From a virus, in IMG/VR virus record IMGVR_UViG_3300035703_000169, positions 1-42,087 of that record: 42,087 bases of DNA; one strand, written 5' to 3'. Below the pieces are notes generated by a model. It did not search any database, was not told the origin of the DNA, and worked only from the letters and a program-made list of their open reading frames with translations. Within the stretch, counting starts at the first letter, position 1, and each line of letters opens with the position of its first letter. Made by a program: the position numbers and the translations under genes. This document shows, in pieces, positions 1 to 42,087 of this stretch.

Positions 1-13
1 GGTGATCGCAAAC
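1..13. repeat. 13-base terminal direct repeat, left copy
   Basis: The first 13 bases (GGTGATCGCAAAC) are identical to the last 13 of the window. Across the joined ends the element is flanked by GGGG on one side and CCCC on the other, giving a partial dyad. A match this long at both ends is very unlikely by chance, so the window represents a whole genome. It could be the cohesive end of a cos phage written at both ends, or a residual assembly overlap. The gpA-type terminase beside it favours cos. Confidence 0.75.
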
Positions 14-145
14 CCCGCGCTTTTTCTAGCGTCAGGTCTCAACGGTGTCTAACGAGACTCAGCGTGAGACAAAAGGGCATAGTGTCCCCACGAGTTAAGC
101 GGTTAACTAGGCTGAGTTAACTCAACGCTAGAGCCGAAAACCTTA
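14..145 (+). promoter_or_regulatory. Repeat-rich leader upstream of terminase, cosB-like packaging region
   Basis: Non-coding stretch with dense symmetry. TCTAGCGT at 25-32 is inverted as ACGCTAGA at 125-132. GTCTCA (36-41) pairs with TGAGAC (65-70), enclosing GTCT (47-50)/AGAC (55-58). TGAGTTAACTCA at 113-124 is a perfect 12-base palindrome, and two more GTTAA half sites lie at 94-98 and 102-106. In lambda the small terminase binds repeated R elements in this interval (cosB); I infer the same role here. A late promoter may also lie here but I see no convincing one. Confidence 0.5.
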
Positions 146-688
146 GTGCTCGTCACGTTTTCCGAGTTTGCCGCTTTGAAGGGATGCTCAAAAGCGGCGG
201 TTACTGCAGCGATCAGATCAAGGATTGGCGCGGCCGTTGTCGAGAAGGACGGCAAGCGATGGCTGGATCGTGATCTGGCGTTGGAGCTGTGGCGCAAGAA
301 CACGAAGGCGACGCATAACGCGAAGGTGAGCGTGCCGGATGCTGTCGAGGTAGAGCTACCGGCCAGCCCGCGTGAACTGCGCAAGGCGATCGATGCGCTG
401 CCGGATGATGCGATCCCTGAGCTGAACGAAAGCCGGGCGAGAAGGGAGCACTATCAAGCGGAGCTGGCGAAGCTGCAGGTGGCGCAGCAGCGCAAGGAGC
501 TGGTGCCGGCGGAGGAGGTGAAGAAGCAGGCGTTTCAGATTGGACGCAGCGTGAGAGAGGCGCTGAGCAACCTGGCCGATCGGCTGTCGCACCAGCTGGC
601 GGGTGAGACCGACCCTGCGGTGATCCACCAGCTGCTGAGCGATGAGCATCGTGATGCGCTGCTGGCGCTGGTGGAGGCAGACCGATGA
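146..688 (+). CDS. Terminase small subunit (gpNu1-like)
   Basis: Predicted DNA-recognition subunit of the packaging motor, 180 aa. Residues 1-50 read as a winged helix-turn-helix (FSEFAALKGCSKAAVTAAI followed by a wing with a KDGKRWLD turn), as in lambda gpNu1. The rest is a charged, helical region (about 95-180) of the kind that assembles the subunit and contacts the large subunit. The start is GTG; no ATG is available in frame and the ribosome site is weak. The stop overlaps the large terminase start by ATGA, so the two are translationally coupled. The repeats at 25-132 are its likely binding sites. Confidence 0.8.
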   Translation: MLVTFSEFAALKGCSKAAVTAAIRSRIGAAVVEKDGKRWLDRDLALELWRKNTKATHNAKVSVPDAVEVELPASPRELRKAIDALPDDAIPELNESRARREHYQAELAKLQVAQQRKELVPAEEVKKQAFQIGRSVREALSNLADRLSHQLAGETDPAVIHQLLSDEHRDALLALVEADR

Positions 689-2562
689 GCGTGTGGCGCG
701 ATGCGTTCATGGATGGGCTGCGGCCGGAGCCACCGCTAACGGTGAGCGCGTGGGCTGACAAGCACCGCCGGCTGAGCAGCAAAGCATCGGCGGAGCCTGG
801 ACCGTGGCGCACGAATCGGACGCCGTACCTGCGTGAGCCGATGGATTGCCTGAGCACCACCAGCAACGTGCAGCGGGTGGTGATGATGTTTGCGGCGCAG
901 ACGGGGAAGACCGAGAGCGGCAGCAACTGGCTTGGCTATGTGATCGCGCACGCACCGGGACCGATGCTGCTGGTGCAGCCGACCGTGGAGATGGCGAAGA
1001 GGCTGAGCAAGCAGCGGCTGGAGTCGCTGATCAGCGAGACGCCAGTGCTGACAGAGAAGATTGCGCCGAGCAGGAGCCGGGATTCAGGTAACACGATGTT
1101 CGCCAAGGAGTTCCCTGGCGGAATGATGCTGCTGACGGGTGCGAACAGCGCAACGGGCCTGCGCTCAACACCGTGCCGTTACATCTTCATGGATGAGATC
1201 GACGCCTTCCCGGCTGATGTGGACGGCGAAGGTGATCCGGTGAGCTTGGCGGAGAAGCGTGCAACGACGTTCGCGCGGCGGAAGATCCTGCTGACCAGCA
1301 CACCAACCGTGAAGGACTTCAGCCGGATTGAGGCGGAGTTCGAGCGCAGCGATCAGCGGCGGTTCTATGTGCCGTGCCCGAGCTGTGGTGCGATGCAGTG
1401 GTTGAAGTGGCCGCAGTTGAAGTGGGAGAAGAACGACCCGAGCACGGCTGTTTACGAGTGTGAGGCGTGCCATGAGCGGTTCGCTGAGATCCACAAGCCG
1501 GCGCTGCTGCGGCAGGGTGAGTGGCGCGCGACGGCGCCGAGTGATGGCAAGACGGCTGGGTTCCAGCTGAGCGGGCTGTATTCGCCGCTGGGCTGGCTGA
1601 GCTGGGCGGACATGGTGGATGACTTCTTGAGGGCAAAGGCTGATGCGCCGATGCTGAAGTCGTTCGTCAACACGCGGCTGGCGGAGACATGGGAGGAGGA
1701 CTTCGCCAGCAAGGTGAGCGCCGATGCGCTGCTGGAGCGGTGCGAGGCGTATGCGAGCGGCCGGCTGCCAGAGGGCGTGCTGGCGGTCACGATCGGCGTT
1801 GACGTGCAGGGTGGTGGCGGCTCTGCTGGTGATCGCTTGGCGGTGAGCGTGTGGGGCTGGGGCCGCGGCGAGGAGGGCTGGCTGATCGACCACCAAGAGA
1901 TAGCGGGCGACCCGTGCCAGGCGGAGGTGTGGAAGCAGCTGGATGTGCTGGTGCTGCATGAATGGGAGCACGCGGGTGGCGGCAAGCTGCGGGCTGATGT
2001 GACGTGCGTGGACTCTGGCGGTCATGCAACGGCGGAGGTGTACCAGTACGCCAGGGAGCGCGCTGGCGTGGGTGTGATTGCGATCAAGGGTCAGAGCCAG
2101 CGGGGCAAGCCACCAATCGGCAAGCCGGGCAAGGTGGACATCAATGCCAAGGGGCAGACACTGAAGCGCGGCGCGCAGGTGTGGCCCGTTGGTGGCGACA
2201 CGATCAAGACCACGCTGTTCGGGCGGCTGAAGCACAACGAGCCCGGTGAGGGCTATCTGCACTTTCATGCGCAGACGGGCGGGGAGTATTTCGAGCAGCT
2301 GACGGCAGAAAAGCAGGCGCTGCGGTACGTGAAGGGATTCCCGGTGAGGGAATGGGTGAAGAAACCAAGCGCACGTAACGAGGCGCTGGATTGTCTGGTG
2401 TATGCGTATGCCGGATTAAATCGGCTCTATTCGCGGTATGACCGCAGAACAATCTGGGATCAGCTGGAAGCAAGGCTTGAGAACGGTGGTGCATCAGCGC
2501 GTAAGCCGCGCCTAAGATCGGAGAGAGCACCGCAGCGCTCGGCGTTTATCAGCAACTGGTGA
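685..2562 (+). CDS. Terminase large subunit (lambda gpA family)
   Basis: ATPase-nuclease that cuts concatemeric DNA and drives it into the prohead, 625 aa, normal for the gpA family. A Walker A-like loop lies near residues 70-77 (AAQTGKTE, the deviant form typical of gpA), Walker B near 167-172 (YIFMDEID), and a coupling SAT-like motif STPT near 205-208. A zinc-ribbon with CPSC (231-234) and CEAC (259-262) follows, as in many gpA homologues. The C-terminal nuclease begins near GVDVQ (about residue 370). gpA-type terminases normally generate cos ends, which fits the terminal repeat. Confidence 0.93.
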   Translation: MSVWRDAFMDGLRPEPPLTVSAWADKHRRLSSKASAEPGPWRTNRTPYLREPMDCLSTTSNVQRVVMMFAAQTGKTESGSNWLGYVIAHAPGPMLLVQPTVEMAKRLSKQRLESLISETPVLTEKIAPSRSRDSGNTMFAKEFPGGMMLLTGANSATGLRSTPCRYIFMDEIDAFPADVDGEGDPVSLAEKRATTFARRKILLTSTPTVKDFSRIEAEFERSDQRRFYVPCPSCGAMQWLKWPQLKWEKNDPSTAVYECEACHERFAEIHKPALLRQGEWRATAPSDGKTAGFQLSGLYSPLGWLSWADMVDDFLRAKADAPMLKSFVNTRLAETWEEDFASKVSADALLERCEAYASGRLPEGVLAVTIGVDVQGGGGSAGDRLAVSVWGWGRGEEGWLIDHQEIAGDPCQAEVWKQLDVLVLHEWEHAGGGKLRADVTCVDSGGHATAEVYQYARERAGVGVIAIKGQSQRGKPPIGKPGKVDINAKGQTLKRGAQVWPVGGDTIKTTLFGRLKHNEPGEGYLHFHAQTGGEYFEQLTAEKQALRYVKGFPVREWVKKPSARNEALDCLVYAYAGLNRLYSRYDRRTIWDQLEARLENGGASARKPRLRSERAPQRSAFISNW

Positions 2563-2566
2563 GGCC

Positions 2567-3157
2567 GTGAACATTCCCGCCCAGATCAGAGCCGGCGACA
2601 CGGTGACGTGGCGAGATGAGGCTGCGCGCGACAACTTGGGCAATGTGATTGATGGCAGCAATCACGGGCTGACCTACTACCTGCGCACTAACCACAACCA
2701 CCAAGGTGCGACGGTGGCCGGCGTGACGGTTGTGGGCACGCCGGCCGGCAGTGGCTGGACGTTCACGATCGCCAAGACCACCACTGACGGGTTCGTGGCA
2801 GATCAGTGGTACTGGCAGGCGGTGGCCACTGCGACTGTTGGCGGTGCGGTCACCACCATTGGCGCCGGCCCGCTAACGGTGCTGCCGGGCTTGGATTATG
2901 CGGGCCAGCCCAGTGCGTTTGATGGCCGCTCGCAGGCGCAGAAAGATCTCGATGCGGTGCAGGCCGCAATGCGCGCGATCGTGTCGGGCGGCGCTGTGGC
3001 CGAGTACACGATCGGCAGCCGGCGACTGAAGAAGATGGAGATGGCGGATCTGATTCAGCTAGAAAGCAAGCTGAAGGTTGAAGTTAAGCGCGAGCAAGCG
3101 GCCACAATGGTGGCTAATGGGCTGGGTAGCCCGCACAACCTGTTCGTGAGGTTCTGA
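2567..3157 (+). CDS. gpW-like head-tail connector with an added N-terminal beta domain
   Basis: 196 aa, GTG start five bases after the terminase stop. The C-terminal 60 residues (about 130-185: DLDAVQAAMRAIVSGG then AEYTIGSRRLKKMEMADL) have the helix-hairpin-helix pattern of lambda gpW, which plugs the portal. Its place between large terminase and portal is the gpW position. The N-terminal 115 residues are glycine/threonine-rich, look like a beta-sandwich and are not part of lambda gpW, which is only 68 aa. They could be a surface or decoration domain; this part is not recognised. The stop overlaps the portal start (TGATG). Confidence 0.65.
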   Translation: MNIPAQIRAGDTVTWRDEAARDNLGNVIDGSNHGLTYYLRTNHNHQGATVAGVTVVGTPAGSGWTFTIAKTTTDGFVADQWYWQAVATATVGGAVTTIGAGPLTVLPGLDYAGQPSAFDGRSQAQKDLDAVQAAMRAIVSGGAVAEYTIGSRRLKKMEMADLIQLESKLKVEVKREQAATMVANGLGSPHNLFVRF

Positions 3158-4695
3158 TGGGCGTCCGCAGCGCAATCATGGGCTGGCTGCAGCGCGGCAC
3201 CCCGGAGGTGGCCAAGCCTGTGCGGCGCCGGATGTATGAGGGCGCGAAGTTCAGCCGGCTGACGGCCGACTGGGTGACGGGCAACACCAGCGCCGACAGT
3301 GAGGTGTACGGATCAGCGCAAAAGCTGCGCGATCGTGCGCGGCAGCTGTGCCGCGATAACGACTATGCGCGGCAGGCGTTGCGTGCGATCGAGGGCAATG
3401 TCGTTGGGCAGGGCATCCCGTTTCAGGCGCAGGTGCGGATGCTGCGTGGCGGCCGGCTGGATGCTGGCGTCAACGATCAGATCGAGCAGGCATGGAAGCG
3501 GTGGACTAAGGCGAATCATTGCCACACGGGCGGCAAGCTGACGTTCCACGACATCGAGCGACTGGCGGTGCGCGCGTGCGCTGAGTCGGGCGAGGTGTTC
3601 ATCCGGCTGGTGAAACAACCGTTCGGTGGTTCGCAGGTGCCGCTTGCGCTGGAAGTGCTGGAAGCGGACCTGCTCGATGACGGGCTGAACGGCCGGAGCC
3701 AGCAGGGCAATGAGATCCGGATGGGCGTTGAGGTGGACACCTGGGGCCGGCCGGTGGCTTACCACTTCCTGGCGTATCACCCCGGCGACTACCAGTTCAG
3801 TAATCAGCAGATCTCAACGCAGCGCCACAAGCGTGTGCCTGCCGATGAGGTGATCCACCTCTACCGGATGGAACGGCCCGGCATGACGCGCGGCATCACA
3901 TGGTTCGCCAGCGCGATACAGCGACTGCACCATCTGTCCGGCTACGAGCAGGCCGAAATCGTGCGCGCGCGTGCGAGCAGCGCACTGATGGGCTTCATCA
4001 CGTCACCTGAGGGTGAGCTGATGGGCGATGAGGTGATGGAAGGCGAGCGGGTGTCATCGTTTGAGCCTGGTGTGTTCAAGTACCTGGCGCCAGGCGAAAG
4101 CGTGACAGTGCCGCAGCTTGATGCACCTGATGGGCAGTTTGAACCGTTCCTGCGCGCGATGCTGCGCGCGATGGCGGCCGGCATCGGCTGCAGCTACGAA
4201 ACCGTGAGCCGCGACTTCAGCCAGACCAACTACAGCAGCAGCAGGCTGAGCCTGCTTGAGGACCGCGACCACTGGCGCATCCTGCAGAACTGGCTGGTCG
4301 AGAACCTGCACCAGCGGGTGTTCGACGTGTGGCTCGACATGGCGGTGCTGAGCGGTGCGCTGCCGCTGGCCAACTATGAGATCCAAGCTGAGCGCTACAA
4401 GGCTGTGCGGTGGATGCCGCGCGGCTGGGCGTGGGTGGATCCGGCCAAGGAGGTTGATGCCTACGCCATGGCTGTGCGCAACGGCTTCAAGACACTGAGC
4501 GAGGTGGTGGCTGAACAGGGCGGCGACATCGAGGAGCTGATGCGCGCACGCCGCCAGGAGCTGGATGATGCCGAGGCGCTCGACCTGAAGTTCGACACTG
4601 ACCCTGGCTCAGATCCGGCGCCGGTGAGTACCCCGGCTGAGCCGACCGATAATGTGACAGACAACCCGGACAACACCGATGGATCTATCGCGTGA
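3157..4695 (+). CDS. Portal protein (lambda gpB type)
   Basis: 512 aa dodecamer-forming vertex protein through which DNA enters and leaves. Family features are the N-terminal arginine-rich region, the block LRDRARQLCRDNDYARQALRAI, the segment ESGEVFIR, and the late motif SYETVSRDFSQTNYSSSRLS (about 345-364), diagnostic of lambda-type portals. The last 30 residues are acidic and proline-rich (DTDPGSDPAPVSTPAEPTD). The gene overlaps the protease-capsid start by 17 bases, giving tight coupling of portal and capsid synthesis. Confidence 0.93.
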   Translation: MGVRSAIMGWLQRGTPEVAKPVRRRMYEGAKFSRLTADWVTGNTSADSEVYGSAQKLRDRARQLCRDNDYARQALRAIEGNVVGQGIPFQAQVRMLRGGRLDAGVNDQIEQAWKRWTKANHCHTGGKLTFHDIERLAVRACAESGEVFIRLVKQPFGGSQVPLALEVLEADLLDDGLNGRSQQGNEIRMGVEVDTWGRPVAYHFLAYHPGDYQFSNQQISTQRHKRVPADEVIHLYRMERPGMTRGITWFASAIQRLHHLSGYEQAEIVRARASSALMGFITSPEGELMGDEVMEGERVSSFEPGVFKYLAPGESVTVPQLDAPDGQFEPFLRAMLRAMAAGIGCSYETVSRDFSQTNYSSSRLSLLEDRDHWRILQNWLVENLHQRVFDVWLDMAVLSGALPLANYEIQAERYKAVRWMPRGWAWVDPAKEVDAYAMAVRNGFKTLSEVVAEQGGDIEELMRARRQELDDAEALDLKFDTDPGSDPAPVSTPAEPTDNVTDNPDNTDGSIA

Positions 4696-6475
4696 CCTAG
4701 AAGGGCAACTGTTGAAACGCTCCGAGGTTGCTGACTTCACGGTCAGCGAAGACGAGCGTTCGATTGAGTTCCCATTCTCCAGCGAGTTCCCGGTCGCTCG
4801 CTACTTCGGCAATGAAGTGCTGTCTCATGATGAGCGCAGCGCTGATCTGTCGCGTCTGAACGATTCGGCGCCGCTGCTGTTCAACCACGACCCCGACAGG
4901 GTGATCGGCGTTGTTGAGCGCGCTTGGATCGACGGCGAGAAAAAGCGTGGCTATGCCACGGTGAAGTTCAGCCGTAATGCGTTCGCGCAAGAAGTGCTTG
5001 CAGATGTACGCGATGGCGTCCTGCGTAATGTGAGCTTTGGCTACGCGATCAACGATATGGAGCAACGCGGCAGCGGTGATTTCGTCGCTACCAGCTGGGC
5101 TCCCTATGAGATCAGCGTGGTTAGCATACCTGCAGACCCCACTGTGGGTGTGGGTCGGTCTCTAGAGACTGATCCTGCGGCCCCAGCCGCATCACCAACC
5201 CCCGAAACAGAACCTGAGGTTCCGATGGAAAACACCCCCGACATCTCGGCGGTGCGGGCTGAAGCGGCTGCTGAGGCTGCCAAAGCTGAGCGCGCCCGCA
5301 TCTCCGGCATCACTGCTCTGACTGAAAAGCACGGTATGGCTGATCTCGGCCGTCAGCTGATCGAGGGTGGCCGCAGCCTCGATGAGGCCCGCGCTGCTGT
5401 TCTCGAGAAGATCGGCGCCAAGGTCGAGCCTGTGGCTGAGAAAGCCACCGACATCGGCATGACCGAGAAGGAGGTGCGCAGCTTCTCCTTCCAACGCGCC
5501 ATCAACGCACTGGCCAACCCTCAGGATCGCAAGCTGTGGGAAGCCGCTGCTTTCGAGCGTGAGTGTTCTGAGGCTGCTGCTGCCAAGGCTGGCAAGACCG
5601 CACAGGGCATCATGGTGCCCAACGAGGTGCTGCGCCGTGATCTGACCGTTGGCACTGCTTCGGCTGCTGGCGATCTGGTCGGTACTGACTTCCGCCCCGG
5701 TTCGTTCATCGAGCTGCTGCGCAACCGCTCTGCTCTCGCCGGCCTCGGCGTGACCAGCCTCACTGGCCTGAGCGGCAACGTGGCGATCCCCCGCCAGACC
5801 GGCGCTGCCACTGCTTACTGGGTGGCTGAGTCCGGTGCTCCTACCGAGAGCAACCAGACCGTGGATCAGGTGAACATGTCGCCCAAGACCGTGGGTGCCT
5901 TCACCGACTACAGCCGTCGCCTGATGCTGCAGTCCAGCATCGACGTTGAGCAGATGATCCGCCAGGATCTCGCCACCGTGCTGGCACTTGAGATCGACCG
6001 TGTTGGTCTCTACGGTCTGGGCAACTCCAACCAGCCCCTCGGCATCAAGCTGACCACCGGCATCAACACCGAGGACTTCGGTGCTGCTACTCCCACCTAC
6101 GCCGAGGTGGTGAGCATGGAGAGCAAGATTGCTGCCGACAACGCCGACATCGGCGCCATGGCTTACCTGATGAACGCCACCATGCGCGGCGCTCTGAAGA
6201 CCAAGGACAAGGGCACCGATACCGGCGCCTATGTGTTCGAGCCTGGCGGCACCGTCAACGGCTACAACGCTGTGGTGAGCAATCAGGTGGCCAGCGGTGA
6301 CATCTTCTTCGCCGTGTGGAGCCAGCTGATCATGGGCATGTGGTCTGGTCTGGATCTCACCGTGGATCCCTACACCCACAGCACCAGCGGCACCGTGCGT
6401 GTGGTTGCTCTGCAGGATGTGGACTTCGCCGTCCGTCATCCCGAGGGATTCTGCCGCGGCAACAACACCCTCTGA
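4679..6475 (+). CDS. Prohead protease fused to HK97-type major capsid protein
   Basis: 598 aa single reading frame holding two proteins that are separate in HK97. Residues 1-160 match the prohead serine protease: catalytic His70 in LLFNHDP, Ser119 in RNVSFGY, and an acidic residue near Glu144 in YEISVVSIPADP. Residues 160-190 are a Pro/Glu linker. Residues 190-285 are a charged helical delta/scaffold-like region, and about 300-598 form the HK97 capsid fold (GSFIELLRNRSALAGLG, then NVAIPRQTGAATAYWVAESG). An in-frame ATG at 5225, preceded by GAGG at good spacing, could yield capsid alone. The protease presumably cuts itself and the delta domain away during maturation. Confidence 0.9.
   Translation: MDLSRDLEGQLLKRSEVADFTVSEDERSIEFPFSSEFPVARYFGNEVLSHDERSADLSRLNDSAPLLFNHDPDRVIGVVERAWIDGEKKRGYATVKFSRNAFAQEVLADVRDGVLRNVSFGYAINDMEQRGSGDFVATSWAPYEISVVSIPADPTVGVGRSLETDPAAPAASPTPETEPEVPMENTPDISAVRAEAAAEAAKAERARISGITALTEKHGMADLGRQLIEGGRSLDEARAAVLEKIGAKVEPVAEKATDIGMTEKEVRSFSFQRAINALANPQDRKLWEAAAFERECSEAAAAKAGKTAQGIMVPNEVLRRDLTVGTASAAGDLVGTDFRPGSFIELLRNRSALAGLGVTSLTGLSGNVAIPRQTGAATAYWVAESGAPTESNQTVDQVNMSPKTVGAFTDYSRRLMLQSSIDVEQMIRQDLATVLALEIDRVGLYGLGNSNQPLGIKLTTGINTEDFGAATPTYAEVVSMESKIAADNADIGAMAYLMNATMRGALKTKDKGTDTGAYVFEPGGTVNGYNAVVSNQVASGDIFFAVWSQLIMGMWSGLDLTVDPYTHSTSGTVRVVALQDVDFAVRHPEGFCRGNNTL
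5214..5227 (+). promoter_or_regulatory. Candidate internal ribosome-binding site and start for free capsid protein
   Basis: Inside the protease-capsid gene, GAGG lies five bases before an in-frame ATG at 5225-5227 (residue 183, MENTPDIS). It sits exactly in the Pro/Glu-rich linker after the protease domain. Initiation here would give a 416-residue delta-plus-capsid protein without protease, comparable in principle to nested starts in lambda C/Nu3. Spacing and position are visible; use of the site is inference. Confidence 0.4.
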
Positions 6476-6487
6476 TCTGATGGAGGC

Positions 6488-6509
6488 GGGGCGGTCTAAC
6501 GGCCGCCCC
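6488..6509 (+). terminator. GC-rich hairpin after capsid gene
   Basis: A 9-bp stem (6488-6496 with 6501-6509, one G-U pair) with a TAAC loop lies 12 bases after the capsid stop. The following sequence (TTGAATCT) is only weakly T-rich. It is more likely a partial terminator or RNA stabiliser that keeps capsid mRNA abundant than a full stop, because the same operon continues nine bases later. Confidence 0.5.
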
Positions 6510-6517
6510 TTGAATCT

Positions 6518-6742
6518 ATGAAGGTCAAGATCCTGAGTCAGACAAGCATCGCAGGCGTGCCAGCGCGCGTTGGTGATGTCTTTGAGGTGAGCGATGCTGA
6601 TGCCCGGCTGCTGCTGGGCAACGGCAAAGCTGAGCAGGTGGCTGATGCCCCTGTGGTGACTGAAGAGCCTGCGCCTGCGCCGGCAAAACGCAAACCCCGC
6701 ACAAAGGTGACCACCGATGGCGATCTTCCAGCAGACGCTTGA
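6518..6742 (+). CDS. Small head-region protein, unknown function
   Basis: 74 aa, not recognised. The N-terminal half (MKVKILSQTSIAGVPARVGDVFEVSDADARLLL) looks like a small beta fold of a type common just after capsid genes. The C-terminal half is Pro/Ala/Lys-rich (PAPAPAKRKPRTK) and probably disordered. It starts just after the hairpin at 6488-6509 and overlaps the next gene by 26 bases. Its place between capsid and connector genes suggests a virion or head-assembly role, perhaps like lambda gpFI; that is inference. Confidence 0.65.
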   Translation: MKVKILSQTSIAGVPARVGDVFEVSDADARLLLGNGKAEQVADAPVVTEEPAPAPAKRKPRTKVTTDGDLPADA

Positions 6743-7094
6743 AAAGCTGCAGCACTTCACGCTGCTTGCCACCACCACCATCACCGGCACTGGTGATCAG
6801 ACCGGCGTAGACCTTCTGGAATACGACGGCGACATCCAAGTAATCCTGTCCGGCACTGCTGCCGGCGCTGGCGCTGATCTGACCTTCCGTTTGGAGGAGT
6901 CCGACGACAACAGCACTTTCACCGCCGTGACCGGCGGCGGCTTCACCGCTATCGGCAACACTGCCGCTAAGCAGGTGAAGACCCTCAACCGCGATGAGCT
7001 GAAGCGCTACGTGCGCCTGAGCTGCACCGCTGAGACCGGCACCGCTTCCAGCGCTGTCACCTGCTTCGGCTACGGCCTCAAGAAGTACGGCTGA
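6717..7094 (+). CDS. Putative head decoration or fibre protein
   Basis: 125 aa, rich in Thr, Gly and Ala, with alternating hydrophobic strands (VDLLEYDGDIQVILSGT, ADLTFRLEESDDNSTFTAV, YVRLSCTAETGTASSAVTC) that look like a beta-sandwich. A good ribosome site (AAGGTGA) precedes the ATG although it lies inside the previous gene. Proteins of this size and style next to HK97-type capsid genes are often capsid decoration proteins; I have no family match. The stop overlaps the next start (TGATG). Confidence 0.6.
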   Translation: MAIFQQTLEKLQHFTLLATTTITGTGDQTGVDLLEYDGDIQVILSGTAAGAGADLTFRLEESDDNSTFTAVTGGGFTAIGNTAAKQVKTLNRDELKRYVRLSCTAETGTASSAVTCFGYGLKKYG

Positions 7095-7372
7095 TGGCGA
7101 TCACCGAGGATCTAAACCTGTTCCTCGACGACTTCGGCGTCAGCTGTACGGCTGGCGCCGTTTCGGCATTGGGCATTTTGGACATGCCCACGCAGGTGGT
7201 TGCAGGTGAGATGGTGCTGAGCACCGACTACACGCTGACGGCCCGTGCGGCTGATTTTGGCGGGCTCAAGTACGGCGACAGCATCACGGTGGCCACGGTG
7301 GCCTACACAGTGCGTGAGACGCGGCTGATCGATGACGGCGCGTTCGTTGAAATCGGACTGCAGAAGACATGA
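7094..7372 (+). CDS. Head-tail joining protein (gpFII/stopper-like)
   Basis: 92 aa. The core LSTDYTLTARAADFGGLKYGDSITV followed by AYTVRETRLIDDGAFVEIGLQ follows the strand pattern of lambda gpFII and related stopper proteins (threshold residues, then G-D-x-I/L-T, then a strand pair near the end). Its size and the place between head genes and the tail terminator agree. It would close the connector and provide the tail docking surface. The start overlaps the previous stop, and the end overlaps the next gene by four bases. Confidence 0.6.
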   Translation: MAITEDLNLFLDDFGVSCTAGAVSALGILDMPTQVVAGEMVLSTDYTLTARAADFGGLKYGDSITVATVAYTVRETRLIDDGAFVEIGLQKT

Positions 7373-7797
7373 CCACACGCCGCGAGACGATCCTGGCCGC
7401 AGTGCGCACAGCACTGACCAACACCACCGGCGTCAGCACCCGGATCTACCGCAGCAGGGTGGAGCCAATGGCACGGGCGGAGAGCCCGGCGATTGTGATC
7501 GAGCCGGTGAACGACACGGCCGAGCAGAACACCAGCCTGCCAATGCTGGACTGGAGCCTGACGGTACGGGTGAGCGTGATCGTGCGCGGCACCATTCCCG
7601 ATCAGCTAGCCGATCCAATCGTTGAAAGCCTGCACAGCAAGCTGATGGCAGATCTGACGCTTGGCGGTGTTGCGATGGACATCAGGCCGCAAAGTGTGAA
7701 CTTTGAACTGGTCGAAGCGGACCAGCCAGCTGGCGTGATCAGCTGCGATTACCTAATCCGCTATCGCACCGCTAACGCTAACCTCGCAACAGCGTGA
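7369..7797 (+). CDS. Tail terminator protein (gpU-like)
   Basis: 142 aa. An N-terminal helix (TRRETILAAVRTALTN) is followed by a strand-rich body with PAIVIEPVNDTAE, LPMLDWSLTVRVSVIVRG and a closing helix (ADPIVESLHSKLMADLTLGG). This is the usual shape of minor tail U/tail completion proteins, which cap the tail tube and join it to the head. It sits directly between the gpFII-like gene and the major tail protein. ATGA overlap with the previous gene; the stop overlaps the start of the following small gene. Confidence 0.7.
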   Translation: MTTRRETILAAVRTALTNTTGVSTRIYRSRVEPMARAESPAIVIEPVNDTAEQNTSLPMLDWSLTVRVSVIVRGTIPDQLADPIVESLHSKLMADLTLGGVAMDIRPQSVNFELVEADQPAGVISCDYLIRYRTANANLATA

Positions 7798-7970
7798 TGG
7801 CTACGATGGTGGATGAACACTGGGGGCAAGGCGGCACTTACCTGCTGAACCCCAAAACCGGCAAGCGAAAGCTCATCGAGCGGACAGAGCCGGCCCAACC
7901 CTCCCAACCTGACGAGGTAGAGAGCAATGCCGCTCCTGAGTCGCAAACGCCTGATCCTGGCGAAAACTGA
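7797..7970 (+). CDS. Small acidic tail-region protein, unknown
   Basis: 57 aa. The ATG overlaps the tail terminator stop (TGATG) and the last 44 bases overlap the major tail gene. It begins MATMVDEHWGQGGTYLLNP, has a KTGKRKLIERTE patch, and ends in a Pro/Gln/Glu-rich tail (QPSQPDEVESNAAPESQTPD) likely to be disordered. The ribosome site of the next gene (GAGGTAGAG) lies within it. Short proteins like this occur before major tail genes in other phages, but I do not recognise a family. Confidence 0.55.
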   Translation: MATMVDEHWGQGGTYLLNPKTGKRKLIERTEPAQPSQPDEVESNAAPESQTPDPGEN

Positions 7971-8862
7971 AAGCACCTACGGGACCGACCCGACGCCTAC
8001 CGGATCGTCTGATGCGATCTTGGTGCGCAACCTAGAAGTCACCCCGTTGCAGGCTGATGTTGTCAGCCGCGACCTGATCCGCCCCTATCTGGGCAACAGC
8101 GATCAGCTGCTGGCCAACACGCGCGTCGAGCTGACATTTGAGGTTGAGCTGGCCGGTTCCGGTACTGCCGGCACTGCTCCCGCCTACGGCCCTGTGCTGA
8201 AGGCTTGCGGCCTCTCTGAAACTGTGGTTGCCACTACCAGCGTGACCTATGCGCCGGTGAGCGCCAGCTTCAGCAGCTGCACGATCTACTTCCACAACGA
8301 CGGCATCCGCCACAAGCTGACCGGCTGCCGCGGCAGCTTCAGCGTCAACGCTGAGGTGGGCCAGATCCCGGTGATTAGCTTCACCATGACGGGCATCTAC
8401 AACGCCCCGACCGACACGGCGCTGCCCACCCCGACCTATGCCAACCAAGCTGCACCGCTGATCTTCAAGAACGGCAACACGTCGAACTTTTCGATCTTCA
8501 GCTACAGCGGCTGCCTGCAGAGCCTGAGCTTTGAGGTTGCCAATGAGGTGATCTACCGCGAGCTGGTGGGCTGCAACAAAGAGGTGCTGATCACCAACCG
8601 CGCACCCAGCGGCACAGCCGTGATCGAGGCACCCACCATTGCCACTAAGGACTTCTTCACGATCGCCAACGGTTCAACGACTGGCAGCATCACCTTCCAG
8701 CACGGCGCTACCGCTGGCAACATCGTGACGTTCACGACCGCTCAGTCCGACATCGGCAGCCCGACCTACTCTGACCAGGACGGGATCCAAATGCTGAACC
8801 TGCCTTACCTGGCGATTCCGTCCAGCGCGGGCAATGATGAACTGAGCCTCGCTTTCACCTGA
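7927..8862 (+). CDS. Major tail tube protein
   Basis: 311 aa. It has the pattern of long-tailed phage tube proteins: N-terminal LSRKRLILAKTESTYGTDPTPTGSSD, the strand pair RVELTFEVELAGSGTAGTAPAYGP before LKACGLSE, then many Thr/Ser/Gly-rich strands to the end. In this family the segment around the conserved Cys of LKACG is diagnostic. It is expected to stack as hexamers around the tape measure. A strong ribosome site precedes the ATG inside the 57-aa gene. It is the gpV position in the lambda order. Confidence 0.87.
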   Translation: MPLLSRKRLILAKTESTYGTDPTPTGSSDAILVRNLEVTPLQADVVSRDLIRPYLGNSDQLLANTRVELTFEVELAGSGTAGTAPAYGPVLKACGLSETVVATTSVTYAPVSASFSSCTIYFHNDGIRHKLTGCRGSFSVNAEVGQIPVISFTMTGIYNAPTDTALPTPTYANQAAPLIFKNGNTSNFSIFSYSGCLQSLSFEVANEVIYRELVGCNKEVLITNRAPSGTAVIEAPTIATKDFFTIANGSTTGSITFQHGATAGNIVTFTTAQSDIGSPTYSDQDGIQMLNLPYLAIPSSAGNDELSLAFT

Positions 8863-8874
8863 TAGGAGCCCTGC

Positions 8875-9234
8875 ATGGCGTTTGTTCTCAAGCAGTCCGA
8901 CACCTACACCTGGCCGGTCGCCTTTGACGTTCCCGTCGATGGCGGCCGCCACGAACGGCAAACATTCGACGGTGAGTTCAAACGCCTACCGCAGAGCAAG
9001 GTCGGCCCGATGGTGGCTGAGCTGCAGCGCCTAGAGGATCTGGGCGATCTTGATCGCATTACCGAGATCGCTGGCGAGGTGCTGGTCGGATGGTCCGGCG
9101 TCAACGATGACGCAGGCAAAGAGATCCCCTTCAGCCAGAAGGCATTAGAGCAGCTGCTTGAGGTGCCCTTCCTCGCGGTTGCGGTGCTCAAGGCTTACAT
9201 GGACAGCTTGAAGGGAGCCAAGAGAAAAAACTGA
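8875..9234 (+). CDS. Tail assembly chaperone, short form (gpG-like)
   Basis: 119 aa, with a good ribosome site (TAGGAG). The start MAFVLKQSDTYTWPVAFDVPVDGG, the block RQTFDGEFKRLPQSKV and the C-terminal EVPFLAVAVLKAYMDSL resemble the first product of the lambda G/GT pair, which coats the tape measure before the tube polymerises. The gene ends ...AGA AAA AAC TGA, which contains a perfect -1 slippery heptamer right at the stop, so a fraction of ribosomes should make the longer form. Confidence 0.85.
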   Translation: MAFVLKQSDTYTWPVAFDVPVDGGRHERQTFDGEFKRLPQSKVGPMVAELQRLEDLGDLDRITEIAGEVLVGWSGVNDDAGKEIPFSQKALEQLLEVPFLAVAVLKAYMDSLKGAKRKN

Positions 9235-9551
9235 TCGAGGCCGCTGAGTATTGGGCCGGCGGCGGCGTCATTGATGACACGCAGTCCGATGCGGCGGCCT
9301 TCGGCTTGGCGCTACCAGAGCAGCCGGCCGAGCACTTTGAGGTGTGGGAGGAGAACTGGTCGGTGGTCGAGATGTTCCTGCGATGTCAGACGCAGTGGCG
9401 AACAACGATGAACGGGCTGCTGGGCCTCGATTACGGGGCTGTGGCGTGGCTCCTTAGACTGTACGAAGTGGAAGACCCGCGTTCGCTACTGGAGGATCTG
9501 CAGGTCATGGAAGCAGCGGCACTGGTCACGATCAACAGCCGGAGCAGCTGA
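8875..9551 (+). CDS. Tail assembly chaperone, long frameshift form (gpGT-like)
   Basis: A -1 shift at 9225-9231 joins the 8875 frame to the frame ending at 9551, giving about 225 aa. The extension has no start codon of its own near the junction and begins LIEAAEYWAGGGVIDD. It contains FEVWEENWSVVEMFLRC, TQWRTTMNGLLGLDY and AVAWLLRLYEVEDP, the W...TQWR...GLDY pattern of DUF1799-type tail proteins. It stops one base before the tape measure start. The extension is thought to bind the tape measure or tube. The coordinates span both frames. Confidence 0.8.
9225..9231 (+). promoter_or_regulatory. -1 programmed frameshift site A AAA AAC
   Basis: The heptamer A AAA AAC is in register with the chaperone frame (last base of AGA, then AAA, AAC) and is followed at once by TGA. 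Slipping back one base leads into the open frame 9231-9551. Eight bases downstream GCCGC (9240-9244) can pair with GCGGC (9259-9263 or 9262-9266), a possible stimulatory hairpin. This matches the classic frameshift between lambda G and T, though lambda uses a different slippery sequence. Confidence 0.8.
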
Positions 9552-9552
9552 C

Positions 9553-11973
9553 ATGAACCTCGACGCGCTGCTGCGGATCAAGGCGGACGTTCAGGGCGAG
9601 AACAACATTCGCCGGCTGGGTAACTCCATGCAGGGCCTGCAAGGGCAGGTCAAGAACGCTGCATCTGGATTCAGCAACCTGAAAGGCGCTGTTGCCGGCT
9701 TTGGCGCAGCAATTGCAGGCAGCGCGATCGTGGGCGGCCTGTCCGCCATCGTGAAGAAGTCGATCGACGCTGGCGATGAACTGTTTAACCTGCAAGCCAA
9801 GACTGGCGTTGCGGCCAGCGCGCTGATTGGTATCGGCAACGCAGCCAAGCTGGCTGACGTGGACATGGCGACCCTTGGCAAGGGCCTAACCAAGCTGAAC
9901 ATCAATCTGGTCAAGGCAGCCGAGGGCAACGAGGATCTGGCTCGTAAGTTTCAGGCGCTTGGCGTCGAGGTAAAAGGCGCCGATGGGCAGGTCGTTTCAT
10001 CCGACAAAGCGCTGAAGCAGATTGCCGATCGCTTTGCTGACATGCCGGATGGCGCGCAGAAAGCAGCGGCTGCGGTGGCCATTTTTGGCAAGGCTGGCGC
10101 GGATCTGATTCCGCTGCTGAACGAAGGCGCGGCCAGCATGGAACAGTTCACCTACAAGGTGAGCGATGACTTTGCAGCGCGCTCTGATCTGTTCAACGAC
10201 ACGATCACCGAGCTAGGCATCAAGACGCAAGGCTTTGGGCTTGAGCTGACCGATGCGCTGCTGCCTGCGTTGCAGTCGATCCTTGAGGTGTTTGGCGAGC
10301 TGTTCGACACCAAGCAAGATTGGACAGCCTTGTTCGATGTGATCAAGGTCGGCGTGCGCAGCTTGGCAACTGTGCTGCTTGCGATGATCAAGCTGGTCGA
10401 TGAGGCTGTGCGCTTGATTGGCAGCTTCGCCAAACGTGCGCAGCTGGTCTTTTCCGGTGATTTTGCTGGCGCTAGGGCGGAAGCTGATCGTTTTGGCGAT
10501 GACTTCATGAAGCGCTTCCAGGCGAGCGTGAACCAGTTTGAGCGGCTATGGAAAGACGCGCCATCACCCGGCACAGGGATGCGTAGCGGCGGCCGAGGCA
10601 TGGCGCTGGACACTGCTGCAGCCGATCGTGAACGCGAAGCAGCTGCACGCAAAGCAGCAGCTGAAGCCAAGCGCGCCGCCAGCGAGCAGGAACGGCTAGA
10701 GCAGCGGCGTTACGACCTTGGCCAGCAAGCGCTCGACCTGCAGGAGCAGTTACGCCGCAGCGTGGAAGATGTGAATGCAGCCTATGAAGGGGTCGGCGCC
10801 AATCCGACCACGCAGCTGTTCTTGCAGCGCGACGCAGCGATTACCGACAACAACCGCCAGGTGGATGAGCTGACCCGCAAGGTGGTGCAGCTTGTGCGCG
10901 ACGTGAACGCAGCTGGCGGTCAGATCGATGTGAAGCCCTTTGAGGAGCTGATCAACACGCTGTCAGCCAGCAATGTGGCTTTAGCAGACAAGGAATACCT
11001 GCAGGGCTTGAAAGACCTGCTTCCATCGCTTGATGAGTACGACGCCAAGATTAAAGAAGTCTCGCGCGGCAAGACTGAGCTAACCGAGCTGGAAAAGCTC
11101 AACGCTCAGATCAACCTGTTGCAGCTGGACATTCTTGCTCAGACCAACCCAGCGCTAGCTGAGCAAATCAACCTGCTGCGTGAACGCGCCAAGGCGCTTG
11201 ATGATGCGACTGCAAAGCAAGAGAAGGAAAGCAAGAGCTTTGGCACACAGTTCAAAGAATCGTTCAAGCAGGCTTACGACGCCGCCACTAACCTCGGCGC
11301 CAACCTTGCAAGCATTGCTAGCAATGGCATCGACGGTCTGACGAACGCGATTGTTGAGTTTGCATCCACTGGCAAAGCAGCGTTCAAGGAGTTCGCCGCG
11401 TCGGTGTTGAAAGATATCGGCGCGATGCTGATTAAGTTCGCCATCTTCCAAGCCGCAAAAGCTGCTTTAGGTTTTTTTGCCAACGGTGGCGTTGGCGGCA
11501 CAGATTCAGCTGGCAATCAAGTGCCTAACATCATGGGCTTTGCCACCGGCGGCGTGATGTCCAACAACGTCGTCCCCATGCGGCGCTACGCAAGCGGTGG
11601 CATTGCACGTTCGCCCGAAATGGCCATCTACGGCGAGCGCGGCCCCGAGGCTTATGTGCCTCTGCCCGATGGCCGCAGTATCCCGGTCAAGCTGCGCACT
11701 GATGCGCTGAACCGCTACCGGCCAGCAGGCGCAATGGGCGGCGTAGCTACTGATGGTGGCGAAGGCGGCGATGGCATGAGCGCACCACGTGGCGGCGGCG
11801 CCATTGACGTGCGCTACGAAAGCACCGTGATCAACAACGTCGAGTACGTGACCGCTGAGCAGTTCCGCGCAGGCATTCAGCGAGCCGCAACCGAGGGCGC
11901 TCAGCGCGGCACGCAGAACACGCTCAAACGGCTGCAGCAGTCGCCTGCAACGCGCCGGAAGGTTGGCATCTGA
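9553..11973 (+). CDS. Tail tape measure protein
   Basis: 806 aa, the tail-length ruler, also involved in DNA passage into the host. N-terminal coiled coil (GENNIRRLGNSMQGLQGQVKNA) is followed by a hydrophobic segment (residues about 45-67). Repeated TMP-type blocks then appear (DELFNLQAKTGVAASALIGI, FGKAGADLIPLLNEG). The central part is an Ala/Lys/Glu-rich coil, and the C-terminus carries the lambda-type end MAIYGERGPEAYVPLPDGRS. Its size predicts a moderately long tail by the usual ruler relation. It starts right after the chaperone long form, as expected. Confidence 0.93.
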   Translation: MNLDALLRIKADVQGENNIRRLGNSMQGLQGQVKNAASGFSNLKGAVAGFGAAIAGSAIVGGLSAIVKKSIDAGDELFNLQAKTGVAASALIGIGNAAKLADVDMATLGKGLTKLNINLVKAAEGNEDLARKFQALGVEVKGADGQVVSSDKALKQIADRFADMPDGAQKAAAAVAIFGKAGADLIPLLNEGAASMEQFTYKVSDDFAARSDLFNDTITELGIKTQGFGLELTDALLPALQSILEVFGELFDTKQDWTALFDVIKVGVRSLATVLLAMIKLVDEAVRLIGSFAKRAQLVFSGDFAGARAEADRFGDDFMKRFQASVNQFERLWKDAPSPGTGMRSGGRGMALDTAAADREREAAARKAAAEAKRAASEQERLEQRRYDLGQQALDLQEQLRRSVEDVNAAYEGVGANPTTQLFLQRDAAITDNNRQVDELTRKVVQLVRDVNAAGGQIDVKPFEELINTLSASNVALADKEYLQGLKDLLPSLDEYDAKIKEVSRGKTELTELEKLNAQINLLQLDILAQTNPALAEQINLLRERAKALDDATAKQEKESKSFGTQFKESFKQAYDAATNLGANLASIASNGIDGLTNAIVEFASTGKAAFKEFAASVLKDIGAMLIKFAIFQAAKAALGFFANGGVGGTDSAGNQVPNIMGFATGGVMSNNVVPMRRYASGGIARSPEMAIYGERGPEAYVPLPDGRSIPVKLRTDALNRYRPAGAMGGVATDGGEGGDGMSAPRGGGAIDVRYESTVINNVEYVTAEQFRAGIQRAATEGAQRGTQNTLKRLQQSPATRRKVGI

Positions 11974-12440
11974 TGGAACTAGCGATCGGCAATTACCTGA
12001 CGCTCAAGAGCCGCAGCGGTGATCGAGTCTTCAGGTTCCAGAACTTCCACATCAACGCCACTGCAACGCACGCAGGTCAGACTTACAACTTCCTGCCGTT
12101 TGGCTTTTCCGGCGTCAGCATCAACCGCACCGGCGACAACACCGAGGCCAGCCTGGTGCTGCCCAACAACAAGCTCAGCCGCGACTGGGCGATCAGTGCG
12201 GTAAACAACCGCTGGCTGGCAACGGTACTGGTGATGGCCTTAAACCCTGATGACGCAAGCCAGGCCACGGTGATGCACCAGTACGTGGGCCAGGTTGCGG
12301 CGGGCAACTGGGATGAAGCCAGCCTGCAGCTGGCGCTCAACACTGTGCTCGATGCGGTTGGCGCGGATGTGCCGATGCGGCGGCTGACGCAATCACTGGT
12401 GGGAGCATTGCCGATCAGCAGCAATGTCCGACTGTCTTGA
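11973..12440 (+). CDS. Minor tail protein (gpL-like)
   Basis: 155 aa tail-tip protein directly after the tape measure. Pattern: ATHAGQTYNFLPFGFSGVSI, then TEASLVLPNNKLSRDW, then VGQVAAGNWDEASLQLALN, and a C-terminus VPMRRLTQSLVGALPIS. The last motif corresponds to the conserved end of gpL-like/DUF2163-like proteins, which fold as a tube-like domain at the tail tip. Lambda gpL binds an iron-sulfur cluster at its C-terminus, but here the cysteines for it are absent. The start overlaps the tape measure stop; the end overlaps the next gene by 17 bases. Confidence 0.6.
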   Translation: MELAIGNYLTLKSRSGDRVFRFQNFHINATATHAGQTYNFLPFGFSGVSINRTGDNTEASLVLPNNKLSRDWAISAVNNRWLATVLVMALNPDDASQATVMHQYVGQVAAGNWDEASLQLALNTVLDAVGADVPMRRLTQSLVGALPISSNVRLS

Positions 12441-12792
12441 TCTGGTCGGCCTGCGATACCGGCTGGGAGCTGACGGGACCGATGGTGAAATCGACTGCAT
12501 CCATCTGGTGTATGAAGTGCTGCGGCGGCTTGACATCGCAACGCCGAGGTTCAGACCTGAGTGGTACGAAGCAACGCCGCGGATCATCGCACGCGATCTG
12601 GTGCGATGGGGGAAACGTATTGCAGTGCCTGCCTACGATGGTGACGTGCTTCTGCTACGGCAGCAGCGGACAGCCTTTGGTGTGACATGGCAGACGGGCA
12701 TCCTCTACATCAACCACCAGCTGGAAAGGGTCGCATGGTGCCCGGTGTCCGCCGTCACCGCTTACCACTGCTTCCGTTCGAGAGGGAGCTGA
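12424..12792 (+). CDS. NlpC/P60-like tail assembly protein (gpK-like), active site probably incomplete
   Basis: 122 aa. The motif EIDCIHLVYEVL (Cys25) and the strand YDGDVLLL followed by WQTGILYIN correspond to the DCxxLV, GDLxLF and HVGIYL elements of NlpC/P60 cysteine peptidases found at the tips of long-tailed phages. The His that normally precedes VGIYL appears as Gln (Q-T-G-I), so the catalytic pair may be broken. Only the NlpC part of lambda gpK is present, without the metallopeptidase half. The last 58 bases overlap the J-like gene. Confidence 0.65.
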   Translation: MSDCLDLVGLRYRLGADGTDGEIDCIHLVYEVLRRLDIATPRFRPEWYEATPRIIARDLVRWGKRIAVPAYDGDVLLLRQQRTAFGVTWQTGILYINHQLERVAWCPVSAVTAYHCFRSRGS

Positions 12793-15700
12793 TCAAGGCG
12801 CTCGGCTGCACCGAGGAGCAGTATCGATTTTTTGCTGCGCAGGCTGAATGGCGCAGCCGCGTGCGGCCTGCCGGGTATGAGCACATCCCGGACGTGCGGA
12901 TGGATCCGCTGACTGTCAGCATCATCAGCCTCGTCATTGGTGTTGCCAGCTCGGTAGCGAGCTTCCTGTTGACTCCCAAGCCGCGAATGCCATCGGCTGA
13001 TCGCGGTGGCCAGCGGATGCTGTCGGACAGGAGGGGTGCTACGGCATTCGGCGCGACCTCGGGCTTCGACAGTCAGGCCGAGGTGGCGGATTACGGCGAG
13101 CCTGTGCCGATCATCTTCGGCCGTTACACCGGAGCAACCGGCGGCGTGTTGGCAGCCCCCAAGCTGGTGTGGTCGCGTGCGTTCAGCTATGGCACACAGC
13201 AGGGCGTCAAGCTGCTGATGGCTGTTGGCGAAGCTGGCCGGCAGGAGTCTGCCAATGGCATCGTTCGCCCAGATCTGCAGGGCATCTTCCTAGGCACTTC
13301 ACCGCTTGATGCGGCGTTCGCCCACACCTTCGCGTTCTACTGGCGCAGCCGTTCACGCGAGGGCAGCTCACGCCTGCTGGCTGAAACCCTGCGTTATGGT
13401 ACCCGAGGTGGTGCCGCTACCGGCGACCCGCAGGACCGCGACGATGTGTTCCTGTGCCCCACCAGCGAAAGCCAGAACGACACTGGCTTCTGCATGGCGT
13501 ATTCACCCAGCGCTAACGTTGAGTTCGGCTGCTATGCGCCGATCTACAACGGCACCGACTACCGGGTCAATTTTCGGATCATCCCGCTGCAGTCAGTTCC
13601 TGACGCTGAAGACGACCCTGGCGCACAGATCGGCAGCGAACGCGCCAAGATCACCGGCACCGACAACGACCGCGTTAATCCCACGCAGTCGGGTGCCATG
13701 CAGGATCTTGGCCAGCGTGGTGTTGGCCGCGGCTACAGCCGACGCATGGGGCTGGTGGCGCTGAACGGTCAACCCGTGAGCGGCGTCAAAGACAAGCGCA
13801 CAGTGGCCGTAGGTGATCGCGTCACCTTCCAGATCTCTGGCAGGCAGATCCCTGAAAACTTCTACTACAACCAGTCGTATCAGACCGTAAAGGTCGATGA
13901 CATTAACAACGAGCTGAACAGTCAGCGTGCGGCTGCTGACGGCCAGCTGCAGCTCGGTGAGACCTTCATGATCGGCTACACCTTATGGAAGGTGGTCGAT
14001 CGCACTGCCGGCATCTGGGATGAAGGCCGCGACGTGACGGTGACGCTTGAGTGCATCGAGTTGCTGTCACCGCGTGCAGATCGCAAGCAGATCGGCCTGA
14101 TCGGGCCGGACATGCTGACCCGCAACTATCTCAGCGATAACGCCACCAACTTCCATGCACCGCCGGAGTGGTATCCGCTGGTGAAGGCGCAGATCGGCAT
14201 CGTGCGCAATGCTCGGCCGTGTGATGCAACCGAGATCGGCATCAAAAGCCAGGTGTGGAATCAGGCCAACGGGCTGTGCAACTTCTCCAGCCTGATCTCG
14301 CCAAACGATCTGGTCCGCGCCGACAAAAATCGCGTGGCGATCAGCAGCGGCACGATGACGCTGTACTTCCGTCGCACGTCAGTATTCACGCTGCAGCTGC
14401 GCCCAGCTGGCCGGGATAACGACGGCAACGAATACGAATGGGAGCCGCTGCGGCTTGCCTTCTGCGTGACTGGCGAGCAGCCGGTGGATCAGTTCAATTT
14501 CATCCGGCTGATGCACCCGCAGCGTGCCAGCTATGAGTTCCGCATGGTGCCACGCAGCGGCGCTGATGTGATCCAGAGCCTCGATGATGAGGCAGATGTC
14601 TGGCAGCTCGATGCACGCTCCGTCACGGGTGAGCGGGCCACGCTGACGCAGGTGATCGATTCGCGTTACGGCACCTTCGTGGTCAACTCCGTGGGGCGCC
14701 TGGTCAGGCGGCAAGAGATCATCTTCAACGAGGAGATGGCAACCGGCCCGGTGAGCGGCGGCGTCATCCAGTCATTCAACACGCCGACAGCGGCAACGAT
14801 CGTTGATTACTTGCCGCAATCGAGCGAGTTTGATCAGAGGTTCTACCGCCAGGCGTGGAGCTTTGAGGTCTTCGGCAATGCCAACAACCGATCCATCGGT
14901 GCCCAGCGCACGGTCAAGATCAGCGAGACCGTAGGCGCCAAGGGCACGCTGGTGGTATCGGTCACTGCCACCGTCAGGCAGGTTTCCTCCGGGTTCCCCG
15001 ACACGGTGAAAAAGATCTGGACGTGGCCAACGGTCGTTGTTTCGCAGGAGGAGTCCACCGGCGTCTGGGTGGTGGGCGACACCGCCCGCGATTTCGTCAG
15101 CATCAGCGCTGAAAACTTGTTCGGTGATCTGATCAACGGTGCAGACCGCGTGGCAGCCGTCTTCAGCATTGATGCGCTGAAGAACGTCTACGTGTCGCCG
15201 GCGCAGTCCGGCGCTCGCATCTTTGAGTCCACCAGCCAGCTGGCTGACGTGAGCCACTACAGCAACCTGATCAACCGATCGAACGCCAGCTCACCTGAGC
15301 ATCAGATCACCTACGTGAACGAGATGGTGGCCAATGAGCGGACACCCAAGTACGAAAACCTCACGATGGCCGGCCTGGCGCTGAAGGCATCGCGCACATA
15401 CGCCTCGCTCGATCAGATCCGTGTGTGGCTGGCTGATGGCCTGCCCGTGCAGCGCTTTCACCCGGATGAAGCCGGTACGTTCGGCCCCAGCAACCTGTTC
15501 TGTGATCTGGTCTACTACCTGCTGACAGACAAGACCGCAGGCGCTGGTGAGCTGATCTCGCCCGAGCTGATTAAGACGGAGGACTTTGCCGACACAGCCA
15601 AATTCCTGCGCCGCAACGACCTGTTCTTTGATGGTGCCATCAGCGCCCCGACGAACATCCGCCAGTTCATTGCGGACACCGCGCCATTCTTCCTGTGCAA

Positions 15701-16496
15701 CTTCGTGATCGCTGACGGTAAGTTCAGCCTGGTGCCAGCGCTGCCGACCACGCGCGGCGGGAACATCAGCACGGAGGCAGTGCCAATCAGCGGCCTGTTC
15801 ACCAGCGGCAACATCATCGAGGAAAGCTTCGAGATCGAGTACCTCTCCAGCGAGGAGCGCAACGACTTTCAGGCTGTTGTGCGCTACCGCGAAGAACGCA
15901 AGAACCAGCTGCCGCAAGAGCGGACGCTGAATGTGCGGTGGAACAAAGCGCGAGCGGCAGACGACCGCATCGAAACCTTCGACCTGACGCAATACTGCAC
16001 CAGCAAGAATCACGCAGCGCTGGTCGCTAAATACTTCATGAGCCTGCGGCGCCGCGTGACGCACACGGTGCGGTTCAAGACCAGCCCCTACGGCCTGCAG
16101 CTGGCGCCCGGTTCGTTCATCCGCGTGGTGACAGAGGCCAGCCCCTACTCCGGCGCCAACAACGGCATCGTGGATGAAGAAGGCGCGATCACAGCAGCCA
16201 ATCCGCTGGATGATGGCACCTACTCAGTCATCTACTACAAGCCCGGCGCACCGGACGTGGACGAGGGCTCGCTGGTGGTGGTCAACGGCCGCACCACGCA
16301 GGAGCGGCTCTATGGCGCTGTGTTCAGCGTGGTGAACGCCAGCACCTCCAGCAATGTCTACATGATCGAGCAGCTGACGCTTGATCAAGATGGCATGGTG
16401 CAGATCAGCGCCACCGAGTTCCCGACTGACTCTGGCTACAGTTCCCTTATGGCGCAGGATGTCCTGTCTGGCACTGCCTTTGTCGTGGAGGGCTGA
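12735..16496 (+). CDS. Tail tip/host-specificity protein (gpJ-like)
   Basis: About 1253 aa, the largest protein here. I choose ATG 12735 because GGAAAGGG lies just upstream; an ATG 48 bases earlier is in frame but would overlap the NlpC-like gene by 106 bases. Near residues 57-80 is a hydrophobic segment (DPLTVSIISLVIGVASSVASFLL), followed by ADYGEPVPIIFGRYTGATGG, the conserved lead of J-type central tail proteins. The middle is Gly/Asn-rich beta structure; late blocks such as FLCNFVIADGKFSLVPALP are typical of the J-family hub. It is expected to form the tail-tip trimer that contacts the host. Confidence 0.82.
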   Translation: MVPGVRRHRLPLLPFERELIKALGCTEEQYRFFAAQAEWRSRVRPAGYEHIPDVRMDPLTVSIISLVIGVASSVASFLLTPKPRMPSADRGGQRMLSDRRGATAFGATSGFDSQAEVADYGEPVPIIFGRYTGATGGVLAAPKLVWSRAFSYGTQQGVKLLMAVGEAGRQESANGIVRPDLQGIFLGTSPLDAAFAHTFAFYWRSRSREGSSRLLAETLRYGTRGGAATGDPQDRDDVFLCPTSESQNDTGFCMAYSPSANVEFGCYAPIYNGTDYRVNFRIIPLQSVPDAEDDPGAQIGSERAKITGTDNDRVNPTQSGAMQDLGQRGVGRGYSRRMGLVALNGQPVSGVKDKRTVAVGDRVTFQISGRQIPENFYYNQSYQTVKVDDINNELNSQRAAADGQLQLGETFMIGYTLWKVVDRTAGIWDEGRDVTVTLECIELLSPRADRKQIGLIGPDMLTRNYLSDNATNFHAPPEWYPLVKAQIGIVRNARPCDATEIGIKSQVWNQANGLCNFSSLISPNDLVRADKNRVAISSGTMTLYFRRTSVFTLQLRPAGRDNDGNEYEWEPLRLAFCVTGEQPVDQFNFIRLMHPQRASYEFRMVPRSGADVIQSLDDEADVWQLDARSVTGERATLTQVIDSRYGTFVVNSVGRLVRRQEIIFNEEMATGPVSGGVIQSFNTPTAATIVDYLPQSSEFDQRFYRQAWSFEVFGNANNRSIGAQRTVKISETVGAKGTLVVSVTATVRQVSSGFPDTVKKIWTWPTVVVSQEESTGVWVVGDTARDFVSISAENLFGDLINGADRVAAVFSIDALKNVYVSPAQSGARIFESTSQLADVSHYSNLINRSNASSPEHQITYVNEMVANERTPKYENLTMAGLALKASRTYASLDQIRVWLADGLPVQRFHPDEAGTFGPSNLFCDLVYYLLTDKTAGAGELISPELIKTEDFADTAKFLRRNDLFFDGAISAPTNIRQFIADTAPFFLCNFVIADGKFSLVPALPTTRGGNISTEAVPISGLFTSGNIIEESFEIEYLSSEERNDFQAVVRYREERKNQLPQERTLNVRWNKARAADDRIETFDLTQYCTSKNHAALVAKYFMSLRRRVTHTVRFKTSPYGLQLAPGSFIRVVTEASPYSGANNGIVDEEGAITAANPLDDGTYSVIYYKPGAPDVDEGSLVVVNGRTTQERLYGAVFSVVNASTSSNVYMIEQLTLDQDGMVQISATEFPTDSGYSSLMAQDVLSGTAFVVEG

Positions 16497-16498
16497 TC

Positions 16499-16885
16499 GT
16501 GGACTTTCCCAACCTCGTGCCATCCAGCAGGGCGTTCGATGCCGGCGACTATCCGGTGAAGACGTTCAAGTCGCAGAACGGCTCTGAGGTTCGCCTGCTC
16601 TACGGCAGCCGTCGCACCGGCATGACGCTGAGCCTCACTTACGACAACATCCCGGACGCAAGGGCCGAGAATTTCGTGCAGCACTACATCGAGATGCGCG
16701 GCACTTACAAAACGTTCGAGCTTGAGGACACAGAAGAAGGCGCCCGCACTGGCTGGCAGGGCGAGCGTCGCACGCTTGGAGCATTCGCGTGGGGCAACCT
16801 GTGGCGTTATGCAGAGCCGCCAGCACTGCAAAGCGTGAAGCCTGGCCGCAGCAGCGTGCAGGTGAAGCTGGTTGCTGTTCTCTAA
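16499..16885 (+). CDS. Tail-associated protein, conserved in cyanophage-like tails
   Basis: 128 aa, GTG start two bases after the J-like stop. The layout FPNLVPSSRAFDAGDYPVKT, then FKSQNGSEVRLLYGSRRTGM, LSLTYDNIPDARAENFVQHY and RGTYKTFEL is one I recall from tail modules of phages infecting marine and freshwater Synechococcus. Its function is not established. The strand-rich structure and location after the tail tip suggest a small baseplate or fibre-adaptor subunit. Confidence 0.65.
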   Translation: MDFPNLVPSSRAFDAGDYPVKTFKSQNGSEVRLLYGSRRTGMTLSLTYDNIPDARAENFVQHYIEMRGTYKTFELEDTEEGARTGWQGERRTLGAFAWGNLWRYAEPPALQSVKPGRSSVQVKLVAVL

Positions 16886-16907
16886 GATGGCCACAGGAGG
16901 CTGACCC

Positions 16908-17336
16908 ATGGCAAAGGCTTACACCGGCAGGGATGGCCGCCTCGTCTTCAAAGGCGATGTGATGGTGAAGGTCGCCAACTGGTCGCTTGAGACCCAGCTG
17001 GAGATGCTGGACATCACCACACTGGGCGACTCACACCGCCGGTTTAAGCCGGGTGTGCTGGCCTACTCCGGCAGCGCAACACTGCTGTATTACAAGTCGG
17101 CCAGCCGTAACGATGCTTCGCGGATCCTGCGCGAGATCATCAACACCGATGCAGATGGCATTGCCGACAACGCAGATGTTGCGATGCGGCTGCGCTTTGT
17201 CGATGGCGACATCCTGAACGAGATTGCCTTCCAGGCTTTCATCACCAGCGCCAGCATCGCTGCATCCGTTGGCGAGGTGGTCTCTGCACAGATCTCCTTC
17301 CAAGTCGATGGGCCGCTCACAACGGTGACGATCTGA
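16908..17336 (+). CDS. Tail tube-like protein, single domain
   Basis: 142 aa, preceded by a strong AGGAGG ribosome site. The block KVANWSLETQLEMLDITTLG, then GVLAYSGSATLLYYK, and the ending VGEVVSAQISFQVDGPL follow the tube-protein fold (two sheets with a long loop and a closing strand pair). The segment LDITTLGDSHRRFKPGVLAYSG closely resembles one in the next protein, indicating paralogy. Located after the tail tip rather than before the chaperone, so it is probably a tip or fibre-base ring rather than the main tube. Confidence 0.6.
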   Translation: MAKAYTGRDGRLVFKGDVMVKVANWSLETQLEMLDITTLGDSHRRFKPGVLAYSGSATLLYYKSASRNDASRILREIINTDADGIADNADVAMRLRFVDGDILNEIAFQAFITSASIAASVGEVVSAQISFQVDGPLTTVTI

Positions 17337-18238
17337 TGGCGGTCTACCTCGGCAATTTCGGCAGGATCGCGCTGAGGCGCCGCTTCGATGAGTCGAAGGG
17401 CACGCTGTATTCGATCATCAATCCGAGCGACATCAACACCGATCTCGATCGGTTCAGCTTCGACTTCGACCAGTCCACGCTGATCACCGGCGACCAGCTG
17501 CTGCTCTTCACCACTGACGGCACCACGCTCGACTTCGTGGCCGCATCAGGCTGGAGCAACAACACCCGCCAGAACAGCGGCACATGGTTCGTGAACGTCG
17601 ATGAGGTGGGCGGCGTCCGCCTCTACCGGACCTTGGCCTACGCCTTGGCTGGTGGGCAGGCCAATGCGATCCAGCTGTCCTCGATCGCCCGCAACATCCC
17701 GGTGCGCGGCTATGTGGACAACACCGCTCAGCGCACGCTGGGTGAGATCACCAGCTACGAGCTGAACACCACCCGCGAGACGATCGACATCACCACGCTG
17801 TCGGATGACTTCCGCCAGCAGTATTCGAGCATCATGAGCGGTTCAGGCCGCATCAGCTGCCAGTGGGATTACAAGGACAACTGCGGTGATGGCACCTACG
17901 AAACACCGCACTACCTGCTGCAGCTGCTGCTCCGCGTGGACGTAGGCAGTGAGTTCGTGGCTGATCTGTACCTGAAACAGGCCAACTACAACCCAGCCGG
18001 TAGCTCCACCTCAGGTGACTCGATCTTCTACCGCGTGATCGGTGTGCTCACGGCCTGCGCGATTCAGGTCGCACCCGGCAACATCCTCGAAATGACAGCT
18101 GAGTTCATCACCACCGGATCCGTCCGGTTGCTCACTGACATCGATAACGAAGACAACCTGCTGCTTGAAAGCGGCGACAAGATCAAGCTGGAGCAGGATG
18201 CCGCATCCTTCCTGGCTGCGCGTGATCGCATTACCTAA
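17336..18238 (+). CDS. Tail tube-like protein, extended paralogue of preceding gene
   Basis: 300 aa; its start overlaps the previous stop (TGATG). The first 130 residues are an added domain (VYLGNFGRIALRRRF, then LSFDFDQSTLITGDQLLLF-type strands). From about residue 135 it carries ITSYELNTTRETIDITTLSD, then FRQQYSSIMSGSGRISCQW and ILEMTAEFITTGSVRL, the same fold and motif order as the 142-aa neighbour (ETIDITTLSDDFRQ versus LEMLDITTLGDSHRR). The pair likely arose by tandem duplication and could stack at the tail tip. Cyanophage-type neighbours point to a fibre-attachment role; that is inference. Confidence 0.62.
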   Translation: MAVYLGNFGRIALRRRFDESKGTLYSIINPSDINTDLDRFSFDFDQSTLITGDQLLLFTTDGTTLDFVAASGWSNNTRQNSGTWFVNVDEVGGVRLYRTLAYALAGGQANAIQLSSIARNIPVRGYVDNTAQRTLGEITSYELNTTRETIDITTLSDDFRQQYSSIMSGSGRISCQWDYKDNCGDGTYETPHYLLQLLLRVDVGSEFVADLYLKQANYNPAGSSTSGDSIFYRVIGVLTACAIQVAPGNILEMTAEFITTGSVRLLTDIDNEDNLLLESGDKIKLEQDAASFLAARDRIT

Positions 18239-18262
18239 ACTGCTGAGGAGGCACTAGGCGCC

Positions 18263-20680
18263 ATGGCTGATCTCAAGATTTCGGAACTAGCGGCCCTAGC
18301 CGGTGCCGACCTAGCAGCTGGTGACCTGCTGCCGGTTGCGGACATCAGCGCATCCGAAACTAAGAAGCTGACGATCAGCGATGCCATTGGTTATGGCGTC
18401 ACCCTGATTGCAGACGCCACGATTCCCGGCGCCAAGATCCTATTCAACGCTGGCGGCATCGCTGGCGATCGCATTGCTACTGGCGGCATCAGCGCCACGC
18501 AGATCGCCTCTGATGCAGTCACCGGCATCAAGCTGGCTGATGGTTCGACCTGCCAGCTGCTCGGCACGCTGCCGGCCGCTGGTGACTATGTGGGCCAGCT
18601 GGCGCTCGATACCGACGACAACAAGCTCTACCTCTGGGGCGGCAGCACCTGGATCGGCCTGAAGGCTGCCGGCTCGATCAACACCGTGCTGGGCAGCACC
18701 ACCGGCCCGGTCAACGTGGTGGTGGTCACCGCCGGCGATACGGTCACCGTCTCGGCAACGCTGGACGCCAGCACCGCAGCCGGACAATTCTTGGCTGGCC
18801 CCACCTCCGGCGCTGGTGCTGTTGAGCTGCGCACCATTGCCGCCACTGACCTGCCGCTGGCCACCACCAGCGCGATCGGCGCCGTGCAGGTCAACGGCGA
18901 GGGCCTCCGCATGGATGGCAACCGCATCGAGATCAACAACGATGTAACCGCCAGCGCGTCCTATCAGGTGGTGACCTATGACGCCAAAGGTCTGATCACC
19001 GCTGGCCGCGCCATCACCAGCGCTGACATCCCTGTCGCCACCTCCGGCGCTGTCGGCTCCGTGCGCCCCGGCACCGGCCTGAGCGTCACGGCCGATGGTG
19101 ACCTGAACCACACCAGTGCGGTGACCGGCGCCACGGCGACCAAGATCACATACGACGCACAGGGCCACGTCACCGCCGGCGCCAACCTAGTTGAGGCTGA
19201 CATCCCCAACCTGCCAGCCAGCAAAATCACCACCGGCACGCTGTCGGTCAGCTTGCTTGGCAGCAACAGCATCACCGGCGCCAAGCTCGGCAATGCATCA
19301 ACCGTGCAGTTCGGTGGTGCAGGCAGCACCGCCGGCGTGGTCAGCTTCCCGGTGGCTGAGTTCAAGGGCCAGTATTTCTGGGATGAGCTGAACGGCGACC
19401 TTTACATCTGGTCGGGCTCTGCATGGCTGCCGGTCACGATCACCTCGGGTGAGCTGGTCTACGGCGGCACCTATGACGCCAGCGTGAACCAGGTCTCATC
19501 GGTGACCTCCGCCGGCTCCGCTGCTGGCCTCGTGGTCGGCGCTGCATTGCCGTCCGCCAGCACAACCAACAACCGCTATTACGTGGTGGTGGGTGACGCT
19601 GGCACGGGCACCGGCAACGCACCGGCTGAAGCGCTGGCGCCACCCGACATGATCCTGTCCAACGGGGCAACCTGGGACCTGATCGACGTGTCGAGCGGCA
19701 TCGGCGGTCAGATCGCCAGCAACATCACCTTCACGCCTTACGGCGCGATCGCAGCCACCAACGTCCAGGCTGCGCTGCAGGAGCTGGATGACGAGAAGCT
19801 ACCCAAGGCTGGCGGCACTATCACCGGCGCTGTGCTAGTCGGCACTGCCGGCTCGATCGGTTTTGAGGGCAGCACTGGCAACGCCTACAAAACCTATCTG
19901 GCGGTGGTGGATCCAACCGCTGACCGCACCATCACCTTCCCGGACGCATCGGGCACGGTGGTGCTGTCCGGCGCGATCGTTGATGCAGACATTGCAGCTG
20001 GTGCAGCGATCAGCTTCAGCAAGCTGGCAGCACTGACCAGCGGGCACATCCTGGTCGGTAACGGCAGCAATGCCGCGGCCAGCGTGGCTATGAGCGGTGA
20101 TGTGACGATCAGCAATGCTGGCGTCACCACAGTGGTGAGCGGCAGCACCAGCACCGCAGGCAAACTGCAGCTGACGGATTCGACCAGCAGCACCAGCACC
20201 ACCACGGCGGCGACACCCAATGCGGTGAAGACCACCTACGACTTGGCTAATGCGGCGCTGGCGAAGTCTGGCGGCACGATGACTGGCACGATCACCTTCG
20301 CCGCTGGTCAGACGATCTCAGGCTATGCAGCGCTGGCGACTGCTCAGAGCTTCACCGCAGCGCAGCGCGGCGCGATCACAACGCTGACCGATGGTGCCAC
20401 GATCACGCCGGACTTTGCCGCAGCCAACAACTACACCGTCACGCTTGGCGGTAACCGCACATTGGCAAACCCGACTAACCTCACAGCAGGTCAGAGCGGC
20501 GTGATCTACATCGTGCAGGACGGCACCGGATCACGAACACTGGCCTATGGGTCGCAGTATGACTTTGAGGGTGGCACTGCGCCGACCCTGAGCACTGCTG
20601 CCAACTCAGTGGATGCGCTGGTCTACACAGTGCGCACCACCGGCTCGATTCTCTGCCGTCTCCTGAAGGCTTTTAGCTGA
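18263..20680 (+). CDS. Tail fibre protein with internal repeats
   Basis: 805 aa. The N-terminus (MADLKISELAALAGADLAA) is a common anchor of cyanophage fibre proteins. A segment near 110-140 (YVGQLALDTDDNKLYLWGGS) and again near 370-395 (QYFWDELNGDLYIWSGSAW) is duplicated. Two further repeats share the layout VTYDAKGLITAG/ITYDAQGHVTAG and ATSGAVGSV/ATTSAIGAV. The rest is Ala/Thr/Gly-rich beta sequence, suggesting a long fibrous trimer. A GAGGAGG lies upstream, though 12-13 bases from the ATG. The stop overlaps the next gene. Confidence 0.78.
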   Translation: MADLKISELAALAGADLAAGDLLPVADISASETKKLTISDAIGYGVTLIADATIPGAKILFNAGGIAGDRIATGGISATQIASDAVTGIKLADGSTCQLLGTLPAAGDYVGQLALDTDDNKLYLWGGSTWIGLKAAGSINTVLGSTTGPVNVVVVTAGDTVTVSATLDASTAAGQFLAGPTSGAGAVELRTIAATDLPLATTSAIGAVQVNGEGLRMDGNRIEINNDVTASASYQVVTYDAKGLITAGRAITSADIPVATSGAVGSVRPGTGLSVTADGDLNHTSAVTGATATKITYDAQGHVTAGANLVEADIPNLPASKITTGTLSVSLLGSNSITGAKLGNASTVQFGGAGSTAGVVSFPVAEFKGQYFWDELNGDLYIWSGSAWLPVTITSGELVYGGTYDASVNQVSSVTSAGSAAGLVVGAALPSASTTNNRYYVVVGDAGTGTGNAPAEALAPPDMILSNGATWDLIDVSSGIGGQIASNITFTPYGAIAATNVQAALQELDDEKLPKAGGTITGAVLVGTAGSIGFEGSTGNAYKTYLAVVDPTADRTITFPDASGTVVLSGAIVDADIAAGAAISFSKLAALTSGHILVGNGSNAAASVAMSGDVTISNAGVTTVVSGSTSTAGKLQLTDSTSSTSTTTAATPNAVKTTYDLANAALAKSGGTMTGTITFAAGQTISGYAALATAQSFTAAQRGAITTLTDGATITPDFAAANNYTVTLGGNRTLANPTNLTAGQSGVIYIVQDGTGSRTLAYGSQYDFEGGTAPTLSTAANSVDALVYTVRTTGSILCRLLKAFS

Positions 20681-23115
20681 TGACCGTTCCCGGCAACGTC
20701 AACGAACTGCTTCTGGCTGCTGATGCTGCGGGCGGCGGCGGCTACACCATCAGCCGCAGCCTGCGGTTTAACTCGGCGGATTCGGCTTACCTCAGCCGCA
20801 CCCCCGCATCAGCCGGTAACCGCCGCACCTGGACCTGGGCGGGGTGGGTGAAGAGAAGTGGCGGAACTTACCCGACTTTATTTAACGCCGTAAGCGGAAC
20901 AAGAGACGTATTGCGCTTTAGCGATGACGCACCATATGCGGACGTTTTGTACGTTTTCTTTGCAAACGGCGGAGGCGGATCAATAAGAACAACCGCAGTT
21001 TTTAGGGATTACTCTGCTTGGTATCACATCGTCCTTAGTGTTGACACAACACAAGCCACCGCCTCGAACAGAGTAAAGATATACGTCAATGGGGTGCAGC
21101 AAACCCAATTTACGGTAGCCACGTATCCTACGCAGAATTACGATACTTTTGTCAACAACACAAACGTTCACTACATAGGAGCCGACAACTTAATCAGCGC
21201 TAGCTACTTCTCCGGCTACCTAGCCGATGTGCATCTGGTGGACGGCCAAGCGCTAGACCCCACCAGCTTCGGTGAGTTCTCCGCCACCACCGGCGTGTGG
21301 ATGCCTAAGGCGTTTACCGGTAGCTACGGCACCAACGGCTTCAAACTCGATTTCGCGGACAACTCCGCTGCCACGGCTGCTGCACTCGGTAAAGACACCA
21401 GCGGCAACGGCAACAACTGGACCCCGACGAACCTCAGCGTCACCGCTGGTGCAGGCAACGACAGCCTCATCGACGTACCCGTCAACGGCAGCCAGACCGA
21501 TACGGGCGTGGGGGGTGAGGTCAGGGGGAATTATGCGACATTCAACCCCTTAAACAACCCCGCCACGAGCGCAACACTCGGAAACGGAAATCTAGAAGTA
21601 ACGGCTAACACTGCAGCCTTCCAAGCCGTAACAGGCACAGTCTTTGCGTCCTCTGGTAAATGGTATGCAGAGTTCACGCAACAAGTAACAGCGACAGATC
21701 AAGTCATTGGTATCGCGGCAGATACCTTTGTGCCACTTAGCAGCGGCAACAGGTATATCGGCAGAACAGCAGACTCTTATGGCATCTACTCTGATGGGCG
21801 AAAGATTAACAACAATGTATTTACCAGTTACGGGACAAGTTGGGCTGTTGGTGATGTTTTGAATGTCGCTTTAGACCTTGATAACGGAAAAGTCTGGTTC
21901 GGCAAAAACGGAACATGGTATGCAAGCGGCAATCCCGCTGCTGGTACTAATGCTGCCTTCACAGGTATTAGTGGTAGTTACACTTTTGCCTGTTCGCCTT
22001 ACAGCACCGGCAAGTTTGAATTTAATTCCGGCCAGCGCCCCTTCGCCTACACCGCCCCCAGCGGCTTCAAGGCGCTCTGCACCGCTAACCTCCCCGCGCC
22101 CACCATCGTCAAGCCCAGCACGGTGATGGATGTGGTTCTCTACACCGGCACCGGCTCCACGCTGACACCCACCAGTTCGCTCGGTTTCAGCCCCGATCTG
22201 GTGTGGATCAAGTCACGCTCTGCCGCTACCGACAACACGCTGTACGACGCAGTGCGTGGCGCACAGGCACGGCTTGAGTCAAACACCACCGATGCAGAAG
22301 TTACCAGCGACAACGGACTGACAGCGTTCAACTCCGCAGGCTTCACACTCGGCACACTGGCGCAGGTCAACACCAGCAGCGCCACCTACGCCGCTTGGAC
22401 CTGGGACGCCGGCAGCTCCACCGTCAGCAACACCGCAGGCACCATCACGTCCAGTGTCAGGGCTAACGCCAGTGCGGGGTTTTCGGTGGCCACTTACACC
22501 GGAACGGGTGCCAATGCCACTGTGGGACATGGGCTTGGTGTTGCACCAAGTTTAATTATCGTCAAGTGTCGAAGCGCCGCAAATGATTGGGCTGTGTATC
22601 ACGCAGCTAATACCAGTGATCCAAAGACTGACTACTTACTGCTCAACTCCACGGCAGCCACGGCGGATGACAACACTTACTGGAATGACACTGCGCCGAC
22701 CAGTACTGTGTTTAGTATCGGCACCAACGCTGATGTAAATACAAGCACTGCGACCTACGTCGCCTACTGCTTCGCCCCAGTCGCGGGCTACAGCGCCTTC
22801 GGCAGCTACACCGGCAACGGCAGCGCGGATGGCAGCTTCGTGTACACCGGAATGCGTAGCCGCTGGATCATGATCAAACGCACGGACACCACAAGCAACT
22901 GGACAATTATCGACACTGCGCGAGAGGGCTACAACGTCGATAACGACCCCCTCTATCCCAACCTCGCTGATGCAGAAGGCACCACAGATCTAGCTGACAT
23001 CCTCAGCAATGGCTTCAAACTGCGCAGCACCGACGCATCAGTGAACGCATCAAGTGGCACCTATGTATATGCGGCTTTCAGTGAGGCTGCCTTCCAGTAT
23101 TCCCGAGCCCGCTAA
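20680..23115 (+). CDS. Receptor-binding fibre/spike with LamG-like and SPRY-like domains
   Basis: 811 aa. Residues about 28-190 read as a concanavalin/LamG-type lectin domain (SLRFNSADSAYLSRTP, WTWAGWVKRSG, WYHIVLSVDTT, VKIYVNGVQQ). Residues 290-455 look like a SPRY-type domain (GKWYAEFTQQ, IGIAAD, NVALDLDNGKVWFGKNGTWY). From 470 on there are three repeats of a cyanophage fibre module (VVLYTGTGS, FSVATYTGTGANATVGHGLG, SAFGSYTGNGSADG). GC content drops sharply in parts of each domain, showing mosaic origin. It probably binds surface polysaccharide and sets host range. Confidence 0.75.
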   Translation: MTVPGNVNELLLAADAAGGGGYTISRSLRFNSADSAYLSRTPASAGNRRTWTWAGWVKRSGGTYPTLFNAVSGTRDVLRFSDDAPYADVLYVFFANGGGGSIRTTAVFRDYSAWYHIVLSVDTTQATASNRVKIYVNGVQQTQFTVATYPTQNYDTFVNNTNVHYIGADNLISASYFSGYLADVHLVDGQALDPTSFGEFSATTGVWMPKAFTGSYGTNGFKLDFADNSAATAAALGKDTSGNGNNWTPTNLSVTAGAGNDSLIDVPVNGSQTDTGVGGEVRGNYATFNPLNNPATSATLGNGNLEVTANTAAFQAVTGTVFASSGKWYAEFTQQVTATDQVIGIAADTFVPLSSGNRYIGRTADSYGIYSDGRKINNNVFTSYGTSWAVGDVLNVALDLDNGKVWFGKNGTWYASGNPAAGTNAAFTGISGSYTFACSPYSTGKFEFNSGQRPFAYTAPSGFKALCTANLPAPTIVKPSTVMDVVLYTGTGSTLTPTSSLGFSPDLVWIKSRSAATDNTLYDAVRGAQARLESNTTDAEVTSDNGLTAFNSAGFTLGTLAQVNTSSATYAAWTWDAGSSTVSNTAGTITSSVRANASAGFSVATYTGTGANATVGHGLGVAPSLIIVKCRSAANDWAVYHAANTSDPKTDYLLLNSTAATADDNTYWNDTAPTSTVFSIGTNADVNTSTATYVAYCFAPVAGYSAFGSYTGNGSADGSFVYTGMRSRWIMIKRTDTTSNWTIIDTAREGYNVDNDPLYPNLADAEGTTDLADILSNGFKLRSTDASVNASSGTYVYAAFSEAAFQYSRAR

Positions 23116-23139
23116 CCTTCAACTACGGACCTGATCGCC

Positions 23140-23598
23140 ATGTTCATCCTCCCCGACGGCCGCCCCATCTCACCGGACGTGGCGTTCACGCTCAACGACA
23201 TCCAGTACCCCGCCAGCTGGTTGCGCCTATCCACCTTTGAGGAGCGTGCAGCGATCGGCATCTCTGAAGTGCCAGATCCTGCGCCATACGATCAGCGCTT
23301 CTACTGGGGGCCGAACAACCCCAAAGACCACACCCAGCTGGTGGAGCAGTGGAGCCAGCAGACACGCACCACCGCCGGCACACTGCTCGCCCCAAGCGAC
23401 TGGCTGGTGATCCGCGAAACCGACAACGCCACACCTGTGCCCACTGAATGGCGCACCTGGCGTGAAGCCATCCGCACCGCAACCGGTGTCAAGATCGACG
23501 CCATCGAGGCCACTACCACCACCGAGGAGCTGGCTGCCTACATCACCGGCGCCGATTACCCCGCATGGCCGGCAGATCCCAATCAGCCTGTTGAGTGA
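23140..23598 (+). CDS. Tail fibre assembly chaperone-like protein
   Basis: 152 aa. Contains PAPYDQRFYWGPNN, then DHTQLVEQWSQQTRTTAGTL, LLAPSDWLVIRETDN and VPTEWRTWREAIRTATG, the pattern of short proteins encoded after tail fibres in many phages and annotated as fibre assembly or DUF4376-like proteins. Such proteins fold or trimerise the preceding fibre and are not always part of the virion. The ending is acidic (PAWPADPNQPVE). Its stop overlaps the next small gene (TGATG). Confidence 0.65.
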   Translation: MFILPDGRPISPDVAFTLNDIQYPASWLRLSTFEERAAIGISEVPDPAPYDQRFYWGPNNPKDHTQLVEQWSQQTRTTAGTLLAPSDWLVIRETDNATPVPTEWRTWREAIRTATGVKIDAIEATTTTEELAAYITGADYPAWPADPNQPVE

Positions 23599-23735
23599 TG
23601 GCAGTACGCAGCAAGACAGGCACTGCACGGATCGATCACCAACCAGGCCCACCTAAGACCACACGCCAAGGATTCGGCCAACATTCGCGGCCACGTCGCA
23701 GAGGTCGCAAGCCTTTGCGGGGACAGGGCCGCTAA
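23598..23735 (+). CDS. Very small basic conserved cyanophage-type protein
   Basis: 45 aa. The layout MAVRSKTGTARIDHQPGPP then KTTRQGFGQHSRPRRRGRKP and RGQGR ending is one I recall as a widespread tiny protein of cyanophages (MAVRSKTG... KTRQG ... YRGQG). It is strongly basic and probably disordered, so nucleic-acid or membrane binding is possible. The function is unknown. It is coupled to the fibre chaperone by a TGATG overlap. One of the stronger host-lineage hints in the window. Confidence 0.75.
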   Translation: MAVRSKTGTARIDHQPGPPKTTRQGFGQHSRPRRRGRKPLRGQGR

Positions 23736-23807
23736 CTCACGCTTGCCGATACCGCAAGGGTGTGGCCACTTTGGCCCGTTACGATGTGGTTGAGACTGGG
23801 CGCCCCG

Positions 23808-24041
23808 ATGTCGGACGATCCCAAATCCATCGCCGGTGTTTTTGCAGCGTCCCTCCCCGCTGCAATCGCTGCTGGCCTGGTAGCCATCGGGGCGCTCCTC
23901 ATCTCGATGCAGGTGCAGTCCGCACGCATCGAGGCCACACTCGTGCAGATGGCCAAGTCAGTCGAGGAGCTGAAGACTGACGCGCGCTCAGAATTGGCAG
24001 ATCTCGACAAGCGCGTGCGTGCGCTTGAAATGCAGAACTAA
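23808..24041 (+). CDS. Putative holin/haemolysin-like membrane protein
   Basis: 77 aa from the ATG at 23808 (MSDDPKSIAG); ATG 23784 and GTG 23760 are in frame upstream but none has a good ribosome site. One membrane segment (IAGVFAASLPAAIAAGLVAIGALLISM) is followed by a coiled-coil tail with charged heptads (VQMAKSVEELKTDARSELAD then LDKRVRALEMQ). This resembles XhlA/haemolysin-type lysis proteins more than a classical three-helix holin. The place two genes before the endolysin supports a lysis role. Confidence 0.6.
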   Translation: MSDDPKSIAGVFAASLPAAIAAGLVAIGALLISMQVQSARIEATLVQMAKSVEELKTDARSELADLDKRVRALEMQN

Positions 24042-24056
24042 CCTGAGGGAACAAGC

Positions 24057-24209
24057 ATGGATGCCATGAACCCCGAAACCATTGCCGTGATCGCCATCGT
24101 GATCGCGGCCGGCAGCGAGATCATCGCCCTGACGCCTCTCAAGTCCAACAGCTGGATCCAGCTGCTGCTGACTGCTGCTCGGATGGCCTTCCCAAAGCGC
24201 AAAGGCTGA
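24057..24209 (+). CDS. Small membrane protein of the lysis cassette
   Basis: 50 aa with an excellent ribosome site (GAGGGA six bases before the ATG). One hydrophobic segment (ETIAVIAIVIAAGSEIIAL) is followed by TPLKSNSWIQLLLTA and a basic end (PKRKG). I recall similar sequences (ALTPLKSNS) in phages and prophages of Synechococcus. It lies between the holin candidate and the endolysin, so it may be the actual holin or an antiholin; that remains inference. Confidence 0.7.
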   Translation: MDAMNPETIAVIAIVIAAGSEIIALTPLKSNSWIQLLLTAARMAFPKRKG

Positions 24210-24211
24210 TC

Positions 24212-25285
24212 ATGGCCAACCCTGCGCCGATCACGCTGGAGCAGCTGTTTCGGTACTATCGCGGGCTGCCGCATCAGGCTGCTGCCATCCAGCAGCTAGA
24301 GCAGGATCTAGCGGTCAACGGCTACGCCGCAGCAATGCGCCGTGATCGCGCATGGTTCAACACATGGAGCCAGGACGGCAAGCAGGCGGACCTTGGCCAG
24401 GCACTAAAGCTCATCCAAGATTTCGAGGGCTGCCACCTCGATGCCTACAAGTGTCCAGCTGGTGTGTGGACAATCGGCTGGGGGACAACGCGCTACGGCG
24501 ATGGCCGGCCCGTGCAGTCTGGCGACAAGATCAACCGCGTTGAAGCGGACATGCTGCTGCGGCAGGAAGTCGATCGCATCGCTGCCAAGCTGCGCGCCAC
24601 CATCCCCTTCTGGGTGGAGATGACCGATGCGCAGAAATCGGCGCTGATCTCCTTTGCCTACAACCTCGGCTCAGGGTTCTACGGCGCCAAGGGATTCGAG
24701 ACGATCAGCAAGCGGTTGCGCGAGAAGGACTGGGCAGGTGTGCCCGATGCCATGCTCCTGTACCGCAACCCCGGCACTGCATTTGAGGCCGGCCTGAAGC
24801 GGCGCCGGATTGCAGAAGGCGACCTATGGGGCCGTGAGCGGCAGACCACTGGGCCGATCTCAGCGATGTTCACCCCAGAGTCGCCCTTCAGCTTCAAGGT
24901 CACACCGCACATCACTTACGGCGAGTTCGCGCTTAACCAAGAGGCTCGGCGCTTCGATCATCAGCACCAGTGCGATACAGCGCTGAAGCTGGCGCAGTTC
25001 TTGGAGAAGGTGCGCGCGCAGTTCGGTGGTCGGCCGGTGGTGATCACCTCGGGCTATCGGCCAGCAGCGATCAACAAGCTGGTCGGTGGCGCCAGCAGCT
25101 CAGAGCACCTTTATGCCGGCATTGGCGTGGGTGCGGTGGACTTCTACGTTGATGGCGCCGACATCAATGCCGTGCAGGACTGGTGTGATCAGAACTGGCC
25201 GTACTCGCTCGGCTACGGCGCACCTAAAGGTTTCGTGCATTGCGGCATCCGCAAGGGCAGCCCTAGGGTCCGTTGGGATTACTGA
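24212..25285 (+). CDS. Bimodular endolysin: GH24 lysozyme plus M15 peptidase
   Basis: 357 aa. Residues 1-55 are a small helical module. Residues about 62-205 are a phage-type GH24 lysozyme: catalytic Glu72 in DFEGCHLDAY, VWTIGWGTTRYGDG, then DAQKSALISFAYNLGSG and AGLKRRRIAEGDLW. Residues about 225-357 match zinc D,D-peptidases of the M15A/M15_3 group: ITSGYRPAAINKLVGG, then His, Asp and His ligands in SSEHLY, GAVDFY and FVHCGI. The two domains would cut glycan strands and peptide stems. No signal peptide is visible, so release depends on a holin. It starts two bases after the preceding membrane gene. Confidence 0.88.
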   Translation: MANPAPITLEQLFRYYRGLPHQAAAIQQLEQDLAVNGYAAAMRRDRAWFNTWSQDGKQADLGQALKLIQDFEGCHLDAYKCPAGVWTIGWGTTRYGDGRPVQSGDKINRVEADMLLRQEVDRIAAKLRATIPFWVEMTDAQKSALISFAYNLGSGFYGAKGFETISKRLREKDWAGVPDAMLLYRNPGTAFEAGLKRRRIAEGDLWGRERQTTGPISAMFTPESPFSFKVTPHITYGEFALNQEARRFDHQHQCDTALKLAQFLEKVRAQFGGRPVVITSGYRPAAINKLVGGASSSEHLYAGIGVGAVDFYVDGADINAVQDWCDQNWPYSLGYGAPKGFVHCGIRKGSPRVRWDY

Positions 25286-25294
25286 CCAAGCCTG

Positions 25295-25813
25295 ATGGCT
25301 CCTTTGCCTGACTACGAGATCCACGACCTGTGCAAACGCCACGCAATGGTGGTGCCGTTCGATCCTGCTCTGGTCAACCCCGCCAGCATCGATGTGCTGC
25401 TGGGCGATCGCATCATGATCGAGGTGGCCGAGACACCGCAGCTGCAGATCCACGGCATCAGCGGCCACACCGCAGAGAATCCGTACCTGCTGCAGCCGGG
25501 TGAGTTCTGCTTGGCGGAAACCCGCGAGATCTTCAACCTGCCGGACTGCATCGCTGCGCAGTTCGTGCTCAAGTCCAGCCGCGCACGCGAGGGCATCGAG
25601 CATCTACTGGCCGGATTTTGTGATCCAGGGTGGCATGGCAGCCGGCTGACGCTGGAGCTGAGCAACGCACGGAGAATGCACCCGGTGGCAATCTGGCCCG
25701 GCATGAAGATCGGCCAGATGGTGTTCCACAAGATGGAAGGCATTCCCGGTCGCAGCTATGCGGTGACTGGCCGCTATAACGGCGACTTGGCAGTGACCGC
25801 CAGCAAGGGCTAA
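25295..25813 (+). CDS. dCTP deaminase / dUTPase-superfamily enzyme
   Basis: 172 aa. The pattern ALVNPASIDVLLGDRI, then LKSSRAREGIEHLLAGFCDP, GWHGSRLTLELSNA and PGMKIGQMVF is that of dCTP deaminase. The Glu in LTLEL corresponds to the catalytic Glu of the deaminase, and the end RYNGDLAVTASKG matches the substrate-closing tail. It would convert dCTP to dUTP (or also hydrolyse it), feeding dTMP synthesis for phage replication. It is placed last in the late operon, after the lysis genes. Confidence 0.82.
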   Translation: MAPLPDYEIHDLCKRHAMVVPFDPALVNPASIDVLLGDRIMIEVAETPQLQIHGISGHTAENPYLLQPGEFCLAETREIFNLPDCIAAQFVLKSSRAREGIEHLLAGFCDPGWHGSRLTLELSNARRMHPVAIWPGMKIGQMVFHKMEGIPGRSYAVTGRYNGDLAVTASKG

Positions 25814-25843
25814 CCTGACGGAGGAGAAATCCGGTGAGAACGC

Positions 25844-25876
25844 AGCCTCGGTCTAGTCAGCCGGGGCTTTTTATTT
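25844..25876 (+). terminator. Rho-independent terminator of the late operon
   Basis: An 8-bp stem (AGCCTCGG at 25844-25851 with CCGGGGCT at 25861-25868, one G-U pair) with a 9-base loop runs directly into TTTTTATTT. This is the best intrinsic terminator in the window and separates the rightward late genes from the leftward accessory genes. The opposite strand lacks a T run after the stem, so it works for the plus strand only. Confidence 0.85.
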
Positions 25877-26059
25877 GCGCATCGGATGCCTCAGCGGTGC
25901 CATCCGCATCCGGTGGATCCTGCCGGGCGCCTCAGCCGGATCATCGAGCGGGATGAGGGTGTAATCATCACAGCCGTGGCTTTCAGCGAAGTGCTGCGCA
26001 CCGATGTGGGTGGCGAACGGCCCGACGTGCCACGGACCGATGCGGAGGATGTATTGCAT
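25871..26059 (-). CDS. Small hypothetical protein
   Basis: 62 aa, not recognised. It reads MQYILRIGPWHVGPFATHIG then AQHFAESHGCDDYTLIPLDD and ends basic (RMRMAPLRHPMRK). The balanced composition and the leftward orientation shared with its neighbour suggest a real gene. The 3' end overlaps the T run of the late terminator at 25868-25876. A GC hairpin at 26073-26090 lies just upstream. Confidence 0.55.
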   Translation of the reverse strand: MQYILRIGPWHVGPFATHIGAQHFAESHGCDDYTLIPLDDPAEAPGRIHRMRMAPLRHPMRK

Positions 26060-26072
26060 GGTGGTGAGAGTA

Positions 26073-26090
26073 GGGCCGCCGGAGCGGCCC
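26073..26090. terminator. Perfect GC hairpin between two small leftward genes
   Basis: GGGCCGC (26073-26079) pairs perfectly with GCGGCCC (26084-26090) across a four-base loop. It lies just after the stop of the 95-aa gene and just before the start of the 62-aa gene (minus strand). There is no T run on either side, so it is probably an RNA-processing or stabilising element rather than a full terminator. Confidence 0.4.
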
Positions 26091-26098
26091 GGTGAGGG

Positions 26099-26386
26099 TC
26101 AGGCGACCCGTTGTGCCTTGGCGTAGCGGCCTTCACGGTGCGCTTCACCCTCAAGCAGTTCGTTCCAGCGGTCGCGTTGGCCAGCGGCGGTGTCAATCCT
26201 GAAGAACAGATCGTCAGCGCCGTTCATGGGGTGGAACATGACCTCGGCAACGCGGCCGTCAGGCATGGCGTAGAAAGCAAAGCGCTCAGGCTGGCGAAGG
26301 CCGCAGTGGCGGGCCAGGACGCCTTTGAGCTGCCAAGTGGCAGGGATGTCGGCGCGGGTCTGGCGAGTGGCGGTTGTGATGGTCAT
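26099..26386 (-). CDS. Hypothetical accessory protein
   Basis: 95 aa, not recognised. It reads ADIPATWQLKGVLARHCGLR, then PERFAFYAMPDGRVAEVMFH, NGADDLFFRIDTAAGQRD and ends EAHREGRYAKAQRVA. The mixed alpha/beta pattern is protein-like. It is the first gene of a leftward unit whose promoter should lie in 26387-26440, where the shared 26-base motif sits 24 bases upstream of the start. Confidence 0.6.
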   Translation of the reverse strand: MTITTATRQTRADIPATWQLKGVLARHCGLRQPERFAFYAMPDGRVAEVMFHPMNGADDLFFRIDTAAGQRDRWNELLEGEAHREGRYAKAQRVA

Positions 26387-26410
26387 CGGTCCGGTGCGTT
26401 GATGAGATAA

Positions 26411-26436
26411 CTATACCCCGCCAACGGGGCACACTG
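26411..26436. promoter_or_regulatory. Divergent promoter/operator candidate, motif copy 1
   Basis: A 26-base element between the leftward gene starting at 26386 and the rightward unit starting at 26521. It begins CTATACCCCGCCAA and ends CGGGGCACACTG, with CCCCG/CGGGG forming a small dyad. It matches 20 of 26 bases with the element at 31899-31924, also between divergent genes. On the minus strand TATAGT could serve as a -10 box for the 95-aa gene. Shared control of both accessory units by one regulator is inferred. Confidence 0.5.
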
Positions 26437-26520
26437 CGCTGATCGGGCAGCCCGTTCACAATCCGTCACAGTGCCTGTCACTGTTCTCGTCGCTACCGTG
26501 TGCCAAGCGGCGGCCAGCCC

Positions 26521-26707
26521 ATGCGGGCGTTCTACCTGGAAATCTCCGCCAAGCTCATCATCCGATCCGACACCGACCCCGACGACCTGCCAGCCGACAT
26601 CTACAGCCAGCTGGCCGAGTTCATCCCCCCCCGATGACGACATCATCGACATCGAGGTGAACGCTGTCCCCCTGCCGCCGGACCTCTGTGGATCAGCACC
26701 ACATTGA
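26521..26707 (+). pseudogene. Small conserved-looking gene split by a one-base shift in a C run
   Basis: From ATG 26521 the frame reads MRAFYLEISAKLIIRSDTDP then DDLPADIYSQLAEFIPP and hits TGA at 26635-26637. The run of eight C (26625-26632) precedes it. Skipping one C continues as DDDIIDIEVNAVPLPP to a stop at 26705-26707, a natural 61-aa protein with matching acidic style on both sides. So this is a one-base insertion, a sequencing error in a homopolymer, or a +1 recoding site (CCC CCC CGA TGA). The end overlaps the HNH gene by 20 bases. Confidence 0.6.
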
Positions 26708-27005
26708 TGAGACGCGCCTCGTCACCCGGCGATCGGCGCGTGATCAGATCCACCTCGCATGGAACTACCGTTGCGCCTACTGCAACGATCCGCTGGGCCG
26801 CAGCCCCACGCTTGACCACGTGGTGCCCAAGGTTCACGGCGGCCTCACCGTGCGCGCGAACCTGGTCAGCTGCTGCTTGATGTGCAACAGCCAGAAGGGC
26901 CATAAAGAATGGATCAGCTGGTATCGGGAGCAGCCCTTCTGGTCTGCACTCGGTGAGTGGGCGATCGCGCAGTGGCTTGCGGATGGCGCTAATCTTGCGG
27001 CCTAG
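26688..27005 (+). CDS. HNH endonuclease
   Basis: 105 aa, GTG start inside the previous gene. Zinc-binding CAYC (29-32) and CLMC (63-66) bracket the catalytic core: TLDHVVPKVHGG with the HNH His44, then RANLV with its Asn, and CNSQKGHKEW. This is the classic HNH layout. Such phage enzymes can be free-standing homing nucleases or help packaging; here it is far from the terminase, in a short rightward unit among leftward genes, which favours a mobile homing-type element. Confidence 0.82.
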   Translation: MDQHHIDETRLVTRRSARDQIHLAWNYRCAYCNDPLGRSPTLDHVVPKVHGGLTVRANLVSCCLMCNSQKGHKEWISWYREQPFWSALGEWAIAQWLADGANLAA

Positions 27006-27025
27006 ACCTTTTTCGAGGATCTAGG
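27001..27025. terminator. Hairpin at the convergent gene ends
   Basis: CCTAGA (27001-27006) pairs with TCTAGG (27020-27025), with an inner CCT/AGG extension around TTTTCG. It covers the HNH stop codon. There is no T run after it on either strand, so termination strength is doubtful; it may stop or slow both the rightward HNH transcript and the leftward accessory transcript. Confidence 0.35.
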
Positions 27026-27091
27026 CGGTACCGCAGCGGCCGGCTGCAGTGAGGCGGGCACCGCGTGAGGACCCGCCACCGGCCAACCCAA

Positions 27092-27178
27092 TCACGGCAG
27101 GATCCTGCTGCACACCCACAGCGCAAGCAGGCACGTCACCCAATACTCCACCACCAAGATCAGCACGTCGTGGAGCAT
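27092..27178 (-). CDS. Membrane mini-protein
   Basis: 28 aa, MLHDVLILVVEYWVTCLLAL then WVCSRILP, almost wholly a single membrane segment. The ATG overlaps the stop of the upstream gene (TGATG), like other junctions in this leftward chain. It is the last gene of the chain. No family is known to me. The overlap and hydrophobic consistency are the only evidence. Confidence 0.4.
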   Translation of the reverse strand: MLHDVLILVVEYWVTCLLALWVCSRILP

Positions 27179-27348
27179 CACTGAGCGAGCAGGTGGTCGA
27201 GGTAAAGCTCGGCCTGCCACAGGTCGCTCGAATACCTGCAAGTGCCACCCACGCAGCTGCGGTAGTACACCTCACCCTTCACGGGCATGATCGTCTCGAT
27301 GCTGCCGCCATCGCGCTCGGTGCGGCTGATCACTTCAGGCCCGAACAT
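27178..27348 (-). CDS. Small hypothetical protein
   Basis: 56 aa from ATG 27348 (MFGPEVISRTERDGGSIETI). An in-frame ATG at 27405 would add 19 residues but overlap the upstream gene by 71 bases, so I prefer 27348, preceded by AGGTG. It reads on as MPVKGEVYYRSCVGGTCRYS and ends SSDLWQAELYLDHLLAQ. Two Cys (SCVGGTC) are present. The function is unknown. Confidence 0.6.
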   Translation of the reverse strand: MFGPEVISRTERDGGSIETIMPVKGEVYYRSCVGGTCRYSSDLWQAELYLDHLLAQ

Positions 27349-27658
27349 ACAGATCACACCTGGCCGCAAAACGGCCACCGCTTCTCTTTGATTCTGGCAA
27401 CTCATACCCGCAGCGCTGCTGGTTCATCTCCCAGAAGCGACAATCCCAACACATTGGCGGCCCACCAGCTGGCCGCAAGCTGGTGACCGCGGCTCGATAG
27501 ATCGACTGCGCACGCAGCAGCGCTTCCTGCAGCTGCACCGTGCCTGTATCAGTCTCGATCTGTAGTTCCGGCTTAGGACCGAGCACGATGCGCGCGTGCC
27601 AGTTTCGATCGGAGCGGCTGCACACCAGCAGCAGGCGGCCGGCGTGCAGGCTGATCAT
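27335..27658 (-). CDS. Small protein with C-terminal four-Cys motif
   Basis: 107 aa. Residues 1-60 form an alpha/beta part (LLLVCSRSDRNWHARIVLG, then QIETDTGTVQLQEALLRAQS). The C-terminus has Cys70, Cys73, Cys83 and Cys101 in MCWDCRFWEMNQQRCGYELP and RFAARCDLY, a probable zinc-binding knuckle. I recall similar CWDCRFWE segments in cyanobacterial genomes. The start overlaps the upstream stop by ATGA. DNA or protein binding is possible; no activity is predicted. Confidence 0.7.
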   Translation of the reverse strand: MISLHAGRLLLVCSRSDRNWHARIVLGPKPELQIETDTGTVQLQEALLRAQSIYRAAVTSLRPAGGPPMCWDCRFWEMNQQRCGYELPESKRSGGRFAARCDLYVRA

Positions 27659-27885
27659 TCGTCTTCGCCGTAACTCGGTTGATGGAAGATGCGCTCGAAC
27701 TGCATCGACAGCGGCTCAGGCTCACCAGCGGTGACGTGTGCCGCTACCGGATCAGCTGGATTGGCCGCCACGAAGACGGTCGGCCAGAACATCTCCTTCA
27801 CGACCACCAAACTGGTTCGCGGGCTGCGCACCAGCACCCACAGCGCAGCGCGCTCAAGCAGGTTCAGGCCGGGCAGGTGCATCAT
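27655..27885 (-). CDS. Small hypothetical protein
   Basis: 76 aa from ATG 27885, which overlaps the upstream DUF3310-like stop by ATGA; a longer start at 27921 is unlikely. The first half (MMHLPGLNLLERAALWVLVR then SPRTSLVVVKEMFWPTVFVA) is hydrophobic and could be a membrane-associated helix. The end is acidic (LSMQFERIFHQPSYGEDE). Function unknown. Confidence 0.62.
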   Translation of the reverse strand: MMHLPGLNLLERAALWVLVRSPRTSLVVVKEMFWPTVFVAANPADPVAAHVTAGEPEPLSMQFERIFHQPSYGEDE

Positions 27886-28094
27886 TGCTCCAGTTTGCCG
27901 AGTAGACGGCGGATATACCAAGCGGCCTTGGCCAGCGACACCGACTCGCCCTTATGGCGCTCGCGCCAGGTGTACTTGATGATGTTGCCCTTGCAGTAGC
28001 CGCGAAACTCCTCCGGCGTCAGGGCAGCTTCGATCGCATCAATGCACTCGATGCCACCCTGCTTGTAGTGGTCTGGGTTGATCTGGTCACTCAT
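27882..28094 (-). CDS. DUF3310-type protein
   Basis: 70 aa from ATG 28094; the longer frame start at 28154 is rejected because 28094 overlaps the upstream stop. The sequence INPDHYKQGGIECIDAIEA, then FRGYCKGNIIKYTWRERHKG and LAKAAWYIRRLL is a clear match to the DUF3310 family, found in many phages and sometimes annotated as nucleotide kinase or SaV-like. The biochemical role is not established. Confidence 0.85.
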   Translation of the reverse strand: MSDQINPDHYKQGGIECIDAIEAALTPEEFRGYCKGNIIKYTWRERHKGESVSLAKAAWYIRRLLGKLEQ

Positions 28095-28290
28095 CGAGCC
28101 AGCTCCATGCGATGCGTTTGCAGATACGCCATGCGTGCTTCTCGTCAACATCAAACTCAGCCGCCAGCTGGCGGTAACTCCACCCCTCGGTGCGAAGCTG
28201 GCGCAGCTTGCGCACCAGCTCCGGCGTCAGGATTGCGGCGATGTTTTCCTCGCCAGCCTTGAATGGCCGGCCGCGCGGGATCACCTCCAC
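28087..28290 (-). CDS. Small helix-turn-helix DNA-binding protein
   Basis: 67 aa. ILTPELVRKLRQLRTEGWSY, then RQLAAEFDVDEKHAWRICK is a helix-turn-helix of the resolvase/Hin type (helix, GWSYRQLAAEF turn, recognition helix). It starts MEVIPRGRPFKAGEE. It overlaps the DUF3310 gene by 8 bases (a variant of the ATGACTGA junction). A likely local transcription regulator; it is a candidate for binding the shared 26-base motif. Confidence 0.72.
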   Translation of the reverse strand: MEVIPRGRPFKAGEENIAAILTPELVRKLRQLRTEGWSYRQLAAEFDVDEKHAWRICKRIAWSWLDE

Positions 28291-28547
28291 TTGTCACCCA
28301 GCAGTTGTTGGCGGCACACCTCGATCGCCTGCTGCGCTTGCTTCTGTGTCATCACCGACTCGGTGGCATCCATGGCGCGCACCACACGGGCAAGCATCTC
28401 GGGGTAGCTGGTGTCGCGGAAGTTGGCAGCAATGTCACGGCAGAACTCCTCCCACAGTCCGGTATAGGTGCTGCAGGTACGGCCGCTGCGTTCATAAAGC
28501 GCGTCCATCATGTCGGCGCGTTGCTGGTCAAGCTGGACAGGGTTCAT
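28281..28547 (-). CDS. Small helical hypothetical protein
   Basis: 88 aa, mostly helical: LDQQRADMMDALYERSGRTC, then YTGLWEEFCRDIAANFRDTS and QKQAQQAIEVCRQQLLGDKW. Three Cys are present without a clear metal motif. ATGA overlap with the upstream gene and a 10-base overlap downstream. Not recognised. Confidence 0.65.
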   Translation of the reverse strand: MNPVQLDQQRADMMDALYERSGRTCSTYTGLWEEFCRDIAANFRDTSYPEMLARVVRAMDATESVMTQKQAQQAIEVCRQQLLGDKWR

Positions 28548-28741
28548 GGTTCAAGCAGTTGGCGGATGTGGAGCAGCTCAGCGCAGAGCTGCTGGCGGTT
28601 GCGGATCCCGGTGATGCCGTGCAGCTCATCGATTCTGATGTCGATCAGCTGGCGGATGCGCCGGCGCTCCTCAGTCTGACCAGCGGAGAAGGCGCTGGTG
28701 TCGCTGAGCAGCTGCTCGATGCGGTGGCGGATGTCGGTCAC
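28544..28741 (-). CDS. Small coiled-coil-like protein
   Basis: 65 aa, GTG start preceded by GGAGGT, a strong ribosome site. Sequence MTDIRHRIEQLLSDTSAFSA, then EERRRIRQLIDIRIDELHGI and QLCAELLHIRQLLEP shows regular leucine/isoleucine heptads and high charge. Overlaps the upstream stop (GTGA) and the next start (ATGA). Function unknown. Confidence 0.62.
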   Translation of the reverse strand: MTDIRHRIEQLLSDTSAFSAGQTEERRRIRQLIDIRIDELHGITGIRNRQQLCAELLHIRQLLEP

Positions 28742-28974
28742 GCCACCTCCACCGTGGCACCAGGCCAGCGGGCTTGTGCATAACGGATCGCGTGCTTTTT
28801 CGATTCAGCGCGCGTGATCCACGTCATCGGCTGGGCACCCTGCGGGTAGACGATCAGCCGAAACTCTTTGGTGCGTGTCTTGGGCCGCGGCCGGCTGATG
28901 CCGTCGCCGTGCTTACTGGTGGTTGGTTCTTCGCGCCACTGCCAAGGCAGCATGGCGCCAACGATTTCAGGCAT
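28738..28974 (-). CDS. Hypothetical protein
   Basis: 78 aa from ATG 28974. Reads MPEIVGAMLPWQWREEPTTS, then RTKEFRLIVYPQGAQPMTWI and ESKKHAIRYAQARWPGATVE. The second half looks like a small alpha/beta domain. The 28974 start overlaps the upstream stop by 8 bases (ATGCCTGA), so the longer frame to 29046 is rejected. Not recognised. Confidence 0.6.
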   Translation of the reverse strand: MPEIVGAMLPWQWREEPTTSKHGDGISRPRPKTRTKEFRLIVYPQGAQPMTWITRAESKKHAIRYAQARWPGATVEVA

Positions 28975-29128
28975 GGGTTTCGGTTTCAGTGTTGAGCCAT
29001 TCCATCTCGTGCCACCACGGCAGCCAAGACTCGGCGGCGATGGCAACAGCTTCGGTGAATGTGTGCGCTGTGATCGACTCGATCACATTGGCGCTGCGGA
29101 TCTGGAAGTAGAAGCGGCGTTCAGTCAT
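28967..29128 (-). CDS. Hypothetical protein
   Basis: 53 aa from ATG 29128 (MTERRFYFQIRSANVIESIT), continuing AHTFTEAVAIAAESWLPWWH and ending EMEWLNTETETHA. It looks like a beta-alpha unit similar in style to the downstream 78-aa protein (both read strand, then AESWLPW/AQARWPG helix end), so the two may be distant relatives. It starts inside the exact ATGACTGA junction. Confidence 0.58.
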   Translation of the reverse strand: MTERRFYFQIRSANVIESITAHTFTEAVAIAAESWLPWWHEMEWLNTETETHA

Positions 29129-29315
29129 TGAGCTGCTCCAGTGCGCGGAGGATGATGGTGGCGGTGTTGATGCGTTGCTGCTGTCGTTCGATGTACCAGC
29201 GCTCGGCGGTGAGAGCGCGGGCAGGGTCTGCGGAGAAGGTGCCATTAACGGTGAGGTATTGACCGCAGAGGGAGACGAGGCGACAGGGTTGGTATTCAGG
29301 CCGCTTTGTCGTCAT
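29121..29315 (-). CDS. Hypothetical protein
   Basis: 64 aa from ATG 29315 (MTTKRPEYQPCRLVSLCGQY). Ends AERWYIERQQQRINTATIIL then RALEQLND, a long charged helix. Its last codons and stop form the ATGACTGA junction with the next gene. The longer in-frame start at 29381 is unlikely because of its proline-rich composition. Not recognised. Confidence 0.58.
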   Translation of the reverse strand: MTTKRPEYQPCRLVSLCGQYLTVNGTFSADPARALTAERWYIERQQQRINTATIILRALEQLND

Positions 29316-29406
29316 GGTCTGGTTTGCCGATGGCGGTGATAGCGGCGGCAACGATGGCTTCAAGTTGAGCTTGGTGGGCATGGGTAGGCGTGATTAGTGA
29401 AGGTGA
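29316..29406 (-). other. Short gap with a start-less coding-like remnant
   Basis: Between two accessory genes one frame reads HAHQAQLEAIVAAAITAIGK then PDHDDKAA and a stop, protein-like, but there is no ATG, GTG or TTG between it and the preceding stop. It may be the tail of a deleted gene or start at a rare codon. Otherwise I see nothing here. Confidence 0.35.
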
Positions 29407-29604
29407 CTACTGGGCTTCAAGCCCATCAGCAATTGCAAGGAGATTGCGGCGAATGTTAAGGCTTTTGAAATAGTCAACGTTGGCCGGCACCACCTGATCA
29501 ACAGCAGCTCGCACGGCGGCGGCGGCGATCTCGTCAGCGGGTGCCGGGCAGATTTCAAGCACGGCGTCGTACACCGCCTGAGCGGCGGGGGATAGGTCAG
29601 TCAT
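29407..29604 (-). CDS. Small protein, tandem paralogue A
   Basis: 65 aa from ATG 29604 (MTDLSPAAQAVYDAVLEICP), then ADEIAAAAVRAAVDQVV and ending NIRRNLLAIADGLEAQ. It shares the frame LSPxAQxV, AAxxRAAxDQV and IRxxLLAIAxxLEA with the next gene upstream, so the two are tandem duplicates. I recall related small proteins in Synechococcus genomes. Function unknown. Starts inside an ATGACTGA junction. Confidence 0.65.
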   Translation of the reverse strand: MTDLSPAAQAVYDAVLEICPAPADEIAAAAVRAAVDQVVPANVDYFKSLNIRRNLLAIADGLEAQ

Positions 29605-29833
29605 GGTTGGCCTCCAGCTCGGCGGCGATGGCGAGGAGTTCGGCGCGGATCTTGAGCTGACGGTTGAACACGTCAGCAGTGCAGTCATCCGGGATGCGTG
29701 ATGCCACCTGATCCGCAGCAGCTCGCAGGGCGGCGGCAATCGCAGGCAGGTAGTGCCAATCGTCCGGTTTGCCGCTAGCAGCGCGGTTGAACTCCCAGAA
29801 GACTTGTTGAGCGGTGGGGCTCAGCTCAGCCAT
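29597..29833 (-). CDS. Small protein, tandem paralogue B
   Basis: 78 aa from ATG 29833 (MAELSPTAQQVFWEFNRAAS), then HYLPAIAAALRAAADQVASR and LKIRAELLAIAAELEANHD. It is the longer copy of paralogue A, with an inserted middle part (GKPDDWHYL). A G-run lies just ahead of the start. It overlaps the upstream gene by 13 bases and ends in an ATGACTGA junction. Confidence 0.65.
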   Translation of the reverse strand: MAELSPTAQQVFWEFNRAASGKPDDWHYLPAIAAALRAAADQVASRIPDDCTADVFNRQLKIRAELLAIAAELEANHD

Positions 29834-30324
29834 GGTTGCCCCCCCCACTGCGGCACCGGCAGCGCGTGGTGGGGGAGCCAGTGGGAGAAGCAGTATTTGA
29901 GCTGCGGCACCCCGGAGTTGGCGGGATTCAGAAGCCTCCAGTCACCCTCAACCTTTCCGCACAGCCAACACCTCCCCTCCTCATCACAATCCTCCGGCCC
30001 CGGCAGCCGCTCAGCGACGGGCACCGGCTCGATGGCGGGGCGGCCCCAGCGGGCTAAGGCGGCGCGGACAACGCCGGCTACCTCATCATGCGCAAGATCA
30101 AATGCCCAGTAGTGGTCAGCCTCGCCCAATCTGGTTAGATCGGCGCACCGGCCATGCCAGTCGTCAATCTCCTCATCCGTCGGCCCCTGCGGCTCGGGCT
30201 GGGCCAGGGCGGCGCGGGCTTCAGCCGCCAACGCATGAGTCTCGCGGCGATCATCCATCAGGAGCTGGTGGTAATGATCCAGCTCGTCAGCCATGCGGGC
30301 GCACAGGGCGCGGTAGTCAGTCAT
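29821..30324 (-). CDS. DUF551-like accessory protein
   Basis: 167 aa. N-terminal helical part MTDYRALCARMADELDHYHQ; middle AALAQPEPQGPTDEEIDDW, then RAALARWGRPAIEPVPVAER. The C-terminus LPGPEDCDEEGRCWLCGKVE followed by SHWLPHHALPVP matches the DUF551 pattern (erLPxxg ... tHWmPLPxP). I recall this whole architecture repeatedly in Synechococcus and its phages. Function unknown. Both ends lie in the overlapping chain. Confidence 0.72.
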   Translation of the reverse strand: MTDYRALCARMADELDHYHQLLMDDRRETHALAAEARAALAQPEPQGPTDEEIDDWHGRCADLTRLGEADHYWAFDLAHDEVAGVVRAALARWGRPAIEPVPVAERLPGPEDCDEEGRCWLCGKVEGDWRLLNPANSGVPQLKYCFSHWLPHHALPVPQWGGQPWLS

Positions 30325-30718
30325 GGCGAGTCAAGGGGCGAGTAGGTGCAAGCAGCCCGCAATAGCAGGCCCAGAAATCCGAAGCGGTCCAAGATGTTCC
30401 GCTCTCGTGGAGCAGTGGCATGGCATTGCTGATGGCCTGCGCATCCCGGTAGTTGGCGAAGGTGCCGTAGTCCCTAGCAGCAAGCCGGCGGTTCGCTTCA
30501 GCGAGGGCTTCGAAGTCTTGCCTTGACAGTTCCCCGGCAGTGCCGCCAAAGATGTCAGGCATCCGGCCATAGGGGATGGCATGGAAGCCTGCTGATTCAG
30601 CCCAGGATGCCAAGGTCCAGCGCTGCCAGCCGTTGTGGCGATACCAGTTGTGGATCATGGCGCCGAACTTGCACCGGGCGCTGACGGCGCTGATGCGCAG
30701 GGAGAGGTAGTCAGTCAT
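30317..30718 (-). CDS. Hypothetical protein with HTH-like segment
   Basis: 133 aa. Starts MTDYLSLRISAVSARCKFGA, then MIHNWYRHNGWQRWTLASWA, GRMPDIFGGTAGELSRQDFE and ALAEANRRLAARDYG. The TLASWAESAGFHA and RQDFEALAEANRRLA portions could be DNA-binding helices, but I cannot assign a family. The start lies in an ATGACTGA junction and shares GGTAGTCAGTCAT (plus strand) with the DUF551-like gene start. Confidence 0.62.
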   Translation of the reverse strand: MTDYLSLRISAVSARCKFGAMIHNWYRHNGWQRWTLASWAESAGFHAIPYGRMPDIFGGTAGELSRQDFEALAEANRRLAARDYGTFANYRDAQAISNAMPLLHESGTSWTASDFWACYCGLLAPTRPLTRHD

Positions 30719-30923
30719 CGAGTTGCTCCGCTTTGATGCCGTGCTTGAGAACCCACTCTGTTATCTCACCTATCTCGTCAGCAGTAACCAGCCGCTCTAC
30801 TTGAACTCGAACAAGTTGATCGGGTTCAACAAGCAAGCGAACTCCTGTAACGGCTTTATGCGAAATGCCCAAAGCATCAAGCAGCCCTCGTATTTCTTGG
30901 CTATGGCCTGAAACGTAAGTCAT
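30711..30923 (-). CDS. Small hypothetical protein, lower GC than neighbours
   Basis: 70 aa, MTYVSGHSQEIRGLLDALGI, then SHKAVTGVRLLVEPDQLVRV and EIGEITEWVLKHGIKAEQ. Alternating strand and helix suggests a small alpha/beta fold. The DNA of 30720-30920 is clearly richer in A+T than the flanking genes, a sign of recent import. ATGA overlap upstream and ATGACTGA junction downstream. Confidence 0.62.
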   Translation of the reverse strand: MTYVSGHSQEIRGLLDALGISHKAVTGVRLLVEPDQLVRVQVERLVTADEIGEITEWVLKHGIKAEQLDD

Positions 30924-31255
30924 TCGGGCAGGGCCTCTAGGGCGCGGCGGATGGTTTCCACTTCAGCTTCACTCCATAGATCTTTGGGATACTTGAGCGT
31001 TTCCAGCGCCTGCTCCTTCAAGCTCGGCGGCTTGGGGCGGCGGGCGGCACGGAGTTCGTCATGCGCCCAATAGGTCTGCTTGCTTTTGACCCACTCACAG
31101 CACGCCTCCAGCTCCTGGTCTGCGCCCCATTGGGCGGCGCGGGTGGCGATGTGCTCATCGCTGAGTGAGACGCGCACGGGTGTGCCTTCATGCCAGATTT
31201 CAGCAACCCACTGCTGCACCAGCTCCGGCGGTGGGGTGATGGGGTGCTCAGTCAT
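30920..31255 (-). CDS. Cyanobacterial-type accessory protein (RAARRPKPPSLKEQAL family)
   Basis: 111 aa from ATG 31255 (MTEHPITPPPELVQQWVAEI). Central block HIATRAAQWGADQELEACCE, then ELRAARRPKPPSLKEQALET. I recall this combination in many Synechococcus/Cyanobium genomes and their phages as short proteins of unknown role. Ends in a helical tail (EAEVETIRRALEALPE). It starts inside an ATGACTGA junction; the longer frame to 31312 is rejected. Confidence 0.7.
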   Translation of the reverse strand: MTEHPITPPPELVQQWVAEIWHEGTPVRVSLSDEHIATRAAQWGADQELEACCEWVKSKQTYWAHDELRAARRPKPPSLKEQALETLKYPKDLWSEAEVETIRRALEALPE

Positions 31256-31379
31256 GCCGCACCACCTGCTGCGTGCCGGAGTGGGTGGGGCTGTGATGTG
31301 CGCCGGACTCAATGCCGATCATGGCGAACACGGCTGCAGCGATCAGCAGGCAGATGGCGTTGTTGATGCGGTTGATCAT
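31248..31379 (-). CDS. Small membrane protein
   Basis: 43 aa from ATG 31379 (MINRINNAICLLIAAAVFAM then IGIESGAHHSPTHSG). One membrane segment (residues 7-23) with a His/Ser-rich outer or inner tail. The ATG overlaps the upstream stop (ATGA), and its own end forms an ATGACTGA junction. No family known. Confidence 0.58.
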   Translation of the reverse strand: MINRINNAICLLIAAAVFAMIGIESGAHHSPTHSGTQQVVRHD

Positions 31380-31570
31380 GATGCGAGCGCCTGACGGACG
31401 CGGTAGCGAGTGAGGTTGAGGCGAGTGGCGATCTGTCGCTGGCTGAGACCCGTGCGACGCAAGATGCGAACGCGGCGGGTTTCTGATGCAGTCAGCCAGT
31501 CGATCACTGCCACTGCGAACAGCAGCGGCAGGATCAGCTTCCAGATCACCAGCAGAGTTGCGGCGAGCAT
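31376..31570 (-). CDS. Membrane-anchored helix-turn-helix protein
   Basis: 64 aa from ATG 31570. Residues 3-24 are a membrane segment (AATLLVIWKLILPLLFAVAV). Residues 30-64 are a basic helix-turn-helix (TRRVRILRRTGLSQRQIATR then LNLTRYRVRQALAS). This suggests a DNA-binding domain tethered to the membrane. I recall similar TM-plus-HTH mini-proteins in cyanophages. It could control transcription or tether phage DNA; both are inference. Preceded by an 81-base gap with three GTGCCC repeats. Confidence 0.68.
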   Translation of the reverse strand: MLAATLLVIWKLILPLLFAVAVIDWLTASETRRVRILRRTGLSQRQIATRLNLTRYRVRQALAS

Positions 31571-31651
31571 GGGAGTGTTGCGGTGCCCGGTTGGGCGTGC
31601 CCGTATTGTGCCCTGTCCGCGGTGCATCCTGCCAACCGCTGTGACAGTTCT
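31571..31651 (-). promoter_or_regulatory. Gap with three GTGCCC repeats
   Basis: Non-coding 81 bases in the leftward chain. Plus-strand GTGCCC occurs at 31583-31588, 31597-31602 and 31608-31613 (GGGCAC on the coding strand), spaced 14 and 11 bases. On the minus strand GGCACAATA resembles the GGCACA-N-T words in other regulatory gaps here. It may be an internal promoter or operator. Confidence 0.35.
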
Positions 31652-31885
31652 TCACACGGCGTTGGCGCCGACCGCCAACTCCACAGGCACCCGCAGAACG
31701 GGCACGCTTTTGTTCGTGTCCGGCGTGCGCGCCCAGCCAATCGCCACCAGGCTCACCGGCAGCTCGACCGTGTACCAGACATGCCGGCAATCCACGCACC
31801 TCCGCTGGCGGGTCACCTTGTCAGGCTGCTTTCCGTTGGTTGCGATCGCCCTGATCTCACCGCTACCGCAGCGTGGGCACTCCAT
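31652..31885 (-). CDS. NrdR-like zinc-ribbon protein
   Basis: 77 aa from ATG 31885, preceded by AGGA; an ATG at 31912 is in frame but lies inside the shared 26-base motif. The N-terminus MECPRCGSGEIRAIATNGKQ then TRQRRCVDCRHVWYTVELP is a zinc ribbon with Cys3, 6, 30 and 33, resembling the ribbon of the NrdR repressor (CPxCGS ... RRRxCxxCxxRFTT). No ATP-cone follows. It is the first gene of the main leftward chain and may regulate it; alternatively it resembles transposase-type ribbons. Confidence 0.7.
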   Translation of the reverse strand: MECPRCGSGEIRAIATNGKQPDKVTRQRRCVDCRHVWYTVELPVSLVAIGWARTPDTNKSVPVLRVPVELAVGANAV

Positions 31886-31898
31886 AGGTATCCTGAAC

Positions 31899-31924
31899 CT
31901 GTACCCCGCCACTATGGCACAGTG
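31899..31924. promoter_or_regulatory. Divergent promoter/operator candidate, motif copy 2
   Basis: 26-base element beginning CTGTACCCCGCCAC and ending TATGGCACAGTG, lying between the leftward zinc-ribbon gene (start 31885) and the rightward NblA-like gene (start 31940). It matches 20 of 26 positions with copy 1 at 26411-26436. Only 13-15 bases separate it from each start, so it must overlap the promoters. Confidence 0.5.
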
Positions 31925-31939
31925 AACTTCGGTCAGTGG

Positions 31940-32125
31940 ATGGCGGTCGAGCTATCGCCAGAACAACAGTTCGAGATCGAAAAACAAGCCCGCACCCTGC
32001 TCAAGAGCGAGGATGCGGGCGCTATGGCTGCTGCTCTACTCAAGCAAGCCTGCTACCAGCAACAGCTACTGCAGCAGGCCGTTCACGAGATCGCTCGTCT
32101 TGAGTGCGAGCTGATGGGTCGTTAG
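31940..32125 (+). CDS. NblA/Ycf18-like protein (phycobilisome degradation)
   Basis: 61 aa. ELSPEQQFEIEKQARTLLKS followed by AAALLKQACYQQQLLQQAVH fits the NblA helix-loop-helix pattern (LSxEQQFxL ... LLxxxxQxxxxxxLLxxxI). NblA binds phycobilisomes and delivers them to Clp protease; some freshwater cyanophages carry it to dismantle host antennae. Here it has its own promoter region and is alone on the plus strand. The stop (TAG) overlaps the stop of the convergent SSB-like gene. The call is moderate: the C-terminal part is longer and more charged than in classical NblA. Confidence 0.5.
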   Translation: MAVELSPEQQFEIEKQARTLLKSEDAGAMAAALLKQACYQQQLLQQAVHEIARLECELMGR

Positions 32126-32445
32126 AAGAACGGCTCTTCCATCACCTCCGCCACCACGCCATCAGTGGCAGCGGCCAAGCTCTGAGCAGCAGCAGCAACC
32201 TGCGGCAGCTCCCATCCCATTGGTGGTTGCGCCACAGCGCTCACATAGGCAAGCCCCTTGCTGCTGGTCTTCTTCCAGCCGCTGATCGGTACCTGCACGC
32301 TGCCGTATTGATCTGGCGTCTGGCTAAGCACAAATGCGCAGAACGCATCGAGCTCCTCCACCTTCACGCTCATCATTCCGCTGAAATCCACCTTGCTCTC
32401 AGGCTTGGTGGACTTGAAGATCGCCAGGTTCAGCTTGAAGCTCAT
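32122..32445 (-). CDS. SSB-like protein of the recombination module
   Basis: 107 aa. The body (KLNLAIFKSTKPESKVDFSG, then YGSVQVPISGWKKTSSKGLA) is a short strand-rich domain of a kind found beside phage annealing proteins. The acidic end EVMEEPFF resembles the protein-interaction tail of single-strand-binding proteins. Location next to RecT-like and RecE-like genes supports the role. Not a classical full-length SSB; an unrelated RecT partner is possible. Confidence 0.5.
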   Translation of the reverse strand: MSFKLNLAIFKSTKPESKVDFSGMMSVKVEELDAFCAFVLSQTPDQYGSVQVPISGWKKTSSKGLAYVSAVAQPPMGWELPQVAAAAQSLAAATDGVVAEVMEEPFF

Positions 32446-32633
32446 TGCTCTCCGGGGTTGATGGTGTTGGCCTGTTCGTATTGCTCCACCTCGGCCAAGG
32501 GGTAGAGCACGAAACCGGGCGTGCGGAAGTATGCAGGCCCTTTGCCGGTCTTGCGCCAGCGCAGCAGCGTGTCACGACTGACACCCCACCGCTCGCATAA
32601 CTGCGTGGCGGTTAAGTAGTCAGAAGATCTCAT
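32442..32633 (-). CDS. Excisionase/MerR-like helix-turn-helix protein
   Basis: 63 aa from ATG 32633 (a second ATG at 32639 is equally possible). DYLTATQLCERWGVSRDTLL, then RWRKTGKGPAYFRTPG and VLYPLAEVEQYEQ is the winged HTH_17 pattern of Xis-like and MerR-like DNA-binding proteins. No integrase was found, so it may act as a regulator rather than an excisionase. ATGA overlap with the SSB-like gene and overlap with the RecT-like stop. Confidence 0.72.
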   Translation of the reverse strand: MRSSDYLTATQLCERWGVSRDTLLRWRKTGKGPAYFRTPGFVLYPLAEVEQYEQANTINPGEQ

Positions 32634-33288
32634 CGTCATCCGTTGCAGCGGCTGCTGTTTCAGGCTGCAGCTTGGCATTTAAATCGGCCACGCTTGTGGT
32701 TGCCGGTGCTGCGCTGACCGTTACCGGCTGCACGTCCAACACCTCCTCTTGGCTCTGCATACCGAGCAGCATGTCACTCGCATACAGACGGCCCCAGAAG
32801 GCCGCGGCGCGGTAGCGAATCATCAGCTCCGGCATGGTCTGCCATTTGCTGCCGCTCTTGGTGGCCCATCCTTCCTTCTTCGCCATCGCCATGGTGACAG
32901 TTGGGCCTTTCAGCTCTTGGCTGCTGGCCAGATCGGTGGCGACCGCATAGCAGGCCAGGCCATCGCCTTCACCGTGCATCTCAAACCGCAACGGGCTGAA
33001 CCGGCCGCAGCCGTTCACCATCGCAATGATGAAGCTGCTGCTCCACGATGGGCGGCCGTGGATGACGTGCAAGTGCTGCATGGCCAGAAACGGGCTGATG
33101 CCCATGCGGCCTGCAATCTCGAGCGCGACGAGGCAGTTGGCAAAGCCCTGCTGCCCTTGGAACTGAGGCGGAATCAGCGTGCTGCTGGCGAGCGCCTTGG
33201 CGATCCGCTGCGCATCCTCGAATGCTTGGATGCCCGAGAAGACTGATCCTCCCGGCTGAGTGGTGGTGAGTGCTGTGGATTCTGTCAT
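32620..33288 (-). CDS. RecT-like single-strand annealing protein
   Basis: 222 aa from ATG 33288. FEDAQRIAKALASSTLIPP, then NCLVALEIAGRMGISPFLAM, VIHGRPSWSSSFIIAMVNGC and PELMIRYRAAAFWGRLY follow the core order of RecT-type proteins. The acidic terminus (TDDDEIF) looks like an SSB tail, as in some phage annealing proteins. With the RecE-like exonuclease next to it, it would anneal single strands during replication or repair. The start overlaps the exonuclease stop (TGATG). Confidence 0.72.
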   Translation of the reverse strand: MTESTALTTTQPGGSVFSGIQAFEDAQRIAKALASSTLIPPQFQGQQGFANCLVALEIAGRMGISPFLAMQHLHVIHGRPSWSSSFIIAMVNGCGRFSPLRFEMHGEGDGLACYAVATDLASSQELKGPTVTMAMAKKEGWATKSGSKWQTMPELMIRYRAAAFWGRLYASDMLLGMQSQEEVLDVQPVTVSAAPATTSVADLNAKLQPETAAAATDDDEIF

Positions 33289-34124
33289 CAGTACATCTCG
33301 ATCTCGGTGAGCTGCTGCTGCGCCCCACTGGCGCCTGTCATCCAACCCGGCAGGCTGATGGTCTCGATCTGATCGCTGTAGCTGGGCCAGCTGTCAGCAG
33401 CACGGCAAACGGCCAGCTTGCCTAGATCCTTCATGGCCTGTTCGTAGCCGCGATCAGTCATCACCTCATCAACGGCATAGACCGCCACGGCATATGGCGC
33501 GATCGATTCCACGCAGATAAAGATGAACTGATCCGGACGCTTGCCGGTGGCCTGCTCAACCCCGTTCAGATACCAAGCTGCCTGCACGTGGTAGCGATAA
33601 TCAGCGATGCTGCGCATGAAGCCGCGTGGGCTGGCGTCTCTGGTGGTCTTGAGATCCACCATGATGCTGCCGTCATCGGTCAGCCAATCCGGCCGGCACT
33701 TGCACTCCACCCCATAGGTGGCATCCGTCCACATATGGGTGGTCTCTGCCTTGCCCGGCAGGCCCAGCAGCATTGCTGCACCGGGATGGCGCATGATGCT
33801 GCGGCCCATGGCCATCACCACCTCGGCATCGTCGGCGGTGATCACGGTCTTGCCAGCAGCAGCAGCCTCGAACGCTGCATAAGACTCCTTGCCGGCCTTG
33901 GTGCGGCGATCCATGGCAGGCGCTACGGCGATCTCTTCATCCCACCTGCTCAGCTCGAGCACGTGCGTGTGCAACGCAGTGCCAAGGCGCATGGCAGCAG
34001 ATGGTTCCGGCGTGATGCGGTTCGGATCCAGATACCGCGACCAGTAGTGCAGCGGTGATCGCGCGATGAGATCCAGATGAGACTTTGAGACGGCCGGATG
34101 CGCGTGATACGCGGTGTTGTCCAT
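33288..34124 (-). CDS. RecE-like exonuclease (PD-(D/E)XK)
   Basis: 278 aa. HAHPAVSKSHLDLIARSPLH at the N-terminus and MRLGTALHTHVLE (about 45-57) are hallmarks of the RecE/exodeoxyribonuclease VIII group. The catalytic core is Glu140 in YGVECKCRPDWL with Asp157 and Lys159 in MVDLKTTRDA, followed by DYRYHVQAAWYLNG. It would resect duplex ends for the RecT-like partner. First gene of the leftward recombination unit; the promoter is in the repeat region just upstream. Confidence 0.85.
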   Translation of the reverse strand: MDNTAYHAHPAVSKSHLDLIARSPLHYWSRYLDPNRITPEPSAAMRLGTALHTHVLELSRWDEEIAVAPAMDRRTKAGKESYAAFEAAAAGKTVITADDAEVVMAMGRSIMRHPGAAMLLGLPGKAETTHMWTDATYGVECKCRPDWLTDDGSIMVDLKTTRDASPRGFMRSIADYRYHVQAAWYLNGVEQATGKRPDQFIFICVESIAPYAVAVYAVDEVMTDRGYEQAMKDLGKLAVCRAADSWPSYSDQIETISLPGWMTGASGAQQQLTEIEMY

Positions 34125-34214
34125 AGTTGCGTGCAGTTGCGGCCAAATACTAGCAGTTGCGGCAGGCTGCGCTACTGTGCCGAGCGCTGGGACACCCAGC
34201 TCATTCCTCCGCCT
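34125..34214. promoter_or_regulatory. Divergent promoter region with direct repeats
   Basis: Ninety bases between the RecE-like gene (leftward) and the helicase-methyltransferase gene (rightward). CAGTTGCGGC occurs at 34134-34143 and 34154-34163, with an imperfect copy at 34125-34134. Between them, on the minus strand, TAGTAT (34147-34152) could be a -10 box 22 bases before the RecE-like ATG. GCTGGG/CCCAGC (34186-34191/34195-34200) forms a hairpin in the rightward leader. The layout suggests operator control of early genes. Confidence 0.5.
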
Positions 34215-36482
34215 ATGACCTACTCAGACTTTCTGGCTTCAAAATCCACAGCCTGCCCACCAGCAGGATTTGATCCGGCATCCTTCACCGCGCCGCTGTT
34301 CCCCTTTCAGCGGGACATCGTGACCATGGCCTGCCGTGTTGGCAGGTTCTGCATCTGGGCCGACTGCGGCATGGGCAAAACCGCCATGCAGCTCGAATGG
34401 GCATCACAGGTCTGCCGGCACACCAAAGGCAACGTGCTGGTGTTGGCACCCCTTGCCGTTGCACATCAAACCGTGCGCGAAGGCAGCAAGTTCGGCATCC
34501 CATGCGCGTTCGCTGCCACGCAAGCTGAGGTCAAGCCCGGCATCACGATCACCAACTACGAGAAGCTGAGCCACTTCGACTCCGGCAGCTTCCAAGGCGT
34601 GGTGCTGGATGAGTCCAGCATCCTCAAGGCATACACCGGCAAGATCCGAAATCAGATCATCGAGTCCTTCGCGCAGACGCCATTCCGTCTGGCCTGTTCA
34701 GCCACACCAGCACCGAACGACCACATGGAGCTCGGCAACCATGCCGAGTTCATCGGCGTGATGACCCGCACCGAGATGCTGGCCATGTTCTTTGTGCATG
34801 ACGGCGGCGATACCGCTAAGTGGCGGCTCAAGGGTCATGCGCAATCCAAGTTCTGGGAGTGGGTCTGCAGCTGGGCGGTCACGATCCGCAAGCCGTCAGA
34901 TCTTGGCTACGACGATGGCAGCTTCATCCTGCCGGCGCTGCAGATCAATGACTGCACAGTTGAGACGCCACGTGATGCCGCAACTGATGACGCTGGCCAG
35001 ATGGCACTATTCGCCATGGAGGCCCGCACGCTGAGCGATCAGCGGCAGGTACGCAAGGCATCGCTCGATCTGCGCGTTGCAGCAGCAGCCACCCTGGCCA
35101 ACAACAGCACCGAGCAGTGGCTGATCTGGTGTGACCTGAATGATGAATCCAAGGCGCTCACTGCTGCCATCCATGGCGCAGTCGAGGTCAGTGGTTCCGA
35201 TTCAGATGATCACAAGCAGCAAGCCGCCATCGACTTCCAAGATGGCAACATCCGCGTGATGGTCAGCAAGCCCAGCATCTTTGGCTTTGGTCTGAACTTT
35301 CAGGGCTGCCACAACGTCGCCTTCGTTGGTCTGTCACACAGCTACGAGGCGTTCTATCAAGCCATCCGCCGCTGCTGGCGCTTCGGCCAACAGCAACCCG
35401 TCAATGCTCACATCATCTACGACGTGGCAGAAGGTCGCGTGATCGACAACATCCGCCGCAAAGAAGCGGACAGCATCGCCATGGCCGAATCAATGGTCAC
35501 CATCATGAAGCAATCCACAATGCAACAACTCAAGAAGATCCAGCGCCAAGTCGCTCCACACATCACTGAGCACAAGACTGGCGACAACTGGGATCTGTAC
35601 ATGGGCGACTGCGTGGAGAGCATCCGCCAGCTGGACTCTGATTCGATCCACTACAGCATTTTCAGCCCGCCGTTCGCGTCGCTCTACACCTACTCCAACA
35701 GCGACCGCGATATGGGCAACAGCCGCACCGAGCAGGAGTTCTTCGATCACTTCGCATTCCTTGCCAGTGAGCTGCACCGCGTGATGATGCCCGGCCGGCT
35801 GATCAGTTTCCATTGCATGAATCTGCCCAGCAGCAAAGAACGCGATGGCTTCATCGGCGTGAAAGACTTCCGCGGTGACATGCTGCGCATCTTCCAGGCT
35901 GCTGGATTCGTGTTCCATAGCGAGGTGTGCATCTGGAAGGATCCCGTCACCGCAATGCAGCGCACCAAAGCAATCGGTTTGCTGCACAAGCAAGTGCGTA
36001 AGGACTCTGCGCTCAGCCGCCAGGGCATCCCTGACTACCTGGTGACCGTGCGCAAGCTGGGCGACAACCCAGAGCCGGTAGCTGGCCCGTTCACTGAGTT
36101 TGCCGGTGAAAACCCGCCAGCCAAAAGCGGCGATCCGATCAAGGACTCGATCAACATCTGGCAGCGCTACGCCAGCCCCGTATGGATGGACATCAATCCA
36201 TCAGACACGCTGCAATACCGCAGCGCACGCGCCAATGAGGATGAACGCCACATCTGCCCGCTGCAACTCGAGGTGATCCGCCGCGGCCTGCAGCTATGGA
36301 GCAACCCTGGCGATCTCGTGCTCAGTCCATTCGCTGGTATCGGCAGCGAAGGCTACGTCAGCCTTGAGATGGATCGCCGTTTCGTTGGCTTTGAACTGAA
36401 GCCCAGCTACTTCAACTGCGCTATCAAGAACCTGACCAATGCACAAGCGGCAAAGCAGGCGGAGCTGCTGCCATGCAACTGA
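34215..36482 (+). CDS. Fusion of SNF2-type helicase and DNA methyltransferase
   Basis: 755 aa from ATG 34215; an earlier frame start at 34098 overlaps the divergent gene and is rejected. Residues 27-440 form a helicase: FPFQRDIV (Q-like), Walker A CGMGKT (51-56), VVLDESS, SATPAPND, and GFGLNFQGCHNVAF, AIRRCWRFGQQQPV as the C-terminal motifs. Residues about 462-755 form a beta-class methyltransferase: SPPF (about 484-487) then FAGIGSEGY near 706, with motif IV before motif I. SPPF suits N4-cytosine or N6-adenine methylation. It could methylate while translocating, protecting phage DNA; that is inference. Confidence 0.85.
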   Translation: MTYSDFLASKSTACPPAGFDPASFTAPLFPFQRDIVTMACRVGRFCIWADCGMGKTAMQLEWASQVCRHTKGNVLVLAPLAVAHQTVREGSKFGIPCAFAATQAEVKPGITITNYEKLSHFDSGSFQGVVLDESSILKAYTGKIRNQIIESFAQTPFRLACSATPAPNDHMELGNHAEFIGVMTRTEMLAMFFVHDGGDTAKWRLKGHAQSKFWEWVCSWAVTIRKPSDLGYDDGSFILPALQINDCTVETPRDAATDDAGQMALFAMEARTLSDQRQVRKASLDLRVAAAATLANNSTEQWLIWCDLNDESKALTAAIHGAVEVSGSDSDDHKQQAAIDFQDGNIRVMVSKPSIFGFGLNFQGCHNVAFVGLSHSYEAFYQAIRRCWRFGQQQPVNAHIIYDVAEGRVIDNIRRKEADSIAMAESMVTIMKQSTMQQLKKIQRQVAPHITEHKTGDNWDLYMGDCVESIRQLDSDSIHYSIFSPPFASLYTYSNSDRDMGNSRTEQEFFDHFAFLASELHRVMMPGRLISFHCMNLPSSKERDGFIGVKDFRGDMLRIFQAAGFVFHSEVCIWKDPVTAMQRTKAIGLLHKQVRKDSALSRQGIPDYLVTVRKLGDNPEPVAGPFTEFAGENPPAKSGDPIKDSINIWQRYASPVWMDINPSDTLQYRSARANEDERHICPLQLEVIRRGLQLWSNPGDLVLSPFAGIGSEGYVSLEMDRRFVGFELKPSYFNCAIKNLTNAQAAKQAELLPCN

Positions 36483-37831
36483 GGTCTTATCAAGACCGCG
36501 CCATTGATGATCTGCGCTCGGCTTATCAGTCGGGCGCCCATGCACCGCTGCTGGTCCTACCAACCGGCGGCGGCAAAACCTGCATCATTGCCGCGATCTC
36601 AGCCAATGCCGCAGCACGTGGCCGCCACGTCCTGATACTGGTGCATCGCCGTGAGCTGATCCATCAGACCAGCAGCAAGCTCGCATGGGTTGGACTTGAT
36701 CACGGCATCATCGCCGCAGGCATTCCGCCATCCGATCACACAGTGCAGATCGCATCCGTCCAAACACTCGCGCGCCGGCTCAGCCGGTTGGACTGGCAGC
36801 CGACTCTGATCATCATTGATGAAGCCCACCACGCCACTGCAGGGCAGTGGGCGCGCATCCTCGATCATTGGCCCGATGCCTACCGGCTTGGTGTCACCGC
36901 CACGCCATGCCGTCTCGATGGTTGCGGGTTGCGCGGGACCTTCGACACCATGGTGCTCGGCCCCAGCGTTGCCGATCTGATCTTCACTGGCTACCTCTCG
37001 CCCGCACGGATCTACGCGCCACCAGTGGTCGCTGATCTGCAGGGCATCCGCAGCCGTGGTGGTGATTACGCCAACGATCAGGCCGCGGCCGCTATGGATC
37101 GGCCCACGGTGACCGGCGATGCCATCAGCCACTACCAGCGCCTGGCAGCAGGGCAGCAGGCCATCGCCTTCTGCTGCAATGTCAACCATGCCGTCTCAGT
37201 GTGCGACGCATTTAAGACGGCAGGTATTAGCGCGGAGCTGCTGCTAGGCAATACTCCAGACCGCGAGCAGGTGGTGGCCGACTTTGCCGCGCATCGCATC
37301 CGCGTTCTCGTCACCGTCGACGTGGTCAGCGAAGGATTCGACGTGCCAGCCGCCAGTTGCGCCATCCTGCTCAGGCCCACTCAATCACTGGGCCTCTACC
37401 TGCAGCAGGTCGGTCGTGTGCTGCGTCCAGCGCCTGGCAAGGAGCACGCCGTGATTCTCGATCACGTCGGCAACGTCACCCGCCACGGATTCCCCGATGA
37501 TCCGCGCGACTGGTCACTTGATGACCGTATGCGTCGCAGCAAAGGCACACCAGCGCCATCTGTACGTACATGCCCGGAGTGCTTCGCAGCATTCAAACCC
37601 GCGCCGATCTGTCCGGTGTGTGGGGCAGGCTGTGTGCCGATCAAATCACGCGTGATTCGCGAGCTGGCAGGCGAGCTGCGTGAGCTCAAGCGCGAGGAAG
37701 TGCGCCAACGCACTGATGAGCGCCGGCAAGCACGCACCCTGCAACAGCTCATTGCTGTCGGGCAAGCCAGAGGCATGAAGAATCCAGTTGGATGGGCGAA
37801 GCACGTTTACTTCGCCCGTGGCCAACGCTGA
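36473..37831 (+). CDS. SF2 DEAH helicase with zinc-ribbon tail
   Basis: 452 aa. Motifs in order: LRSYQDRAI, Walker A LPTGGGKTCI (about 30-37), DEAHHA, VTATPCR, then VDVVSEGFDVPAASCAILLR and QQVGRVLRP. This is the Ssl2/UvsW/RadD-like group. After the helicase core a CPEC...CPVC zinc ribbon (about 364-381) is followed by a charged helical tail. Overlaps the methyltransferase gene by 10 bases. Likely used in replication-fork or recombination-intermediate remodelling. Confidence 0.87.
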   Translation: MQLRSYQDRAIDDLRSAYQSGAHAPLLVLPTGGGKTCIIAAISANAAARGRHVLILVHRRELIHQTSSKLAWVGLDHGIIAAGIPPSDHTVQIASVQTLARRLSRLDWQPTLIIIDEAHHATAGQWARILDHWPDAYRLGVTATPCRLDGCGLRGTFDTMVLGPSVADLIFTGYLSPARIYAPPVVADLQGIRSRGGDYANDQAAAAMDRPTVTGDAISHYQRLAAGQQAIAFCCNVNHAVSVCDAFKTAGISAELLLGNTPDREQVVADFAAHRIRVLVTVDVVSEGFDVPAASCAILLRPTQSLGLYLQQVGRVLRPAPGKEHAVILDHVGNVTRHGFPDDPRDWSLDDRMRRSKGTPAPSVRTCPECFAAFKPAPICPVCGAGCVPIKSRVIRELAGELRELKREEVRQRTDERRQARTLQQLIAVGQARGMKNPVGWAKHVYFARGQR

Positions 37832-38177
37832 GACCACCCTCCAACAGCAAATCCGCCTAGCCGTTGGCACGCGATCTGATCTGAGATTGTTCCGCAATCA
37901 GGTCGGCAGCCTCCCCGATCCACGCACCGGCCGGCTGGTCACCTTCGGCCTAGCCCGCGGCTCTGCTGATCTGATCGGCTGGCGCACCGTGGTGGTCACT
38001 CCTGAGATGGTCGGCCAGCGCATAGCCGTGTTCACCAGTATTGAGGTGAAGACACCCACAGGCCGGCTGGCGCCTGCTCAGCAGCACTGGCTGCAGGCCG
38101 TGCGCACGGCTGGTGGGGTGGCGGGGGTGGCGCGGTCTGTTTCAGATGCCGTCACAATTCTGGAAGGCACCCCATAA
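37818..38177 (+). CDS. VRR-NUC nuclease
   Basis: 119 aa from GTG 37818; a TTG at 37788 is in frame but seems less likely. LQQQIRLAVGTRSDLRLFRN, then FGLARGSADLIGW, TSIEVKTPTGRLAPAQQHWL and a final helix (GVAGVARSVSDAVTIL). The order Asn/Asp (SADLIG), Glu-x-Lys (EVK) and Gln (PAQQ) is diagnostic of VRR-NUC, a PD-(D/E)XK branch that cuts branched DNA. Its company with two helicases and a primase suggests resolution of replication structures. Confidence 0.82.
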   Translation: MANAETTLQQQIRLAVGTRSDLRLFRNQVGSLPDPRTGRLVTFGLARGSADLIGWRTVVVTPEMVGQRIAVFTSIEVKTPTGRLAPAQQHWLQAVRTAGGVAGVARSVSDAVTILEGTP

Positions 38178-38278
38178 TGCTCAAGCCACAAAAAGGTTGG
38201 CCGGCGGTGCTGGACACACCCCGGCCGCGGCTCACAGCTCTCACCTGCAAGCATGACAACACTACAGAAAAGCATTGA
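38177..38278 (+). CDS. Possible 33-aa leader peptide
   Basis: Begins at an ATG overlapping the VRR-NUC stop (TAATG): MLKPQKGWPAVLDTPRPRLT then ALTCKHDNTTEKH. It ends inside the primase-helicase gene, overlapping by 26 bases, and could couple its translation. Evidence is limited to the overlaps; it may not be a gene. Confidence 0.3.
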   Translation: MLKPQKGWPAVLDTPRPRLTALTCKHDNTTEKH

Positions 38279-40376
38279 TTTCGACGCGGCACGTCAGTTC
38301 TTCCAGGTCTTGCAAAAGCCCAAGAACGCCATCAGACTTCGCGCTTTCTATCCGTCAGGTCACCCTTTCAAGGCTGGTGATTCTGGCCGCAAGGCTGATC
38401 CATCACGATCGACCGTAGAAGACTGGCAAGCAGAAGGCCGCGGCGTTTATGTCGTCATCAATGACGGAGGCGACAACGATTCAGAAATCACCGCTTGCCG
38501 CGCCTTGTTCTGCGAATGGGATGATCGCCCCAAAGACTGGCAGGTCACCGCATGGCAGGAGCTTGGTCTGCCAGAACCCACCATGCAGGTGGACACCGGC
38601 GGCAAGTCCATTCACTCCTACTGGGTACTCTCACAGCCGATTGCCCCTGATGTGTGGCGCTCTCTGCAAAAGCGCCTCCTTGAACATGCTGACGCAGATC
38701 GCACGCTGAAAAACCCCTCGCGTGTCATGCGGCTGCCTGGCACGTTTCACATCGGCCCTGATGGCACCGTTGGCGAGCAGGTCTGCATCGTTCACCAATC
38801 AGACATCTACTACAGCCCCGAACAGCTAGAGGCTTGCTTGCCCGATGAACCGACACACACCAAGCTCGTACAAGCGCGCCAGTTCACTGATTACAAGCCA
38901 CACACACTCAGCGACATTCAAGACGCGCTGAATTGCATCCCATCCGCCGTGCCAAAGAAAGGCCAATACCCTTTCTTCCGGAATCTCATGTGGGGTCTCA
39001 TCGAGGCCGTTCGAGACGCTGGTGGCTCTGATGATCAGGCGATTGGCATGATGCGCCGCCACAGTCCTGATTTCGCAGAAGCCGAACAGGTCGCCCGCAG
39101 CAGCTACAGCTCGATCACAGCTGGCACCTTCTGGTACGTCGCCCGTGATCACGGCTGGCGGCCCGCTCGCGTTGTTCCCAATGTCACAGCCGACAACCCC
39201 ACTAGGGCCCTTGAGCCATCCGGCCGTCGCCTCACAAAGCTTGAAGCCGATGAGCTGCTGCAACAGCTCAGAGAGGCCAATAACCTTCGCTACAACGTAT
39301 TCACGCAACAGATCGAGCGGAACGGCAAAGTCCTAGAAGGCGCTGAGCACTATTACCTAGAGATCGCTGAAGCTGGCGGGAAAATCTCCAAGGAAGTGGC
39401 TCTCGACTGTTTAGTCAAGATCGCCAAGGCCAACCCATACGACCCCATCAAGAACTACCTCGATCACGTCGCAGCTCACATCCAACCCACCTACATCGAT
39501 CGACTGGCGTCCACGTACCTGCGCCCAGCTGATGCAGAACTGAAAGAGCCCACCCTCTACGACGACATGATCCGCTGCACCCTCATCGGCGCAGTACGGC
39601 GCGTCTATGAGCCAGGCAGCAAGCACGACAACGCCACCGTGCTGATGGGTGAGCAAGGCGCCCGCAAGTCATCGTTCTGGGCAGCTATCGGCGGCGAGTT
39701 CTTCTCCGATGCCCTACGTGACATCAGCTCAAAGGATGACCTGATGGTGCTGCACCGCTCTTGGATCATGGAGTGGGCTGAGCTGGATCACCTCACAAGC
39801 AAAAAGCACGCCGGCCAAGTCAAGGCGTTCCTGAGCCAGTCCACGGACATGTTCCGCGTGCCCTACGGCAAGGCCACTGAAGCCTTCCCACGCCGTTGCA
39901 TCATCGTCGGCTCCACCAATCGTGACAGCGGCTTTTTGGTGGACGAGACCGGCAACCGGCGCTTTTGGGTGATCCCTGTCACCTGCACGCTTGCCAAGCC
40001 CATTGACGTTTCATCCTTACTCAAGGAGCGTGACGCAATCTGGAGCGCTGCTGTAGCCGCCTACCGCAATGGTGAGCCCAGCGTTCTGACCGCTGAGCAA
40101 GAGGCGCAGGTGGCTGAGCAGAACGAGAACTATCTGGTGGAGTCGCCATGGCGCACGCCGATTGAGGCATGGCTTATCGCGCCCCTCAACGCCCGCAAGG
40201 AGATCACCACTGACGTGCTGCTGGCTGAAGCCATTCTCAAGCCGGTGGAGCGGCAGACCCGCTCAGATCAGATGCAGGTGGCAAGCATCCTGCGGGACTT
40301 GGGCTACCAACGCAGACGCCAGCGACTCGCTGGCGTTCTCAAATGGGTCTACTTTCGAGACAGGCAAGTCTCGTGA
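38253..40376 (+). CDS. Primase-helicase (RepB-like primase plus VapE/VirE-type ATPase)
   Basis: 707 aa. Residues about 30-190 hold a primase-like domain: FYPSGHPFKAGDSGRKADPS, GRGVYVVINDGG, LFCEWDDRPKDWQ, VDTGGKSIHSYWVLSQPI and LKNPSRVMRLPGTFH. Residues about 430-640 are a VapE-type ATPase: Walker A-like GEQGARKSS (466-474), EWAELDHLTSKKHAGQVKAF, then VGSTNRDSGFLVDETGNRRF. The Walker loop has Arg where Gly usually precedes Lys. This is probably the replication initiator, next to the repeat-rich segment that follows it. Confidence 0.85.
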   Translation: MTTLQKSIDFDAARQFFQVLQKPKNAIRLRAFYPSGHPFKAGDSGRKADPSRSTVEDWQAEGRGVYVVINDGGDNDSEITACRALFCEWDDRPKDWQVTAWQELGLPEPTMQVDTGGKSIHSYWVLSQPIAPDVWRSLQKRLLEHADADRTLKNPSRVMRLPGTFHIGPDGTVGEQVCIVHQSDIYYSPEQLEACLPDEPTHTKLVQARQFTDYKPHTLSDIQDALNCIPSAVPKKGQYPFFRNLMWGLIEAVRDAGGSDDQAIGMMRRHSPDFAEAEQVARSSYSSITAGTFWYVARDHGWRPARVVPNVTADNPTRALEPSGRRLTKLEADELLQQLREANNLRYNVFTQQIERNGKVLEGAEHYYLEIAEAGGKISKEVALDCLVKIAKANPYDPIKNYLDHVAAHIQPTYIDRLASTYLRPADAELKEPTLYDDMIRCTLIGAVRRVYEPGSKHDNATVLMGEQGARKSSFWAAIGGEFFSDALRDISSKDDLMVLHRSWIMEWAELDHLTSKKHAGQVKAFLSQSTDMFRVPYGKATEAFPRRCIIVGSTNRDSGFLVDETGNRRFWVIPVTCTLAKPIDVSSLLKERDAIWSAAVAAYRNGEPSVLTAEQEAQVAEQNENYLVESPWRTPIEAWLIAPLNARKEITTDVLLAEAILKPVERQTRSDQMQVASILRDLGYQRRRQRLAGVLKWVYFRDRQVS

Positions 40377-40644
40377 GTCTCACCTTGAGACTGGCCTTCT
40401 GTTCCCACCTGCGGCGACTGGGTGGGAACACCGAGAACCCAGCTGTGCACACCGTTGTTCCTATTGTTCCCATGTTCCTACTTAAGTAATGGATGTAATA
40501 GAAAGAGTAGGTAGGGGGGGGGTACAGGGGAAAGGGAAACTCTGTAAGGGAGATGGGAACGGTGGGAACTAGGAACAGGTTCAGTCTCACCTCGGCTCAC
40601 GCCGAAACCAGTACGCTGGGGCCTTCACTCCGCTCTCACCGGAC
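40377..40644. other. Non-coding repeat cluster, candidate replication origin
   Basis: About 270 bases without a credible gene, following the primase-helicase. GTTCCCACC (40401-40409) and GGTGGGAAC (40421-40429) form a perfect 9-base inverted repeat; GGTGGGAAC recurs at 40561-40569. Related GTTCC or GGAAC words lie at 40457, 40466, 40474, 40555 and 40572. An A+T-rich patch (about 40478-40512) and a G run (40514-40522) lie between the left and right groups. This looks like iterons flanking an unwinding element. Confidence 0.5.
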
Positions 40645-41256
40645 GTGCCATCACTTCCCGACGGCGGCCTGCCTGAGCAGGTCATCCCGTGCCTTGAGCC
40701 TCACTTCCACATCCACCGCGAAGTCACAGGGCTGCACCCTTCCGGCAAACGCCTCAGAATCGACGCCATCGCTGTTCCGCGTGACCCCTCGCAATGGGCT
40801 CGCCAAGACATTGCCCTTGGCATTGAGTTCAAGCGATCAACAGCCAAGGGCCGAGGTGACAGCAGCCGCGTCATCCGACAGTGCCTTGACTACACGGTGG
40901 TGGACTGGAAAGGCTTTGGCACTGGCCTTCCGATCTTCTACTGCCCTGGCTTTGAGCAGGTTCGTGCCTGGCGTGATGCCCGTGAATGGACAGCGCACCG
41001 CTTTGTCGATGACGGTTTCCTAGGCGAATGGGTCGCTAACGATCCCCTCACTGACCAGCAGCAATTTCAAGCCGGCATGGGCTATGCCATTAGCGGCATC
41101 CTTGGCCAGCACAACGTTGGCGAATTGATCCACCGGGACCGTGATGGCTGGTCATTCATCAAGCACGGAGGAGGCTTTCACGTGCAATGGTGCGAACGCC
41201 GTGGCGTGTGCGACGCCAAGTTCAATCAGCTGAATCGAAAGATCGGTTCCGGCTAA
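40645..41256 (+). CDS. PD-(D/E)XK-like nuclease, hypothetical
   Basis: 203 aa, GTG start. LRIDAIAVPRDPSQWAR followed by ALGIEFKRSTAKGRG gives the Asp ... Glu-x-Lys spacing of the PD-(D/E)XK fold, then VIRQCLDYTVVDW and LPIFYCPGFEQVRAW. The C-terminal third is unassigned (HRDRDGWSFIKHGGGFHVQW). A nuclease of the restriction/repair type is likely, but the exact family is not recognised. It lies just after the origin candidate. Confidence 0.6.
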   Translation: MPSLPDGGLPEQVIPCLEPHFHIHREVTGLHPSGKRLRIDAIAVPRDPSQWARQDIALGIEFKRSTAKGRGDSSRVIRQCLDYTVVDWKGFGTGLPIFYCPGFEQVRAWRDAREWTAHRFVDDGFLGEWVANDPLTDQQQFQAGMGYAISGILGQHNVGELIHRDRDGWSFIKHGGGFHVQWCERRGVCDAKFNQLNRKIGSG

Positions 41257-41272
41257 CTCACGCCTTTTCACT

Positions 41273-41299
41273 GGTAGGGGTCAGGCTGCCGCCCCTACC
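41273..41299 (+). terminator. Perfect 8-bp hairpin between replication and structural genes
   Basis: GGTAGGGG (41273-41280) pairs with CCCCTACC (41292-41299) across an 11-base loop, ending eight bases before the next ATG. There is no T run, so this may be a weak terminator of the replication operon or a structure controlling translation of the downstream gene. Confidence 0.45.
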
Positions 41300-41307
41300 C
41301 TTGGCGC

Positions 41308-41976
41308 ATGGCAACCCTCACCCTCGACATCAAGTCAGAGCTGCCCAAGGCCATCAGGTGGACCGACACCATGACCAATCAGCTCCCCTTTGCCATTGCT
41401 CAGGCGCTCAACAGCGTGGGCTTTGACGCACGCACTGCACTGAAGGGCGCATCACGCACCTACTTCGACAAGCCCACCCCGTTCATCCAGAACGCATGGC
41501 GCGTGGAGAAGGCCAACAAGCGCAGCCTTGTGGTCACCGTGTTCCCTGAAGCCAAGCGTGAGCCATACCTGCGCGCCAACATCACAGGCGGCAGACGTGG
41601 CACCAAGCCATTCGAGGCCAAGTTCCTCGGAGAGGCCGCTGGAAGCCTCCCTGAGGGCTCCAAGCTCATCCCTGCGGTGTTGAGGCGCAACGCACAGGGG
41701 AACGTCTCTCTAGCCGCTCTCAGGCGCATCTCAGCGCAGATCGGTAAGCCAGGCCGTGGTGGCGTGTTCGTTGGCACGCCCAATGGCAGCAGCCGCCCAC
41801 CCGGCGTCTACCAGCGCGGCACCAAGGGCAGGCTCGTGCCCCTGTTCGTTGCAGTGCCCTCCGCCACCTATCGGCCGATCTTCCCGATCGTTGAGATCGG
41901 CACCAAGGTGGCTGAGCGGCGCTTCGGTCGCTACCTGCGCACCAGCCTGGAGCGGGCTGTCGCCAGCGCCAAGTAG
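41308..41976 (+). CDS. Structural protein, minor tail Z-like
   Basis: 222 aa. LPFAIAQALNSVGFDARTAL, then RTYFDKPTPFIQNAWRVEKA, LVVTVFPEAKREPYLRANIT and KPFEAKFLGEA is a pattern I associate with gpZ-like minor tail or head-completion proteins. The C-terminus (FPIVEIGTKVAERRFGRYLR) is basic. No Shine-Dalgarno is visible. Joined across the genome ends it sits directly before the terminase genes, so it is probably the first late structural gene rather than part of the replication unit. Confidence 0.5.
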   Translation: MATLTLDIKSELPKAIRWTDTMTNQLPFAIAQALNSVGFDARTALKGASRTYFDKPTPFIQNAWRVEKANKRSLVVTVFPEAKREPYLRANITGGRRGTKPFEAKFLGEAAGSLPEGSKLIPAVLRRNAQGNVSLAALRRISAQIGKPGRGGVFVGTPNGSSRPPGVYQRGTKGRLVPLFVAVPSATYRPIFPIVEIGTKVAERRFGRYLRTSLERAVASAK

Positions 41977-42074
41977 GCGGCTATCACGGCAGCGTTATGG
42001 GCTCATTGAAGGGATCGCCCAGATCGACTGCGCCGCAAGGGATCTCACGGGTCCCTCCCGCCAAATCTATCGGG
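41977..42074 (+). other. Right-end non-coding segment
   Basis: About 100 bases between the Z-like gene and the terminal repeat. It contains the word GGGATC twice (42009-42014 and 42040-42045) and GGGTCCCTCCCG near 42049. It forms the left half of the presumed cos region when the ends are joined. No convincing gene is seen. Confidence 0.45.
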
Positions 42075-42087
42075 GGTGATCGCAAAC
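42075..42087. repeat. 13-base terminal direct repeat, right copy
   Basis: Right-hand copy of the 13 bases found at positions 1-13. Joining the ends through one copy gives a CGGGG...CCCCG flanked site 130-150 bases ahead of the small terminase gene, the same relative place as cosN in lambda. Confidence 0.75.

Follow-up and report, generated by a model that had tools for sequence, protein, structure and literature searches.

What is the function of the short gap that follows the primase-helicase gene of a tailed cyanophage, and could replication of the phage genome start there? To our knowledge, the origins of most environmental phages are not known, and a first-pass annotation of the DNA considered here had proposed that repeats in this gap form an origin bound by the primase-helicase. 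The whole stretch that was analysed, hereafter the window, is a viral record of 42,087 bases with genes for terminase, portal, capsid, tape measure, and endolysin, and because it has its own set of these genes it is not a satellite (PICI element). No terminal repeat of 15 nt or longer was found in the window. ARAGORN reported a tRNA-Val (CAC) at 7682–7771 on the minus strand, antisense within the structural gene region, which may be spurious.

The replication genes of the window resemble the module of cyanophage S-2L. Based on Pfam and PHROGs matches and on the S-2L gene order, they include an AEP PrimPol fused to a VapE-like helicase, with an SF2 helicase, a VRR-NUC protein, and an exonuclease as neighbours. 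One ORF in this area (34098–36482) fuses a superfamily II helicase and an N6/N4 DNA methylase, which are encoded by separate genes in S-LBS1. In addition, a RecT-like annealing protein and an exonuclease VIII-like gene (32620–34124, minus strand) adjoin the replication genes, as in S-2L.

The primase-helicase gene (38253–40376, plus strand) encodes a protein of 707 aa, the proposed initiator, which consists of an AEP PrimPol-like N-terminal domain, a VapE-like/SF3 AAA+ helicase (Pfam VapE-like_dom, E 3e-66), and a C-terminal winged helix. Its profile matches that of SaPI PriRep1, a vapE-like initiator (PDB 7pds, E 1.7e-35), which is also the top fold match of the helicase, and a fold match to the S-2L PrimPol (6zp9) has 39% identity. 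The nearest named relatives by this protein are Synechococcus phage S-LBS1 and cyanophage S-2L. The winged helix was predicted by AlphaFold2 at residues 634–701 (codons at 40152–40355, plus strand), with helices at 634–642, 653–661, and 670–682 and strands at 686–692 and 695–701, and is the proposed iteron-binding domain. The same fold was obtained when the C-terminal domain was predicted alone (pLDDT 90.8), and the isolated domain gave weak Foldseek matches to many winged-helix proteins, none better than E 0.16.

The gap 3′ of this gene is 268 nt long and contains eight copies of GGAAC/GTTCC, compared with a mean of 1.13 and a maximum of 7 in dinucleotide shuffles of the gap, none of which (0 of 5000) reached eight. 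Four copies are oriented leftward and four rightward around an A+T-rich patch and a G run. The best 8-mer array score in the gap is 8, compared with a maximum of 5 in 200 shuffles, and the best-scoring 268-nt stretches across the whole window (10-nt steps) all include the array. Counted across the entire window, GGGAAC is not significantly enriched (20 occurrences versus 14.7 expected), and the significance of the array therefore lies in its clustering and geometry.

The first iteron lies 24 nt downstream of the stop of the helicase gene (40376), a placement that recurs in relatives, and belongs to an outer pair composed of TGTTCCCACC on the left (40400–40409; GGTGGGAACA on the minus strand; GTTCC starting at 40401), which is kept in relatives, and its perfect inverted partner GGTGGGAACA on the plus strand (40421–40430; GGAAC at 40425). 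The two arms are 100% complementary over 10 bp and enclose an 11-nt loop; the perfect inverted repeat of the first-pass annotation is thus real, although it is 10 rather than 9 bases long. Further inside, a left set (40456–40480, minus strand) comprises three iterons, GTTCCTA, GTTCCCA, and GTTCCTA, at 40457, 40466, and 40474 with a pitch of 8–9 nt, and a right set (40552–40577, plus strand) comprises GATGGGAAC, GGTGGGAAC, and TAGGAACA, with GGAAC at 40556, 40565, and 40572 and a pitch of 7–9 nt. The two sets are oppositely oriented and both point inward. The exact GGTGGGAAC of the right set is at 40561–40569, and the earlier observation is confirmed overall.

Between the inward-pointing sets lies the A+T-rich patch (40475–40504), which overlaps the last left iteron and is a candidate duplex-unwinding element; its GC content of 27% places it within the lowest 0.014% of the 30-mers of the window. 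It is followed by a run of nine G (40514–40522, plus strand), the longest homopolymer G/C run of the window, and both features agree with the initial description. A box, GGGAAACTCTGTAAGG, is located just left of the right set (40534–40549, plus strand) and aligns with the variants CTCTCTAAGG and CTCCTAAG in relatives.

The array is bounded on its left by AGTCTCACCTTGAGACT (40376–40392), a short palindrome with the motif GTCTCA/TGAGAC, and on its right by AGTCTCACCT (40583–40592, plus strand), an exact 10-nt repeat of the left flank. The repeat AGTCTCAC is hence found on both sides, with only the left one described as palindromic; it is a candidate for either an outer binding site or a recombination boundary. 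Among 188 regions downstream of the helicase gene in relatives, GTCTCA/TGAGAC occurs in 35%, versus 12% of shuffles.

The gap is likely to be non-coding, mainly on the basis of the cross-species conservation of the array. Most coding frames across it are broken by stops, in agreement with the earlier claim that the repeats do not fit coding, but that claim needs modification in that an ORF starting with ATG (40553–41023), which has no Pfam or PHROGs match, overlaps the right set. Neither a sigma-70 promoter nor an intrinsic terminator was found within 40100–40900. A search for an RNA element in the region yielded a sub-threshold chance match outside the array, and this candidate was rejected.

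Relatives were collected by scans of viral contigs and are mostly 60–87% identical. A scan of a genome collection gave two loci only, one of which (L324, BJHE01000012.1) is a helicase relative from a metagenome bin of Cyanobium, which would fit hosts among the picocyanobacteria. By a blind 8-mer array test, a significant array was detected in 147 of 188 non-identical regions downstream of the helicase gene. The test was also positive for 2 of 182 controls taken from within the gene and for 14 of 159 segments located farther beyond it. The other 41 regions were below the threshold of the test, including four (L019, L020, L022, and L023) with a misplaced stop. An apparent helicase ORF reading through the origin in L019–L023 was dismissed as an artefact, since the stop search had begun past a tblastn match that overran the stop.

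In the lineage of the window (L003–L025), the spacing of sites is kept to about 1 base within sets and to a few bases across the central spacer, and one right-set copy is missing in some members. The A+T-rich patch is present between the sets in aligned relatives too, and an aligned G-rich tract is common to the window lineage and the relatives with CA or AAR iteron tails, whereas G runs as such are not enriched across relatives (86% versus 84% of shuffles). A CTC[CT]TAAG-like box was found in 39% of the 188 regions versus 5% of shuffles, and in many relatives it stands next to the right set. Viewed on the coding strand, the homopolymer run consists of C in 84 of 188 regions (such as L076, L078, and L080) and of G in 70, a pattern suggesting that some lineages carry the origin core in the opposite orientation to the gene. 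The homology among relatives ends near 40583–40592, just past the right set, and the downstream sequence differs in at least four ways while the array layout stays with the helicase gene.

These observations bear on two alternative functions of the array. Inverted GGAAC repeats are operator-like and the left flank holds a short palindrome, as might be expected if the gap were a regulatory site through which a phage repressor, or the helicase itself, governs the downstream genes, and not an origin. We consider this very improbable, given that the gap is devoid of a sigma-70-like promoter, that the downstream genes vary among relatives while the array remains with the helicase gene, that the iteron sequence tracks the winged helix of the helicase as described below, and that both the A+T-rich patch and the skew minimum would be left unexplained. 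Alternatively, the array might be a packaging (pac/cos) site or another structural or segregation site in the stretch toward the terminase genes (146–2562), which would start 1.7 kb beyond it if the map is circular. Such a role is barely credible, as relatives with a different next gene still have the array after the helicase gene, named phages with other next genes show the same placement, and the array covaries with the winged helix.

The GC skew is consistent with an origin in or near the gap. The cumulative GC-skew minimum of the window is 1.4 kb from the array, and the minimum falls within 0.8–2.7 kb of it in six of eight long contigs (the window and five of seven relatives, the contigs of the latter being 37–44 kb). 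The annotated genes to the left and to the right of the array in the window share one coding strand, and the sign change of the skew there is therefore not accounted for by a strand switch of the genes. The first-pass annotation had held that a skew switch elsewhere would count against an origin; this does not apply to the window but does to two of the seven relatives (G004 and G009), in which the minimum is 13–15 kb away.

Across relatives the iteron reads (A)GGTNRG followed by a variable tail; the window has the tail AAC, and other tails are AC(G), GAC, GCA, CA, AAR, and ATC. The invariance of GGTNRG is by construction because it served as the search core, and the blind 8-mer test recovers the same repeats without it. 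On a helicase tree built without the C-terminal domain, the tail class switches at least 18 times. When every variable column of the helicase was compared with the tail, residue 696 gave the best match for three tail classes, each taken separately. This residue, which is Leu in the window (codon at 40338–40340, plus strand), opens the second strand of the predicted wing. Loci with Arg here have AC, GAC, or GCA tails, those with Leu have AA, those with Gln mostly CA, and the one with Pro AT. The distinction between Arg and non-Arg at this position sorts 165 of 165 loci, and all eight independent pairs on the same tree are concordant. Most of the next best columns are within residues 634–707. 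In addition, variation at iteron position 4 goes with residue 687 and that at the third tail base (AAC versus AAR) with residue 691, both residues being in the predicted winged helix, and no clear protein partner of iteron position 5 was found among the helicase columns. At the level of sequence, the covariation with residue 696 points to the C-terminal winged helix as the part of the helicase that would read the origin.

The pairing rule was fixed before a hold-out set of 57 loci, 40 with a labelled array, was retrieved. It was correct for Arg in 27 of 27 and for Leu in 5 of 5 cases but for Gln in none of 3, and Arg versus non-Arg was assigned correctly in 39 of 40. The Gln failures form one clade of three with mixed tails, with one copy each reading GGCA. 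Asn and Ala, also found in the hold-out set, are outside the rule, Asn being a new residue class with mixed tails. Among hold-out proteins lacking any training row of more than 90% identity, the labelled Arg (9 of 9) and Leu (5 of 5) cases still followed the rule.

Two caveats apply: residue 696 was selected because it performed best among the columns, and the part of the gene that encodes the C-terminus is physically coupled to the array; this tight linkage weakens the phylogenetic independence of the result. A tree of the C-terminal region contains three to four supported independent pairs, all concordant, and with so few pairs part of the pattern is attributable to module exchange. It might thus be that recombination moves the array together with the 3′ end of the gene and that residue 696 is a mere marker hitch-hiking with this block, a possibility that concerns the single-residue code and not the origin. 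In line with this explanation, the tail changes less often when the C-terminal tree is used in place of the upstream one (13 versus 18). On the other hand, columns 700–707, which are nearer to the array, predict the tail at only 0.70–0.88 versus 1.00 for residue 696, which argues that the latter is more than a marker, and the hold-out proteins without a close training relative fit the rule as well. We therefore regard pure hitch-hiking as unlikely, while leaving it some weight.

A further alternative accepts the origin but holds that the initiator reads a folded stem-loop, as has been proposed for PrimPol-helicases of the pRN1 ORF904 type, so that the repeats would be hairpin arms and not double-stranded sites. 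The perfect 10-bp inverted pair with its 11-nt loop would suit such a structure, and a stem-loop lies 3′ of the gene both in pRN1, where it is essential, and in some AEP-helicase-wHTH phages (PMC4234260). However, most copies here are in tandem at a 7–9 nt pitch without local pairing, the sequence is constrained as well as the pairing and follows the wing residue, and aligned relatives with CA or AAR tails partly or wholly lack the outer pair but keep both triple sets. Stem-loop recognition is accordingly quite improbable.

Taken together, the gap at 40377–40600 is very probably a replication origin of the self-loading SaPI/PICI type, bound by the phage's own PrimPol-helicase. What was computed comprises the array, its geometry, its place after the helicase gene, the tail covariation, the PriRep homology, and the nearby skew minimum; the kept geometry, the association with the wing residue, this homology, and the skew minima in six of eight contigs all support the earlier proposal of an origin bound by the primase-helicase. 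The events at such an origin can be outlined partly by analogy with SaPI. The PrimPol-helicase would bind the iterons via its C-terminal winged helix, and two hexamers would assemble, one on the left set and one on the oppositely oriented right set. They would then melt the A+T-rich, G-run-containing stretch between the sets and thereby be loaded, after which the fused PrimPol domain may prime inside the opened bubble, in the G/C run.

Similar arrays were found beyond the cyanophages. Among twelve other VapE-type phages tested, six (Marinobacter PS3, Staphylococcus 2638A, Enterococcus AE4_2, Corynebacterium Adelaide, Paenibacillus Jacinda, and APSE-7) have significant inverted arrays in the gap after the helicase gene, each with a different 8-mer. 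The remaining VapE phages tested had no significant array, and in neither of the two satellites included did the array score exceed that of shuffles, their background being rich in A+T. A gap of approximately 270–530 nt follows most of the helicase genes examined in these named VapE-type phages and satellites (L310–L323). In APSE-7 (L321), the putative origin given in the record (900–1000) is upstream of the VapE gene, and the AGGTTGTT/AACAACCT array is in the downstream gap (3490–3956). On balance, we favour, with moderate confidence, the view that wing residue 696 sets iteron-tail specificity, with initiator and origin changing together or being swapped as a cassette, and that SaPI/PICI-type origins are common in VapE-like tailed phages and not peculiar to satellites.

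Searching the gap behind each VapE-like helicase gene for inverted iterons would offer a simple rule for predicting origins in many phages. Because nature already provides a series of iteron variants with their matching wing residues, initiator specificity can be tested directly with a small domain, and the pairing bears on which phages and satellites can use each other's replication proteins. Moreover, the findings suggest that tailed phages and PICIs have this origin layout in common, a point relevant to the ancestry of PICIs.

Several known systems share features with the one described here. In SaPI, the C-terminal domain of the Rep protein recognises the origin, which is located directly 3′ of the Rep gene (PMC7581432), and in PICI origins an A+T-rich region is flanked by two sets of iterons (PMC6092414). 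The present system resembles these in its VapE-like AAA+ initiator, homologous to PriRep (7pds) by profile and fold, in the position of the putative origin immediately 3′ of the initiator gene, and in the two iteron sets that flank an A+T-rich region; as a counterpart to the C-terminal recognition reported for SaPI, there is a winged-helix covariation that is strong but confounded by linkage. It differs in being carried by tailed cyanophages rather than satellites, in having an S-2L-like AEP PrimPol as its primase, and in its two-part iteron, of which one half is constant whereas the tail switches from relative to relative. The statement made in 2018 that the PICI origin layout is present in no other known bacterial replicon (PMC6092414) is contradicted by these cyanophages, whose predicted origins have that layout.

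We found no described origin for these cyanophages in the open-access literature, and the searched passages of the S-2L PrimPol paper (PMC8065100) describe no replication origin. S-LBS1 has an array of GCCTAACC iterons after its primase gene, whereas S-2L has no array clearly above chance (score 7, with shuffles up to 7). In SCCmec, the D5/VapE-like helicase of the Cch2/CCPol system was shown by binding assays to bind direct repeats 3′ of its own gene (PMC7581432), but that system has three iterons only, a different polymerase partner, and a mobile resistance cassette as its carrier. pRN1 ORF904 is likewise a single protein with PrimPol, helicase, and winged-helix parts, and its gene is immediately followed by an essential element (PMC4234260); this element, however, is a single stem-loop of about 100 nt with poor sequence conservation, unlike the conserved tandem iterons at a 7–9 nt pitch and the conserved boxes found here. 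The SaPI/PICI-type iteron origin is thus known as a kind, and what is new is a candidate recognition code, open to testing, that would link the initiator to its iterons.
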